From: Diacronema lutheri
Lineage: Eukaryota > Haptophyta > Pavlovophyceae > Pavlovales > Pavlovaceae
NCBI GenBank assembly: GCA_019448385.1
Contig: JAGTXO010000012.1
Location: 942,422-1,006,421, forward strand
DNA: 64,000 nucleotides
Reading direction: 5' to 3'
Shown: in pieces, positions 1-64,000 of the stretch
Layout: each line of letters starts with the position of its first letter
How positions within the stretch are numbered: the first letter of the stretch is position 1
Notes under the pieces: model-generated
What the model saw: the letters and a program-made list of their open reading frames with translations, nothing else
What the model was told of the DNA's origin: nothing
Databases searched by the model: none
Position numbers and translations under genes: made by a program

Positions 1-276
1 TGGCAGCAGGCGGCGCTGCACGCCAGCCAGCAGCAGCACGCCGTGGCGGCCGCGGCCGCCGGCGGGCAGCCGTTCGCCTGGGCGCCGCCGCACGAGGCGC
101 GGCACGCCTTCGATTTTGAGACGCGCGGCCGGCCCGCGGGCGCGGCGCCCGGCGCGAGCCCCGGCGCCGGCGCGGCGGAGCATGGCGCGCGTTCGCCGCT
201 CGGCTGCGGGTCGGGCGCGGCTGCGTCCGGCGCGGCGGCGTCGCCCGCGGCGCAGCAGCACTTGCACGTCGAGTAA
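1..276 (+). CDS. 3' end of an unidentified protein (partial)
   Basis: The reading frame is open from the first base of the window and ends at TAA 274-276, so only the last 91 codons are visible. The peptide is rich in Ala, Gln and Gly, with a Gln/His stretch at the start and Ala/Gly runs at the end. No domain is recognisable; the composition is like the disordered tails of regulatory proteins, such as the HSF-family gene at 19636-24822, but this is only a resemblance. An alternative is that GT at 273 opens a 41-nt AT-rich intron (273-313), which would change the C-terminus. Confidence 0.45.
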   Translation, partial: WQQAALHASQQQHAVAAAAAGGQPFAWAPPHEARHAFDFETRGRPAGAAPGASPGAGAAEHGARSPLGCGSGAAASGAAASPAAQQHLHVE

Positions 277-313
277 AAATATTTTTATAAAAAATAAAAT
301 AATAATAATTTAG
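273..313 (+). other. Short AT-rich tract after the partial gene
   Basis: These 41 bases are almost entirely A and T in an otherwise extremely GC-rich region. The tract begins with the TAA stop of the preceding frame and ends in TTTAG. It may be a 3'UTR/polyadenylation region or a tiny AT-rich intron (GT...AG). The sequence alone does not decide between these. Confidence 0.4.
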
Positions 314-829
314 CTCGCAGTGGCCGATGCGGCCGATGCGCGTGTCGCCCGCTCGGCCCTGGCTGCATTGGCTGCCGATGAACCCGCAGCCGAGTGGGCG
401 ACACGCGCTTCGGCCGACTCGTTGAGTTCCGCGTTGGAGGGCGCGCCGACGGGCCCGCCGGCGGCCGCGCCACGCAACAAGGTGGACGCCGACAAGGCGA
501 GCCGCGCCGCTCGCCGCGCTCGGGAGGCGAAGGGCGCGCGCCCCTCTGAACGTTGCGCGCCGTTGAACGGCTGCGTTACTTAGTATCATGAACGAGCGCC
601 CCACCAACTACCGGAAGCGGGCGCGCGTGCGGGGGGACCGGGGGAGGCATTTCAGTCGGTCGACGAGCTCGCGCAGGCGCTTCGGGAGGAATACATTGAC
701 CCTCTCGACACGCCGCTCTACAACATGGCGGTGCGTCGCTTTGAGGTCGACATCCGCCGGCACAACGTGACGCAAAGCGCGTGCGCGCAGCTTCGATGCG
801 CGACCGCCGCAACCGCGCGCTTCTTTTGA
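314..829 (+). pseudogene. Decayed or interrupted ORF of unknown family
   Basis: One frame stays open over this stretch except for a single in-frame TAG at 581-583, and it ends at TGA 827-829. The second half reads like real protein (VDELAQALREEY, then PLYNMAVRRFEVDIRRHN), with a charged amphipathic composition unlike the Ala/Arg-rich shadow frames around it. No ATG is well placed at the front. The dispersed TACTAAC repeat starts about 20 bp downstream and a TIR element about 190 bp downstream, so this is probably a remnant of a mobile element. Function is not recognised. Confidence 0.35.
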
Positions 830-850
830 CTCCCGTCAGCGTGTGTTGTT

Positions 851-968
851 ACATATACTAACGACGCTTACAGGCGGGTCAGCAGGAGGGGCGCGCACGG
901 GGCCGAGGCTGGACAAACGGAGCGAGCGAAAGGGCGCACGCAACATCAGGCCACAGGAAGACCCTGTG
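851..968 (+). repeat. Dispersed TACTAAC repeat, copy A
   Basis: Copy A of a repeat family also found at 18624, 18812, 19002 and, diverged, near 43306. The head is TACTAACGACGCTTACAG followed by GCGGGTCAGCAG. It then matches copy D for about 90 bp, through GGGCGCACGCAACATCAGG, before diverging. TACTAAC is the classic branch-point sequence, and the CAG that follows looks like a 3' splice site, so the head resembles the end of an intron. Confidence 0.7.
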
Positions 969-1071
969 CTACTAGGAAGCGCCGGTTGATAAAGGTGACT
1001 TCAACTTCCCATCTTGGGAGTTCCGTACTTGTCGACGTTTCAAACTTTGCCTCCGTACTTTTAGACAAATC

Positions 1072-1134
1072 GTCGAAAAGTACGGAGGCGCCGTCGAAAA
1101 GTACGGAGGCGCCGTCGAAAAGTACGGAGGCGCC
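1072..1134 (+). repeat. Three 21-bp tandem repeats inside the TIR element
   Basis: Three exact head-to-tail copies of a 21-bp unit starting GTCGAAAAGTACGGAGGC. The first 15 bases are the motif that also appears inverted just downstream and within the element's terminal arms, so these may be transposase-binding repeats. Confidence 0.75.
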
Positions 1135-1180
1135 GTACTTTTCGACGTGTTATTCCGTACTTTTCGACGCGCAGCTGAAC

Positions 1181-1506
1181 TCACTTAGCTCTCTGCTGCT
1201 CGAGCTCCGGGCAGCTCCTCTTGTTGTGCCCGGGCCTCCCGCACTGCTTGCAGCAGTTCTGCTTCCGCTGGTTCACTTCGCCATGCGGCTGCTGCTGCGC
1301 GCCCATGCTTGTCTTGCGGCGCTTTTTGGGAACGTCTTCAGACGAATCATCGTAGTCCTCCCAGTCCTCCTCGCCGCCGGCCGGAGGGGGCGCCGGCGCC
1401 GGCGAGCCGGCCACAGCAAAGCAGTGGCCGCATAGGTAGTCGCCGTCGCCCTCGCCGTTGCAGACCTTATCGCAGAAGATGGCCGCGTGGATAGTTTTGG
1501 GTCCAG
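1181..1506 (-). pseudogene. C-terminal remnant of a zinc-knuckle transposase-like protein
   Basis: Reading the minus strand, a coherent peptide of about 107 residues ends at TGA (1181-1183). It has a Cys-rich segment (CDKVC...YLCGHC), an acidic stretch (EEDWEDYDDSSEDV), a basic KKRRK nuclear-signal-like run and a CCHC knuckle CKQCGRPGHNKRSC matching CX2CX4HX4C. Knuckles of this type occur near the ends of plant and algal Mutator-like transposases and of gag proteins. The frame stays open upstream but runs into the element's repeat sequence, so the catalytic part is missing. Presumed inactive. Confidence 0.55.
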
Positions 1507-1571
1507 CGTCGAAAAGTACGGAGTCCGGGCGGAGTCCGGGCGAAAGTTTGCAAACATTTTGGAAGTGTCTA

Positions 1572-1899
1572 AGGCCCGTTCCCTGTAAACTTTTTGGCGT
1601 CAAGTTTACGAAATTTGGGGTTTCGGCATATGTGACGATACCGAAAATCCATGGCGGCGCAAAATCGAACAGGGGCCCGAAGAGCGTCACGATTTTTGTC
1701 TGCAGAAATTTTTGTCTCCAGGGAACGCCCCCCCCCCCCCCCCCGTTCCCTGGAGACAAAAATTTCTGCAGACAAAAATCGTGACGCTCTTCGGGCCCCT
1801 GTTCGATTTTGCGCCGCCATGGATTTTCGGTATCGTCACATATGCCGAAACCCCAAATTTCGTAAACTTGACGCCAAAAAGTTTACAGGGAACGGGCCT
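1572..1899. repeat. Perfect 156-bp inverted repeat with poly-C spacer
   Basis: Arms 1572-1727 and 1744-1899 are exact reverse complements, separated only by a run of C (1728-1743). Each arm starts AGGCCCGTTCCCTG from the outside and ends with the same GTTCCCTGGAGAC-type sequence at the centre. A transcript would fold into a 156-bp perfect hairpin. The arms are notably AT-richer than the surrounding DNA. The homopolymer at the centre may be mis-sized or an assembly artefact of a palindrome. Confidence 0.85.
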
Positions 1900-2049
1900 A
1901 AAAGTACGGAGGCAAAGTTTGAAACGTCGAAAAGTACGGAACTCCCTTCAATCTTTGTCCAGCGAAATAACGGCCGCGGCTGCCCGCTCTGGTCGCAGGC
2001 GGCTCGCGCGCGCGGACGAGGAAGGGGCGCGGGTCGGCCCGCGCGCGCC

Positions 2050-2854
2050 ATGAGCACGAGTGCCTCGCAGACCGACCTGCACCACAAGGTACGCGCCGAA
2101 GGCCCGCGCCGTCGAGCTGCGGCGCGCGCGCGCGCTGCGCACCTCACGCGCGGTCGCGCGCCACGGCGCGCGCGCGCGCGCGGTCGCGCGCGCGGCGCAG
2201 ATGAGTAAGAAGATTGCGCAGCTGACCAAGGTGATCTACCATCTCAACTCCAAGGGCGAGGACCACGACGCGCAGCTCGCGCAGCTCGCGGCCGCGTACG
2301 AGGGCGAGATTGATGACATCATCCGCGACGCGGCGCAGCGCATCGAAAACCACCGCGCCGCCGCCGCGCGCGCGGCGGCGCGCGAGGCGGACCGCACGGC
2401 GCTGCTTGACGCGAAGAAGGCGTACGAGCGCGAGACGTCGGCCGCGCGCGCGCAGCTCGCGCAGGCGCGAGCGGACGCCGCGGCGGCGGTCGCGGACGCG
2501 CGGCGTGCAGCCGAGTGCAAGGCGACAGAGCTCGCGGCCGACGTCGCGGCGGCCAAGGACGAGCTCGCGGCGGCGATGCGCGCGTTCGCAGCAACGGCCG
2601 CGGCGCTCGAGGACAAGGCCGCCGCCGCCGCGCGCGATGCGGACGGCGCGCGCGTCGCCGAGGTTGAGACGACGGTGCGCGAGCACAACGCCAAGTACGC
2701 GCAGATGCTGCGCGAGAGGCTCAATGCCGAGGAGGAGCAGAGGGCGCGCGCGGACGAGGCGGAGCGAGGCGCGGAGCAGGCGCGCGCGCAGGCGGACGCG
2801 GCGCAGCGCGATGCGGCCGCCGCTCGGCGCGCCGCCGAGGTTGCCGACGCGCGC

Positions 2855-2888
<34 letters not shown>

Positions 2889-5844
2889 GCGGCGACGCGG
2901 CGGGCGCGCGCGACGCGGTGCGCGCCGCCGCGGCGGACGCGGACACGGCGCGCGCCGACGCGGCACGCGCGCGCGACGAGGCGGGCGCGGCGCGCGCCGA
3001 CGCGGCCGCCGCGCGCCGCGAGCTCGCCGCCGAGCGCGCGGGCCGCGCGGCCGACGCGGACGCCGCCGCGCGCGCGGCGGACGGTGCGACGCTCAAGGCG
3101 TCGGCGGCGGACGGCGCGGCGAGGCGCGCGCTCTCCGAGTACGCGGCGCAGCTCGCGGCGGCAGAGGAGCGCGCGGTGGCGCTCGAGCGCGAGCGCGACG
3201 CCGCGCGCGCCGACGCCGCCGCGCAGCGTGACGCCGCGTCCTCGTCGCTCGAGCGCGTGTCCGACACGGCCGCGTCTGCCGACAAGCTGCGAGCTGCCCT
3301 TGCCGAGCGCGAGGCGCAGCTCGCGCGCCGGCGGGAGGAGCTCGTGGCGGCGAGCACGCGCGCGGACGCAGCGACCGCGCGCGCCGACGCCGCCGACGCC
3401 GCCGCCGCCGCCGATGGGGCGCGCGCCGCCGCCGCAGAGGCGGACGTGGCTGCCGAGCGTGCGGCGAGTCGCGCGCGCCTCATCGAGGCGCACGCCGACC
3501 ACGAGCGTAGGCGGCGCGCGGACGACGAGGCGCACGCCGCGGCGCTCGGCGCGCTGCAGGCGAAGCTGAACGCCGCGCTCGCCGATGCAACCGCCGCCGC
3601 GGCCGACGAGGCGGCGGCGTCCGAGCGCGCGGCGCGCGACCGGCTCGCAGCGGCGGGCGCGGCGGCGGCGGCCGATGCGGCGGCGGCGTCCGAGCGGCAC
3701 GCCGCGGCGATGGCCGCGCTCGTCGAGCGCTCGGAGGAGCAGCGCCTCGCGCTCGAGGCGGCGGCGGCCGACGCCGCCACCGCCGCGCGCGCCGAGCTCG
3801 GCGCTGCGCGCGCCGAGCTCGACGCGCTGCGCGCGCTCTCCGCGGGCGAGGCCGAGTCGGCGGCCGCGCGGCTCGCGCGCGAGGCGGCCGCGGCCGAGGC
3901 CGCGGCGAGCGCGCTCGCCGACGAGCGCGCGCGGCGCGAGGCGTCCGAGGCGCGCGAGGCCGCGGCGAGCGCGCGCGCCGACGAGGCGCTCGCCGCCGCC
4001 GCCGCCGCCGCGCAGGCCGCCGCCGACGCGACGGTGGTGCGCGAGGCGGCGGAGCTCGGCGGCGCGGCGGCGGCGGAGGAGCGGTCGGCGGCGCTCGACG
4101 CGGCGGCGCGCGCGGGCGCGCAGGCGGCGGCGGCGGCGCAGCGCGCGGACGCCGCCGACCGCGACGCGCGCGCCGCCGCCGCTCGTGCCGACGCCGCGGA
4201 GCGCGCCCTCGCCGACGCGCGCGCCGAGCTCGGCGCGCGCGCGCGGCTCTCGGACAGCGAGGTGGCGGCGCTCCGGCAGCAGCTCGCCGATGCGCGGCGC
4301 GGCGCGGCCGCGGCGGCCGCGCAGCTCGACGGCGCGCTCGCCGACGCGGCGCGCGCGCGCGAGGCCGCCGCCGCCGAGGTCGCCGCGCTGCGCGCCGACA
4401 CAGACGCGCGCGCGGCGGAGGCGGCGGCGGCGCACGACGCGGCGCTCGCCGACGCGCGCGCGGCCGCCGCGGCGGAGGGGCGGCAGCGCGCGGGCGCGCA
4501 CGCAGCGCTCGAGGCCGCGCGCGCTGAGGCCGCCGCCGCCGCCGACGCGCAGGCCGCCGCGCACGCGGCCTCGCTCGCCGACGCGCGCGCGGACGCGGAC
4601 GCGGCCGAGGCGCGCGCGCGCATCGGCGGCGCCGACGGCGCGCGCGCCGACGCGGCGGCAGCGGCGGCGCGCGCGGCGGCGCAGTTCGACGAGGCGCTGC
4701 GCGCGCAGCGCGAGGCCGCGCAGCGAGCCGCCGACGCGTCCGCGCGCGACGCGTCGCGCGCCGCGTCGCGCGCCGCCGACGAGCTCGCGGCCGCGCGCGC
4801 GAGCGCCGACGCCGCCGCCGCCGCGCGCGACGCGGCGCTCGCCGCGCGCGGCGCCGAGGCGGCGCGCGCGGACGCGGCGGAGCGCCGCGCGGCGGAGTCG
4901 GAGCTCGCGCGCGAGCGCGCCGCCGAGGCCGCGCGCCGCGCCGCCGTCGACGCGGCCGCCGACGCGGAGCGGCGGCGCGCGGACGCGCTTGCGCACGCCG
5001 ACGCGATCGCCGCCGATGCGCTCGCCGCGCTGCGCGCCGACGCGCTCGACGCGGCGGCGGTCGCGGCGGAGCGGCTGTCCGAGCTTGAGGCGGAGCGTGA
5101 CGGCCTCGCCGCGCAGGTCGCGCTGCGCGAGTCGCGCGCCGAGGACGTGGCGGAGATCGGCCGGCTGCGCGAGGCGCTGCTCGACGCGCAGGCCGGGCTG
5201 AAGCGCGCACACGAGGAGCTGCGCTATTTTAAGCTCGAGCTCATCGTACGCGCGCGCGCGCGTGCGCACACGCGCGACCGAAGCGCTGCCGCGCCTGCCG
5301 CGCGCCGAGCCCCAAGCGCGCGTGACTCCGCGCCAATCTGCGCCTGCGCCCCGCCCCGCCCCGTCCTGGCCCGTCCTGTTTCCCCTCTGTTGGGGCCGTT
5401 GGCACTTTGGGCAGAACCGAGAGACCAACTTCAACAAGGTCTTCAACGCAAACCCGAGGGTGGGCGTGCTCTCGCCCTTCGCAGCAGCGGCGGGCGGCGG
5501 GCCGCCGCAGCTCGCAACGGGCGGCAAGCCGTTCTCGACGACGGGCGCCGTCGACGGCGCGCCGGCCCTGCACGTGAGCGCCACGGCCGCTCGCGCGCCC
5601 GTCCGCGCCGACCGTCGGGCGGGCGCAGCTTCCCCTCACGGCCGCCTCGCTGCCCCCCTCCCCCTCCCTCTGGCTGCGCGTCCTCGCGCTCGCGCCGCCG
5701 CAGGCCGCACCGCGACGGCTGTCCGGCCCCCCGCCAACCGGTCGAGTGCAGCGCGCCAACTCGATCAGCGCGGCGGCAGCTGCGAGCGGCGGCCACAGCA
5801 GCGCGCGCACGGCCTCGAGGCCCGGCTCTGCCGGCAATAGATAG
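2050..5844 (+). CDS. FAM184-family long coiled-coil protein
   Basis: Proposed exons 2050-2088, 2201-5245, 5415-5573 and 5704-5844, all phase 0, give 1127 aa, close to vertebrate FAM184A. The N-terminal block KMSKKIAQLTKVIYHLN and, after a roughly 1000-residue Ala/Arg/Glu coiled coil, the C-terminal block FKLELI-NRETNFNKVF...VGVLSP are the family's signature ends, and they join exactly across introns 1 and 2. Intron donors are GTACGC/GTGAGC and acceptors end in GCAG. The last exon, Ser/Ala-rich and ending AGN-R, is chosen over read-through because it restores ordinary composition. FAM184 proteins are poorly characterised; a cytoskeletal or ciliary scaffold role is inference. The stop lies 25 bp from the convergent gene's stop. 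Confidence 0.85.
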
Positions 5845-5869
5845 AGTCGGCGCGCTGTCAGCAGCCCAC

Positions 5870-8800
5870 TCAGATGGCAAGCAAATTGGCCACGGGCTCC
5901 AAGAGCACCTCGGTCAGCATGTGGCGCGCGCCGAGCGGCAGCCGGCGCGCGAGCATCGAGAAGAGCGGCGCGCCGACCGCGAGCGCGGGGTCGCCGACCA
6001 GCACCTTGCCCGCGTAGATCTCGGCGAGCGCGAGCAGCACGCCCGCCCTCCACGCGCCCTCGTCCGCGAGGGCCGCGTTCGAGAGGGAGGAGAGGGCGAT
6101 AGTGGCGCAGAGCGCGGCGGCGATCGCGAGCTGCAACAACCAGACGAGCACCTCGCGCCATGGCCTCGGCTCGGACGCCCACAGCTGCGCGTCTGCCGCC
6201 TCCCACTCGGCGATCCGAGCGTACGCCTCGAGCAGCGCGGCCGGCGCCGCGGCCGCGTCCGTGCGCGCGCGCGCGCGCCGCAGCGCGAGGAGCAGCTCGT
6301 GGTTGGCGACGGCGACGTCGAGGCGCACGTCGGCGAGCTGCACCGGCCGGCCGCTCTCAAACGGGCTGCGCGCGTACGCCGCGCGCACAATGTCGACCGG
6401 GCCCGAGCCGGGCGCGGCGCGCGCGTCGGCGGCGCGGGCGCGTTGCGCGGCGCCGTCGGCAGCATCGCGCGCGAGATTGGCGTAGAGCGCGGCCTTGGCG
6501 CCCGACCACAGGCGCGTGGTGAAGAAGGCCTTTGCGCGCGCGCCGCCGCCGAGCTGACGCCAAAACGCCGCGGCGGACACATCGGGGACGTCGGTCACAA
6601 GCGCGACGGGCACGAAGCGGAGGGGTGGGCAGCCGGCGGGCGGCGCGTCCGCGGCGGGCAGCTCGCACATGCGGCCGCTCACCCAGACAGTGAGCGGCCG
6701 CGCCACTGCCGCCACCGCCGCCGCGCCGAGCTCAAAGGGCAGCGACCGGCGCGCACCCTCGCCGCCGCCGTCGCCAATGTCGGACCGCCGCGGCGCGCGC
6801 GCGGCCTGCCGCGCACCGCGCCGCGGGCTCGGCGACGAGCTCGGCGGCGGCCCGGACGCGACGGAGTTGGACGCGGCGGGCTCGGACGCGGTGGGCCCAA
6901 GCGCACGCGCCGGCGGTGCGCGGGCAACGGCCGGCTCGCCCGCCGCGTGCGCGCCGTCAGCAGCCGCGCCCGTCCGCGCGGCCGCGAGCGGGTCGAGCGC
7001 GAGCGATGCGCGCGTCGACTCGCCGGCAGGCAGATCGTCGACCGGCGCCGTCGGCCGCGCCACGCCGTCCTCGCCGCTGCCGCCGCCGCCGCCCTCTCGC
7101 GCGCCGGCCGCATGGTCGCACGCGCTTACATAAAAGCCGACGAGCTCGCCGCGGCGCGTGCGCACGGCGAGAAGGCCGTCGATGGGGAGGAGCAAGGACA
7201 GCAGCGGGCGCTGCTCGGCGGCAGCTGCGCGCGCGCTCTCGATCGGCGCGCGCTGCTGCCGGTCGGACGGCTGCGGCGGCTGGCGAGCGCTCTCGGCGGG
7301 CGCGTCCTGCGTCGAGCCGTGCTCCATCCACTCCCCCTCCGCGTGGCCGCGCACGTAGGCGCGCGCGTGCCCGCTCAGCGCGCTACGCGGCCGCACGTAC
7401 AGCAGGCGGTGCTCGCTCGGCTGCGGCGATGCGCGCACATCGGCGTCGCTCACTGGCGCGAGCTTGGGGAGCGCGCGCGCCGCGCCCGCCACACCCGCGT
7501 CGCCCACCGCCGCGTCGCCCGCCTCCGCATCGCCCGCCGTGGTCGACGCGTGCGGCGCGGGCCGTGGATGCATCGCGCGCGCGCCCGCAGCCGCGCGCGC
7601 CCGGGCGTGCAGGCTCTCGAGCTGCGCCCGACGGTTCGCAAAGCGAAAGAGGCGCGCGAGCAGCCACTCGGCCGGGTAGCCGGCGACGATGGCGAGCGCG
7701 GCCGCGGTGAGGAGCTGCGCGGGGGAGGGGTTGGCGTCAACAGTGCCGAGGAGCAGCAGCACGATTGCCGTCTCGAGGAGAAGCACGTTCACGAGCCGCA
7801 TCACGCGCTGCTTGCACGTCTCGAGCTCGCCGGGCGCGCGCATGAGCCACGCGACGAGCGTCGAGTGGCGAAGCAGCGCCGCGCCCACCTGCTGCCAGAA
7901 GGAGCCGCGCTCCCACTCCGCCCAACGCGGCAAGTTCGGCTCGCGCTCGACCTGCGCGTCCTTGGCGAACGCCACGAGCATGAGCAGCACGCCGCACCCT
8001 ACCAGCACGGCGACCGCAACGCCGCCGAGTGCGCGCAGCTGCAGCGGGGCGTCCGCCGTCACGTCGGCGCGCAGGCTGATGTCATTCAGCTCGACCGTGC
8101 CCAGCCCCGTCCCCGGTTCGGCGCTCGCCGCCGCGTCGAAGGCGCGGATCACCGCGACAAAGTCTGCGCAGCGCGCACGCGCGCACGGCGCGCGGCGCAC
8201 GGCGCGCGGCGCATGCGGCGCGGTCGGCATCGGCTTGCGGGTGCGGTGGGGTAGCGATGCGTCGGCCGCGCAGGCGGGGCACGCGGTCGCGCGCGGGCGC
8301 GCGCACCGGTGAGGTGTTCGCAGCCGCAGCACAGCACGCCTCCGCTCACGCCGAGCGCCGTGCAGCCCGCGCCGTCCCAGCTGTCCCGCCGCTCGTCCCA
8401 AAACGCACACTTTGGCGTGCCCACGTAGCTCGTGGGCAGTGGGATGGAGATGTTGAAGACGCCGGACGAGCTTCCTGTGCCGTTGACCGGCAGCTCCGCT
8501 GTGCCATTGAGCAGCGTGACGCCGACGATGGTCGTTCCGAGCGTCGCGCCCTCGCCTGCCGGCGTGGACGCGCGGAAGTTTGGCAGCGAGACGAGGAGTA
8601 CGCTCAGCTGCACGGGGGAGGAGGCGCGCGAGAGCACGTCGGCGAGGAGCGCGGTCGAGACCGAGAGCGCCGCGCCCGTCGATCCGAAGCCCTCCTTGTC
8701 CGAGTCGGAGAGCGCGAGCACCTCCTCCCCGCTGCTCCCGTTGAGCGCGCCAGGGCGCAGCCGCGCGAGCGCGACGCGCAGCGCGCCAAACTCGCCGAGC

Positions 8801-10785
8801 GGGATGACCACGTTGGCGGTAGCGCCCTCGACAAGCGTGCTTGCAAGCCCGCCCGCAAAGCCGCTCACGGCGCGGCTGACGACGGCCACGCGCTCGGCTG
8901 CGCCCGCGCCACTGAGCGCCGTGCCGCCGACCAGCTCGCCCAGCTCTGCGCTGAGCTCATCGCGCACGGCCTCCTCCTCCGCGCTCAAAGGGGGCGGTGA
9001 CGGCGGCGGAAAAGCGGGCAGCGGCGGCGGGCTGGGCGGCGGATGGGGCAGCGGCGGCGGGCTTGGTGGCGGGCTCGGCGGCGGCTGCTTGGGCGGCGCG
9101 CTCGGAGGCGGGCTCGGCGGTGTGCTGGGCGGCGGACTGGGCGGCGGTGGGCTTGGCGGTGGGCTGAGCGGCGAGCTCGGCGGCGGCGGCTTGGGCGGCA
9201 CGCTCTGGGACAAACTCCCTGGCGGCGGCTTGGGTGGCACGCTCGGCGACAAGCTCCCTGGAGGCGGCTTGGGCGGCACGCTCGGCGACAAGCTCCCTGG
9301 CGGCGGCTTGGGCGGCACGCTCGGCGACAAACTCCCTGGCGGCGGCTTGGGCGGCACGCTCGGCGACAAACTCCCTGGCGGCGGCTTGGGCGGCACGCTC
9401 GGCGACAAACTCCCTGGCGGCGGTGAATTGGGTGGCACTGAATTGGGCGGGGCGCTCGGCGGCGGCGGGGACGAAGGCGTCGAGGGTGGCGGACGCGGCG
9501 GCGAACGCAGCGGCGGACGCGGCGGCGGAAGCTGCGGTGCCGGGCTGGGCGGCGGGCTTGGCGGCGGGCTTGGCGGTGGGCTGGGTAGTAGGCTGGGCGG
9601 TGAATTGGGCGGTGGGCTGGGCGGTGGGCCGGGCGGCGGGCTGGGCGGCGGGCTCGGCGGAGGTGGGCTCGGCGGTGGGCTCGGCGATGGGCTGGGCGGT
9701 GGGTTCGGCGGTGGGATGGGCGGCGGACTGGGCGGCGGGCTAGGCGGTGGGCTGGGCGGCGGCGGGCTGGGCGGCGGACTGGGCGGCGGGCTGGGCGGAG
9801 GGCTGGGCGGCGGACTGGGCGGCGGCGGGCTGGGCGGCGGGCTAGGCGGCGGGCTGGGCGGCGGGCTGGGCGGAGGTGGGCTCGGCGGTGGGCTCGGCGG
9901 TGGGCTGGGCGGTGGGCTCGGCGGTGGGCTCGGCGGTGGGCTGGGCGGTGGGCTTGGCGGCGGGCTCGGCGGTGGGCTGGGCGGCGGACTGGGCGGCGGC
10001 GGGCTGGGCGGCGGGCTAGGCGGTGGGCTGGGCGGCGGCGGGCTGGGTGGCGGACTGGGCGGCGGGCTGGGCGGCGGCGGGCTGGGCGGTGGGCTCGGCG
10101 GCGGGCTCGGCGGCGGCGGCGAGGGAGGTGGGGACGGCGGCGGCGGGCTCGGTGGCGGGTTCGGTGGCGGGCTCGGCGGCGGCGGGCTTGGCGGCGGGCG
10201 TGGCGGCGGGCTAGGTGGCGGAATGCTTGGCGGTGGGCTTGGCGGTGGGCTTGGCGGTGGGCTGGGCGGTGGGCTGGGCGGCGGGCTGGGCGGCGGGCTT
10301 GGCGGCGGGTTTGGCGGTGGGTTTGGTGGCAAGCTCGGCGGCGGCGGGCTGGGCGGCGGACTGGGCGGCGGGCTGGGCATAGGTGGGACCGGCGGTGGGC
10401 TCGGCGGTGGGCTCGGCGGCGGGCTCGGCGGCGGCGGCGAGGGAGGTGGGGACGGCGGCGAGCTTGGCGGCGGGTTCGGTGGCGGGCTCGGCGGTGGCGA
10501 GCTTGGCGGTGCGCTTGGCGGCGGGCTAAGCGGCGGGTTGCGCGGCGGGCTCGGCGGTGGGTTTGGTGGCGAGCTCGGCGGCGGCGGGCTGGGCGGCGGG
10601 CTGGGCGGCGGGCTGGGCGGAGGGCCGGTCGGCGGGCGTGGTGGTGGGCTTGGTGGTGAGCGTGGTGGCGGGCTTGGCGGCGGGCTTGGCGGCGGGCTGG
10701 GCGGGAGGCTCAGCGCGAATGCCCGGCTCACCGCTGTCGCCGGCAGCAGCGCGAGCGCAAGCGAGGCCAAAGCACGCGAGACCAT
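5870..10785 (-). CDS. GPS/GAIN-domain membrane protein with an SPPP-rich stalk
   Basis: Exons 10785-8307 and 8163-5870 (phase-1 intron 8164-8306) give about 1590 aa. Order: signal peptide (MVSRALASLALALLPATAVS); about 580 residues of SPPP/SPPPP hydroxyproline-glycoprotein-type repeat, with a 13-residue repeat (SPSVPPKPPPGSL) six times; a GAIN-like region; then a GPS motif CAFWDERRDSW..GC..CGCEHLT-D with the cleavage tripeptide HLT. The intron splits the codon right after HLT. After GPS come a transmembrane helix, a soluble segment, two helices, a long low-complexity loop and one or two C-terminal helices. This is the layout of polycystin/adhesion-type receptors; a wall-anchored mechanosensor or receptor is inferred. 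No ion-pore motif was recognised. The start is chosen for the signal peptide. Confidence 0.8.
9198..9424 (-). repeat. Six 39-bp tandem repeats coding part of the Pro-rich stalk
   Basis: Units of 39 bp (13 codons) encode SPSVPPKPPPGSL with single-residue variation, for example SQSVPP in the unit at the C-terminal side (lower coordinates). The period is a multiple of three, so copy-number change keeps the frame. The surrounding roughly 1.7 kb is itself a degenerate 12-15 bp SPPP-coding repeat. Confidence 0.8.
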
Positions 10786-10874
10786 TCCTCGAAAGTTCCG
10801 GCATTCCCCTAAACAAATTTCACCGTTCCTCGTGTCAGTGGGGACTGGGGACCGCCACCGCGGCGGACGCTCAC

Positions 10875-12887
10875 TCAACGCGCAAAACGGCCTCCAGCGG
10901 GCGGCCGCGGCGGCCGCGGCGCGCGCGCGCGCCGCTCCACGCCGGCTGCGCGCTCGTGGTTTTGCCCGGGCGCGCGCACGGGCGCTCGTTCGCGGCCGGC
11001 CACGCCGCGTGTCGCCGCGCGCGCCTGGCCCCAGTCCGGCTTTGAGCCCTCGCCATCGCCCCCCTTGGCCTTGTCCTTCTCCATGCCCAACGGCGCTCGC
11101 TCAGGGACAGTGTTGCCCCCGACCCCGCCCTCTCCCTCGCTCTCCGCCTGCGATCGTGGCAGCCACGTTGACGAATCCTCAGCGAGCGGCCGTATGCGCG
11201 TGTTGAGCTGCCCGTCAAAAGAGGCGAGCCGCCGTTTCTCCGTCCAGTCGACGAGTGAGACGACGCTTCCACTCGCGCCCGCGCGGCCCGTGCGGCCGGC
11301 GAGGTGCACGTAACGGTCAACATCGGGTGGCAGCTGGAGCAGCATCACCAGACCGACGTGCGGGATGTCGAGGCCGCGCGCACACTCCTCCGATGCGACG
11401 AGGATGGGCGGCGGCACGCCCGCGCGCTCCGCGGCGGTCCGCTGAAGGTCGGCGAGGAGCGCGTGGCGCGCGTCGACGCGCGCCGCGTCCGGTTGATCGT
11501 CGGCGACGTCGCCGCCGAGCGCGTCGAAGAGGCCGCGCACGCTCCGCCCGCCGTGCTCGTCGGCGCCGAGCAGCTCGCCGAGCGCCGCGACCGCGCGCGG
11601 CACCGACGTGCCCGGCAGCAAAAAGATCAACGTGAGCACCGCCGGGCGCGAGGCGAGCAGCGCGGCGGCCGCGCCGAGGCGATCGGGCACGTCAGCGTAG
11701 GCGGCGGCGCAGTACGCATGGCTGACTGTCGGCGGAATGCCCACGCGCCGCTGGCTGGACAGCGCCGGCGCTGGCGACGCGCCGTCGGCGCCGACGGCGC
11801 CGTCCAACGCGGCGCTCGGGTCGGGCGTGGCGAGGAGCTGAAGCGCGTGGACGGACGGCGCCCTGAGCAGCCGCGTGAGCTCCTCGCGCAGCGGCCTGCC
11901 TACCGTCGCCGAGAGCGCGACCGTCTGGAACGCGCCGCACGCCCAGCCCGCCACCTCGGCGGCGGTTGGCCGGCGCGCGCCAGGCGCGGCGGGCGGCGAC
12001 GGCGGCGGCAGGGGCCCCAGATGCTGCGCGACGAACTCGGCGAGCGCGAGCGCGGCAGGCCTCGGGTGCGCCGCGCGCTTGAGCTTGTCCGCGCGCGTCG
12101 CGTACTTTGAGAGCGGCTGCAGCAGTGCGTCCGCCTCGTCGAGCACGACGCAGCCGCAGAGCGACAGGACGGGCGCAAGGCGGGCGGACCGGACCGCCGA
12201 GAGGAGGGGGTTGGGCGTACAGACGAGGAGCGAAGCGGTCGCCACCTCCCCGGCCTCCGCCGCGCTCAGTGCCTCGTGCGGCTTGAGCAGCAGCCCGACG
12301 CGCAGCGGCGCGACGCGCTCGCCGCCGCCACCCGCGCGCGCCGCGCCACTCGCCGCCGCGTCCGCCGCGTCGCGGTACGCGGCGAAGAGGAGGCGCGCCT
12401 CCGCGGCGATCTGCACGGCGAGCTCCTGCCCCGGCACGAGCACGATCACGCGGCCGGGATCTGCCGCCTCGTCGCCCTCGCCTTCGCCCTCGCACCCGCC
12501 GTGCAGCCGCGCGACGAGCGGGAGGAGGAACGCGAGCGTCTTCCCCGAGCCCGTCGGCGCGTGCAGGAGCGCCGAGGCGCCGCGCGCGAGGGGTGCGGTC
12601 GCGGCGAGCTGGATGGGCGTGGGCGACGAGATGCCACGTGACGCGAGCGCGCCGAGCACCGCCGCGGGCACGGGCAGCCCGGCGAACGAGCACGCGTTCG
12701 CCGGCGGCGCGGGCGCGCCGTCAGACATCCGTGCCGCCGCGGCCGAGGCGAGGGCGCGCGCCCCGCGCGGCCGTGCGACGGCCGAGCAATGCAGCTGTGT
12801 CGCGCGCGCCGCGCCGCCGCCAAGCAGCCCGCGCGCCGCCGCCGCCGAGCGGCTCGCGAGCAGCGCCGCGAGCAGCGCGGCCGGCAT
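10875..12887 (-). CDS. DEAD-box RNA helicase, probably organelle-targeted
   Basis: Single exon, 670 aa. After an Ala/Arg-rich leader that looks like an organelle transit peptide come the Q motif ([11 protein letters not shown]), Walker A APTGSGKT, motif II DEAD, motif III SAT, and motifs V-VI with ECARGLDIP and [10 protein letters not shown]. These are the ordered signatures of the ATP-dependent RNA-unwinding core. Leu instead of Arg in the usual HRxGR is shared by some plastid DEAD helicases (family knowledge). The C-terminal 100 residues are basic and Gly/Arg-rich, fitting RNA binding. It shares a 72-bp divergent intergenic region with the NDUFA3-like gene, and its stop lies 89 bp upstream of the GPS gene's start. 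Confidence 0.9.
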
Positions 12888-12959
12888 CGAGGCCGTGCGC
12901 GTGGAGGGGTCGGATTTTAAAAAGCCCGCGCGTCGGCAGGCTCAAAGCACCACAGAGAG
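12888..12959. promoter_or_regulatory. Short divergent promoter (helicase / NDUFA3-like)
   Basis: Only 72 bp separate the two start codons. An AT-rich block ATTTTAAAAAG about 40 bp upstream of the plus-strand ATG is the single TATA-like stretch in this GC-rich region. No experimental support. Confidence 0.4.
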
Positions 12960-13333
12960 ATGGTGCTGCGCTTCGTCAAGATCTGCTGCGAGCGCGAGCC
13001 GGTGATCGTGACGAGCTGCGTGATCGGCGGGATCGGTGCGCGCGAGGGCGCGGAAAGATGCGTCATTCACCTCGCCCCCTCGCTCTTGCCGGCCACCCAC
13101 TCACCGCGCCGCCCCGCGCGCGCGGCCATCCCCGCGCGCGCGCCGCGCCCGCCGCGGCGCCCGAGCGCGCAGGCTTCTTGCTGCCGCTCATCTCGCCGGT
13201 GCGGCAGGCGAAAGACGGCACGTATCTCGAGCGCCTTGAGGCGCGGCGTGCTGCCTACCAACCGACGGAGGACGCCTCGCCGGGCGCTCGCAGCGTCCGC
13301 AGCTACATGCGCTCATCGTGGGGCGTCCTCTGA
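12960..13333 (+). CDS. NDUFA3: NDUFA3/B9-like subunit of mitochondrial complex I
   Basis: Exons 12960-13035 and 13173-13333 (phase-1 intron, donor GTGCGCGC, acceptor GCGCAG) give 78 aa, the size of animal NDUFA3 (about 84). The join reads EREPVIVTSCVIGGIGFLLPLISP, matching the family pattern in which a basic N-terminus and EPV lead into one transmembrane helix followed by LPPLSP. The protein would be an accessory inner-membrane subunit of NADH:ubiquinone oxidoreductase. Assignment rests on this short pattern plus length, so a different single-span mitochondrial subunit is possible. About 360 bp downstream (13334-13696) carry no recognisable gene. Confidence 0.65.
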
Positions 13334-13696
13334 GCGCGCCGCGGGCGCGCCTGTCGGAGCCGGGCGTGGCATGCGCGCGGCGTCAGCTGGGCGCTGCGAT
13401 GCCGCGGGCGCCGCGGTGCGGTGGCCGCTGGGCATCCTCAGCGCCACCCCGCTGGGTGCCGTACACGCGCTCGCCGACCCGCGCGCGGCGTGAGTGTCCA
13501 CCCATGCTCGCGGTGTGAGAGGCAAAGCGGTTTGCGATGCGAATGCTCAGACGGGGAAGGATCTGCCGTGAAGGGCCCGGAGTTGGTCATGACCGTCATG
13601 AGCTCATCGCCGATCAGTGCGATCACCGGCGAAAAACCGCAACAGCTGCAGTCTTGCGATCACACCCTTTTTAGTTTTTACCCTCTTTTTTCAAAA

Positions 13697-14974
13697 ATGC
13701 CCGCCACACAGGGACGCGCGTTTGCAAAAATAATGCGCTCGATCGCGCTCGGGGCGCTGGCCGTGCTCTTCCTCGGCTCAGGGCGGGAGACGAGCGCCAA
13801 GGGGCCGGTGAGCGCGCTGCGTTCGATTGCGCGAGGGCTTCGGCCGGCGTCGCTGCGCGCGCCGCGTACCGTGCCGGCCAAGGCGCCCGTGCGGCTGCAG
13901 TGGAAGTCGGCGCGCACGACCAAAAAGAGCAAAAAGCGCTTGCGCCGCGAGCGCAGCCAGCACGGCGCGCGGATCTCGGCATACTGCATCGGCGCGGAGA
14001 TCGACGTGGAGGCGCTGAGCGAGGCGACCATCGCGCAGGACGGCCGCGTGTGGAAGGGGCAGGCCTTTGACGACACGTGGCACCTCTCGTCGCCGGGCAT
14101 AAGCCTGTCGGCCGCCGACGCGGCCGACGGCGCCGAGGACGACGGGCCCTCGAATATCTTCATCATGCCGTACGGGTGCGTGGTCTTCTGGAAGCTCCGT
14201 CCCGACGAGGAGGCCTCGTTCCTCGAGCTGCTCGCCCCCTTCACCCACGAGCCCGTCGACAAGGTCGAGTACGACTCCCTCACCCTCGCGCCCACGCCGC
14301 ACGCGCACGCGGCGGGCGGCGAGGGTTCGTGCGACGAAGCGGGGCCGGTGGTGGACGCGGACGCGGCGCCGCTCGCCGAGCTCGCGCCCGTCGGCTCGAG
14401 CCCGCCGTCGCGCAAGGTGTCGGAGGAGGTTGTGACGCTCGGCTCGGACACGGCCGCCGAGAAGCTCGCGATCTCGTTTGCGCTCGCGCAGTCGGTCAAG
14501 CTCTCGCTGCTCGAGGAGGAGCTGGACAAGCAGGTGTCGGCGATTCGGCACATCCCCGAGCAGATGAGCAAGCGCGGCCACGTCCGCTTCTCCGCGCGTG
14601 AGGTGAACCGCATGACGGGCAAGCTCTTCATCTTCCGTTCCGAGGTGAACCTTTATTCCGATATCCTCGACGGGCAGCCGTCGTGGTTCTGGGACAACGA
14701 GGACTTTGCGCCGCAGTACGAGGCGACCGCGCAGTACCTTGAGCTCGAGAGCCGCGTCGACGTGTACAACCAGCGCCTCGACATTGTGGGCGAGCTCGTC
14801 GACAACCTCAACGACCGACTCGTCCACTCGCACTCCGCTAAGCTCGAGTGGATCATCATCTGGCTCATCGTCACGGAGATTGTCGTCGGGTTCGTGCCGC
14901 ACGCGAACGTTGTAGGGCTCGTCCCGCGCCTCGCGCAGTCCGCCGCGCGCCTCTTCACGCGCGGCGCGATCTGA
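13697..14974 (+). CDS. DUF155 / RMND1-Sif2-like protein
   Basis: Single exon, 425 aa from ATG 13697, which follows an AT-rich leader (TTTTTAGTTTTTACC...). Landmarks of the YagE/DUF155 family: ISAYCIGAEIDVEAL near residue 95, IFIMPYGCVVFWKL, the segment EKLAISFALAQSVKLSLLEEEL, IPEQMSKRG, WDNEDFAPQYEATAQYLEL, and a C-terminal membrane helix IIIWLIVTEIVVGF. Family members (yeast Rmd1/Sif proteins, human RMND1) are membrane-anchored; the mitochondrial ones support translation. The N-terminus (MRSIALGALAVLFLG, then basic) may be a targeting signal. An in-frame ATG at 13733 is an alternative start. Confidence 0.85.
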   Translation: MPATQGRAFAKIMRSIALGALAVLFLGSGRETSAKGPVSALRSIARGLRPASLRAPRTVPAKAPVRLQWKSARTTKKSKKRLRRERSQHGARISAYCIGAEIDVEALSEATIAQDGRVWKGQAFDDTWHLSSPGISLSAADAADGAEDDGPSNIFIMPYGCVVFWKLRPDEEASFLELLAPFTHEPVDKVEYDSLTLAPTPHAHAAGGEGSCDEAGPVVDADAAPLAELAPVGSSPPSRKVSEEVVTLGSDTAAEKLAISFALAQSVKLSLLEEELDKQVSAIRHIPEQMSKRGHVRFSAREVNRMTGKLFIFRSEVNLYSDILDGQPSWFWDNEDFAPQYEATAQYLELESRVDVYNQRLDIVGELVDNLNDRLVHSHSAKLEWIIIWLIVTEIVVGFVPHANVVGLVPRLAQSAARLFTRGAI

Positions 14975-15197
14975 GCGAGCGCGGGCGATCGCCATCGCCA
15001 TCGCCATCGGCGGGTCTCGCCTTTTGCGGCGGCCGTGGCCGTGGCATTGTGCCCTTTGGCTTTCCTGCTCGCACGCGCGCGGCACGCCGCGTGAAGGGCG
15101 CGGCCGGACGTAGGGGCGGTAGGGCCCCGTCAGGCTGAGTCAGCAGACTGCAAGTCGTTTGGGCCGTCCCAGGCTCCCGGCGGTACTTCCGCGAACC

Positions 15198-16377
15198 ATG
15201 TCGGCGCCCGCCGCGCAGACGCCAACGTGCATCGCGATCATCGGCGCGGGCCACGTGGGCGGGCCGACGGCCGTGATGATTGCGCACAAGTGCCCACACC
15301 TCAAGGTGCTCGTGACCGACGCCAACCCGCGTAAGCTGGCCGCGTGGCAGTCAGACAAGCCGCCCGTCTACGAGCCGGGCCTCAAGGAAGTCCTGCAAAT
15401 CGTGCGCGGCACCAACCTCTTCTTCACGCCCGACTTGCCGTCGGTCGTGCGCCAGGCGCAGCTCATCTTTGTCGCAGTCACCACGCCGCTCAAATCGGCC
15501 GGCATCGGCGCGGGCATGGCGCCCGACGTGCGCTTCTGGGAGTCGGTCGCGCGCCAGATTGGCGCTGTCGCCGACGAGCCCAAGGTGGTGATCGAGCGCT
15601 CGACGGTGCCGGTGCGGACGGCGCGGCTCATGGCCCAGCTGCTCCGCCCGCCTGTCTCCAAGGTGCGTCACGAGGTCCTGTCCAACCCGTCCTTCTTTGC
15701 GTCGGGCACCGCGCTTGTCGACCTTGCATCGCCCGATGTTGTCCTCATCGGCGGCGAAGACACGCCGACCGGCCGTGCGGCGGTGGCGGCGCTGTCGAGC
15801 GTGTACGCGCATTGGGTGCCGATGCGTAACATCAAGACCTCGGGCGTCTGGTCCGCCGAGCTCGCCAAGCTGACGGCCAATGCGTTCCTCGCGCAGCGCA
15901 TCGCATCAATGAACGCCATCTCGGCTGTGTGCGAGGCGAGCGATGCGGAGGTGGGTGAGGTCGCCAAGGCGATCGGCACGGACTCGCGCATCGGCTCCAA
16001 GCACCTGCAGGTGCTGCGCCCGTGCGTGCGTACGCACGTGCGCGCGCGCGCGCGCGCTGACCATCGCGTGGGCATGGCATGGCGCGCACACAGGCGGGCA
16101 TTGGGTTTGGTGGCGCGTGCTATCCAACGCATCTGCGCAACTTGGTGTACCTCTGCCGGCACCACGACCTGCCCGAGGTGGCGAGCTACTGGCAGGCCGT
16201 GCTCGACATGAACACGTGGCAGCGTGAGCGTTTCACTGAGGAGATTGTGCGCACGCTCTTCAACACTGTCGCCGGCAAGAAGATTGCGGTGCGGCGCAGA
16301 CCCCTTCCCCCCCCCCCCCCCCCCCCCCCCCCAACCTGCGCCGACAACCAAACCAACCCCCCCCCCCCCTCCCCCCC

Positions 16378-16417
<40 letters not shown>

Positions 16418-17025
16418 CCGGGCAGGTGCTTGGCTTTGCGTACAAGCGGGACACGTCAGACATCCGCGAGACGCCCGCCAAGTATGTGTGCGCGCGGCTG
16501 CTCGACGAGGGCGCCGAGCTGTCGATCTACGACCCGCAGGTCTCGCGCACAGCCATTGAGCAGGCGCTCGGTGCAGCGGCGGGCTGGCAGGACGTTGTGA
16601 TCGACGATCGTCCAGACGTGCCCACCACGCCCGTGTCGCCGGGCACGGCCGCCGCGCGCCTGCTGCTCGCCGGCTCGTCTGCGGCGGCGGCTGAGGCTGC
16701 GCGCTCGGCGGCCAACGCGGTCAAGCTGTCCATCGAGTCCGACGCCTACCTCGCGTGCGCGGGCGCGCATGCGCTCGTCGTGCTGACCGACTGGGACGAG
16801 TTCAAGACGCTCGACTACTCGCGCATCTACGGCACCATGAAGCGGCCATGCTTTGTATTTGATGGGCGGTGCATCCTCGACGCGCCCGCCCTCCGCCGTA
16901 TCGGCTTCAGCGTGCGCGCGATCGGCTCGGCGGCGCACAAGGTTGCCGCGCCGCCGCCGCCGCCGCCCGCGAGCGCGGCCGACCTCAAGATCGCGCTGCA
17001 GGTCTCGGGCCCGCTCGACTACTGA
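15198..17025 (+). CDS. UGDH: UDP-glucose 6-dehydrogenase
   Basis: Exons 15198-16010, 16094-16288 and 16426-17025, all phase 0, give 535 aa. It oxidises UDP-glucose to UDP-glucuronate with NAD+, feeding wall and mucilage polysaccharides. The N-terminal Rossmann fold shows IAIIGAGHVGG; the sugar-binding region has SRIGSKHLQ-AGIGFGGACYPTHLRNLVYL, with the catalytic Cys after GFGGA, split by intron 1; the C-terminal domain starts KKIAVLGFAYKRDTSDIRETPA, split by intron 2. It is longer than the usual 460-490 residues because of an Ala-rich insertion before the last domain. Intron 2 is a poly-C tract. Confidence 0.95.
16301..16419 (+). repeat. Poly-C tract filling UGDH intron 2
   Basis: Nearly uninterrupted cytosines with a few other bases make up most of the 137-bp intron, ending CCCCGGGCAG. 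It acts as an extreme polypyrimidine tract; its exact length is doubtful because such runs are hard to sequence. Confidence 0.85.
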
Positions 17026-17059
17026 GACCACCGAAAAAAGCACAGCATGCCAGCACGTG

Positions 17060-17133
17060 CAGCACGCGTGGGCACTTGGCGGCCCATCGGGTGGTGCAGC
17101 ACGCGTGGACACTTGGCGGCCCATCAGCGGGTG
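17060..17133 (+). repeat. Two 37-bp tandem repeats between convergent genes
   Basis: Two near-identical copies beginning CAGCACGCGTG and containing CACTTGGCGGCCCATC lie in the 204-bp gap between the UGDH stop and the stop of the convergent BART-START gene. Confidence 0.65.
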
Positions 17134-17229
17134 CTCAATCAGCGTCAACTGCATCGAGCGCTCGAGCTCTACGCCCGCGATCTTCCCAGAGTTCGCCTTG
17201 GCCGCCTGTTGCCTGTACGCAATCAACTT

Positions 17230-18515
17230 TCACTTGAGGCCGACGTGCTTCTTGTAGCGCATCATGTCTGCCTTGACCTGCTTGGCGAACGTGTTGCTCA
17301 TCCACATGTTGCTCAGCCACTCGGGCACTGCCTGCATCTGCTGGTCGATCGTTTGCACACGGCACACGCCCTCGCCCGCCGGCTCGAGTGTCGCGACGCG
17401 CAGCATGGACATGGATGATGTGTCGGGCGCGTCGCTCTTCAGGTCCCACCCGGCTGCGGGCGGTGACGGCAAGGCGGCGGCGCGCGGCGCGCGGCGTGCG
17501 GCGCGCGCGTGGGCGTGTGGCTCGCGCGCGCGCGTGCGCGGCGCGCGCGCTCTTGCGCTCTTGCGCGATTGCGCCTACTCATCACGTAGCTGACCGAACC
17601 GGGCTTGGGCGCGTCCTCCTCGATGGCGATGCGGAAGGTCATCTTGCTCGGGATCGACTTGATCAGCTTGGCGACGCCAGGCATCTTGAAGTGGAGGGTA
17701 CACACGACATCGTGCACCTTGCCCGCGCGCTCGTCGCGGTGTACCTCGACGCGGTCGGCCATCTGGTTCCAACGGCTGCGGTCGGGCACGCTCATGTCAA
17801 TCATGCACGTGACCGCGTGCGGCACGCTCAGGTCGATGAGCATCGAGAGGCGCGCGTAACGCACGCCGTTGAGCGTGGTCGTCTCGAGCAGCATCTCGTC
17901 CTTCTTCAGCACCGCCTGCTTCCACTCCACGCTCGCGCCCTCGGCAGAGAGCTGCATGAGCGCGCGCGCCTGCTCGACCATCACCTTGGGGAGCGCCGTG
18001 CGATCGAGCGTCTGCAGCGGAGCGTCCGAGTCGGCGACGACGGCGACGACGGGGCGCGATGTGGTGGCCATGTTGGCCATCAGCATCAGGTTCTTGAACG
18101 TCTCAAAGTCCGTGAGCGACAGGAGAAAATCGATGTACGCGCCGGTCCCCTCCGGGTCCTCCGTGTGCGCCCGCGCCTCCATGAAGCCGGGCAGGTTGCT
18201 CAGGAGCTCGTCCATGTTCACGTCCTTCGCGAGGTCGACAAGCGTCTTCTCCATGAGCTCAACGTACTGCTCATGCAGCGCCGTGTATTCAAACTTGTTT
18301 TCATCCGTGAACTCGAAGACAGAGCGGTGTTGCTGCACGAACGCGCTGTTCACCTGCTGGAACGCGTCGCTCGCGATGACGGCGCCGAGCTTCTTGAGGT
18401 TCTTGATCACGGACTTCTCGCCCTCCGTCCAGTCGACGAGCTGCTTGGCCGCGGTGTTTGCCTTGCTGCTCGCAAGCTGCGCGTCGCGCTCAGCAGCGGC
18501 GATGGCAGCGTCCAT
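17230..18515 (-). CDS. BART-domain plus START-like protein
   Basis: Exons 18515-17579 and 17453-17230 (phase-1 intron, donor GTAGGC) give 386 aa. Residues about 30-150 match the ARL2-binding (BART) domain seen in ARL2BP and CFAP36: FEFTDENKFEYTALHEQYVELMEKTL and the closing FLLSLTDFETFKNLM. Residues about 190-386 look like a START-type lipid-binding fold: VRYARLSMLIDLS, WNQMADRVEVHRDE, then GWDLKSDAP across the splice and an amphipathic C-terminal helix. BART domains bind ARL2/ARL3-type GTPases; a link between ciliary small GTPases and lipid transfer is inferred. ATG 18515 is preferred; ATG 18572 is in frame upstream. Confidence 0.75.
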
Positions 18516-18623
18516 CTCTGATCGGTGTCGGCGGCGAGGTCGTCGGCAGTGACGCTCCTTGATGGCTCCCACCTCCTAGTAAGTTCCCGTAACGACGGTG
18601 CCAAGGGAAACGTTGCCCGATCA

Positions 18624-18665
18624 GGAAAGCCGATATACTAACGACGCTTTCCGACGGGTCAACAG
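18624..18665 (+). repeat. Dispersed TACTAAC repeat, copy B (short)
   Basis: GGAAAGCCGATATACTAACG followed by ACGCTTTCC and a GGGTCAACAG tail. It shares the head of copies A, C and D but lacks their downstream 90 bp. The GGAAAGCCGATATAC part recurs at about 18961, upstream of copy D. Confidence 0.6.
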
Positions 18666-18811
18666 ATGGGGTCAGGAAGTGCGCAGCGAGGCGCCAGGCG
18701 GAGCAGGCCCAAAGGCCCACTCGCGCCTAGCCACCGCGCGCCGCCGCCCGCGCGCCGCCGCACCGGTGGCCGCCGTCAATCACACCACCGGCCGACGCGC
18801 ACGCGCACGCA

Positions 18812-18946
18812 TATACTAACGACGCTTACGGCTTACAGCGGGTCAGCAGGAGGGGCGCGCACGGGGCCGAGGCGTGACGGAGGGAGCGAGCGAAAGGGCG
18901 CACGCAACATCAGGCCGAAATCAGGGCGTCGACCCTGTGCACGCCG
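18812..18946 (+). repeat. Dispersed TACTAAC repeat, copy C
   Basis: Full-length copy from ATATACTAACGACGCTTACG to GACCCTGTGCACGCCG. It differs from copy D by a small insertion after the head and a few changes near GGCCGAGG. Confidence 0.75.
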
Positions 18947-19001
18947 GCAGCGGGAACGGTCGGAAAGCCGATATACCACTTGAAGGACAGAGCCTCGGGT
19001 A

Positions 19002-19130
19002 CATACTAACGACGCTTACAGGCGGGTCAGCAGGAGGGGCGCGCACGGGGCCGAGGCTGGACAAACGGAGCGAGCGAAAGGGCGCACGCAACATCAGGCC
19101 GAAATCAGGGCGTCGACCCTGTGCACGCCG
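19002..19130 (+). repeat. Dispersed TACTAAC repeat, copy D
   Basis: Full-length copy, nearly identical to copy C at a start-to-start distance of 190 bp and to copy A for its first 100 bp. It ends at GTGCACGCCG. Confidence 0.75.
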
Positions 19131-19635
19131 CGTACATAGGTACTAGGTACCGTGCGGAAGCCACGACTTTCAAGAGTCTCGACTGACGGACAGATCAAGG
19201 GACAGATGCTGTGTGTCAGTGTGTGTGCATGCGGCGCACGCGGCGGTCGTTGGCGGCAGGCGCGCGCAGCGGCGGCAGCCCCGAGCGGGGCTGCGCGCGG
19301 CTGCTGCGCGGGTGCCGACTCAGACACACTCGAGTGCAGAGGAAGGGCCGGACATGTCGCGGGATGTGGCGTTGGCGGTGCGCAGATTGGAAGGGGAGGG
19401 AGAGGGTTCATGCTGATGAGAGGTGAGAGGGGCAAGGACGGGATGAGGCCGAAAAGGAAACGGAGGCAGGGCAGGAGCCGAAAGGAATGCGATGGATCAC
19501 GAAGGGAAGGCCGAGCCGACGGTGCGCCAGCTGCGCACAAGGGTCGGCAAAGCGGCGGCTGGGTGGGGCAGCTGCGGCTGGGCGACGAGCGCAGCGGGTC
19601 GGGGCGGCGGTGGCGTGCCGACTGGGCGGCGGGGC
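19131..19635. other. Non-coding stretch downstream of the LOV-like/HSF gene
   Basis: About 500 bp with no frame resembling a gene. It is purine-rich on the plus strand (GGAGGGAGAGGG, GAAAAGGAAACGGAGG), so pyrimidine-rich in the transcript of the minus-strand gene ending at 19636, and may hold its 3'UTR. Confidence 0.5.
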
Positions 19636-22600
19636 TCATGGCGCGGGCGGCGGTGCGGCATGGACGAGCGGCTCGACGTCAAGCTGCGCGCCCGCAGACT
19701 GCTCGACGCCTTCCACCGCCGCCTCGACCGCCGCGTCGACGATCGCGCCGTCGATGCAGCTAGACGCCGTGTCGAGGTTGGACTGCTTGGACGGCTTCGA
19801 GCCGCCCGCGCGCGCAGTGGACGACGACGACTCCGAGCCCGGCGGCGAGGAGACACGCTGCGTGCCGCCGAGGGCGAGCCCCTTGTGCGTGGTGCCCACG
19901 CAGAGTGGCAGAGACGACGCGCGCTCACACGCGCCGAGCAGCGCGCCGAGCGGGCCGAGCGCCTCGATGCCCCGCTTCGCGCGCTTGCGGCCGCCGTCCG
20001 CGCCGCTGCCGTCGGCGTGGCAGCAGTGCAACGCGTGCGCGCCGCCCGCGCCAACGAGGCCAGGCGCGCCCGCGGTGAAGCTGCTCGCCACGTACTCAGC
20101 GCACGAGCTGCACTGCGCGGGCCCGCCGTGCGGGTAAAGCGCGCCGCCGCTGTCGCCGCCGTCGCCGCCGTGACCGCCGCTGCCGCCATGCTGCGCGCAC
20201 GCAGCGCCCGAGGCGCCGTGTGGGACGGGCAGCGGGCGTGCGCGCGAGTTGTAACGGCCAGCGAGAATGCCGAGCTGCGGCAGCGGCAGCTGCGAGAGCG
20301 GCGCGCCCGCGCCCGCGCTCTGCGCGCACGATGCGTGTGCGAACGCCGCGCCGCGCCCGCCGCCGGCGCGCAGCCCGTCCGATGCGGCGAGCGCAAGGCG
20401 GCGCGCGTCGGTGTGCGGCAGCGCCGCGGCGGCGGCGGCGGCGGCGGCGGCGCAGAGGAGGGGCGGCGGCGCAGGCATTGACAGCTCGGCGAACGGCAGG
20501 GAGGAGAGGGCTGCGGGCGGAGGCGGAGGCGGCATTGCCATGGCGGGCGGCGGCGGAGGCGCGGGCGGGTGCGGCCAGCCGCTCGCGCCACCAGCGCCGG
20601 CCGCGCCGGCCGCGTCGGCCGCGTGCGCAGCGGGCAGCGCGGCAGGCGCGTGCGCGGCGGGCGCTTCGCCGCCCGTTGCGCCAAAGGGTGACTGCTGTGC
20701 GCCACCTTCGCCCAACGGTGGTGCCGCCGCTGCGCTGCCCGCTGCGGCGCGCAGCGGCGGCGGCGGCGGTGACGACGACCAGCCGGCGCAGCGGTCGGCA
20801 TGGCGGCTGGGGTCAGCATGGCGGCTGGGGTCAGCATGGCGGCTGGGGTCAGCATGGCGGCTGGTGGGGTGGAGCGGCGCGGACGGTGCGCGGTGCGAGG
20901 CGGACGTCGCCGTCTGCGCGCTCAGCCCGCACGCGCAGCCGGCCGCGGGCGCGCCGCCGCCGCCGGCCGCGGCCGCATCGCCGTCGGCGTCCGCGCCCGG
21001 CCGGTCGGCCGTGCACCGACCGCCGTTGCCGCCGCCGCTGCCGCCGCCGCCGCCATCGTGCGGGCCCGAGCCGTGCGTCGAGCCGCGCCCACCGCTGCCG
21101 CTCCCGCCGCCATCGTGCGCCGTGCGCTGAGCCGGGTCGACTGTGTCGCCTCCGCTGCCGGCTGCGGCCGCGCACCCGCCGCTGCCGCCGCTGCCGCCGC
21201 AAGCGCCGCCGGCGCCGGAGCCGCCGCCGCTTCCGCCGCCGCTGCCGTCACAGCCGCCGCTGCCGCCCGCCGCGCCGGCGGCGCTCGCGTCCGCCGCGGC
21301 CGAGTCCGGCGTCGCCGAGTCGGCCGGGCGCGACGCGCCGTCGAGCGCCGTAGGCGGCAGCGCGTGCGTTGGAGGCGACGCTGCGCCGTCGCGCGCGGCG
21401 CGGTGCGACGAACGGTGCTGCGGCCGGCCGAGCCGCTCGCGGGCGGCGTGGCGCTGCTTGAGCTCGCGCTCTTGCGCGCGCTGCTTGTCGTGTGCGCCGG
21501 ATGAGGGCTTGGGCGCAGAGCGCGCGCCGCGCTCCGCCGCTTCTGCGGGCGCTGAGCCGCCCGAGTTGCCCGAGCCGCCCGAGTTGGATGGGTCCGATGG
21601 GTCCGACGGGTCCGACGCGCACGGGCCGGACGCGGGCTCAGCCGAGTCCGGGGAGGCGGAGGGCGGCGGCTCGTTGGAGCCGTCAAGCGAGCCCGAACCG
21701 CCACCCGACGGCGCGGTGCCGGTCGCCGTGTTGCCCGAGCCCGAGCCGTCGCGCTGCTCACACGCCTCCGCATCGACGCGGCTGCCGCTGACGCCGACGT
21801 CGCGGCTCGTGCGCTGCTGGCGAGTGCACGCGCGCGACTCGCCGCCCGATCCGCCCTGCGCGCGCGCCTCGCCGCCCCCTGCCGCACCCGCACCCGCGAG
21901 AACCGCCGCGTCGCCATCGTGTTGCCGGTTCGTCGGTTCGCTCACCTCGTCACCGGCGGAGCCTGCGACGCGCGCGGCGGCGGGTGGCGGCGCGTCGGAT
22001 GCGCGCGCGTCAGCGGCTGCGCGCGCGGCGCGCAGCGCGCGGCGCGCAGCCGCTGACGCGCTGCCCTCCGCGCGGTGCGTGCGCGCGCACTCGGCCGCTG
22101 GTCGGGGTGAAGCGGGATGGCGGGCGCGAGCGTGCCGTCGGCGAGGAGCAGCCCGCCATGCTGCGCGATCGCGTTGTGTGGCATGTGCTCGCATCCGATG
22201 CCATCAATGGCCATCTGCTGGCTCTCGAGGGTACGCAACAGCGTGTCGAGCTGAATATGGTGCACGGTGGTCATGCGACGAATCTCCGCTTGCAGCCCCT
22301 TGCAGATCTTCTTGAGCGCCGACAGGTCGCCCATCAGCGCAACCTCCGACGTCGTCGAGTTGGAGCCACCGCTCGCCGCGCGCGTCGCGTGCGTCGCCGT
22401 CGCCGCCGCCGCGTGCGCCGCCGCATAGCCAGCGGCGCCGCCCGGCGCGCAATCCACGCCGTGCGCAGCTGCGTGCGTGTATGCGCAGCCGGACGCGAGG
22501 CCCGGACCATCGTCGGCTGACGCGGCGGGCTGCCCCGAGGCCGTCGCGCCGCCGCTGCCCTGCCCGCCCGAGCCAGCGCCGCCGTGTGCTGTCGCCTCGT

Positions 22601-24822
22601 CACCGCTGCCCGCGCCGCGGCGCGCGTCCGCCGCCGCGCCGGCGCCCACCGCGCCCGCGCCCGCGCCCGCGCGCGCGCACGCGCCTGCGGGCGGCGAGAA
22701 GAGCTGGCAGTGCGGAGGCAGCGGCGAGTGCTGCCCCTGCTGCCCGTGCACGAGCAGCGGCTGCAGCGCTGCGCCGCCGCCATGCTGCGAGTGCAGCTCC
22801 CACTCAGACGGCGGCGCAGCGAAACGGCCGACCGAGTCCGTTACGCCCGCCGTGACGCCCGCCGCTGCGCCCGCCGCTGCGCCCGCCGCTCCGACAGGCG
22901 TGTGCGCGCCGCTGCCGCCGCTGCCGCCGCCGCTGCCGCCCGCGGTCGCGATCGCGGGCGCCGTCATCTCCGTCGGCACGCCGTGCAGCTGCGCGGCGTG
23001 GTGGTGGTGACGGTGGTGGTGGTGGTAGTGGTGGTGGTGGCGGTGGCGGTGGTGGCGCGCGGCGCCGTCCGGCAGCGCCGATCCGGTGTCGCGCTCCGCC
23101 TCGTCGCGCTCCCTGCCGAGCGCGGATGCGCCGTGCACGCCCCCGTGCGCGTGCGGCGCAAAGGGCATCGAGCCATCCGAGTGCGCCTCGCCCGCGCACG
23201 AGCCGAAGGGCGCAGCGCAGCCGCCGAAGCAGCGACGGCGCTGCGCCTCCACCTCGGCGACGGCGAGGGCGTCCGCGTGCGCGTGCGCCGTCTGCAGCGC
23301 GTGGTGCGCGTGCTGCGCCGCCGCGAGGCGCTCGTGCTCGGCGGACGGCGGGGCGGAGGCGGAGTGGGCGAGCTTGTGCACGGGCAGCGGCAGCCTCTCC
23401 TTGTCTGCACGGACAGAGCGGCGCAACCGGCGCAACCGGCGGGCGGGCGGGCGGGCGGGCGGGCAGCGCGCGCGGGAGGGCGCGAGGGCGATCAGCGAGG
23501 GCGGCACAGGGCGGCGCGCGAGGCGCGGCGCGGGCGCGGCGTCGCGCACGCCGAGCGCGACGGGCGATAGGCGGCGTGCGCGCCTCACCGCGCGCGCATC
23601 GGACGAGCTCGTGGAGCAGGTCCTGCCTGCCGCGCACAAAGTGCCTGTGGAAGAAGCTGAGCGAGCGGTCGAGGTAGGACGAGTGCATGCGTCGGTGGAA
23701 GCCGTACGTGCGCATCTGTTGGAAGAAGGAGCCCAGCCTGTTGTGCTTGAAGTAGGTGGGCAGCACCTCCGACTGGAAGGTCTGCGGCTCGCGGATCACG
23801 ATCGACAGCCCGTCGTCCGACCAGCCGACGCAGTGCTCCGTCTCGGGCCGGTCGACGATCTGGTAGAGCTTGAGCACGAAGGGCAGCACCTTGCCCGGCG
23901 CACGGCCCGATGTCTCGGAGCCTGCCGACGGGTGGGGCACATCAGCGCCGCTCGGCCGGTGGCTGCTCCCCGTGAGCGCGAGGAGGCCCTCGGCGGCAAC
24001 GCCCGGGCTCGCCTCGGCCGGCTCGGCAGACCGCGGCCGCTTTGCGCCGAGCCGCGAGGCCGCCGCTGTAGCGGCGACCGCAGCGGCGGCGGCGGCCGCT
24101 GCAGCGGCGGCATCTGCTGCGAAGGGCTGGCCGACGGACGAAGGCATCGGCTCAGCGGCGAGCGGGGATGCCAACAACGCGTGCGCGCCCATTCCAGCGA
24201 AGGCCGCCGCGGCCGCCGCGGGTGCGACGGCGACGGCTGCGGCCGTGGCCAACGCGGCCGGCGCGGCCGGCGAACACGGCTGCGCGCGCAGCTCGGCCGT
24301 GCCGCCGGCGAGCGCGGAGGGCAGGTGCGGCGGCGTCGGGGGCCGGTCGGGCGCATCCGCGCGCGTGTCCATACGCGCCGCATCCTCCTCCTCCGCCCCG
24401 CCCGCGCCGTTGAGGAACTGCGCGCGCATCCAGCCACCGTAAAAGTGCCCATAGCCGCCAGACGCGTCGGCAAGCGGCGCGACGTGGAGCGTGTTGAGGA
24501 AGTGGCGGCCGGTGCGCGTGACGTTGACGATCTGCACGGCGATCGACTGCTTGCGCCGCACCGCGTCCTGCAGCGCGCCCAACGTCGCCTTGCACGTCGC
24601 GTCCGACTGCAAGAAGGCGCAAGAGTGCCCCATGACCTCATGCGGCTGGTAGCCGGTGATCCGGCACCACTCCTCGTTGACGTGGATGATGCGGTAGGGG
24701 GGCTCGCCCTCCGTCACCACGGTCGCATGTGCGCTCGGCATGAGCGCGTGCTCGAGCATGAGCACCGGCAGTGTGCCGCCCGCGGGCGCGGGCGGCGCGG
24801 GCCATTCTAACCCCCCCTCCAT
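19636..24822 (-). CDS. LOV-like PAS domain fused to a heat-shock-factor DNA-binding domain
   Basis: Exons 24822-23589, 23404-22091 and 21962-19636, joined by phase-1 introns, give about 1624 aa. Residues about 35-140 form a PAS/LOV-like domain: NEEWCRITGYQPHEVMG, then HSCAFLQSDAT with Cys68 at the LOV adduct position, and VTRTGRHFLNTLHVAPL. Two LOV Asn positions are kept, but the Arg after Cys is Ala and the terminal Gln of the last strand is Trp. Residues about 313-408 are an HSF winged helix: LPFVLKLYQIV, GWSDDGLSIVI, LPTYFKHNRLGSFFQQMRTYGFHRR. Then comes a long disordered His/Gly/Ser/Ala-rich region with one predicted coiled coil (ALMGDLSALKKICKGLQAEIRR), like the HSF HR-A/B oligomeriser. 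Inferred to be a light- or redox-responsive transcription factor. Exon 3 may hide further introns. Confidence 0.8.
20799..20866 (-). repeat. 18-bp tandem repeat coding SRHADP units
   Basis: Four near-perfect 18-bp copies (plus strand CATGGCGGCTGGGGTCAG) encode SRHADP repeats in the disordered region of the LOV-like/HSF protein. Confidence 0.8.
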
Positions 24823-25515
24823 GGGGCGTTCTCGCGTTCGTCGGGACACCCGCGGGAATCTACGCTGTGCGATACGGCGGCCAGCCAATGGGCGGATTGC
24901 AGCAATCGATAGGGTCGCTGGAGGCGCCCGGACTCATTTAGCTCGAGCGCGACTGTCAGGCAGGTCGCCAGGGAAGGCCGCCAGGCGCGCGTGGCGGCAC
25001 GCACGCCGACGGGCACGAACGTGCGCCCGCCAAGTGCGCCTCGCCAGCCGCCTCCCGTCGCCGCTCGGCCTCGAGCACACCGCCACGCACCACGCGCGCG
25101 ACGCGCGCGTGGCCTCTGCAACCGCCGAACGACAAGCGGCGCGCGCGGCGCGCACTCGCGTAGTGCAGGCGCAGCATGCCGTGCACGCCAGCACGCAGCG
25201 CGCCCGGTGGGGTGAAAGGAGGTGGAGAAACCGCTCGTCGCTACAGTTGCTACAGCGCCCGCACCGCCGCACGTCGCCTCGCAAGTTGGCCGCACGGTGC
25301 ACGCCAAGGCGAGAACGCTCAAGGCGCGCCTCGCGGAGCGCGGGCGCCATCCGCGGCCGTTCGCGTGCGAGCCTGGGCCAACGGCGGCTCGGCAGGCTGC
25401 GTGGCGCGCGGGGTCGCGGGCCCCACCCGGCGCGTCCGGCGAGGGGAGACGCGAGTCCGGTCTCCGCAACCGACAGATTTTATTTCGTCGGGCCAAGGGA
25501 GTTGGGAGCTGCGCG
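24823..25515. promoter_or_regulatory. Divergent intergenic region (LOV-like/HSF and hypothetical gene)
   Basis: About 690 bp between opposing start codons, the longest promoter-type gap in the window. It contains CCAGCCAATGGG (a CCAAT box in plus orientation) near 24879 and no convincing ORF starting with ATG. Whether it is regulated by light or heat cannot be read directly; no clear nGAAn array was noticed. Confidence 0.4.
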
Positions 25516-26862
25516 ATGAGGAGCGCGCTCGCGCTCATACTCGCGTTCGTCGCGCTGGCGCGCGGCGGCGTGCCGCGTGCGGGCCGGACGGCCCTGTCGC
25601 GCGCGCCGTGTGTTGCCTCTGCGGCCTCCTTCGCAACCGTGGCAACCGACGCCGTCGCGATCGCGCCACGCGCAGCACGTGTCGTGCGGCTGCGACATGC
25701 GCGCAAGCGCGCCGCGGTCGCGTGCTCGTCGGCACCGCCCGCGCACGCGCCGCAGCGGCGGCGGCTGCGCATCGAGGTGCCGCGCGTTGCGCCCGGCCAG
25801 CTCGCGCTCGGCATGCTCGTCGGCCTCGCCTGGCCGCAGGTTGCGCGCGTGCTCACCGGGCTTGCGCTCCTGTGCCAGCTCGCGGCCGCCGCGCTCGCGT
25901 GCGCGTGCTGGCTGGTGCGCCGGCGCGCGCTTGCCGCGCCGCTCGTCGCGGTGTGCCCGCCGCTCGGCGGCTGGCTCCGCTCGGCACTCACGTCGCCGCT
26001 ACGCGCCGGCTCGAACAGCGGCGGCGGCGGCTCGTCGTCGCCGTCGGCGTCGTCGTCCGTACGGTCGGTGGTGCTCGTCAATGTGAGCGTGAACGGCGGC
26101 GAGGCGGGCGCGCAGGCGGAGCCGCAGCCGTGGGTAGAGGGCGCGTTTGACATGCTCGCCGACGCCGAGCCGGCCGCCGCCACCGGCGTCGAGGCCGCCG
26201 CGCTGCGCGAGGCCGAGTCGCTCGCCGTGGGCGGTGGCGGCTACCACATGGCAGCGGCCCAACCAGCCGAGCCGCCCGTCAACTCGCTCGCCGTCGCGTA
26301 CGACCGCGCGCGCCGCCTCTCGGCCGCGCCGCCGCCCGCCAACGGCGCGCGCCCGCCGCTTGGCTCGCCGCCGGACGCGCGCGCGCGCGAGATGCCGCCG
26401 GCCGGGCCGGTCGCGCTGCGCGCCGGCGCGGCGGCGCAGCGCGCCGCACAGGGCATCGCGTCGCAGCGCGCCACCGACTCCTCCGCTGTGCGGTCGCCGG
26501 CGAGCGGCGCGCGCCCGGGCGTGGCCGCGCCCGCGGCGCGTGCGCGCAACGAGCCCGGCCCGGCCGGCGTGGCGCCAGCGCCGGCGATCCCCGAGGCGGC
26601 GCGTGCACGCGCCAATGCACCTGCGGCCGACGCATCGCCGCCGGCGGCGGCGGTCGTGGCGCAAACATCCGCGCGCTTCGCGAGCCGCGCCGAGCAGCTC
26701 GCCTACGAGCAGATGCTGAGCAGGTCAATCGCATGGACGCCGGCGCAGCAGCCTGGGCTGTCGCCCGCGCCGAGCGTGGCGCGCACGCCCACGCCGCGGC
26801 CCGCGCGAGCCGCGGAGCCGGACGACGGCGCCGGCGGCCGCTCCGCTGCCCCTCAACGATGA
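25516..26862 (+). CDS. Hypothetical protein with signal peptide and membrane segment
   Basis: Single exon, 448 aa from ATG 25516 (MRSALALILAFVALARGG), chosen because it gives a clean signal peptide; the frame is open upstream but has no ATG. A hydrophobic pair at about residues 95-150 (LALGMLVGLAWPQVARVL and LLCQLAAAALACACWLV) suggests a membrane hairpin. The rest is Ala/Pro/Ser-rich and disordered, with a short ordered-looking motif near the end (RFASRAEQLAYEQMLSRSI). No family is recognised. The 3' end converges with MsrA, whose SECIS lies in the 214-bp gap. Confidence 0.6.
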   Translation: MRSALALILAFVALARGGVPRAGRTALSRAPCVASAASFATVATDAVAIAPRAARVVRLRHARKRAAVACSSAPPAHAPQRRRLRIEVPRVAPGQLALGMLVGLAWPQVARVLTGLALLCQLAAAALACACWLVRRRALAAPLVAVCPPLGGWLRSALTSPLRAGSNSGGGGSSSPSASSSVRSVVLVNVSVNGGEAGAQAEPQPWVEGAFDMLADAEPAAATGVEAAALREAESLAVGGGGYHMAAAQPAEPPVNSLAVAYDRARRLSAAPPPANGARPPLGSPPDARAREMPPAGPVALRAGAAAQRAAQGIASQRATDSSAVRSPASGARPGVAAPAARARNEPGPAGVAPAPAIPEAARARANAPAADASPPAAAVVAQTSARFASRAEQLAYEQMLSRSIAWTPAQQPGLSPAPSVARTPTPRPARAAEPDDGAGGRSAAPQR

Positions 26863-26944
26863 CAATCGTGATGACAGTCTCATGATTGTCCCGAATTTGA
26901 TTGGCAGTGGCGGCGCCGATTGGCAGTGGCGGTGCAAGGACGGA

Positions 26945-27020
26945 CGCGCAGATTCTCGGGTGGCGCACCGGCTCGGACGGGCGCGAGCTTTGGGTGCAGC
27001 ACCGTCATGTGGCGCGATCG
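26945..27020 (-). promoter_or_regulatory. SECIS element (form II) for MsrA
   Basis: In the minus-strand transcript, 69 nt after the MsrA stop, ATGA (27008-27005) opens a helix GGTGCTGCACC pairing with GGTGCGCCACC (about 11 bp, one mismatch and one G-U). The helix is followed by an unpaired AAA, a mini-stem GCTCG/CGAGC, and then GA (26957-26956) opposite ATGA. Below the core, CGCGC pairs with GCGCG across an internal loop. These are the non-Watson-Crick quartet, apical A's and extra mini-stem of a form II SECIS, which directs UGA decoding as selenocysteine. The fold was worked out by hand. Confidence 0.85.
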
Positions 27021-27076
27021 AGTCGAAGCCGCGCCCCGCGGCCGCACACGCGGCTCGCCGACGGGGAGGCATACGG

Positions 27077-27649
27077 CTAGGCGCGCGAGCGCGCGAGCTG
27101 CTTCGACAGCCATTTCTGGTGGTACTCCTCCGCGCGGAAGAAAGGGGCGGCCGGCAGAATGGCCGTGTGCTTGGAAATCGACGGGCGGATCTCCGCGCGG
27201 AGCCGCTCGGCGACGAGCCGCTGCTCCTCCGTGTGCCAGAAGATGGCGGAGCGGTACTGAGCGCCTGTGAAGGCCATCGGCATCGGCGAGTGCTCGGCGA
27301 AAAAGAAGTCGACCAGCCGCTCAAAGGAGGTGAGCTCGGGGTCAAACGTGACGCGCAACGCCTCCGTATGATCGCCGATTGCGTCGTAAGTCGGCCACTC
27401 GCTCACGCCGCCCGTGTAGCCGACGACCGTGTCGCGCACGCCAGGCAGCGCGTCGTACGCCGCCTGCGGGTGCCAGAATCAGCCGAGCGCCAGCGTCGCG
27501 GTCTGCGACGCGGCCGACTGCTCGGGCGGCGGGAGCCGCGGGCAGACGCCGCCACCCTCGCGCGCGAGCATGGCCACGCTAGCCCGAGGCGCCACGAGGA
27601 GCCTCGGCGAGCGAGCCGAGATGCTCGCGACGATCGCGAGCGCCATCAT
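27077..27649 (-). CDS. MSRA: Selenocysteine-containing peptide methionine sulfoxide reductase A
   Basis: Single exon, 190 aa including Sec. TGA at 27481-27479 lies in frame exactly at the catalytic Cys of the GCFW motif (ALG-U-FWHPQ), and MsrA sequence continues on both sides: LPGVRDTVVGYTGG, TYDAIGDHTEALRV, FFFAEHSP and YRSAIFWHTEEQ. With the SECIS in the 3'UTR this reads as a selenoprotein, Sec57, as known for MsrA of some algae. It reduces Met-S-sulfoxide. The N-terminal 50 residues (MMALAIVASISARSPRLLVA) look like a targeting leader. No resolving Cys is seen near the C-terminus. Naive annotation would start at an internal codon after the UGA and lose the active site. Confidence 0.93.
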
Positions 27650-27754
27650 GCCTACTCAAGACTGCCGGCCCCCCCAGGAGAACGATTGAAATGTCGCGGC
27701 TTCGGCCGCCGCCCGTAGTTCAGCGAGCACCACCCGCGACGGCACATGCACCGT

Positions 27755-30700
27755 TCACGCGCCGTCCACGGCGGCCGGCGCGTGGCGTCGGGCATCCGCC
27801 GCCTCGCGGCGGGCGCGCTCGACCGCCCGATTGGCGGCCGGCAGGAGCGCGCGCACGGCCGCGTCGACCTCGCGCGCGCCGGCGAGGCGCAGCGCGCGCG
27901 CCGCGCACGCCGCGTCCGCGCCGCTCTGCGCGCACGGCTCGACCAAGCTGAACGTGTCGACACTCGCGGCGACGAGGTCGGCGGCGGCGGCACCCTCGTC
28001 GAGCGGCAGCACTTCGATCTCGTCGGCGCTTATTGGCCGCCCAAGCGCTGACCACGCCCACAGCTGCGCGACGACGCGCGCGTCGCGCGCAAGCGTGGCC
28101 GGTCCGCAGAGCAGCAGTAGCGTGCGCGCGTACGCGGCGGCGACAAGCCGCGCTTCGAGCGGCGTGGCGCACGCCTGGGCGCCGTCGGCACCGTCGCGTG
28201 CCGGCGGCGCGCACGCGACGATCGGCGGTCGGCCGTGCTCGGTCGCCCACGCGCGCGCCCACCGCGCGAGCGCGCGCGCCTGCGCGCCGGGCTCGTCGAG
28301 CGGCGACGCGACGAGGATTGCGTCAGCCGCGCGCAGCCGCGCGAGCCGTGCGAGCCTAGCGCGCGTCTCGCCCTGCACGTTGCCGCAGGCCGCCTCGAGG
28401 TCGCGCTCAAGCGTAGGCGTGTCCGTTGCGGCCACGGCAGCGCCGCCGCCGTCGGCGTGCGACGGCGCAGTGCGGCGCACCGCGCGCTTGACGCACGCGC
28501 GCGGCAGCTCAAAGGCGTCGGCCGCCGGGGCTTCCGCGCCCTCGCTCGGCGGCGTGCGTGCGCGTGGCGCATGGATGGCGACGCGCGCGTCACCAAAGCG
28601 CGCGCCGTGTACATTCGCCGCAGCGCGCGGCGCGGTGGACGAGACACGCGCCGCGCGGGGGGCGGGGGCGCGCAGCAGCCCGCACAGCGCCACCTCGTCA
28701 AGGCTGCGCGGCGCCGGCGTCGCCTCGGCGAGCGCGGCGAGCGCCGCTGTGTGCACGCCGGCTGCGCGCTTGCCGCACGCGCCGCGGCGTGCGCCGAGGA
28801 GGCAGGCGAGCGCGGCCGCGCCGCCGCCGCCGTCGAGCGCGCCGACGGCGGGCACGAGCGCGCGCACCGCCGCCTCGGCCGCGCGCCGCGCGCGCATCGA
28901 GCAAAGCAGCGCCGCGATTGCGATTTGCGCGGCAACGAGCGCGCCACCGAGCGACGGCGCGAACCAACCGTCGCGGGCGCCGCGCGCCGCGGGCGGTGCG
29001 GCGAGCGCGGCCGCGCAGTCGGCGAAGGCGCCGAGCCCAAGCCAGCCGCCCGCAGCGAGCGCCGCCGCGCGCATCGGCTCGCGCGCGCGCGCGCGCAGGT
29101 CGGCTTCGCACTGCTTGGGCGGCAATGCGTGCACACGCGATATGCCGCGCAGCCGCAGCCGGAGGAAGACGAGCGCGGCGGCGGCTGCGAGCGGCGGCGT
29201 GCAGCCCGCGGCGACCGTGTGCGCGAGCGCGGCTGGCGGCACGGCCGCGCGCCGCGCGAGAGCCTCGGCGCAGAGAGCAAGCGGCACGAGCGAAAGCGCA
29301 CAGAGCACGAGCAGGCACGCCAAGCCGACGTGCGCGCGCGCGCGGCCCTCGAGCCGCGCGGCGGCGGGCGAGGAGGCAAGCGCGCGCGCGCTGCCGCGCG
29401 CGCGCGCGCTCGCGTCGACAAGCGCGCCGCCTGCGCAGGCGGCGAGCAGCGCGGCGGCGAGCGCGAGCCGCGGCGCCGACGCTGGCGCGGGCCACGTACA
29501 CACGCTCGCCACGCCGCGCCGCGCGTCATCCGCGCACGTGCTGAGTGCGGCGAGCGCGCCCGCGGCGTGCGCCGCCGCTGCGAGCGCGCCCGCAGCCGCG
29601 CAGAGCGCGCGCGCCGCACGCCGCGCGCGGCGGTCGGCGGCGGCGAGCGCGGCGCCCGCACGGCGGCTGAGCTGCTCGAGCTGCGCGAGCGCTCGCTCGG
29701 GCGAGCTGGGCAGCGCCCGCGCTGGCGGCGCGCCGCCGGCGGGCGCGCTCGCCGCGCGCGCGCGCGCGCGCGCGTCGGTGTCGGCGTCGGCGTCGGCCGC
29801 AGCGGGCGGCGCGCACGCCGCGCGGTCCGTGCTGCGCGAGTCGCGCGCGCCCGGCGCCGAGCCGCGCTCCGCCGACGGCCGACCGGCCGCCTGTGGGCTG
29901 ACCGACACCGAGAAGCTGCCCGACGAGGACGAAACGGTCGTGTTGCTCAGCCGGCCGCGCGCGTCGCCGCCACCGGCGGGCAGCGCGAGCGCCGAATGCG
30001 TGCGCGCCCAGCGGCGCGACCGCTTTGCGCCACCCCGCTCGGCCGCCACCTGCGCCAGCGCGGCGCCCAAGCCGCCGCCGTCGACGCTCGTCGACCTGCG
30101 CCGCCGCGCTTCGGCGGGCAAGCTGCGCGGAGAGTAAGCCGCCGACGACGTCGACGAGCGGCCGCGCAGGAGCGTCGTGGCGCGGCGCGTGCCGCTCGGC
30201 GTGCCGAGGCCGCGCGCGCCGGCGGTGCGGCGCACGACGGCCGCGAAGACGTCGCGCAGCAGGTTGCGCACCGCTTCTGCCGACGGCGCGTGCGCCGGCT
30301 CGACGAGCAGCGCGTGCTCGGCGCCGCCCGCGCGCACGCCGAGCGACGGTGGGAAGAGGGGCTGGAGCTCTGGCAGCGCGCGCATGAGCGCGACCACGTC
30401 GTACGGCTTGACGAAGCCGTTGAGGTGCGCGCCAATGTCCGCGCGCGCGTCGAGCTCCTCGTGACGCGCCGCGTTGAAGGCGTCGTGCCCGATGCCGCAG
30501 AACGTCTCGAAGAACCACGCTTTGGTGCAGCGCGCCGGCAGCTTGCCGTCGCACAGCCGCTGCCACAGCCCCTCGAGGCCGCGCACCTGCGAGTCGTTCA
30601 AGTAGTGCATCACCTGCAGGCAGGGAGTGGGTCGCGCACGTGGGCCGCGCGCGGGTGAGCGCCGCCGCCCGCGGCGCCGCGCGCGCGCTCGCGCGTTGCG

Positions 30701-31350
30701 CGCACCGGGCACTCGGAGCAGAGGGCAAACGAGCGCGCGAGCTGCATCGCGAGCATCGGCACGGCGTGCCTGCTCGTGAGCAGTAGCGGCAGCCCACGCT
30801 TAAAGCAGAAGGCATATACGGCGTCCGCCGCCGCCAGGTCGAAGCGGTTGTTGACCGCGTCGTCCGCCGCCCAGCCGCCGGCCGCGCGCGTGTCCGCGCG
30901 CAGGCCGCCCATCACGCTGAGCTGGCGCACCTTGCGCAGCACAAGCTCGGGCGAGTCGCGGCACGCGTCCGCAAAATCGCGCAGCGACGAGATGCACACG
31001 ACGGTCAACTCGTTGTCCGCCGCGTCCTCGAGCGTGCGCGCGAGCAGCGCGCGCCCGTCGCGCAGCCGCGGCCGCGCCGCGTCGACGCAGACGCCGGCGA
31101 GCGCGTACTCGTGGCCGCTGGGCTCATACGGCTCGCCCGCCGAGCCGACGCCGACGGGCACGTCTACGCGCAGGTGGTCGAGGAGCGCGAGCGCGAGCGC
31201 CGCGCGCTCGACCGCCTGTCCGCCGCCGTTCGCGATGACGGCGCGCAGCTTGAGCCGACCCTCGGCGTGGAAGACGGCGGCGATCAGCAGCGCCTTGGTG
31301 TCATCGGGATCGGGCCCCACGTCCGTAATGACCACCAAGCTCGACCCCAT
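27755..31350 (-). CDS. Nucleoside-hydrolase-like protein with multi-span C-terminal extension
   Basis: Exons 31350-30706 and 30613-27755 (phase-0 intron, donor GTGCGC, acceptor TGCAG) give 1167 aa. Residues 1-300 resemble inosine/uridine-preferring hydrolases: VVITDVGPDPDDTKAL (Asp cluster for Ca2+), AVIANGGG, LSVMGGL, and a conserved tail (SFALCSECP-VMHYLNDSQV...WFFETFCGIGHDAF) across the splice. Next are a basic low-complexity region and about five hydrophobic helices. The final 200 residues (DAILVASPL..., RTLLLLCGPATLARDARVVAQLW...ISADEIEVLPL) resemble a C-terminal domain I associate with algal proteins having LAGPTY..RLWC motifs, but this match is weak. Substrate is unknown; the extra Pro-Asp in the Asp cluster may matter. 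Confidence 0.7.
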
Positions 31351-31771
31351 GTCTCAGTGCACGCCCCTGTGTACTTTGCCCTCCCTCTCACCTCGTCCGT
31401 CGTGTGCGCGCTCGTCTGCGGCGAGAAGTTGGTTGGACGAGAAGGAGAAAGTGAACTCAGCCTAAGGCAACGAGGCAGAAGGACGTCGGGGCAAATGAAC
31501 GCCGCTCCCGCCAAAATATTGCGGGCTGCGAGAAGGCCTGGCTCGTCAATCAGGTTTGGCACCAGACCTATCTTTTTATGATCATCATATGGTTCCGTTG
31601 GGGATGTGCAACCGGCAGGCGTCTATTTTGGGCCGTCTTTGACGGGCGGGCGGCCGGTACGCGCCGCGCACGAGCGCGCGGCGGCACGCGCGGCTGCGAG
31701 TGCGCGCGCGCGCTGCTCGGCGGCGCGGCGCACGACTCGACGGCCGTGGGGAGCGGCTGCCTTCCTAGTTC
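31351..31771. other. Intergenic region upstream of the nucleoside-hydrolase-like gene
   Basis: 420 bp, less GC-rich than average, between the hydrolase-like ATG and the stop of the next minus-strand gene. It has AT-rich patches (CCAAAATATTG at 31509; TATCTTTTTATGATCATCATA near 31570). It probably holds the promoter of the hydrolase-like gene and the 3'UTR of its neighbour. No gene seen. Confidence 0.45.
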
Positions 31772-34700
31772 CTACGACCCGACGCGAAGCTCGGCGTCGA
31801 GGCGGCGCAGCTCAAGCTGGATCGCGCGCCGGCGGCCGTCAAGTTGAGCGACTGCATCGCGCCGGCCCGCCGTGCGCGCGTTGGTTGCAAGCGCGAGCAG
31901 CGGCGCCGCGTCCGCCGCGTCCGCCGCTCGCGCGTCCGCCGCACCGCCGCCGGCCGCGCCGGCTGGCGGCGCGCCGGCGAAGGCGCGCGGCGCGAGCGGA
32001 GCGCGCTGTGCTGCGGTCGGCGCTGCGGTCGGCGCTGCGGTCGGCGCGGCGGTCGGCGCTGCGGTCGGCGCGGCGGTCGGCGCGGCGGTCGGCGCTGCGG
32101 TCGGCGCGGCGGTCGGCGCGGCGGGAAACGCGGCGGGCGGCGCTACGCCACGCGCTGGCGAGCGCGCGCCCGCCGCTCCAGCCGCTCGCGCGCCGGCCGC
32201 GCCCGCCGCTGTGGTGAGCGCGGCGTCGCGCTCGCGCCGCGCATGCGCAAGCTGCGAGCGCTCGGCCGCGGCGCGCTCGGCGAGAGCGCGGTGCTCGGCG
32301 CGCAGAGCGTGCAGCGCGGCGGCCGTCTCGGCCGCGCGCGCCGCATCTGCCGCGCGCGTGAGCGCCGCCGCCGCGCCGCGCCACGCGCCAAGCGCGCGCA
32401 CGAGCGGCAGCGCGCGCGCCGCGGCCGAGCGCGGCGAGAGGAGGCGCGCGAGCCGGCGGGCGCGCATGTCGGCGAGCGCGGCGCGCAGCCGCTCCGCACG
32501 CCGCCGCTCGCGCTCGGCGAGCATGCCGGCGCGCGCCGCATCGGCGCGTGCGCCGTCGGCCGCCGCGCTCGCCGCCGCGCCCGCCGCGCCGCGCGCCTCG
32601 GCATCGGCGCGCGCGGCGGCAGCGCCGCGCCGCTCGGCCGCCGCTGCGCGCATCGCATCGCGTTCTCGCGCGATCGCGGCACGCGCCTCGGCCTCCGCCG
32701 CGTCCGCGCGCCGCGCCGCGTTGGCCGCGTCCTGCCGTGCAGCGACGACAATGCGTTCAGCGCTGCGTTCAGCGCTGCCGGTGGGCGACCCGCCCGCCGC
32801 CGCCATCGCCGCGCCGGCCCGCCCACCCGTAGCGCATTCGCCCGCGTCGCGCGGCGGCGACCACGCGCCGCGCACGCCCTCGCCACCCGCTCGCGCGAGC
32901 GCGCCGTGCGCGTTGGCGGCGGCGAGTGCGGCAGCGCGCAGCGCGGCGCCGTGCGCGTCGCGTAGCGCGGCGAGCTCTGCGCGCAGCGCTGCCTGCGCAG
33001 CGCGGCGGTGCCACCGCGCGGCGTCATCAGCCCAGCGAAAGGTGCGGGATGGGGGAAGGGGCGGGGGTAGGGGTGGGGGGGGGGGGGGTTGAGTTGGGCA
33101 GGCAGGAACGGCGCGGTGCGGCGCGGTGCGGCGTGGGCGCGCGCACGGCGACGCGACGTGCGCAGCTGCGCGCACCGCCTCATGTTGCGCGTTGGCCAGA
33201 GCGCGCGCGCCCGCCGCGCCGTCGTCCGCGTCGGCGCGCGCGCGAAGCGCAAAGGCGACCCACGCGCACAGCGCCGCGTGCGCGGCGGTCACCGAGCCGC
33301 CGCGCAGCGCGCGCCCGAGCGCCGCGTGCCGCGCGTCGCTGCGCGCCGCGAGCTCGCGCACGCGCGCCTCGGCGACGGCGCGGCGCGCCACCGCTGAGTC
33401 GGCGGCCGCGGCTGCCGCGTCGGCCGCCGCATCCGCCGCGGCCCCCGCGGCCGCCTCAGCGGCGATTGACGCGGCAGCGAGCCTCCACGCGCCGAGTGCG
33501 CCGCTCAGCCGGCCGCCGCGCGTGGCCGTGAGCGCCGCGGCAACGCGCGCAGCGGCGAGCCGCGCGACCGCCCTGCGCGCGCCGAGCGCCGCCTCCCGCC
33601 CCGCTGCCGCCTCCTGGACGGGCGCGGCCGGCGCACGGGCGGGATGGGGCGGGATGGGATGGGGCGGGCGTGCGCGCGCGCGGCGGCCGCGCGCGGCTGC
33701 GACGCGCTGCCGAAGGGCGGCGGGCGCTGCCGCGAAGCTTGCGCGCGCGCGCGCGACGTGGTCGCGTACATACCTCCGCGATCGCGTCCGCCTCCTCGCG
33801 CTCGTCCTGCGCGGCCGCGCGCCAGCCGACAGCGTCCGCACGGGCGCGTGCGAGCAGAGCGGCATTGCGCTGCTGCCGCTCCACGCGGCGGCGCACCGCG
33901 GCGTCCTCCGCGTCGACGACCTGCGCGACGCGGCCCTCGAGCGAACGCAGCGCCGCCTCCGCGGTGTCGGCGCGCGCGCGCTCGGTGGCGAGCGCACGCG
34001 CGTCCGCTCCGTCCGCTCGGTCCGCTCCGCATTGTGCGCGCCCGCCGTCGCTCACGCCTGGCGCGCAGCGCGCAGCCCGCGGCGTGACGCCGGGCGCGCT
34101 CGCCGGCCGCTCCTTGGCGCAGATCGTCGGCCACTCACTGTCCGCGATTGTCGCCCACTCACTGTCCGCGTCGCGTCGCGCGCTCCCGAAGACCGCGCGC
34201 AGTGCGGCAAGCTCCTCCGCGCGGCGCCGTTCGCCGTCGGCCGAAGAGGCAGCCGCGGCCGCCGCGTCCGCGGCGTCCGCGGCGTGCCACCGCAAGCGTC
34301 CGTCGGCCTCGGCCGCGCCTGCCGTGCGGGCGATGACCTCACTGTGGACGATCTCACTGTGGCCCTCACCCTCGGCCGCACATTCGCCCTCGCACTCTGC
34401 CGGGGGCGCGCGGCGCGGCGTAAGATCCGTCTGCGCGGCCACATCCCTCGGAGGCGAGCTGGTTTGCACGGATGAGTCACGCGTCGGCCTCCGCTTCGAC
34501 GCCGGCCGCCGCTCGCTCGCGCCGCGCGGCGGCGTGAGCATGGCGTCGTCCGCGTCGCGCGCGCGCGCGCGCCAGCCGTCGTCGCCGCCTCCCGCCGTCG
34601 CGGCGCTTGGCGCGGCGCGCGCACACGCCGCGACGGGCTTGGCGCGCGGCGAGCGCGCATCGCCCACCGGCTGCGCATCCCACGCGGGCAGCCACAGCTC

Positions 34701-35474
34701 ATCGGTGAGCCGCGCCCGCTCCGCGTGCGGCTTTGACGAACCACCGCCTGAGCCCGCGTCGCCGTCGCGCGCGCGCCAGCCGGACCAGCTGGCGGGCGCA
34801 CTCGGCCGCGCGAGAAGCGCGGCGCCCTGCGCGGCGCGCGCACGTACCTCCGCCGTGGGCTGCAGCGGCTGCAGCGGCAGCGCCGGCGGCTGCCGGTGCG
34901 GCTGCTGCGCCGCCGCCGACGCCGCCGCTGCGCGGCGCGACGCGTGCGCGTCGTGCAGCGCGAGCAGCGCCTGTGCCTCGCCGTCGTCGACGAGGTTGAG
35001 GCGCGCGTCAATGCGGAGCGGCCGATCGGCGCGCTCCTGCACCAACTTGGCGAGCGCCTGCAGCCCGCGCCTGCGCACCGAGTTGTGCAGCAGCGAGAGC
35101 GCGGCGAGGCGCGGGTGGCCCGCGGCCGCGCTCGCGAGCGCGACGGCCGCGCGGTTGGCGACGCGGTTCTCTGAGAGGTCGAGCTCGCAGAGCGAGCGAT
35201 TTGATCCGAGCCACACCGCGAGCGCGCACCCGCCCGCATCGCCAATCCCGTTGCGCGACAGCACGAGGCTCGCGAGTCGCGTGCCCACGTCCGCCTCGGA
35301 CGCGCCAAGCGCCGCGGCAAGCGCAACGGCGCCAGCGTCAGCGAGCTCGTTGGCGGAGAGGTTGAGGACGGCAAGGTGGCTGCCGAGCGTGTCGAGCACC
35401 GGCCGGAGCGCCGCGATCCCGTCCTCGCGCAGTGCGCGGCTCGACCAGTCGAGCAGGCCGGCGTCACGGTCCAT
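31772..35474 (-). CDS. Leucine-rich-repeat plus coiled-coil protein
   Basis: Proposed exons 35474-33774, 33613-33176 and 32992-31772 (phase 0) give about 1119 aa. The N-terminal 180 residues hold ribonuclease-inhibitor-type LRRs (LAVLNLSANELADAGAVALAAAL, LASLVLSRNGIGDAGGCALA, LCELDLSENRVANRAAVALA, LAALSLLHNSV). Then follow a disordered stretch and several Ala/Arg/Glu-rich coiled coils, and a run of TAAP repeats near the C-terminus. Intron 2 is inferred from its long pyrimidine tract. LRR-coiled-coil proteins of this build are common at basal bodies and axonemes, but no specific family is recognised, so a scaffold role is inference. Confidence 0.65.
32010..32130 (-). repeat. 12-bp tandem repeat coding TAAP units
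   Basis: About nine copies of a 12-bp unit (plus strand GGTCGGCGCNGC) encode consecutive TAAP units in the C-terminal part of the LRR/coiled-coil protein. The frame is preserved whatever the copy number. Confidence 0.8.
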
Positions 35475-35569
35475 CGGCCGGCATCGGTCCGTTCAAAACT
35501 TTTTGCGCGGTTTCACTGTTGCGCCACCTCTTGGCGCTCCGAGTGGAATCGATCGCCGGAGCGACATCA

Positions 35570-36679
35570 TCACTCTGGCGACAGGTCGAGGAGGGTGCAT
35601 GCCATGTCGGCGAGCGACGCTTCGGCCGAGCGGTACGTGCGCAAGCCGAGCGCGGCGCGCGCGTCCTCGACCACCTCACGCTGCCCAATCGGCACGGCGG
35701 GGCCTTCGCCAACCTTACCGCTCCCCCACTCGTCTGCGCGGATCTCGGCCGCGCGCGCCTCGGTGCCGCGCCCGCCGCGCGCGCGCACGGCGGCGCGGAG
35801 CACGTCGGCGAGCTGCGCGGCGGGCGTGCGCGCCTCCGCGCTGACAATCAATCGCAGATGCGTCGGCGCCCACCCCTCCTCTGCCGCGAGCTCCGCCGCG
35901 CGCACGTGCGCGGCCGCCAGGTCGCGGCAGTCCACCGCGAGCCGCGACTCGACGCGCCGCTCCGCGCGCAGCCAGCCGAGCACGAGCTCGCAGCTGAGCG
36001 CGGAGAGCTGGGCGCGCCCGCGCGGCGGCCCGAAGACCATCGACGGGCACAGCGTGCACAGCGGCACGCCCAGCTCCGCCGCAAGCGCGCAGGCGCGCGC
36101 GTCCGCCTCCGCCTTTGCAAACTGGTACGGCTCCATGCCGCACCCGTCCGCGCGCGAGACGGTGTTGCGGTCGGCCGAGGTGAACGCGCCGGTTGGGCCG
36201 GGAGCCTGGCCCGGCCCGCGCACGGCCGCCATGCTCGACGTGTGCACGAGCGCCACGCACCGCCCGCCGACGCGCGCGGCCGCGCACGCGCGCACCGCCG
36301 CCTCGGCCATCGCGATCGTCGGCCGCACCATCTGCGCGCCAGGGTCGGCGAGGCCGCGCCGGAACACAGCGGCCGTGTGGATAAGCGCGCCGGCATTGAA
36401 TGCGTTGAGCGCCCCGCCGAGCGCCAAGGCGTCCGTCAGGTCGACCTCCGCGACCGCGAGCAGCTCGGCAGGCACCGTCGCGAGCTGCGCGCGGACGCGC
36501 GCCGCGCCGCCCGGGCGCACGCAGGCGAGGAGCGGGTGGCCGGCTTCAGCGAGCTGGTGCGCGATCTCGCTGCCTACGTAGCCGCTCGCCCCAGTCAGCG
36601 CGACGCGCAACCCGGCGCCAGGGCGCGCGCACCAGCCGAGCGCGAGCCACGCCGTTCGCACGACACGCGTGGCGGCCAT
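35570..36679 (-). CDS. NAD(P)-dependent epimerase/reductase (extended SDR)
   Basis: Single exon, 369 aa from ATG 36679 (MAATRVVRTAWLALG); an in-frame ATG 36709 is also possible. After a short leader, VALTGASGYVGSEIAHQLAEAGH is the TGxxGxxG dinucleotide-binding turn; VDLTD binds the adenine side; VHTSSMAA carries the SDR Ser; and MEPYQFAKAEAD is the catalytic YxxxK. The region PSMVFGPPRG matches the substrate loop of dihydroflavonol-reductase/cinnamoyl-CoA-reductase-like proteins. The substrate cannot be told from sequence. The leader suggests organelle or secretory targeting. Its start faces the primase start across 51 bp. Confidence 0.88.
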   Translation of the reverse strand: MAATRVVRTAWLALGWCARPGAGLRVALTGASGYVGSEIAHQLAEAGHPLLACVRPGGAARVRAQLATVPAELLAVAEVDLTDALALGGALNAFNAGALIHTAAVFRRGLADPGAQMVRPTIAMAEAAVRACAAARVGGRCVALVHTSSMAAVRGPGQAPGPTGAFTSADRNTVSRADGCGMEPYQFAKAEADARACALAAELGVPLCTLCPSMVFGPPRGRAQLSALSCELVLGWLRAERRVESRLAVDCRDLAAAHVRAAELAAEEGWAPTHLRLIVSAEARTPAAQLADVLRAAVRARGGRGTEARAAEIRADEWGSGKVGEGPAVPIGQREVVEDARAALGLRTYRSAEASLADMACTLLDLSPE

Positions 36680-36730
36680 GGCGCGCTCCCCGCGGCGGCG
36701 GGTGGGCAAAAGCGCGCGAAAAGCGACAGG
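36680..36730. promoter_or_regulatory. 51-bp divergent promoter (SDR / primase)
   Basis: Only 51 bp separate the opposing start codons, containing GGCAAAAGCGCGCGAAAAGCG. The two GCGCGAAA-like blocks resemble E2F sites (TTTSGCGC on the complement), which would fit a DNA replication gene. This is an inference from motif similarity. Confidence 0.4.
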
Positions 36731-37850
36731 ATGGGGGAGAACTTCTCCCCCGAGCTGCTGCGCACGTATTACAAGACGGTCTTCCCGGCCGAGCTCATGT
36801 GCCGCTGGCTGGGGTACGGGACGAGCACAGCGGCGAGCGCGCAGCAGCGCCTGCTCCGCCGCCGCGAGTTCTCCTTCACCACCGGCGATGACGTGTACAT
36901 CCGCTACCTGAGCTACAACGACGCGAAAGCATTCCGCAAGGACCTCGTGGACAAGCTACCGTACAAGATCGACATTGGTGCCGCCTTCTCCGCGCCACCC
37001 TCGGAGAAGAAGAAGTTCACCGTCTTCCAGCCCGTGCAGAGGGAGCTCATCTTCGACATCGATCTGACCGACTACGACTTCCTGCAGGTGGACGCGTCGA
37101 AGGTCGAGACGTGCGACGCGTGCTGGCCGATCATGGCCGTCGCGGTCAAGACGATGGACCGCATGCTCAGGCGCGCGCGCGCGCGCACCGCCCCTCCGCG
37201 CCTCCGCGCCGAGCCGCGCGTGCCTCACGCGGCGGCGCAGCGCGGTTGGGCGCACGGCGGTTGTGCAGGCACGACTTTGGGTTTGAGCACCTGCTCTGGG
37301 TCTACTCGGGAAGGCGCGGCATCCACTGCTGGGTGTGCGACGAGCGCGCGCGCAATCTGACCAACGAGGGACGCTCGGCCATCGCCGACTACATGTCGCT
37401 CACGCTCAAGGACGGCAGGATGGCCGTGCGCGTGCCGCTCCACCCGACGCTTGCGTCGATCCACCGCGAGGTGCTCCTGCCCTTCTTCGAAAGGACGGTG
37501 CTCTCAAACGAGGGTATGGGCCTGCTCGAGTCGGAGGCCGGTTGGGGCGTCGTGCTCGGCATGCTCGGTGACGATGCGCTCGCCGCGTCGCTGAGCGACG
37601 AGTACGCGCGGCGCGCGTCGGGCGCGGAGCGGTGGGAGGCGCTCAAGCGCGCGCTCGAGCGGAATAAGCTGAGCCGGCTGGCGCTCGAGCTTGAGTTCAC
37701 GCTCTCGTACCCGCGCCTCGACGTGAACGTCTCCAAGGGCATGAACCATCTGCTCAAGTCGCCATGGTGTGCGCACCCAAAGACTGGCCGAGTCTGTGTC
37801 GTCTTTGACCCGCAGACAGTCGACGACTTTCAGCCCGGTGAGGCGCGCAC

Positions 37851-37905
<55 letters not shown>

Positions 37906-38212
37906 TGCCGCGCTGCGCGTGCGCGCGCGCGCGCGGTTCACGCCGCCGCGCGCGTGCGTCGTGCTGCGTGCGCGCACAGGGCTGGTGCCGACGCTGGGCG
38001 AGGTGATGTCGCAGATCGATGAGTACGACGATCAGCAGGCGGCACTCGGCGCGGACGCGGTCGAGGCGGCGCGCGCGACGGACGTGCTGCACAAGACGAG
38101 CCTGCGCGCGCCCGCCGAGCTCTTCGCCAAATTTGTGCGCGGCCTCGAAGCGGCCGCGCGCAGCACTGCGCACGCCGAGGCGGCGAGGGGCGCGCAGGCG
38201 GTGCAGTGGTAG
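36731..38212 (+). CDS. PRIM1: DNA primase small (catalytic) subunit
   Basis: Exons 36731-37170, 37269-37837 and 37980-38212 give 413 aa (human PRIM1 about 420). It makes RNA primers as part of DNA polymerase alpha-primase. Signatures: REFSFTTGDDVYIRYLSYND, ELIFDIDLTDYD with the metal-binding Asp pair, CDACWPIM (zinc-site Cys), FGFEHLLWVYSGRRGIHCWVCDE, and KSPWCAHPKTGRVCV. The first intron has no usable GT: reading-frame and family continuity (RMLR-HDFGFEH) require a GC-AG intron, 37171-37268. Intron 2 (37838-37979) is largely a CGC trinucleotide repeat. Confidence 0.95.
37851..37911 (+). repeat. (CGC)n microsatellite in primase intron 2
   Basis: About twenty consecutive CGC/CCG triplets occupy the intron between exon 2 and exon 3 of the primase gene. 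Confidence 0.9.
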
Positions 38213-38351
38213 CCCATGGAATTCGTCATCGCCGTGGCCCATGCAGAGAAGCGCACTGACTGGAACCAATGACAGCGCCAGCCCGCGACGCCGCCCGGCT
38301 GTCAAACCGCGTGCGGCTTCGCCCGCGGGGACGCCCATGCGGCATGCCCCG

Positions 38352-39263
38352 TCAGGGCGCGACCCGAGCCCGCCGCAGCTGCAGGATGGAGTCAGCAAGG
38401 ATGGCCCGCGCTGCGGGCGCGTCGCCGAGCAGCCCCGTGACGTGCACGACCAATTGCGGCCGCGCGGCCGTCGCGAGGCGCACGATGCTCGCGACGTCGC
38501 CCTCCGCGCCCGCATGCCGTCCGGGCGAGACAAATGCCATTGCGACCACGACGGCAGTGTCGACGTCGTCGAGCGCTGCGAGGCGCTCCTCGAGCAGCGG
38601 GTCGTCGGCCACGCCGCCTCGCACGAGCGCGGCGGGCCGCTCCATCGGCGCGGGCTCGACCGCGCACACCGCGCCTCCGAGCTCGTGCGCGACGCGCGCG
38701 GCCAATGCCCGGCGCACCGCCGCGACCGCGGCGTCGGCGGAGCCATGGTCGCACACGTAGACACGCGGACGGACGAGCTGAGTCGTGGCAATCAGCCGCT
38801 GCACCTGGTCAGCGAGGCCGCGTGATGCCCGCCGGATGCCGTCGCCGCCGAGCGCGTGCGAGAGGCACGGCAGCAGCTCGACGCGAGCGGCCGGGTGTAC
38901 GTCGAGCACGCCGCGGATGATGCGCGGCGCCTCGACGCGGAGCGCGCGGCTCGGGCCGAGAACAAAGGGCAGCACGCCAATCGGCCGCGCCGCATCCGCC
39001 TCGAGCATCCGCCGCAGCGCCACGTCGAGCGACGCGGGCGGCGGCGGCGGCGCGCCGTCGACGCAGCCGCCCGTGCCGCCCGCCGAGCCGTCGGCGCCGA
39101 AGAAGACGGCAGAAGGGACCACGTCCACCTCGGCCGCGCGCTGCAGCTCACGAGCGAGTGCGTCCAGCTGCGCCCACGCCTCCGGCCGGCGCGAGCCGTG
39201 GCTCAGGAGCACGAAGCGGTCGACGAGCCCGGCCGCTCCGAGGAGCGTGATGCACAACGCCAT
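38352..39263 (-). CDS. CbiX/SirB-like sirohydrochlorin or cobalt chelatase
   Basis: Single exon, 303 aa, ATG 39263. Two related halves each begin with a chelatase strand followed by HGS: FVLLSHGSRRPEAWAQLDALA near residue 17 and VYVCDHGSADAAVAAVRRAL near residue 168, with the metal-binding His in the first. FVLGPSRALR...IIRGVLDVHPAARVELLPCL matches the CbiX core. Family members insert Fe2+ into sirohydrochlorin (siroheme for nitrite and sulfite reductase) or Co2+ for corrin synthesis. The hydrophobic N-terminus may target a plastid. Its ATG is 35 bp from the divergent DENN gene's ATG. Confidence 0.75.
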   Translation of the reverse strand: MALCITLLGAAGLVDRFVLLSHGSRRPEAWAQLDALARELQRAAEVDVVPSAVFFGADGSAGGTGGCVDGAPPPPPASLDVALRRMLEADAARPIGVLPFVLGPSRALRVEAPRIIRGVLDVHPAARVELLPCLSHALGGDGIRRASRGLADQVQRLIATTQLVRPRVYVCDHGSADAAVAAVRRALAARVAHELGGAVCAVEPAPMERPAALVRGGVADDPLLEERLAALDDVDTAVVVAMAFVSPGRHAGAEGDVASIVRLATAARPQLVVHVTGLLGDAPAARAILADSILQLRRARVAP

Positions 39264-39298
39264 CGCTTCGTACTGTGCTGGCCCCCTCCCAAGGCGGG
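39264..39298. promoter_or_regulatory. 35-bp gap between divergent start codons
   Basis: The CbiX-like and DENN-domain ATGs are only 35 bp apart, so transcription starts must overlap, or lie inside the coding regions, or the true starts lie further downstream. No motif recognised. Confidence 0.4.
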
Positions 39299-41194
39299 AT
39301 GATGGCGTCGCCCGCGTTCGACCTGTTCTACATCCGGCCGATGCCGATCCGCAGACCAGGAGAGGCGCACGTGCTCGTCAAGCTCACGCACGCGGAGCTG
39401 CCGCCGCCGGAGCACGCGACGGCGAGCGGGCGCGCGCCGCCGGACCGGCTGCTACATTTTGCACTCCCGAGCGCCGTGCGGCTCGACGCCAGCGCGCTCG
39501 AGCGGCCGTGCTCGACGGTCGAGTTCTGCCTGACCGACCACGCCGGCGCGCGCGCGTTCGGGTGTGCGCTCACCGCGCTCGATGCGGCGGACGACGGCGG
39601 CGTGCAGCTGTGGGGCGTGGTCGCGCTCTCGTCGAGCGCGATCGTTGAGGTCTTCCGGACGCTCCTCCTCTCGCTCTACGCGCAGCGCGCGGTGCACTCG
39701 CTCGGCGAGCCGGACCAGCCGCCCGCGCGCTCGCTCGGCCGCTTCTGCGCGCGCGCCGCCGCCGAGATGGCATGCTGCGCGCCCGTGCTCTCGTTCGTCG
39801 GCGGCCATCATCTGTGGAGTGGCGTGTCGCTCCAGCCGCTGTGCAAGGCGCTGCAGTGGAGCGCGCCCGAGCTCGCCTACCTGCTGCTCTGCGTGCTCAC
39901 CGACGCGCGCGTGCTGCTCGTCTCGGAGCGGCGAGAGCTGCCATACCGCGCGACGACGGCCCTGCAGGCGCTCGTCTCGCCGCTCGCGGTGCAGGGCGTG
40001 TTCGTGCCCTTCCTGCCCGCGACGCTGCTCGGCGCTGACGAGGCGGCGACGCTGCTCAATGATTGCGCGCAGCCCTACCTCATCGGCTGCGAGCGCTGCC
40101 TCGCCGAGCGCGCGGCGCCCCTCTCCGATGGGCTCGTCGTCGTTGACCTCGATGCGCCCTACGCGCCGGCGTCAGCAGGTGTGGCCGCGCAGATCCGCCG
40201 GCCGCGTGGCTCGCCCGCTGCGCTCGAGCGCTCGGCGCTCATGCAAATGCGCTCGGTGCGCACGCTCTGCCTGCGGCTGCAGGAGGGGATGGGCGAGTGC
40301 GTGCGATACAAGGAGCACGTCGTGCAGTCCGCGTGCCTCCAGTTTGTGCTCACGTTCTGCGACGCGAGGGGGCGCGCGCTCGCGCACGCGGCCGCGCAAC
40401 CGCACACGCAACCGCCGCATGCCGACGAGCGCGCGCTCGGCAACGCGCTCGGCTGCCTTGGCGAGTTCTCCGCCGAGGTTGACGCGCGCTTCGCCGTGCG
40501 CGTTGACGAGCCGCTCGCGCGCGCCGAGCTGCGGCGTGCGCTCCGCTCGGCGGAGGCGGCGCTGCTCGCGCGCTTCGTCGAGCGGATCGCTGGCGAGCGC
40601 GAGCTGTCCGCCGCGGCGCGCTGCGCGCTCTCGGCGCCGCTCCTTGAGCTCGTCTGGCGCGCGATGCCCTTCGCCACGTGGTGGCAGGCGCGCACCGACG
40701 CTGACGGCATCGGCCACCTGCTCCACCGCGGCGGCACATCGGACAGTGAGCTGCGCGAGTACGTCCGGGAGCACGTGCACTCGCTGCGCCAGCTGCAGGC
40801 GGACGTCGAGCGGCGCTTGCTCGCCGCCCTCCTCGACGCCGCCGACGCGCACGACGACGACGGCGGCGAGCGCGCGCGCGCGCGCGAGCCGGCCGGCGCG
40901 GCGCGCGGCGCTCCAGCGGCCGACGCACCCTCGCCCGTACAGCCCGCGGGCGCGGCGTCGGCCGGGCCGTCGGCGCGCGAGCGCGCGCCCGCCATCGCGC
41001 CGCACGCGCTGCTTGACGCCTTCGCGGAGCTGGTGGCGCCCGCCAATGCCGAGATCGTGGCGCCCGCCAATGCCGAGATCGTGGCGCCCGCCGCACCGAC
41101 GCTCAACTCACCTTTCGTGGCGGAAGACTGCGAGCGCGGCAGCAGGGCGCCACCGCCGGCAGCTCCTGACTTGCGTCCTATACCGCTCAGCTGA
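39299..41194 (+). CDS. DENN-domain protein (putative Rab GEF)
   Basis: Single exon, 631 aa from the double ATG at 39299/39302. Order: upstream DENN (LLHFALPSAVRLD...VEFCLTDHAGARAFGCAL), core DENN (SLQPLCKALQWSAPELAYLLLCVLTDARVLLVS, then LQALVSPLAVQGVFVPFLP and GLVVVDLDA), then a downstream helical part (LLELVWRAMPFATWWQAR) and a disordered tail with a 10-residue duplication (PANAEIV). DENN proteins activate Rab GTPases in membrane traffic. The specific Rab and subfamily are not evident. The C-terminus converges on the CFAP161-DLH gene, with about 106 bp between stops. Confidence 0.85.
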   Translation: MMASPAFDLFYIRPMPIRRPGEAHVLVKLTHAELPPPEHATASGRAPPDRLLHFALPSAVRLDASALERPCSTVEFCLTDHAGARAFGCALTALDAADDGGVQLWGVVALSSSAIVEVFRTLLLSLYAQRAVHSLGEPDQPPARSLGRFCARAAAEMACCAPVLSFVGGHHLWSGVSLQPLCKALQWSAPELAYLLLCVLTDARVLLVSERRELPYRATTALQALVSPLAVQGVFVPFLPATLLGADEAATLLNDCAQPYLIGCERCLAERAAPLSDGLVVVDLDAPYAPASAGVAAQIRRPRGSPAALERSALMQMRSVRTLCLRLQEGMGECVRYKEHVVQSACLQFVLTFCDARGRALAHAAAQPHTQPPHADERALGNALGCLGEFSAEVDARFAVRVDEPLARAELRRALRSAEAALLARFVERIAGERELSAAARCALSAPLLELVWRAMPFATWWQARTDADGIGHLLHRGGTSDSELREYVREHVHSLRQLQADVERRLLAALLDAADAHDDDGGERARAREPAGAARGAPAADAPSPVQPAGAASAGPSARERAPAIAPHALLDAFAELVAPANAEIVAPANAEIVAPAAPTLNSPFVAEDCERGSRAPPPAAPDLRPIPLS

Positions 41195-41250
41195 GGTCGT
41201 TTTGTAACGTCTTGCTGCCGTGGCTCGGCGTACGTCGGTGCCCGCGCCAC

Positions 41251-41346
41251 GCTCAGCGCGGCAGGAGGTCGGCGAAGAAGCGCACGATGCGCTGCCACGC
41301 TCAGCGCGGCAGGTGGTCGGCGAAGAAGCGCACGATGCGCTGCCAC
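41251..41346 (-). repeat. 48-bp tandem duplication spanning a stop codon
   Basis: Copies 41251-41298 and 41299-41346 differ at one base. The upper copy encodes the last residues of the CFAP161-DLH protein (IVRFFADHLPR) and its stop; the lower copy is the same sequence repeated in the 3'UTR. Confidence 0.85.
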
Positions 41347-43264
41347 GCGTCGTGGGCATTGTGCTCGTCGAAGGGAGGCAGCCCCATCGCGGCGTGGCGC
41401 TCCTCCCACGAGCCGAACGGGAGCGGTGCGTCGTTGAGGAACGCGTGCCCCGCGCGCGGGTAGATGTGCATGTGCGCATTCGCATTGCCAGCCTCGCGCA
41501 GGCTGAGCTGCAGCGCACGCGCGCTCGCCGCGTCGGAGAAGCCGCCCATCGCGTCCTCCTCGCCAAAGTGGCCCTGCACCGGCTTTGCGCTCAGCTGCGC
41601 GGGCGAGAAGAGCGCGTCGTTGATGCCGTAGCACGTGACGGCACATGCGATGCGCGCGCAGTGCGCCGCCGCGCCGAGCGCGAGCGCGCCGCCCATGCAA
41701 AAGCCGATCGCGCCAACCGATGGCGCGCCCTCCGCGACGAGGTGCTCCGCGCCGTGCGCGAGCTCGTCGAGCGCGGCGCCGAAGTCGAGAGCCGCCATCA
41801 GGTGGTGCGCCTCCTCGGCGGTCACGCCGATCTTGCCCTTGTAGAGGTCGGGCACGAGCACGCGGTAGCCGCTCGCGCAGAGCGCGGCCGCGTGCGCGAG
41901 CACCTGCGGCGTCAGACCCCACCACTCCTGCAACACGATCACGGCGGGCGCGCCGACGGGCCCGCCGAGCACGCCGGGGATGTCGTTGCGCGGCCCAAAG
42001 CGCACCGGCGCGAGCGCGACCGCCTGCGCGCGCACGCCCGTCGCCGCAAGCGCGTCACGCACGAGCCGCGCGTAGAATGGGAACGGGCGCACAAACTCGA
42101 GCGCAGCGTCGAGGGTGGTGTCGGGGCGTGTGGACGCGCTCTCCTCGTCGTGCGCGCGCTGCGGCTGCGGCGGGTGGTATGCGGAGCGCTGCGCAAGCGA
42201 GCTCGACGGGTGGTACGCGGAGCGCTGCGCAAGCGAGCTCGACGCCGCGCCGTACGCGTCCTCGCGCGGCGCGGCGACCGCGATGGGCGCCGGTGCGGGC
42301 GGCGGCGGCGGCGTGTAGCCGTGCGTGCACACCACCCATTGCGACGTGTGCGGCACGAAACGGTCGAGGTAGACCTTGGGCAGCGCGAGGTCGGTGAGCG
42401 AGCACCTACGGCTGAGCTGTGCGTGCACCTCCGCCTCGACGCCAAAGATGTTGCGCAGCTTGACCAGGTCGCTCGAGAGGAGGAGGTGCGTCTGCACGTG
42501 CTGCACACCCACAGCCGTATGCACGCGCACCGGCTGCTGCTCGTGCACCAGCTGCTCGCGTGCCTCCGCGGCGATGAACTTCCTGCGCGCGCGCGCGGCC
42601 GCGCAGGCGAGGCGCGCGTGCGCCGGCAGCGCACGCGTCGGCAACGCGCGTGTCGGCGCCGAGGCGCGCGCGCGCACGCGCGCGCGGCGCCGCGCGCTCG
42701 GCGGGTCGGCGAGCGCACGGCGCGGAGGCGGCCGGACCAGAGCGTCGCCTTGGACTCGACGATGACCGCGCAGACGTCGTCCTTCTTGGAGGCGCCTGAT
42801 TTGGTGAGGTTGGGAAGCACAAGCTTCTGCGTGTGCAGCATCAGATCCGACGCGCCCTTGTGCGAGCGCAGCGAGAGCACGACCGGCTCGGCGTACGTGA
42901 CGATACCGCCGTCCACCGCCGCGTCGCCGCCGCCCGGTCGCAGCACGGTGAACGCGGTGCGGCCGACCGGCGTGAGTTCGGCCGTGCCACAGACCTGGTA
43001 CGCAACCTGCTCGCTCACGAGCTGCTTGTCCATGTTGACCGCGAGCGCCGTGCCGTTGAGCACCGAGTGGAGCGAGATGGTGTCGCCAAACCGCAGCAGC
43101 CCGTCATCGTGCGCGCGCGAGAGCGGCGTGGGCATGCACGCGGCCTCCATCTTGGCGTGCAGCTTGGTGAGCAGCAGCTCGCCATTCGCGCGGCGCCGCT
43201 GGAACTCGGCCAAGTCCATCTCCGCCTCGGCCCAGTTCCCGACGCGCGACCCGCCGTGGTGCAT
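41301..43264 (-). CDS. CFAP161-like domain fused to dienelactone hydrolase
   Basis: Exons 43264-42738 and 42582-41301 (phase-2 intron, weak donor GTCCGG) give about 602 aa. The first 280 residues follow CFAP161, a microtubule-inner protein of motile cilia: SRVGNWAEAEMDLAEF..RRANGELLL near the start, LRFGDTISL, LMLHTQKLVLPN, then KFIAAEAREQ, NIFGVEAEVHAQ and WVVCTHG. A Pro/Ala linker with a duplicated HPSSSLAQRSAY unit leads into an alpha/beta hydrolase: VIVLQEWWG (cap), GYRVLVPDLYKGKIG, AIGFCMGGALAL (Cys nucleophile), HFGEEDAM (Asp) and GAGHAF-type PRAGHAF (His). The dienelactone hydrolase triad is complete. The frame is continuous between the two parts, hence a fusion. Its promoter side is about 110 bp from the retrotransposon. 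Confidence 0.78.
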
Positions 43265-43305
43265 GGCGGTGGCGAGAGGCCAATTGTAACGACCTTAAAA
43301 CCTAA

Positions 43306-43345
43306 TCCACTAACGGCGCTGACGTCAGGACAGCGGGGTCAGCAC
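43306..43345 (+). repeat. Diverged TACTAAC-type repeat, copy E
   Basis: CCACTAACGGCGCTGACGTC followed by AGGACAGCGGGGTCAGCA aligns with the head of copies A-D (CTAACGACGCTTACAGGCGGGTCAGCA) with small insertions. It lies 27 bp outside the retrotransposon's left end. Confidence 0.45.
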
Positions 43346-43372
43346 CAGCTGCGGGGGGGATCGAGTAGCCAC

Positions 43373-43535
43373 CATTATCCGACCTTGTCTGGTCGCCTTG
43401 ACCGAGTCACAAGGGTTTGTGGACACTCGCTGAGATATGTTCTAGGGGTTTGGTTGTGGAGTGGCGTTGGCCTTGGAGGACTGAGAGTCCTCCCAAAGGT
43501 GCAGGAGAGCACCTTTGGCGCCGGAGGGCGTCTTC
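43373..43535 (-). repeat. Split direct repeat B2
   Basis: 163 bp that appear identical to B1 (43681-43843); outer 3' end of the element in its own orientation. Plus-strand start CATTATCCGACCTTG, end GGAGGGCGTCTTC. Confidence 0.92.
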
Positions 43536-43559
43536 TTCGCGTTCGGGTGGGCGGGAGGT

Positions 43560-43682
43560 GCGAAGAAAAGTTGCAGAGCAGGGGGCTCGTCCTCGTGAGG
43601 CTCCTCGACTCTGGCAGATGTGCCGGTCTCCGGTTTCCTGCCTGTCCGGATAAAGCTCATTGTTACTGTGTAACAACCTGCA
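43560..43682 (-). repeat. Split direct repeat A2
   Basis: 123 bp that appear identical to A1 (51146-51268), including an untranslated copy of the first codons of ORF1. It abuts B1 and is separated from B2 by 24 bp. Confidence 0.92.
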
Positions 43683-43843
43683 TTATCCGACCTTGTCTGG
43701 TCGCCTTGACCGAGTCACAAGGGTTTGTGGACACTCGCTGAGATATGTTCTAGGGGTTTGGTTGTGGAGTGGCGTTGGCCTTGGAGGACTGAGAGTCCTC
43801 CCAAAGGTGCAGGAGAGCACCTTTGGCGCCGGAGGGCGTCTTC
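43681..43843 (-). repeat. Split direct repeat B1
   Basis: Inner copy of the B repeat, 163 bp, overlapping the end of A2 by 2 bp and followed upstream by T- and G-homopolymers near 43880-43905. Confidence 0.92.
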
Positions 43844-43948
43844 CCCATCACCCCATCACAACACTCAGGAGATTGGCTCCTTTTTTTTGGGGGGGGGTTT
43901 TTTTTGGGAAGGGTAACGGCGGTTGGGCGCGGGCACGCTGGCCAGCGG

Positions 43949-44566
43949 GGACATGGCGCAGGGCCGCGGCCACAGAACCACCGGCGCGCCCGGATCGACT
44001 AGGCCGGAGCCCGTGTCTCACACAGGCGCGCCGGGCCGCCCGGAAAGGCGACGCCGAGCCAGGGTAGACATGGAGCAGAGCCGACCCGGGAACCACCCAG
44101 GAGCCGAAACGTGAAGGCGGTTGTCGCGGTGGATCTGGCCAGAGGGACATGGCGCAGAGCCGCGCGGGCGCGCCGTGACGCAAACGGGCGCGACGGTTTG
44201 GGCGGAGGCCACAGAACCACCGGCGTGCCCGGATCGACCAGGCCGGAGCCCGCGTCTCACACAGGCGCGCCGGGCCGCCTGGAAAGGCGACGTGGAGCCA
44301 GTTTGGACATGGAGCGGAGCCGACCCGGGGACCACCCGGGAGCCGAACATCTGGGCGGTCGGAGCGGTGGATCCGGCCAGAGGGACATGGCGCAGAGCCG
44401 CGCGGACGCGCCGGGACCAAACGGGCGCGACGGTCTGGGCGGAGGCCACAGAACCACCGGCACGCCCGTAGCGACCAGGCCGGGGCCCTCGTCGCACACA
44501 GGCGCGCCGGGCCGCCGAGAAGGCGACGCCGAGCGAGAGCCGAAGCATGCGGGAAACAGAGCCAGG
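43949..44566 (-). repeat. Tandem repeats in the 3' region of the retrotransposon
   Basis: Three units starting GGACATGGCGCAG at 43949, 44145 and 44383 (spacings 196 and 238 bp, the last unit incomplete) share blocks such as GGCCACAGAACCACCGGC and ACACAGGCGCGCCGGGCCGC. A minus-strand frame of 354 codons runs through them, but its composition follows the repeat and it is not called as a gene. Confidence 0.75.
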
Positions 44567-44623
44567 CACATGTGAGAGAACAAGAGAAGGAGGAGCCGAG
44601 AGCGAGCGCTAGCGAGGACGACA

Positions 44624-47600
44624 TTAGCTGCCGCCCGAGCGAGGCAGCGCGGCCACCACAGGGAGGCCTGCGAGCACCGCCATGGGCTGAGCGAGGAGGC
44701 GCTCGGACGACCGCGCGTAGATCGACGCCGACGACGGCGACGCCCATCGGCCAACGCGCTGGACGAGGTCTAGGGACACACCGGCGGCGAACAGCGCTGT
44801 CGCCGCGCCGATGCGGAAGCTGTGCGCGGAGTACGCACGCGCTTCGCCCGGCGGCATGACGAGCGCAAGACAGTGCGCGAGGAGAGCGTCGAGCCACGGT
44901 TTGGCGAGACACGCGCCGCTGGTGTCACCGAACAGCCATGTGTTGAGCGCCGGCTGGCGCGCGGCGAGCAAGTCGGCGAGGTAGCGCGCGGCGTCGAGCT
45001 CGCCGCCGAAAGGGATGACTGTGGGCGAGTCGCCCCAACGCTTGCCCGTCTGGTCGGTCTTGGACACGCCGGGCGTCACGGAGACTCCGTCGGCGCGCAC
45101 GTGGACCGCAGCAGCGCGCAGGCGAAGCGCATCGCCGGCGCGTGCGGAAGAGAGCCAAAGGAAGGCGTAGAAAGCACGGGCGGCATCGAACGGGGGCGAC
45201 GACCAGTGGATCGCGACACCGCGAAAGAAAGTGCCCTGCCCGGCGGCGAGGAAGTCGAGGACGAGCAGCAGCGTGAGCGGGCGCTTGCGGCGCGCGAGAA
45301 GCGTAGCCGCACCGCCGGCGGCGGCGAGCCGCCGTTCGAGGCCCGCCTTGAGACGACCGGTGGCGCTTTCCGAGGCGACGGGGTGACCGCGCAGGCGGAG
45401 CTCGCGCTTGACGCCGAGGACTGAGAGCAAGGCGGAGTCCGGCTTGGGTGTGGCCCCAAATGAGCGCGCGCGCATCGTGTCGTAGCGCCAGAGCATGAAG
45501 CATGCGAGGTGCTCCGGTGTGGGCGTGAGGAGAGGCGCCGCGTGCGCGGCGCAAAACTGCTCCCAATGCGCCCAGTGGCGTTTGTCGGCGCGCGCGGTGC
45601 TGGGCGCACGCGTGCCTTCGGCCGCGAGTTCCACAGCACGTGCCGAGAGAGCGGTGAGCGGCGGCCCTGCGATGCGCGCCAGCTCGTGCGCACCGCCATG
45701 CGGGCGCAGTGCCGGCGCAAAGGAGTAATGCGCGCCGGGTGCCGAGGCTGCGCGCCGTGCCGTCGGGAGAACGCGGGGCGTGGGGCTGCCGGCGGCGAGC
45801 CCGGCGGCGCGGAGTGCCGCACCGCCGACGGCCCACGCGTATGGCGCGGCGGCTGGGGAATGCGCGGCAGTGCGTGGCCCGCCGCCGACCAGAAGCTCGA
45901 GACGAGAGGGCTCGGGCGGCGGGGCGGAATAAAATGTAGGCTCGGGAGGTGGCGCGCGTTCTGAGGGCGCGCAGACGCGTGGCACGTGCCGTGCGCCCGC
46001 GTGCTGCGGACCAGGGTGCGAGGCTTCGCCGACGCGTACCCCGGCGAGCGGCACGCGTGGGTTGTGGCGCGCCACGCGCACGCCGCTGGGCTCGCTCGCC
46101 GCGCTGGCGGTGTGGTGAGACGCGACGGTGGCGAGCAGGCGCGTCGCAGCCGCGGGCACGGCGACGCGGCGTAATCGCGCGCCCATCTGCCCGGCGAGGT
46201 CGCCGAGGCGAGCGTCGTCAAGGCGACTCGCTGCGTCGGCGCAGGCGTTGGCTTCCGACGTGATGTACTCGACACACAGCGTGCGCACCGCGGCGCGCCA
46301 GTGTGGGTCGTTGGCGAGGGCCAAGTGCACGACGCGCACGAGCGGCGAGTGCGCGCGCTGCGAGTACACGATGGACGAGACAACAGTGCTGTCGGTGAAA
46401 GCGGTTGTGGGGAGCTCGCACGTCATCGTATGGAAGCAGACGACGCCGGCAAAGAAGGCCACAAATTCGAGCACGGGCATGGGTAGCGCGAGAGCGGCGA
46501 TTTCCGGGGGGAAGGCGTGCGCGAAGTAAAAGCCGTGGCAGTAGCCACCGATGCCCTTTTCAGACGCGTCCGTCGCCCAACAGACGCGCCCGCGTGCGCG
46601 CAGCATCGGCCGCAGGCCGACCGGCGACGCTGCAAATGAGTTGAAAGGGAACGTCGTAAGAACTGCGATCCAGCGAGAGCAGACGTCGCGCAAGTCGGCG
46701 GAGACCGTCGCTTGTGCGCCGGGTGACACCGCGTCGAGAGCGAACGCGTCGTACATGCCGTACTGGTGCGTGCGCGGCAGATCGAGCGCGCCGACGAAAT
46801 GCTCGAGCAGCCTCGCCAACTTGCGCAGTTCAGCAAACGTGATGGGCGCTTGCCTGACGATTGTGGAAAGGCCGGCGGCGGCCCGCAACACTTTGTCCGC
46901 CGGGATGTGCACGCCGGCGAGCGGAAAAGTAAACCCGACGCCCAGGCTGGTGGTCGTGAGCCCGAACTGGCGCTTACGCGCGTCCGCGCGCAGAAGGCCA
47001 AGCTCGGCGCAAACGTCGGTCCACACGTCGAGCAAACGTTTGACGCGGGGCGCGCCGACGGCGAAGGCGTGGGAGTCGTCGGTGTATATGCCGATGGCGT
47101 ACAACCGAACTTCGTTGCGGCCGGTCCGCAGCGAGAGGGCGTCGCGAGCCGCGAACCACGCACCCTGGGCGGGGGTTGCCGCCGCGCGGAGCGCCGCGAC
47201 GTGGGGCGCGTCGAGTGCGTCCATGCGAGCCCGCACGACGCTGGCCACCGCGTTGGCGAGCCGCTGCGCGAAGTTGCTTGCGACGGTCATCCCAAACCCG
47301 AGGACAGACTCCGCGGCGAACCGCAGTTGGCGCTGCGCGTCAAGGAAGGAGAAGCACATGGCGTGCTGCACGGAAGGGTGCAGCGCGAAGTGGTTGAAAA
47401 AATCTCGCCAGTCGTCGCAGAAAGCGACGAGCGGTTCGCCAAACAGCTGAGCGGCCGCCGACAGAACGGCGGCGTCGTGGCGCATGTCGCGCACAGAAGG
47501 CTTGCGCTCCGGAGGCCAGAGCCCGCCGCGCGGATCGACCTGGTCGTTGACCGAGCGGATTTTGCGGTCGCGGGTTGCGCGCAGGAGCGAGTGCGGCGCG

Positions 47601-48613
47601 CCGCAATCGCTGACGCGCCTGGGCTTGGAGTAATCGCCCGAGCGCTCGGCCTCCGGTTTGAAGACGGCGCCCTGCGGATTCGTGCGGAACGGCAGGAAAG
47701 GCGGGCCGTCATGGACGGACAACATGCCATCCGCAGCCATGCGCGAGATGCCATCGAGTACTGCAGCGCCACCGCGACGTGCGGAGAGTAAGTTCGGCTG
47801 AAGGACCGTGTCGAGGAAAGGGTCAACTGGGAAGCTGACGCCGTGGCGCACGGCGTGAAGCAGCGCGCGGTCGGGGAAGTGCGGGCCGACGGCCAACGCG
47901 AAGGACTCCGCAGAAAGCAGCGGCCGCACGCTGGAGGACGAAACGACCCGACGCGGCGGGACGACGCGCATGTCCCATACGACGCCTCGAGCCGCAGCGT
48001 GAAAATCACTCTGGGTGAGGACGAGGGCGCGGTTCCGGCGCGCCGCGTTGACGGGGTCCTCGCGCGCAGCGAGCATGTCGCGTCGTTCGCGTGAGATCCA
48101 GGCGCAGAGCGCGCGCGACGCGCGGGGCAGGAGGATGTCCGCCGCGGAGGTCGGCGCGAACGCTGTGAACCGCTCTTGGGGCTGCGCCGGCGGAGCGGTG
48201 TTGGCCGCGTCGAAACGCGCGTCGGACATCGCAAAGGGCGCCTTGTGGAGATCGGCCGGAAGGTTGGGAGCAAGGAGAAGAGCGTCGTCCGGCAGGTCGG
48301 GATGAACGCCGTAGGCCGGCATGACCGCCGCCCAGTCGCGATACCGTGTCGTGTCGGACAGGGGCCCATCGTGCTGCATGGACTCGCGAAGTGCGGCTTG
48401 TGCGTGCGCAGCTAGTTCGCGAGTGGAGGCCGCCGAGCCGGGTGAGCGGCTAGGGAGGAGCGTCGCGCGAGCCGCGCGGGGCAGCGACGAGGCCGCAGCG
48501 AAGTGAGCTCGCGCGCGCCGCACCGACTCCGCCACGCGTAAGACCTCCGGCGTCGCTGCGGCGGCGCCGCGCCACAGGCCGTCGGCGAGCGGCAGGTCGA
48601 CGTCGACGAACAC
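44624..48613 (-). CDS. Retrotransposon ORF2: reverse transcriptase - RNase H - tyrosine recombinase
   Basis: Open for 1329 codons to the stop at 44624. The first ATG is at 48379; the upstream part starts at a GTG and may be used by another start or by frameshifting from ORF1. Domains in order: RT (YSKPRRVSDCGAP, LVAFCDDWRDFFNHFAL, GFGMTVASNFAQRLAN and the catalytic box IYTDDSHAF), RNase H (CWATDASEKGIGGY, FTDSTVVSSIVY, EANACADAASR), then after a Pro-rich linker a tyrosine recombinase (SARAGDALRLRA with Arg I, AHSFRIGAATAL for HxxR, and the Tyr in SASIYARSS). All key residues are present, so it is likely active. No integrase or aspartic protease is seen, as expected for this order. Confidence 0.93.
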   Translation of the reverse strand: MFVDVDLPLADGLWRGAAAATPEVLRVAESVRRARAHFAAASSLPRAARATLLPSRSPGSAASTRELAAHAQAALRESMQHDGPLSDTTRYRDWAAVMPAYGVHPDLPDDALLLAPNLPADLHKAPFAMSDARFDAANTAPPAQPQERFTAFAPTSAADILLPRASRALCAWISRERRDMLAAREDPVNAARRNRALVLTQSDFHAAARGVVWDMRVVPPRRVVSSSSVRPLLSAESFALAVGPHFPDRALLHAVRHGVSFPVDPFLDTVLQPNLLSARRGGAAVLDGISRMAADGMLSVHDGPPFLPFRTNPQGAVFKPEAERSGDYSKPRRVSDCGAPHSLLRATRDRKIRSVNDQVDPRGGLWPPERKPSVRDMRHDAAVLSAAAQLFGEPLVAFCDDWRDFFNHFALHPSVQHAMCFSFLDAQRQLRFAAESVLGFGMTVASNFAQRLANAVASVVRARMDALDAPHVAALRAAATPAQGAWFAARDALSLRTGRNEVRLYAIGIYTDDSHAFAVGAPRVKRLLDVWTDVCAELGLLRADARKRQFGLTTTSLGVGFTFPLAGVHIPADKVLRAAAGLSTIVRQAPITFAELRKLARLLEHFVGALDLPRTHQYGMYDAFALDAVSPGAQATVSADLRDVCSRWIAVLTTFPFNSFAASPVGLRPMLRARGRVCWATDASEKGIGGYCHGFYFAHAFPPEIAALALPMPVLEFVAFFAGVVCFHTMTCELPTTAFTDSTVVSSIVYSQRAHSPLVRVVHLALANDPHWRAAVRTLCVEYITSEANACADAASRLDDARLGDLAGQMGARLRRVAVPAAATRLLATVASHHTASAASEPSGVRVARHNPRVPLAGVRVGEASHPGPQHAGARHVPRVCAPSERAPPPEPTFYSAPPPEPSRLELLVGGGPRTAAHSPAAAPYAWAVGGAALRAAGLAAGSPTPRVLPTARRAASAPGAHYSFAPALRPHGGAHELARIAGPPLTALSARAVELAAEGTRAPSTARADKRHWAHWEQFCAAHAAPLLTPTPEHLACFMLWRYDTMRARSFGATPKPDSALLSVLGVKRELRLRGHPVASESATGRLKAGLERRLAAAGGAATLLARRKRPLTLLLVLDFLAAGQGTFFRGVAIHWSSPPFDAARAFYAFLWLSSARAGDALRLRAAAVHVRADGVSVTPGVSKTDQTGKRWGDSPTVIPFGGELDAARYLADLLAARQPALNTWLFGDTSGACLAKPWLDALLAHCLALVMPPGEARAYSAHSFRIGAATALFAAGVSLDLVQRVGRWASPSSASIYARSSERLLAQPMAVLAGLPVVAALPRSGGS

Positions 48614-48840
48614 GGCGTGTACGAGGGCGCCGAGAACGGGCTCGGCAGCCCAAGCGGCGCGCGCGCCGGCGACGAGGATTTGCAGGCAAACTGCTTGTGC
48701 CCAGCGGAGCGCAAGGTTGCGCGGCAGCGCAGCGATGGAGCACGGCAGGCGGCCCAGCTCGTCGCAGACGAAATTGCCGGAGGCAGAGGCGACAAAAAGG
48801 ATGACGGTCGCGCCGTCGTTCGGGCGGAGCCCCGCAGCGG

Positions 48841-51246
48841 TTACGCGTTGCGGGGCGCCGACCCGTTTCCCTGGCCCGGCGTCGTCGAGCTATTGTCCGC
48901 GACCGACGCAGGTTTCGCGCCAGCTTTGCCGCGCGTTTTCGAGGAGCCGGCACCGGCAGCCGGACCTGGGGTTGGGCGTTTGCGCGCGGCCCGCACAGCG
49001 ACGAACCCTGATGGGAAAGTGTGCGCGGTGTCCGACGGACCCGCGTGGCCGGGCATGTGCCCGTACGGGCAGGCGGACGCGCGGCCTGTGAGAAGGACCG
49101 GAAAGCACACGTCGCTTGCGGGGCGGTCGAGTGCGGCGGCAGTGAGCTGAACGTCGTACTTGACGTCTTTGTAGAAAAGCGAGTGGTCGTTGAGCGGAAG
49201 GTAGACCGGGCCATCGTACTGCGGCGGGGGCACACCCGAGGGCGCCGCGGAGCTGCCGGCGTGCGGTGATGCCGCGGCGCCCGACTTGCGGACGGAGGGC
49301 GCCGGTGGCGGAACCGCCGAGTGCGAGGGGTGAGGCGAAAGGGCGCGCGATGGCAGCGACTCGGAGGCAACGAGCGCGCGCACGGCGCCAGACATGGACA
49401 GTGCCTCGACGATAGAGATCGTCTTGCGAAGATCGTCGAGTCGCGAGGAGGACGCGGCTCCTTGAAAAGAGGCCGAGACTAGGCCGCACACGTTGTCGGA
49501 GGCGAGAGTCACCCGGACGCCTGCGGAGAAGTCCGCGAAGGCGTCGCGAACGAAAGCGAGGATCTCGGCGTGCAGCCCGGGGTACGAGAACGAGCGCACG
49601 ACGAGACCGCGCACGTCCGCGCAAAACGCCGTCCAGTTGTCGTAATGGAGCGCGGCGAAAAGCTCGCGCATGCACTCTTCCACGCGGCCGACGAGGAAGG
49701 CACCCGCGGGCGAGCACACGTGCTCGTCGCCGGAGAGGACGTGTGGCTCGAGGAGGCCAACCGTGCGCAGTGGCCCGGCGAGAGCGTGGAAGTCCGCGAA
49801 GGCTGCGGCATCGCCGAGCAGGAGTGCGTGGCACTCCCGGGCGGAGAGGCACTGCGACGAGGACAGCGGCTTTTCAAGCCCGCCCGCGCGGCGCAGCATC
49901 ACAGTAAAGGCCGCGGTGACACGAGGGCGCGCCTCGCGGGCCGCGACGTGAACGGCGTTGGTGCCGCCTTTGGCCTTCTCCGCCAAGATCTTGCGGAGGT
50001 GCGCGAAGTTAGACGAGAGAAGGATGCCGACGGCGTTGGTTGGGTCGGCACCAACGTCGACGGTGAGCTGCCGCCATGCGGGCATGTCCGCGGCGACGTG
50101 AGTGAGCACGACACCGCCGGACAAGGCCGCGGAGGAGGGACCCGCGGCGGCGTCGAGCAGAGTGTTCTTGAGCGCCGCGACGAGGGCAGCGCCCCGCAGC
50201 TCCGGAAAGGATCGGGCGAGCGGCGCGAGCAAAGCCTCCGCGGCGAGCATGACGTGAGCGGCCGTGGCGAAGGTCGGGCGATCCGACCGTATGGTGGCGA
50301 GCAAGGAGAAGAGGTTCGCGCCGGCATGCGGCGATGAGCCGGCCGGGGCGCCCTCGAGCACCGCAGCGCGGAGCGTCGGGAACATCGCCACGGCGAATCC
50401 GGCGTTGTCGTAAAGGAACTGGTTGCGGTGCGAGTCGCCGGAAAACAGTGAGACGAGCACTGCAGACAGCCGGGCGACGGAGGTGACGTGCGGGATGAAA
50501 AAACGAACCTCCGAGAGCGCGAGCGCCAAAAATTCCACCGTCGGGCTGAAATCCGGGCGCGGGCGTCGCGCGCGAAGCGCGTCGCCAAGGGCGGCGAGCG
50601 AGGCGAGCGGAAACTGGGTGCACGTGACGCCGTCGTCAGCCCCGTAAGTCGGCTCGGCGAGCTGGGAGACAGCGGAGCGGACGAAAGCAACGGTGGTAAG
50701 GCTGCCCGACAGGTCGAGAGAAAGGCGGCGAAGGCTCACGGCGAAGCGCGCCCCGGAAGACCACACGCCTGCCCCAGAGAAAGTCACCGGGAGGCCGAAG
50801 ACGGGGTACGCATCCAAGACGAAAGGGGCAGAGGTGACGAGCGACGAAAAAACCGCCGCGGCGAGAGGGGCAGTCGTCGGCCACGGGCCTTCGTCCGAGG
50901 CGTACGAGTCTGCCCACGCCAGTGCGGCGACGCGCGCCGAGTCGTCCAGCGTAAGGCCGAGGACAGAGTGGTCGTCGGCGAGCATCTCCGTGAAGACGCA
51001 GAAACCGCACAGGAGGGTGTCGAGCGCAAAAGTGGACAGGGTGTCGGAGCCGGCGAGCACGGAGAGAGCCGCGCCGACGCGCGAGGACGTGGAGATCCGC
51101 AACTCGCCGTAAGTGGACGTGGGAGTGAGAGAGGTCTGCATCAGCGCGAAGAAAAGTTGCAGAGCAGGGGGCTCGTCCTCGTGAGGCTCCTCGACTCTGG
51201 CAGATGTGCCGGTCTCCGGTTTCCTGCCTGTCCGGATAAAGCTCAT
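48841..51246 (-). CDS. Retrotransposon ORF1 (gag-like)
   Basis: 801 codons from ATG 51246, whose first roughly 33 codons (MSFIRTGRKPETGTSARVEE) lie inside repeat A1, to the stop at 48841. It is Ala/Ser/Leu-rich and mostly helical-looking in the first 600 residues, with a Pro-rich C-terminal part (VPPPAPSVRKSG, GVPPPQYDGPVYLPL). No zinc knuckle or protease is recognised. By position it should be the structural protein of the element. ORF2 follows 228 bp downstream and does not overlap. Confidence 0.82.
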   Translation of the reverse strand: MSFIRTGRKPETGTSARVEEPHEDEPPALQLFFALMQTSLTPTSTYGELRISTSSRVGAALSVLAGSDTLSTFALDTLLCGFCVFTEMLADDHSVLGLTLDDSARVAALAWADSYASDEGPWPTTAPLAAAVFSSLVTSAPFVLDAYPVFGLPVTFSGAGVWSSGARFAVSLRRLSLDLSGSLTTVAFVRSAVSQLAEPTYGADDGVTCTQFPLASLAALGDALRARRPRPDFSPTVEFLALALSEVRFFIPHVTSVARLSAVLVSLFSGDSHRNQFLYDNAGFAVAMFPTLRAAVLEGAPAGSSPHAGANLFSLLATIRSDRPTFATAAHVMLAAEALLAPLARSFPELRGAALVAALKNTLLDAAAGPSSAALSGGVVLTHVAADMPAWRQLTVDVGADPTNAVGILLSSNFAHLRKILAEKAKGGTNAVHVAAREARPRVTAAFTVMLRRAGGLEKPLSSSQCLSARECHALLLGDAAAFADFHALAGPLRTVGLLEPHVLSGDEHVCSPAGAFLVGRVEECMRELFAALHYDNWTAFCADVRGLVVRSFSYPGLHAEILAFVRDAFADFSAGVRVTLASDNVCGLVSASFQGAASSSRLDDLRKTISIVEALSMSGAVRALVASESLPSRALSPHPSHSAVPPPAPSVRKSGAAASPHAGSSAAPSGVPPPQYDGPVYLPLNDHSLFYKDVKYDVQLTAAALDRPASDVCFPVLLTGRASACPYGHMPGHAGPSDTAHTFPSGFVAVRAARKRPTPGPAAGAGSSKTRGKAGAKPASVADNSSTTPGQGNGSAPRNA

Positions 51247-51268
51247 TGTTACTGTGTAACAACCTGCA
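51146..51268 (-). repeat. Split direct repeat A1
   Basis: Outer 5' end of the retrotransposon. In element orientation it starts TGCAGGTTGTTACACAGTAA, contains the ORF1 start codon and ends ACTTTTCTTCGC. The same 123 bp form A2 at 43560-43682. Confidence 0.92.
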
Positions 51269-51299
51269 ATGTCGTCGATCCCCGTGCAAAACCTAATCC

Positions 51300-52138
51300 T
51301 TACCCGGCGTTGCCACCGCCAGCGACTAGGCGTTGCGCGCCAGCAAGGTCGCGCGCCTCGGCGCGCGTGAGGTACTCGTCGAGCGCGCTGCGCGCGGTGG
51401 CAAAGTAGCCGAGCAAATCGGCGCTGTCTGTGTCACCCGCGGGGAGCGCGGCCTGCTGCTCGAGGTACTCAAGCTCGCGCGCGGCGTTCTGCACGGCACC
51501 GATCACCTCGTTCCGCAGCAGATATTGCTCTGTCTGCGATGACTGGGGCGTCGTCCCGCCGAGGAGATAGACGTTCGCCCTCGCCTCGTCCTGGTAGTAT
51601 ATGTTGTCTGAGTAGAGCTGAGGGGCGGGTAGCGGCGAGAGGGCCGGCGGCTGAGCGCACGCGCGCGCGGTAGGGCCGGCGCGTGCGCGCGCGGTAGGGC
51701 CGGCGCGTGCGCGCGCGGTAGGGCCGGCGCGTGCGCGCGCGTGCGGCTTACGTTGAAGTCGCGCTTGAGCTGCTGTGTGCGCAGCTGCGGCGCGGCGAGG
51801 TCGGCGCGCACCGACGGCCATTTGCTCGGCTCGCGCGCGTCCGTGCTAAGCCGCTCGAGCCGCGCTTTGAGCTGCACGATTGGCACGAGCCGCTGCGCGC
51901 CGCCACGCCCGTCGTCAATGGGCGCGAGCTCGCCGTACTTTGCGTCCGCTGCCTCCTGCTCGAGCTTGCGCAGCTGTTCGAGCGGTTGCGAAGTGAGCCA
52001 GGAGGCGTGCGCGGCGGGCGGGAGCATCACGAACGCACCCGCCCGCCTCAGCATCGACCGCCTCGTCGCTGGCGAGGCCAGCGCGCCCGGCAGGCAGACC
52101 GCGAGCGCGGCCAGCGCACGACGCGCAGCGACGGCCAT
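51300..52138 (-). CDS. Probable thylakoid-lumen protein of unknown function
   Basis: Exons 52138-51752 and 51617-51300 (phase 0, donor GTAAGC, acceptor CCTCAG) give 234 aa. The leader is bipartite: a hydrophobic first part (RALAALAVCLPGALA), then RRSMLRRAGAFVMLPPAAHA-S, a twin-arginine-like stretch with an AxA cleavage site, as used for Tat import into the lumen. The mature part is helical: PLEQLRKLEQEAADAKYGE, LKARLERLSTD, VRADLAAPQLRTQQLKRDFN, then after the splice YSDNIYYQDEARANVYL and ELEYLEQQ. A four-helix PsbQ-like fold is conceivable but not demonstrated. The retrotransposon begins only 31 bp beyond its stop. Confidence 0.7.
51657..51740 (-). repeat. 24-bp minisatellite in the intron of the lumen-protein gene
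   Basis: Three or more copies of a 24-bp unit (GTGCGCGCGCGGTAGGGCC plus GGCGC) occupy most of the 134-bp intron. Confidence 0.8.
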
Positions 52139-52177
52139 GGGGCGATTGTCAGTCGACTGACCGTTGATCGAGAGGGG
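52139..52177. promoter_or_regulatory. 39-bp divergent promoter (lumen protein / kinesin)
   Basis: Opposing ATGs are separated by 39 bp containing GATTGTCAGTCGACTGACC; the CAGTCGACTG core is a 10-bp palindrome that could bind a dimeric factor. Function inferred only. Confidence 0.35.
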
Positions 52178-54409
52178 ATGGAGTCGGGCGGCTCGGCCGT
52201 CCGCGTGCTCGTGCGATGCCGGCCGCTGCTGCCGCGCGAGGCGAGCGGCGCGACGGCGACGCTACGCATTGATCGCACTGCGTCTACGATCGGCGTGGGC
52301 GTGCCGGGCTCGTCCAGCGAGACGCGCTTCCGCTTTGACGGCGTCGCCGACGTGACGTGCACGCAGGACGACGTGTACGAGCTCGGCGGCGTGGGCGAGC
52401 TGGTGGGCTCGACCGTGGGCGGGTACCACGCGACCATCTTTGCGTACGGGCAGACGGCGAGCGGTAAGACCTTCACGATGGAGGGCTTTGAGTACGGCCG
52501 CGACCGCTTGCACAAGCCGATCGCGAACTTGAGGACCGACCCGCGCCGGCTCGGCATCATCCCGCGCGCGCTCGACGAGCTCTTTTCGCGCGTGGCGGCG
52601 GACGCGCAGGCGGGCGGGCACGCGCGCGTGCGGCTAAGTTACTTCCAGCTCTACAAGGAGCAGATCTACGACTTGCTTTCGACGTCGACGCCCGTCGACC
52701 GCGCGCCGCACGCCGGCGGCGGAGGTGCCGGCCGGCCGCGGCGTGGGCTCCGGCTGCGCTGGGCGGCCGGCCGCGAGTTTTACGTGGAGAACTTGTCCGA
52801 GTACGAGGTGCATGACGTGGACGAGGCGCTCGAGCTCTTTCGCATCGGCGTCGCGCACAAGGCGATGGCCGAGACGCAGATGAACGCGGCGTCCTCGCGC
52901 TCGCACTGCGTCCTGTCGCTCTCGGTCGACTCGCTCGACGGCGCGCACGGCAGCGTGACGCACTCGGGCACGCTCTCGCTCGTCGACCTAGCGGGCTCGG
53001 AGCGGCAGCCCAAAGGCGTCGAGCGCTCCGCCAACCTCGTCGATTCGGTCGAGATCAACCGGTCCCTCTTTGCGCTGCGCAAGGTGATCGTCGCGCTGTC
53101 CGCAGGCGGCGCGCGTCAGCCCCACGTGCCCTACCGCGACTCAATCCTCACAAAGGTGCTCAAGGGGTCGCTTGGCGGCTCGGCACGCACGCTGATGATC
53201 GCGTGCATCTCTATCGCCGACGAGGCCTCTGAGGAGAGCGCCTCCACCCTCGCGTACGCCGCGCGCGCGCGCACGATCACAAACGTGCCCGTGCGCAACG
53301 CCGACCCGCGTCTGTCGGAGCTCGCGCTGCTGCGCGCGCAGTGCGCCGACCTGCGCGCGGAGGTCGCGCGCCTCACGCGCCTCCTCGCCGAGGGCTTGGC
53401 GCCGGCCGCCGAAACGCGCGCGCCCAGCGCCGACGACGCCACGTCCGTGCGCCCAGCGGCGCCGCCCATCACGACGCGCGCGGGCAGCGACGGCGGGGGC
53501 GGGGGCAGCGGCGGCGATGGGCTCACGCCGCGCTGGCGCATCGCCGGCGACGCCCGCGCGGCCAACGGCGCCGGCGCGGCGCGTGGGTCAGCGGGCGCGA
53601 ATGGCGGCACCGTCGACGCCGCCGCGCACCGCCGTCTGGGCGAGCGCTTCGTCGAGAGCGTCGGCGCGCTCAGGACGGCGTTGCTCTCGCAGGCGGCGCT
53701 GCGCGAGTCGAACGACCTCCTCGCGCACCAGCGCGCGCGCACCGAGCGTGCGCACGCGGAGCTGATGGCGGACAACACGGCGCTCGCCGACCGAGTGCGT
53801 ATGCTTGAGGCCGTCGCGCTGATGGAGGCATACCCGCTTGAGGCATACCCGGACGGGCGCTGCCTCGCCCCACGCGCGAGCAGCGGCTCTGTTGACGGCG
53901 AGGCCGGATCGGCTGAGCAGATGCTGCTGCCGATGCTCAAGCGCGCGGTGCAGGAGGCCATCGTCCTGCGCGCCGAGAACGAGCAGCTGCGCGACGCGCT
54001 CAGCGCCACGCCGTCGCTCGCCGCGCCGGCGCCCGCCGCGCCGGGCGGCGGCGGGCGCACGAGCGCGTGCGCGCGCACGGCGAGCGCCGGCACGGCAGCC
54101 AGCGCGGGCGCCGGCCGCCCGTCCGTCCACCGGCTGAGCAGCGCCGGCAGGCTCGTGCCCCAGCACGCCCTCCTCCACGGCTCCGAGCAGCTGGCGATGG
54201 CGCCCGACGAGCGCGGCCTCGACGCGCTCGCTGCCGCAGATGCGCAGCGCGCGACGCGCTCGCCAAGGCCGCCCTCAGCCGCACGCGATGCCCATGTGCC
54301 GGTGCCGGGCGACACGTTTGCCAACCTCGAGCAGCTCGCTGTCCTTCTGCGCCAACGCGCGGACTTGTCACGCCACACGCAGCTGATCGCCGCGCTCTCG
54401 AAGCGCTGA
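52178..54409 (+). CDS. Kinesin with N-terminal motor domain
   Basis: Single exon, 743 aa. The motor domain spans about residues 8-375: VRVLVRCRPLL, P-loop GQTASGKTFTM, FQLYKEQIYDLL, switch I NAASSRSH, switch II DLAGSE, HVPYRDSILTKVLKGSLGG and TLAYAARARTI. RLRWAAGREFYVENLSEYEV resembles the KIF12-type motor, so that subfamily is the best guess. Behind the motor are a short coiled coil (LSELALLRAQCADLRAEVARLTRLL), a second one around residues 490-545, and a disordered C-terminus. It would move along microtubules towards plus ends; the cargo is unknown. Confidence 0.92.
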   Translation: MESGGSAVRVLVRCRPLLPREASGATATLRIDRTASTIGVGVPGSSSETRFRFDGVADVTCTQDDVYELGGVGELVGSTVGGYHATIFAYGQTASGKTFTMEGFEYGRDRLHKPIANLRTDPRRLGIIPRALDELFSRVAADAQAGGHARVRLSYFQLYKEQIYDLLSTSTPVDRAPHAGGGGAGRPRRGLRLRWAAGREFYVENLSEYEVHDVDEALELFRIGVAHKAMAETQMNAASSRSHCVLSLSVDSLDGAHGSVTHSGTLSLVDLAGSERQPKGVERSANLVDSVEINRSLFALRKVIVALSAGGARQPHVPYRDSILTKVLKGSLGGSARTLMIACISIADEASEESASTLAYAARARTITNVPVRNADPRLSELALLRAQCADLRAEVARLTRLLAEGLAPAAETRAPSADDATSVRPAAPPITTRAGSDGGGGGSGGDGLTPRWRIAGDARAANGAGAARGSAGANGGTVDAAAHRRLGERFVESVGALRTALLSQAALRESNDLLAHQRARTERAHAELMADNTALADRVRMLEAVALMEAYPLEAYPDGRCLAPRASSGSVDGEAGSAEQMLLPMLKRAVQEAIVLRAENEQLRDALSATPSLAAPAPAAPGGGGRTSACARTASAGTAASAGAGRPSVHRLSSAGRLVPQHALLHGSEQLAMAPDERGLDALAAADAQRATRSPRPPSAARDAHVPVPGDTFANLEQLAVLLRQRADLSRHTQLIAALSKR

Positions 54410-54427
54410 GAACTTAAATCGGCCGCC

Positions 54428-54463
54428 TCCCCCCCCCCCCCCCCCCCCCTCCCCCCCCCCCCA
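54428..54463 (+). repeat. Poly-C tract between convergent stops
   Basis: A run of about 35 C with a single T lies between the kinesin stop and the NDR kinase stop. Its length is uncertain. Confidence 0.8.
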
Positions 54464-54474
54464 AGGAATGACGC

Positions 54475-57090
<2,616 letters not shown>

Positions 57091-57191
57091 GAGATAGATG
57101 GGAGAGAGGGGGCTGCCATGCTGCACATCTTCCTCCGAACCGGGAAAGGCTCGCCTCTGGGAAGGGAGGGAGGAGAAGAGTGCCGACGACC

Positions 57192-58631
57192 ATGGTGCAG
57201 GGCGTGGCGATCGAGGACGGTTGCATCGTCGACACCGACCCGGCGACGGGCGAAGTGATTGCCCGGGTGCGCTGCACGCCGACCAGCGAGGTGCCCGCCA
57301 TGGTTGCGCGCGCGCGCGCGGCGCAGCCCGCCTGGGCGGCGACGCCGCTCGCCGAGCGCGTGTCGATGCTCAAGGGCGCATGCGCGTCTCTCGCCGACCG
57401 CCGCGACGAGCTGGTTGAGACGATTGTCAGGGAGATGGGTAAGGTGCGCGCCGAGGCGGAGGAGGAGGTGTCCGGCGCCATCGGCCGCGCCACCTACGTC
57501 GAGCAGATTGGCGCCGCGAACGCGCCGCGCCAGATTGATAATGGCCTCGTCGTGCGCGACGCGCACGGCGTCGTCGTCGTGTGCTCGCCGTGGAACTTCC
57601 CGGCCGACGAGCCGCTCCTCCTCTGCCTGCCCGCGCTCTGCGCCGGCAACGCCGTCATCCTCAAGCCGTCCGAGGTCGTGCCGCTCGTCGGCGCCATCGT
57701 CGGCGACGCGCTGCGGCGCGCGCTGCCCGAGGGCGTGCTCCAGCTCGCGCAGGGCGACGGCGCGGTGGGCGCGGCGCTCGTGCAGGCGGACGTGCAGATG
57801 GTCGCGATGACGGGTTCATCGGCGACGGGCAAGAAGATCATGGCGGCGTGCGCGCCCGGCCTCAAGCGGCTCGTGCTCGAGCTCGGCGGCAAGGACCCGA
57901 TGATCTGCTTCGCCGACGCCGACCTGGAGCGCGCGGCCGACGACGCGGTCGCGTTCTCGCTTTTCAACTGCGGGCAGGTGTGCTGCTCGGTGGAGCGCGT
58001 GTACGTGGCCGAGGCCATCAAATCGCAGTTCGAGGCGCTCTGCGCGCTCAAGGCCGCCGCCTTCACCGCGGGTAGCGGCTTTGATGCGGACGTACGGATC
58101 GGGCCAATGGTTTCGGCAATGCAGCGCGACGCGGTCGCGGCGCAGCTCGACGAGGCGGTCAAGGCCGGCGCGCGCGTGCTCGCCCAGGCACCCGTCAAAC
58201 CTGGCGCGCCGCCCGGCGCCACCTACTTTCCCGCGACCGTGCTCACCGACGTGCCCGAGGAGTGCGCGATCCACCGCGCCGAGACCTTTGGCCCGCTTGT
58301 CGTCATCTCGCCCTTTGACGGCTCGGAAGCGAGCGCGGCGCGCCTCGCCAACGACTCGGAGTACGGCCTTGCCGCCTACGTGTACACGCGCGACCTTGGC
58401 AAAGCGGCGCGCGTTGCGTGCAAGATCCGCGCGGGCCAGGTGGGCATCAACAACTGGTCGCTCGCAAAGGCGCCGACGCGCTGCCCGTGGGTGGGCGCCA
58501 AGGGCTCGGGCTTCGGGTACCACTCGGGTGACGATGGCTGGCGCCAGTTCTCGGTGCCAAAGTCGCTCATCTTTGATGACGCGTCGCTCGTGCCGACCGA
58601 GATCGACGGCACGGCGGTAGTGCGCGACTGA
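57192..58631 (+). CDS. Aldehyde dehydrogenase (succinate-semialdehyde type)
   Basis: Single exon, 479 aa from ATG 57192. Signatures: VVVVCSPWNFPADEPLLLCLPAL, NAVILKPSEVVPL, NAD-site GSSATGKKI, catalytic Glu in LELGGKDPM and catalytic Cys in FNCGQVCCSVERVYV, then EETFGPL-type RAETFGPLVVISPF and GQVGINNW. The overall length and the short GPSATG-like region match bacterial-type succinate-semialdehyde or related NAD(P)+ dehydrogenases; the exact aldehyde is not determined. No targeting peptide is obvious. The start is 101 bp from the divergent IQ gene. Confidence 0.9.
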   Translation: MVQGVAIEDGCIVDTDPATGEVIARVRCTPTSEVPAMVARARAAQPAWAATPLAERVSMLKGACASLADRRDELVETIVREMGKVRAEAEEEVSGAIGRATYVEQIGAANAPRQIDNGLVVRDAHGVVVVCSPWNFPADEPLLLCLPALCAGNAVILKPSEVVPLVGAIVGDALRRALPEGVLQLAQGDGAVGAALVQADVQMVAMTGSSATGKKIMAACAPGLKRLVLELGGKDPMICFADADLERAADDAVAFSLFNCGQVCCSVERVYVAEAIKSQFEALCALKAAAFTAGSGFDADVRIGPMVSAMQRDAVAAQLDEAVKAGARVLAQAPVKPGAPPGATYFPATVLTDVPEECAIHRAETFGPLVVISPFDGSEASAARLANDSEYGLAAYVYTRDLGKAARVACKIRAGQVGINNWSLAKAPTRCPWVGAKGSGFGYHSGDDGWRQFSVPKSLIFDDASLVPTEIDGTAVVRD

Positions 58632-58729
58632 GCCTCGCACTCGCAGCTCGCGCGGAGGCGGCCGCTGCTGCAGCCCGTAACGGCGCTGAAAACGGTCCGA
58701 AACACGACGACGGGAGGAGAGGGGGAGGG

Positions 58730-61700
58730 CTAAAACGGCGCCAAACTGACGCGCTTCCAATTATCATTGTGTATGCACACGTAGATGAAGCTGCTGTCCC
58801 ACCGCAGCGTGCCCTGCGCGCCACGTTCGCGCGCCCGCGGCGTTGGCGTGCAGGCGGAGCGCCCGTGAGCGGCGCGTTGCGCGCACGCGCGCGCGCGCGC
58901 ATGGCCGCACCGGCGCCTGGGCCATGGCGCGCACCTTTTCGCACGCTTCGCTCGCATTTGCGGGCGCGGGCGGGTTGGCGTCGGTTGCGGGACTGCTGAG
59001 CACGAGGTCGCCGCCCACCCATACGCCTCCTCGCACGAACATGCCGTCGTCCACCTGCAGATCGCCCGTCACCGTGAGCGAGCCGCCACCCGACACAGCG
59101 CCGTCGATCATGAGCACGGGCGTCGAGTTGCGCCAGTTGCCGCTCGCGTGTGCGTACATGGGCATGTCGCCAAAGAGCACGGCCGATCCCTCGGGCGCGC
59201 TGAAGTTGTGCCCAATGTCCACCTCGATGCCGCCCGCGCTCACGCGGCCGACCGTCACATTTGCAACCTGGAAGTCGACGCTCGACGCGTCGGTGCCGAG
59301 CGTGAGGTTGGACGCGAGCGCCGTGACGCTCGGCGAGACGATGCCGTCGCGCACCTCGAGGCTGCCGTTGACGAAGACGCCCGAGCTCGTCACCATCAGG
59401 ATCTCGTTGCCAAGCACCTGCCGCACAGTGGCGTAGGCGCGTGCTCGCCGCGCCTCGTCGAGTGAGGTGAGGCGAGGTGTGCGCGGTGCGGTGCCTCGTC
59501 GAGTGAGGTGAGGCGAGGTGTGCGCGGTGCGGTGCCTCGTCGAGTGAGGTGAGACGAGGTGTGCGCGGTGCGGTGCCTCGTCGAGTGAGGTGTGGCGAGG
59601 TGTGCGCGGTGCGGTGCCTCGTCGAGTGAGGTGTGGCGAGGTGTGCGCGGTGCGGTGCCTCGTCGAGTGAGGTGAGGCGAGGTGTGCGCGGTGCGGTGCC
59701 TCGTCGAGTGAGGTGAGACGAGGTGTGCGCGGTGCGGTGCCTCGTCGAGTGAGGTGAGGCGAGGTGTGCGCGGTGCGGTGCCTCGTCGAGTGAGGTGAGG
59801 CGAGGTGTGCGCGGTGCGGTGCCTCGTCGAGTGAGGTGAGACGAGGTGTGCGCGGTGCGGTGCCTCGTCGAGTGAGGTGAGGCGAGGTGTGCGCGGTGCG
59901 GTGCCTCGTCGAGTGAGGTGAGACGAGGTGTGCGCGGTGCGGTGCCTCGTCGAGTGAGGTGAGGCGAGGTGTGCGCGGTGCGGTGCCTCGTCGAGTGAGG
60001 TGAGGCGAGGTGTGCGCGGTGCGGTGCCTCGTCGAGTGAGGTGAGGCGAGGTGTGCGCGGTGCGGTGCCTCGTCGAGTGAGGTGAGACGAGGTGTGCGCG
60101 GTGCGGTGCCTCGTCGAGTGAGGTGTGGCGAGGTGTGCGCGGTGCGGTGCGGTGCGGTACAGTGCAGCGCACCTTAATCTTGACGCCGGTGTAGTAGTTG
60201 CTCTCGAGCTTGAGCGGGTGGTACTGGTCGGAGACGATGTTGTTGCCCGTGAAGACGGCGTCATGCCGCATCCCAATCCCGCCGTCCACATCGACGCGGC
60301 CGAGCACGTCGACGCGGCCGGCCTGCGCGGCACGGCGCCGGGCGTGGCGTCGCCACGCGCGCGCGCGCGGCGTCAGCGCGGTCGGCGCACGGCAGCGCGC
60401 GTTGGGCGCCGCGTCGCCCTGGGTGGCGCGCGCATGCGCGCACGACGGCGAGGAGCTGGTCAACGTCTACGCGCGCGCCGAAGCGCGCGCGCGTGCCAAC
60501 GACGAGCTCGGCGGGCGTGAGCGTGACGATGCCCTCGCTGCCGCCCACGTTGAACGCAAGCGCGGACGCAGCGTCGCCCGTCGAGCCGGCGGTCACGTTG
60601 AGCGCAGAGCCGGCAGCCCTCAGCTCCGGCGTGACCAACGCGCCGTCCGCGTGCAGCTCGCCGCGCACCGTGATGCGGCCGCCCTCAAAGCGCGCGACCG
60701 GGCTGTCGCTCTGGTTGACGAACACATCGAGCGCGCTCGCCGAGCTCGCGATCGACGGCAGCGCACAGCGCGCGCCGTTGGCGCACAACGTGAGCGCGGG
60801 CCCGTCCAAAACGGCGCCAGCCTGCAGCCGCAGCTCGCCCGGCTCGAGCAGGGTGCCGGCCGAAACGGTGAGCAGCTCGTGCTGCAGCGACGTGCTGCTC
60901 TCAAGCGCCTCGTCCGCGTGGCTCACCGCCAGCCTGGAGCGCGCCTGCACCGTCGAGGTCGCAAACATGTGCATAGCGCTCAGCTCGCCCGACGCAGCGT
61001 CGGCGAGGATGTGGTCGCCGACGCTCACCGTCTGCAGCTCGGTCGACACGAAGAACACGCCGCCCTTGTCGCCGACGAGGATCTGCCCGTCGGTCGCGCT
61101 TGTCGCCTGCAGCGTGATGCTGCCCAGGCTGAGCATCTGCGCGCTGGTAGGGTCGAACTGCAGCGTGCGCAGCGCGAGAATCCGGCTCTCGTTCGGCACG
61201 ATGATGATGCCCAATCCCCCGCCGACGTCGCCGCTCAGCAGCAGCTGCGAGTCCGACGTGATCCTCCGGACGCGCCGCAGCGTGAGCGCGTCTATTGCGT
61301 TGGACGGCTCGACCGCGCCGACCGCGAGCGTGTTTGCTGGCACGTTGAACGCCGGCGCGTCCGAGTACCGCGCGCTGAACGCCGCGTCGAAGGTGACACT
61401 CAGGGCCGTGCTGCTGCCAGCCGCGCCAATCGCAAGCGCCGCGCCCGCGCGCGAGATGACCAAGTCGGCCGGCGCGCCGCGCAGCCTGATGATGCCCACG
61501 TCGAGCGCCGCCGCGGTCGCGACACCTGTAGTGCCCTCGACGGCGAATGCGCCACCCACGCGCAGCGCGCTGAGCGTGGCGCCGGTGGCAAAGAGATCGC
61601 CCGTGCTCGTCACGATGGCCGCGAGCGGGCCAAAGCGGACGAGCCCCCCCGCCGTGTCGACGCGCAGCACGCCGGCGCGGCCGACGGTGAGCATACCGGA

Positions 61701-62454
61701 AGCGCCGTCCACGTTGAGCACGTCGTCGCCAACAACGAGCGTCGGGGTCGTGACGCTCGATGCGAATTGCGCGTTCCCGTCCCGCGTGAAGTGGGCCACG
61801 TCCATGGCCGCGCCGTCCGCGCCCGCTGTCAGCGTGAGGCGCTGTGCGCCGCCCGCGTCCGCGGTGCCCTCGAGGACGAACGGGAAGCCGTTGTCAAAGA
61901 AGGTGAGCTGCTGCATCACGGCCTGCTGCGCCGAGACGAAGCCAAAGCTGCGCACTTCGCCCAAGATCGCCGCGTCCGTCGCAATCGCGACGACACTGCT
62001 TTGGCTGCCGCCGATAACGCCGCCGCCCGCGTCGAGCCCGGCGACCGACACGCTGTAAACGGTCGACGAGTCGAGCCCGGTTACGAGGACCGCGAGCGAC
62101 GACGCGCCCGCGACGTCGAGCGTCACGGCCGCCTGCGTCGCCGGCGGCCGCGGCGCGCGCGCGCGAAGGGAGCACGTGGGCGCGGCGTGCGCGCAGCGCG
62201 CGTGCGCGCGCGCGCGCGGCGGCGGAGCGCCACACCTCGCCCGGGGCCGCGTAGGACACGCGGAAGCCGACGGCGCCCGTACCCGCGCACTGCGCGGCCG
62301 TGGGCAACGACGTCGGATCGAGGCCATCCCACGCGAGGGCAATGAGGCTCGGTCCCGTGTTCTGCGCGTACGGCGTGCAGACCTGCGCCGCCCACGCGCC
62401 TCCCGCCGCGGCTACAAGGGCGAGCGCGACGCCATGCCGCCGGGCGATCCCCAT
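58730..62454 (-). CDS. Secreted FN3-containing surface protein next to the telomere
   Basis: Exons 62454-62236, 62132-60444, 60322-60173, 59417-58935 and 58813-58730, all phase 0, give 874 aa. Signal peptide (MGIARRHGVALALVAAAGGAWA-A); a fibronectin-III-like domain (LIALAWDGLD...FRVSYAAPGE-AAVTLD...LVTGLDSSTVYSVSVAGLD) split by intron 1; then several hundred residues of short beta-rich units of the type DVLNVDGASGMLTVGRAGVLRVD, like phage tail or S-layer fibres; and a C-terminal module EACEK-GTLRWDSSFIYVC...WKRVSL, matching a C..G-LRWD..VC...W pattern I associate with algal surface proteins. Intron 3 (59418-60172) is filled by a 41-bp minisatellite. The start codon is only about 530 bp from the telomere. 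Likely an extracellular structural or adhesive protein. Confidence 0.75.
59453..60150. repeat. 41-bp minisatellite (about 17 copies) in an intron
   Basis: Tandem units of 41 bp starting CCTCGTCGAGTGAGGTGAGG and continuing CGAGGTGTGCGCGGTGCGGTG. Copies vary mainly at GAGGC/GAGAC/GTGGC. Because 41 is not a multiple of three, the minus strand stays open while cycling through frames, which produces spurious ORFs of 355 and 588 codons. It sits wholly within intron 3 of the FN3 gene. Confidence 0.93.
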
Positions 62455-62981
62455 GGCCCCTCCCAACCCCTCCTTTTTTTCCTCGCCGTTATCAACGGAC
62501 CGCGGTATGTTGTGTTGTGAACTCCCGTCCGATCAGGCGGGGAGCACGACGCTCAGCGAAGCTGCGGCGGCGTGGGGGGCGGCGATCAGCGGGTGGGCTG
62601 ATATAGACGAGGCTGGAGCGGACGACGCCATGGCCACCGGCGTCGACGAGCCGTCGCGGGCGTCCGTGATCCGAACGGCGGTTGAAGCGCTGCCGCTGCC
62701 AACACTGGCGCCGGCAGCTCTGCGGACGGAGGCGCGGGCGCGAGCGCCACTGCCGTGCCCGCCGCCGACGCCGTCGTCGCCACCGCCGCCGTCGCCGCCG
62801 CCGCCGCCGTGATCGTCGCTGTCGCGTCGCCGTCGCCGTCGCCGTCGTCGCCACCGTCGCCGTCGCCGTCAGCGTCGCCGTTTCCATCGCCGTCGCCGTC
62901 GGCGCCCTCACAGTCATAGCCGTCGCCGTCACCGTCACCCTCGTCTTCGCAGTCGTCGCCCTCGCCGTGCACTAAAAATTT
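62455..62981. other. Subtelomeric spacer with trinucleotide microsatellite
   Basis: About 530 bp between the FN3 gene start and the telomere. The first part probably contains that gene's promoter; 62760-62970 is a degenerate (GTC/GCC)n microsatellite, ending in the AT-rich junction ACTAAAAATTTGGG. An Asp/Gly-rich minus-strand frame over the microsatellite is not taken as a gene. Confidence 0.6.
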
Positions 62982-64000
62982 GGGTTAGGGTAAGGGTAAG
63001 GGTAAGGGTAAGGGTAAGGGTAAGGGTAAGGGTAAGGGTAAGGGTAAGGGTAAGGGTAAGGGTAAGGGTAAGGGTAAGGGTAAGGGTCAGGGTTAGGGTT
63101 ATGGGGTTAGGGTAAGGGTTATGGGGTTAGGGTAAGGGTAAGGGTAAGGGTAAGGGTAAGGGTAAGGGTAAGGGTAAGGGTAAGGGTAAGGGTAAGGGTA
63201 AGGGTAAGGGTAAGGGTAAGGGTAAGGGTAAGGGTAAGGGTAAGGGTAAGGGTAAGGGTAAGGGTAAGGGTAAGGGTAAGGGTAAGGGTAAGGGTAAGGG
63301 TAAGGGTAAGGGTAAGGGTAAGGGTAAGGGTAAGGGTAAGGGTAAGGGTAAGGGTAAGGGTAAGGGTAAGGGTAAGGGTAAGGGTAAGGGTAAGGGTAAG
63401 GGTAAGGGTAAGGGTAAGGGTAAGGGTAAGGGTAAGGGTAAGGGTAAGGGTAAGGGTAAGGGTAAGGGTAAGGGTAAGGGTAAGGGTAAGGGTAAGGGTA
63501 AGGGTAAGGGTAAGGGTAAGGGTAAGGGTAAGGGTAAGGGTAAGGGTAAGGGTAAGGGTAAGGGTAAGGGTAAGGGTAAGGGTAAGGGTAAGGGTAAGGG
63601 TAAGGGTAAGGGTAAGGGTAAGGGTAAGGGTAAGGGTAAGGGTAAGGGTAAGGGTAAGGGTAAGGGTAAGGGTAAGGGTAAGGGTAAGGGTAAGGGTAAG
63701 GGTAAGGGTAAGGGTAAGGGTAAGGGTAAGGGTAAGGGTAAGGGTAAGGGTAAGGGTAAGGGTAAGGGTAAGGGTAAGGGTAAGGGTAAGGGTAAGGGTA
63801 AGGGTAAGGGTAAGGGTAAGGGTAAGGGTAAGGGTAAGGGTAAGGGTAAGGGTAAGGGTAAGGGTAAGGGTAAGGGTAAGGGTAAGGGTAAGGGTAAGGG
63901 TAAGGGTAAGGGTAGTTAAGGGTAAGGGTAGGGTAAGGTAAGGGTAAGGGTAAGGGTAAGGGTAAGGGTAAGGGTAAGGGTAAGGGTAAGGGTAAGGGTT
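62982..64000 (+). repeat. Telomere array, mainly (TAAGGG)n
   Basis: Over 1 kb of hexamer repeat reading GGGTAA on the plus strand, G-rich towards the right end as expected at a right telomere. The first unit and the patch at 63085-63135 contain TTAGGG and TTATGGGG variants; another irregular patch lies at about 63912-63940. The rest is essentially uniform TAAGGG to the window edge. Confidence 0.95.

Follow-up and report, generated by a model that had tools for sequence, protein, structure and literature searches.

A candidate blue-light-regulated heat shock factor with an altered DNA-recognition helix in a pavlovophyte haptophyte

Main finding and gene structure

The gene described here, from a pavlovophyte haptophyte, may encode a heat shock factor (HSF) that is regulated by blue light and has an altered DNA target. 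Its product would be a nuclear transcription factor whose HSF-type DNA-binding domain is under the control of a LOV domain at the N-terminus of the same chain. This reading of the sequence is held with about even confidence. The gene model lies on the minus strand of the window, the whole stretch of 64 kb of DNA that was analysed, and consists of three exons:

Exon 1: 23589..24822, minus strand; from the ATG start to the donor GTGAGG, with the LOV-like domain, an Ala-rich linker and the HSF DNA-binding domain.
Intron 1: 23405..23588, minus strand; GTGAGG...GTGCAG, the orthologue P0004 suggesting the same position.
Exon 2: 22091..23404, minus strand; a linker and a conserved helical segment, with codon periodicity and homology to P0004.
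Intron 2: 21963..22090, minus strand; a best guess, three GT-AG options keeping the frame open.
Exon 3: 19636..21962, minus strand; a Gly/Ser/Pro/Ala-rich low-complexity C-terminal region that ends at the stop codon.

Exon 1 is a single open frame, P0001, of 411 amino acids (24822-23589, minus strand), with a third-position GC content of 0.81-0.95 in 300-base windows starting from 24822 to 23772; the LOV-like and HSF domains are separated by about 178 low-complexity residues. Homology to P0004 (62% over 47 amino acids) confirms exon 2. In exon 3, the contrast in codon-position GC is distinct near either end but faint in between, being small or absent in parts. The three exons of the original prediction are consistent with codon-position GC and with an open GT-AG model of 1624 amino acids, intron 2 being a best guess. 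Rfam at gathering thresholds had no matches in the whole 64-kb window.

The LOV-like domain

LOV-like PAS domain: 24415..24756, minus strand; residues about 23-136.
Cys68: 24619..24621, minus strand; flavin-adduct position by alignments (GHSCAFLQ), followed by Ala69 instead of Arg.
Met132: 24427..24429, minus strand; most likely the position of the signalling Gln by LOV and structural alignments (Val in P0002, Cys in the paralogue C4).

Profile, alignment and predicted structure all assign the domain to the LOV/PAS fold. The LOV-family profile matches P0001 with an E value of 4.3e-20 and outscores the general PAS profiles, so that the original prediction survives on a point it had named against itself, a PAS profile far above LOV. 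Its description of the pocket was likewise accurate: Cys68 occupies the adduct position and pairs with Cys85 of CagFbFP in the structural alignment, the two flavin-contact residues Asn100 and Asn110 stand where LOV domains have them, and the Arg that follows the Cys and contacts the FMN phosphate is replaced by Ala69. This Arg is Asp in P0002, an acid near the predicted FMN-phosphate site, and is retained in LOV2 of C4; the Asn before the Cys is replaced by Ser67 in the window gene and by Pro in P0002. The pocket of the window gene is unusual, since only two of the 24 Cys-bearing LOV domains surveyed in the same genome are missing the Arg after the Cys. The site of the second FMN-phosphate Arg is Gln85, a loss that was rejected as a sign of decay because 31 of the 33 LOV-like domains in the survey have no Arg there.

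In the original prediction the signalling Gln of the last strand was replaced by Trp, a reading that is probably off by one. Met132, not Trp131, most likely replaces the Gln, being placed in the Gln column by both the genome-wide LOV alignment and the structural alignment, with Trp131 one residue earlier. From sequence alone the column is ambiguous: a gapless alignment favours Trp131 (the printed alignments stop just before the site), and alignment A4 favours Arg133. The Trp131 register was judged less likely, as the structural match of the AF2 model gave Met132 even though its input, A4, favoured Arg133. The model is less sure at this site (pLDDT 82 for block 121-130 and 85 for block 131-140); a second AF2 model, made from the window gene and P0002 only, is too weak to confirm Met132 (pLDDT 52.7) and has similar hairpin limits, with strands at 107-118 and 124-134. 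In none of the three registers does the window gene have the last-strand Gln.

At the corresponding site of YF1, Trp abolishes the response and Arg makes it light-independent. A LOV domain in which Met replaces this Gln can still signal, though its light sensitivity is reduced; in AsLOV2, the Q513M protein is photoactivated almost tenfold more slowly, with dimmed photoactivation and a flavin potential raised from -278 to -252 mV (PMC11151830). The suggestion that the domain may sense light weakly therefore stands by virtue of Met, although not on the Trp-for-Gln basis from which it had been drawn.

The same residues bear on two other roles for the domain, both considered unlikely. As a redox or metabolic sensor, its pocket would take up a flavin (riboflavin, FMN or FAD), and the HSF domain would be set by the redox state of that flavin or of Cys68/Cys77. 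The alteration of both FMN-phosphate Arg sites (Ala69, Gln85), the presence of the second Cys, Cys77, in the window gene, P0002 and C4 LOV2 alike, and the changed potential and dimmer photoactivation of AsLOV2 Q513M would suit such a sensor, but the adduct Cys is retained by all three of these family members, and the loss of the second Arg says little when it is so common in the genome. About equally improbable is a PAS domain that serves only for protein-protein contact or dimerisation and binds no cofactor. The first PAS domain of C4 has lost the Cys and Asn residues, so PAS domains of this family can lose the pocket, and a possible stabilising role of PAS in the HSF trimer was suggested by the authors of a 2016 study (PMC4827209); however, the pocket Cys and Asn are kept across species, and a pure scaffold would not need them. 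The preferred reading remains that of a light-responsive flavin pocket.

The HSF domain

HSF-type winged-helix DNA-binding domain: 23599..23880, minus strand; residues 315-408, PF00447.
Recognition helix SFFQQMRTYGF: 23698..23730, minus strand; Gln368 for the guanine-reading Arg, Arg371 for Asn.
Conserved segment, a possible oligomerisation helix: 22218..22340, minus strand; homologous to P0004.

The winged helix is identified by its match to PF00447 (E value 1.9e-24, 86.5 bits against a cut-off of 22) and by a match to HSF2 in the PDB (E value 3.6e-17). In HSFs, the HR-A/B trimerisation coiled coil lies just after the DNA-binding domain. The coiled coil of the original prediction finds a counterpart in the conserved segment of exon 2, about 355 codons downstream of the start of that exon and far from the HSF domain, but the heptad pattern of the segment is no better than chance in a simple test (1173 of 5000 shuffles scored as high).

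The recognition helix was compared among 14 HSF places. The Arg that reads the guanine of GAA, called invariant in the structures of HSF1 and HSF2 with Asn as an auxiliary residue (PMC8379338), is Gln368 in the window gene; it has become Gln in both fusion genes and the orthologue half, and is kept in all 12 other HSF places. This loss is a point absent from the original prediction. The auxiliary Asn has become Arg or His in the fusion family, a change not special to fusions, the Asn being missing also from three of the 12 other places (Leu, Leu, Tyr). With the guanine-reading Arg lost, the protein probably recognises a DNA site other than the classical nGAAn heat-shock element. A canonical HSF acting on heat-shock elements, with the LOV domain tuning the stress response by light, would accord with the fold, which is intact by profile, but is made very unlikely by Gln in place of the Arg that is invariant in HSF1 and HSF2 and by Arg or His in place of the auxiliary Asn. 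None of the papers listed by searches of open journals dealt with this helix in LOV- or PAS-HSFs, which is weak evidence of absence, as no query addressed exactly that pair.

Relatives and origin

As originally predicted, one gene joins a LOV-like domain to an HSF domain: both lie in the one frame P0001, and the same fusion in the same order occurs in the paralogue C4 and in P0002. A chance fusion is excluded by the E values of the HSF (1.9e-24) and LOV (4.3e-20) matches together with the recurrence of the fusion; long chance frames are common in the DNA of the window, but with fusion and order shared by C4 and P0002 and codon periodicity spanning both domains, the alternatives of two independent genes, or of a long frame that arose by chance in GC-rich DNA, carry hardly any weight.

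Protein searches, which scored word-sharing candidates only (7995, 10 and 126 at E cut-offs of 1e-5, 1e-3 and 1e-6), yielded the relatives P0002, P0003 (a bacterial LOV kinase) and P0004. Viral contigs gave four pattern matches and no relatives. A tblastn search of genome contigs found at least 351 relatives, the best 80 of which are all bacterial or archaeal by record title, and 56 of these best 80 were taken into alignment A4. The HSF search matched none of 14 control genomes, which are presumed to be prokaryotes and so tested little.

In an HSF tree of 15 rows, the HSF domains of both fusion genes and the orthologue half form one clade, which supports one origin for the fusion genes. The LOV tree of 27 rows (made without a truncated row and eight of the 12 C82 repeats) groups the three fusion-family rows in 44% of 200 bootstrap trees, too weak a grouping to rely on, and the first PAS domain of C4 and one PAS domain of C5 are intermixed with them as long branches. 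It is tentatively proposed, with less confidence than light regulation of the window gene itself, that these LOV-HSFs are a light-controlled clade that left the heat-shock element. The ancestor of both genes would already have been without the LOV Gln (now Met, Val or Cys) and the HSF Arg (now Gln), placing a new DNA element under direct blue-light control through a Gln-free LOV relay, and the Arg after the Cys would have been lost later in the line of the window gene.

Proposed mechanism and significance

The fold and residues of the LOV pocket suggest that it binds flavin, in which case blue light would form an adduct between Cys68 and the flavin. The signal might leave by way of the last strand, with Met132 taking the place of Gln, in a water relay such as published work proposes for Gln-less LOV receptors. 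Passed on by the linker, the change would then reach the HSF domain and perhaps the exon-2 helix, and alter oligomer state or DNA affinity. If so, one protein would couple blue light to transcription, with no kinase or second messenger, in haptophytes, a group with no reported aureochromes (PMC4827209 and PMC12558739). The changed recognition helix leads to a sharp prediction, a target other than the heat-shock element, and the Met, Val and Cys at the Gln place offer, within a single family, a natural experiment on how a eukaryotic transcription factor could signal through a LOV domain that has no Gln.

Comparison with known systems

The LOV-HTH protein EL222 has a bacterial LuxR-type HTH as its output domain, unlike the HSF domain of the window gene. 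The combination of LOV or PAS with HSF is already known and is not new. Coesel 2021 reportedly described proteins of open-ocean plankton with LOV and HSF domains in one chain. The arrangement of the original prediction was preceded by the LOV plus HSF that the review PMC8591175 credits to Coesel 2021 and, in 2016, by HSF with PAS in the haptophytes Emiliania huxleyi and Tisochrysis lutea (Thiriet-Rupert 2016, PMC4827209). HSF with one PAS domain was reported twice in E. huxleyi and four times in T. lutea, and HSF with two PAS domains twice more in T. lutea. The window gene with one PAS domain and C4 with two resemble these proteins, a likeness by description only: in the available text of PMC4827209 the PAS domains are not termed LOV, their residues are not given and none is named for Pavlova sp.

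Aureochromes, restricted to photosynthetic stramenopiles according to PMC4827209 and PMC12558739, couple LOV directly to a DNA-binding domain, as the window gene does, but that domain is bZIP rather than HSF and their LOV domain is C-terminal, whereas that of the window gene is N-terminal (PMC12558739, in whose available text the terms HSF and heat shock are absent). A Pfam scan of the exon-1 product found HSF and PAS only, and no bZIP. In natural Gln-less LOV receptors the Gln is replaced, by Met in a tested natural example, as is proposed for the window gene; the output of that example is a bacterial GGDEF-EAL rather than an HSF domain (PMC9098866). Such fusions are known, but in the window gene light-relay and DNA-reading residues are both altered, so that the protein may work as a light-operated switch at a non-heat-shock site.

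Gene model and domain content

Exon 1 of the window gene is a minus-strand open frame that begins with an ATG at 24822 and continues for 411 residues up to a plausible donor. Pfam places PAS_9 at residues 43-127 (1.8e-12) and HSF_DNA-bind at residues 315-408 (1.9e-24) of its product. The top NCBIfam match is the blue-light photoreceptor family YtvA, with 72.3 bits over residues 23-127 (below the curated cut-off of 250, which is for the whole protein). The general PAS S-box model scores 28.0 bits, so that the profile search favours LOV over generic PAS; the 60 PDB matches listed of 128 are all named phototropin, miniSOG, blue-light receptor, histidine kinase or LOV2-fusion chains. The original prediction of a LOV-like domain fused to an HSF domain is near certain to be correct: both lie in one frame, and the same fusion occurs in a paralogue on contig C4 and in a homologue from a public assembly (P0002).

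Codon-position GC follows the exon-1 frame to ~23600, a shifted frame to ~22150 and the first frame again to 19636, with weak or absent contrast midway through exon 3 (roughly 21400-20600). Open GT-AG models predict a protein of about 1624 residues.

Predicted introns of the window gene
23588-23405, minus strand: intron 1 of the open GT-AG model
22090-21963, minus strand: intron 2, the most likely of three GT-AG options that keep the frame

Exon 2 is confirmed by homology to P0004, an orthologous sequence that matches it at 62% identity across 47 residues (E 5.8e-17, three sequences searched); the sole support for predicted exon 3 is codon periodicity. Another frame, at 27077-27478 (minus strand), resembles methionine sulfoxide reductase A in its motif.

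A dispersed repeat of roughly 128 bases is present at 18635-19130 of the window as two copies and one fragment, and also at C4:544986-545113, upstream of the fusion paralogue. It has at least 49 matches (40 of 511 candidates scored), 46 of the 49 listed being 100% identical and some partial. Within it, TACTAACGACGCTTACAG can be read as a branch-point-plus-acceptor-like string, and the repeat is possibly a mobile or introner-like element of recent origin.

Relatives carrying the fusion

The genome searched (43,492,796 bases in 103 contigs, the window being G000:C6:942422-1006421) has 14 HSF places. At two of them PAS domains share the HSF frame, namely in the window gene and in the paralogue at C4:545722-547881, whose stretch 545722-547470 has the order PAS-LOV-HSF-helix in one frame. 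The paralogue's first PAS domain has lost the Cys and Asn; its second (LOV2) retains both Cys and Arg, with a Cys where the Gln would be. P0002 is a 296-residue frame comprising a LOV domain, 67% identical to that of the window gene, and the beginning of an HSF domain, while P0004, possibly but not necessarily of the same gene as P0002, corresponds to the second half of a protein of this kind and runs from inside the HSF domain as far as the exon-2 segment. A 15-row HSF tree groups the window gene with P0004 (97/94) and both with C4 (95/93). The fusion arrangement is therefore older than the split from the source of P0002 and seems to have been maintained.

The LOV domain

Thirty-three LOV-like domains of this genome were aligned with P0002 and a bacterial LOV kinase (P0003), leaving aside weaker PAS places on C11, C69, C74, C89 and C99 and removing one incomplete row before counting. 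The adduct Cys is present in 24 domains, followed by Arg in 22; at the last-strand position 15 of the 24 have Gln and six have Leu. As originally predicted, the window gene keeps the adduct Cys68 and both flavin-contact Asn residues (Asn100, Asn110) and has lost the Arg after the Cys (Ala69); it also keeps Gln72 of FLQ and departs at Ser67, at Gln85 and in a last strand without Gln. The adduct Cys lies within Pro-Cys-Asp in P0002 and Thr-Cys-Arg in C4. A second Cys nine residues further on (Cys77, window 24594-24592, minus strand) is common to the window gene, P0002 and C4 LOV2.

The loss of the signalling Gln stands, but its proposed replacement by Trp does not fare as well, for the residue varies with the register: a gapless reading gives Trp131 (extrapolated past the end of the printed PDB alignment), alignment A4, which includes prokaryotic relatives, gives Arg133, and the genome-wide alignment gives Met132. 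The last-strand motif is Y-G-G-W-M in the window gene, Y-V-G-W-V in P0002 and Y-V-G-V-C in C4, and the Met132 register alone leaves Gly two places ahead of the site in all three. An AF2 model (mean pLDDT 82.9; 90 or more in the ten-residue blocks from 31 to 120, 82 and 85 in the two blocks holding the Gln site) has strands at 107-118 and 124-136, the limits of which would pair Asn110 with 132. Structural alignment lays CagFbFP 48..152 on window gene residues 31..136, with Cys85 on 68 and Gln148 on 132, provided that one extra residue sits in the hairpin loop. Motif, modelled pairing and structural alignment thus favour Met132 at the signalling-Gln place.

In YF1, most residues can stand in for Gln, the exceptions being Arg, which locks the protein, and Pro, His, Trp and Tyr, with which the response is lost; some 350 natural LOV proteins without Gln were found, large aromatics being mostly missing there, and a natural test case with Met is a working blue-light receptor (PMC9098866). 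AsLOV2 Q513M still forms the adduct and has an attenuated CD response; it photoactivates almost ten times more slowly, recovers more slowly in the dark, and its potential is -252 mV versus -278 mV (PMC11151830). YtvA has comparable affinity for riboflavin, FMN and FAD (PMC3836802), and therefore loss of a phosphate contact need not end flavin binding. Judged by these reports, the window gene LOV could possibly be a light receptor of low sensitivity; light sensing would be a better bet with Met than with Trp at the Gln place. That the gene encodes a light-regulated transcription factor has about an even chance.

Other frames with LOV-like domains lie outside the window. C82:1103985-1113656 and C6:366506-377065 (both minus strand) are giant frames of 4073 and 4296 residues, with 12 LOV domains and with nine plus a truncated one, respectively; several of these LOV domains keep the Cys and have Leu in place of Gln, and RGS matches were found in three of the four pieces scanned. 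We take these to be helmchrome-like candidates. A 488-residue frame at C5:890138-890956 (minus strand) has two LOV-like domains with Leu in place of the Cys, and Pfam names no domain in it other than PAS.

The HSF recognition helix

HSF2 Arg63 (HSF1 Arg71), termed invariant, provides most of the specificity, through the GAA guanine, and HSF2 Asn66 (HSF1 Asn74) is auxiliary (PMC8379338). The Arg is kept in all 12 PAS-less HSF places of this genome (three being partial matches that cover the helix) and is replaced by Gln in the fusions, whose recognition helix is SFFQQMRTYGF in the window gene and P0004 and SFTQQLHTYHF in C4. Three residues further along, the fusions have Arg or His instead of Asn, a change that is not distinctive because three of the 12 other places also have replacements (Leu at C71 and at C37, Tyr at C100). 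The window gene and P0004 are identical over 19 residues around the helix and share 17 of 25 in a later stretch. Replacement of the Arg together with conservation of its surroundings argues for an altered target rather than decay, and the fusion proteins are likely to have a DNA target other than the heat-shock element.

Comparison with known systems

Proteins combining HSF and PAS domains were described in 2016 in Emiliania (two) and Tisochrysis (four, and two more with two PAS domains), with a sensing hypothesis; the available portion of that source names none for Pavlova sp. (PMC4827209). The joining of LOV to homeobox or HSF domains has been credited to Coesel 2021 (PMC8591175). As far as a literature search shows, the new points here are that a pavlovophyte genome has two LOV-HSF members, that the state of the fusion LOV is described residue by residue, and that the fusion clade has lost the guanine reader of HSF.
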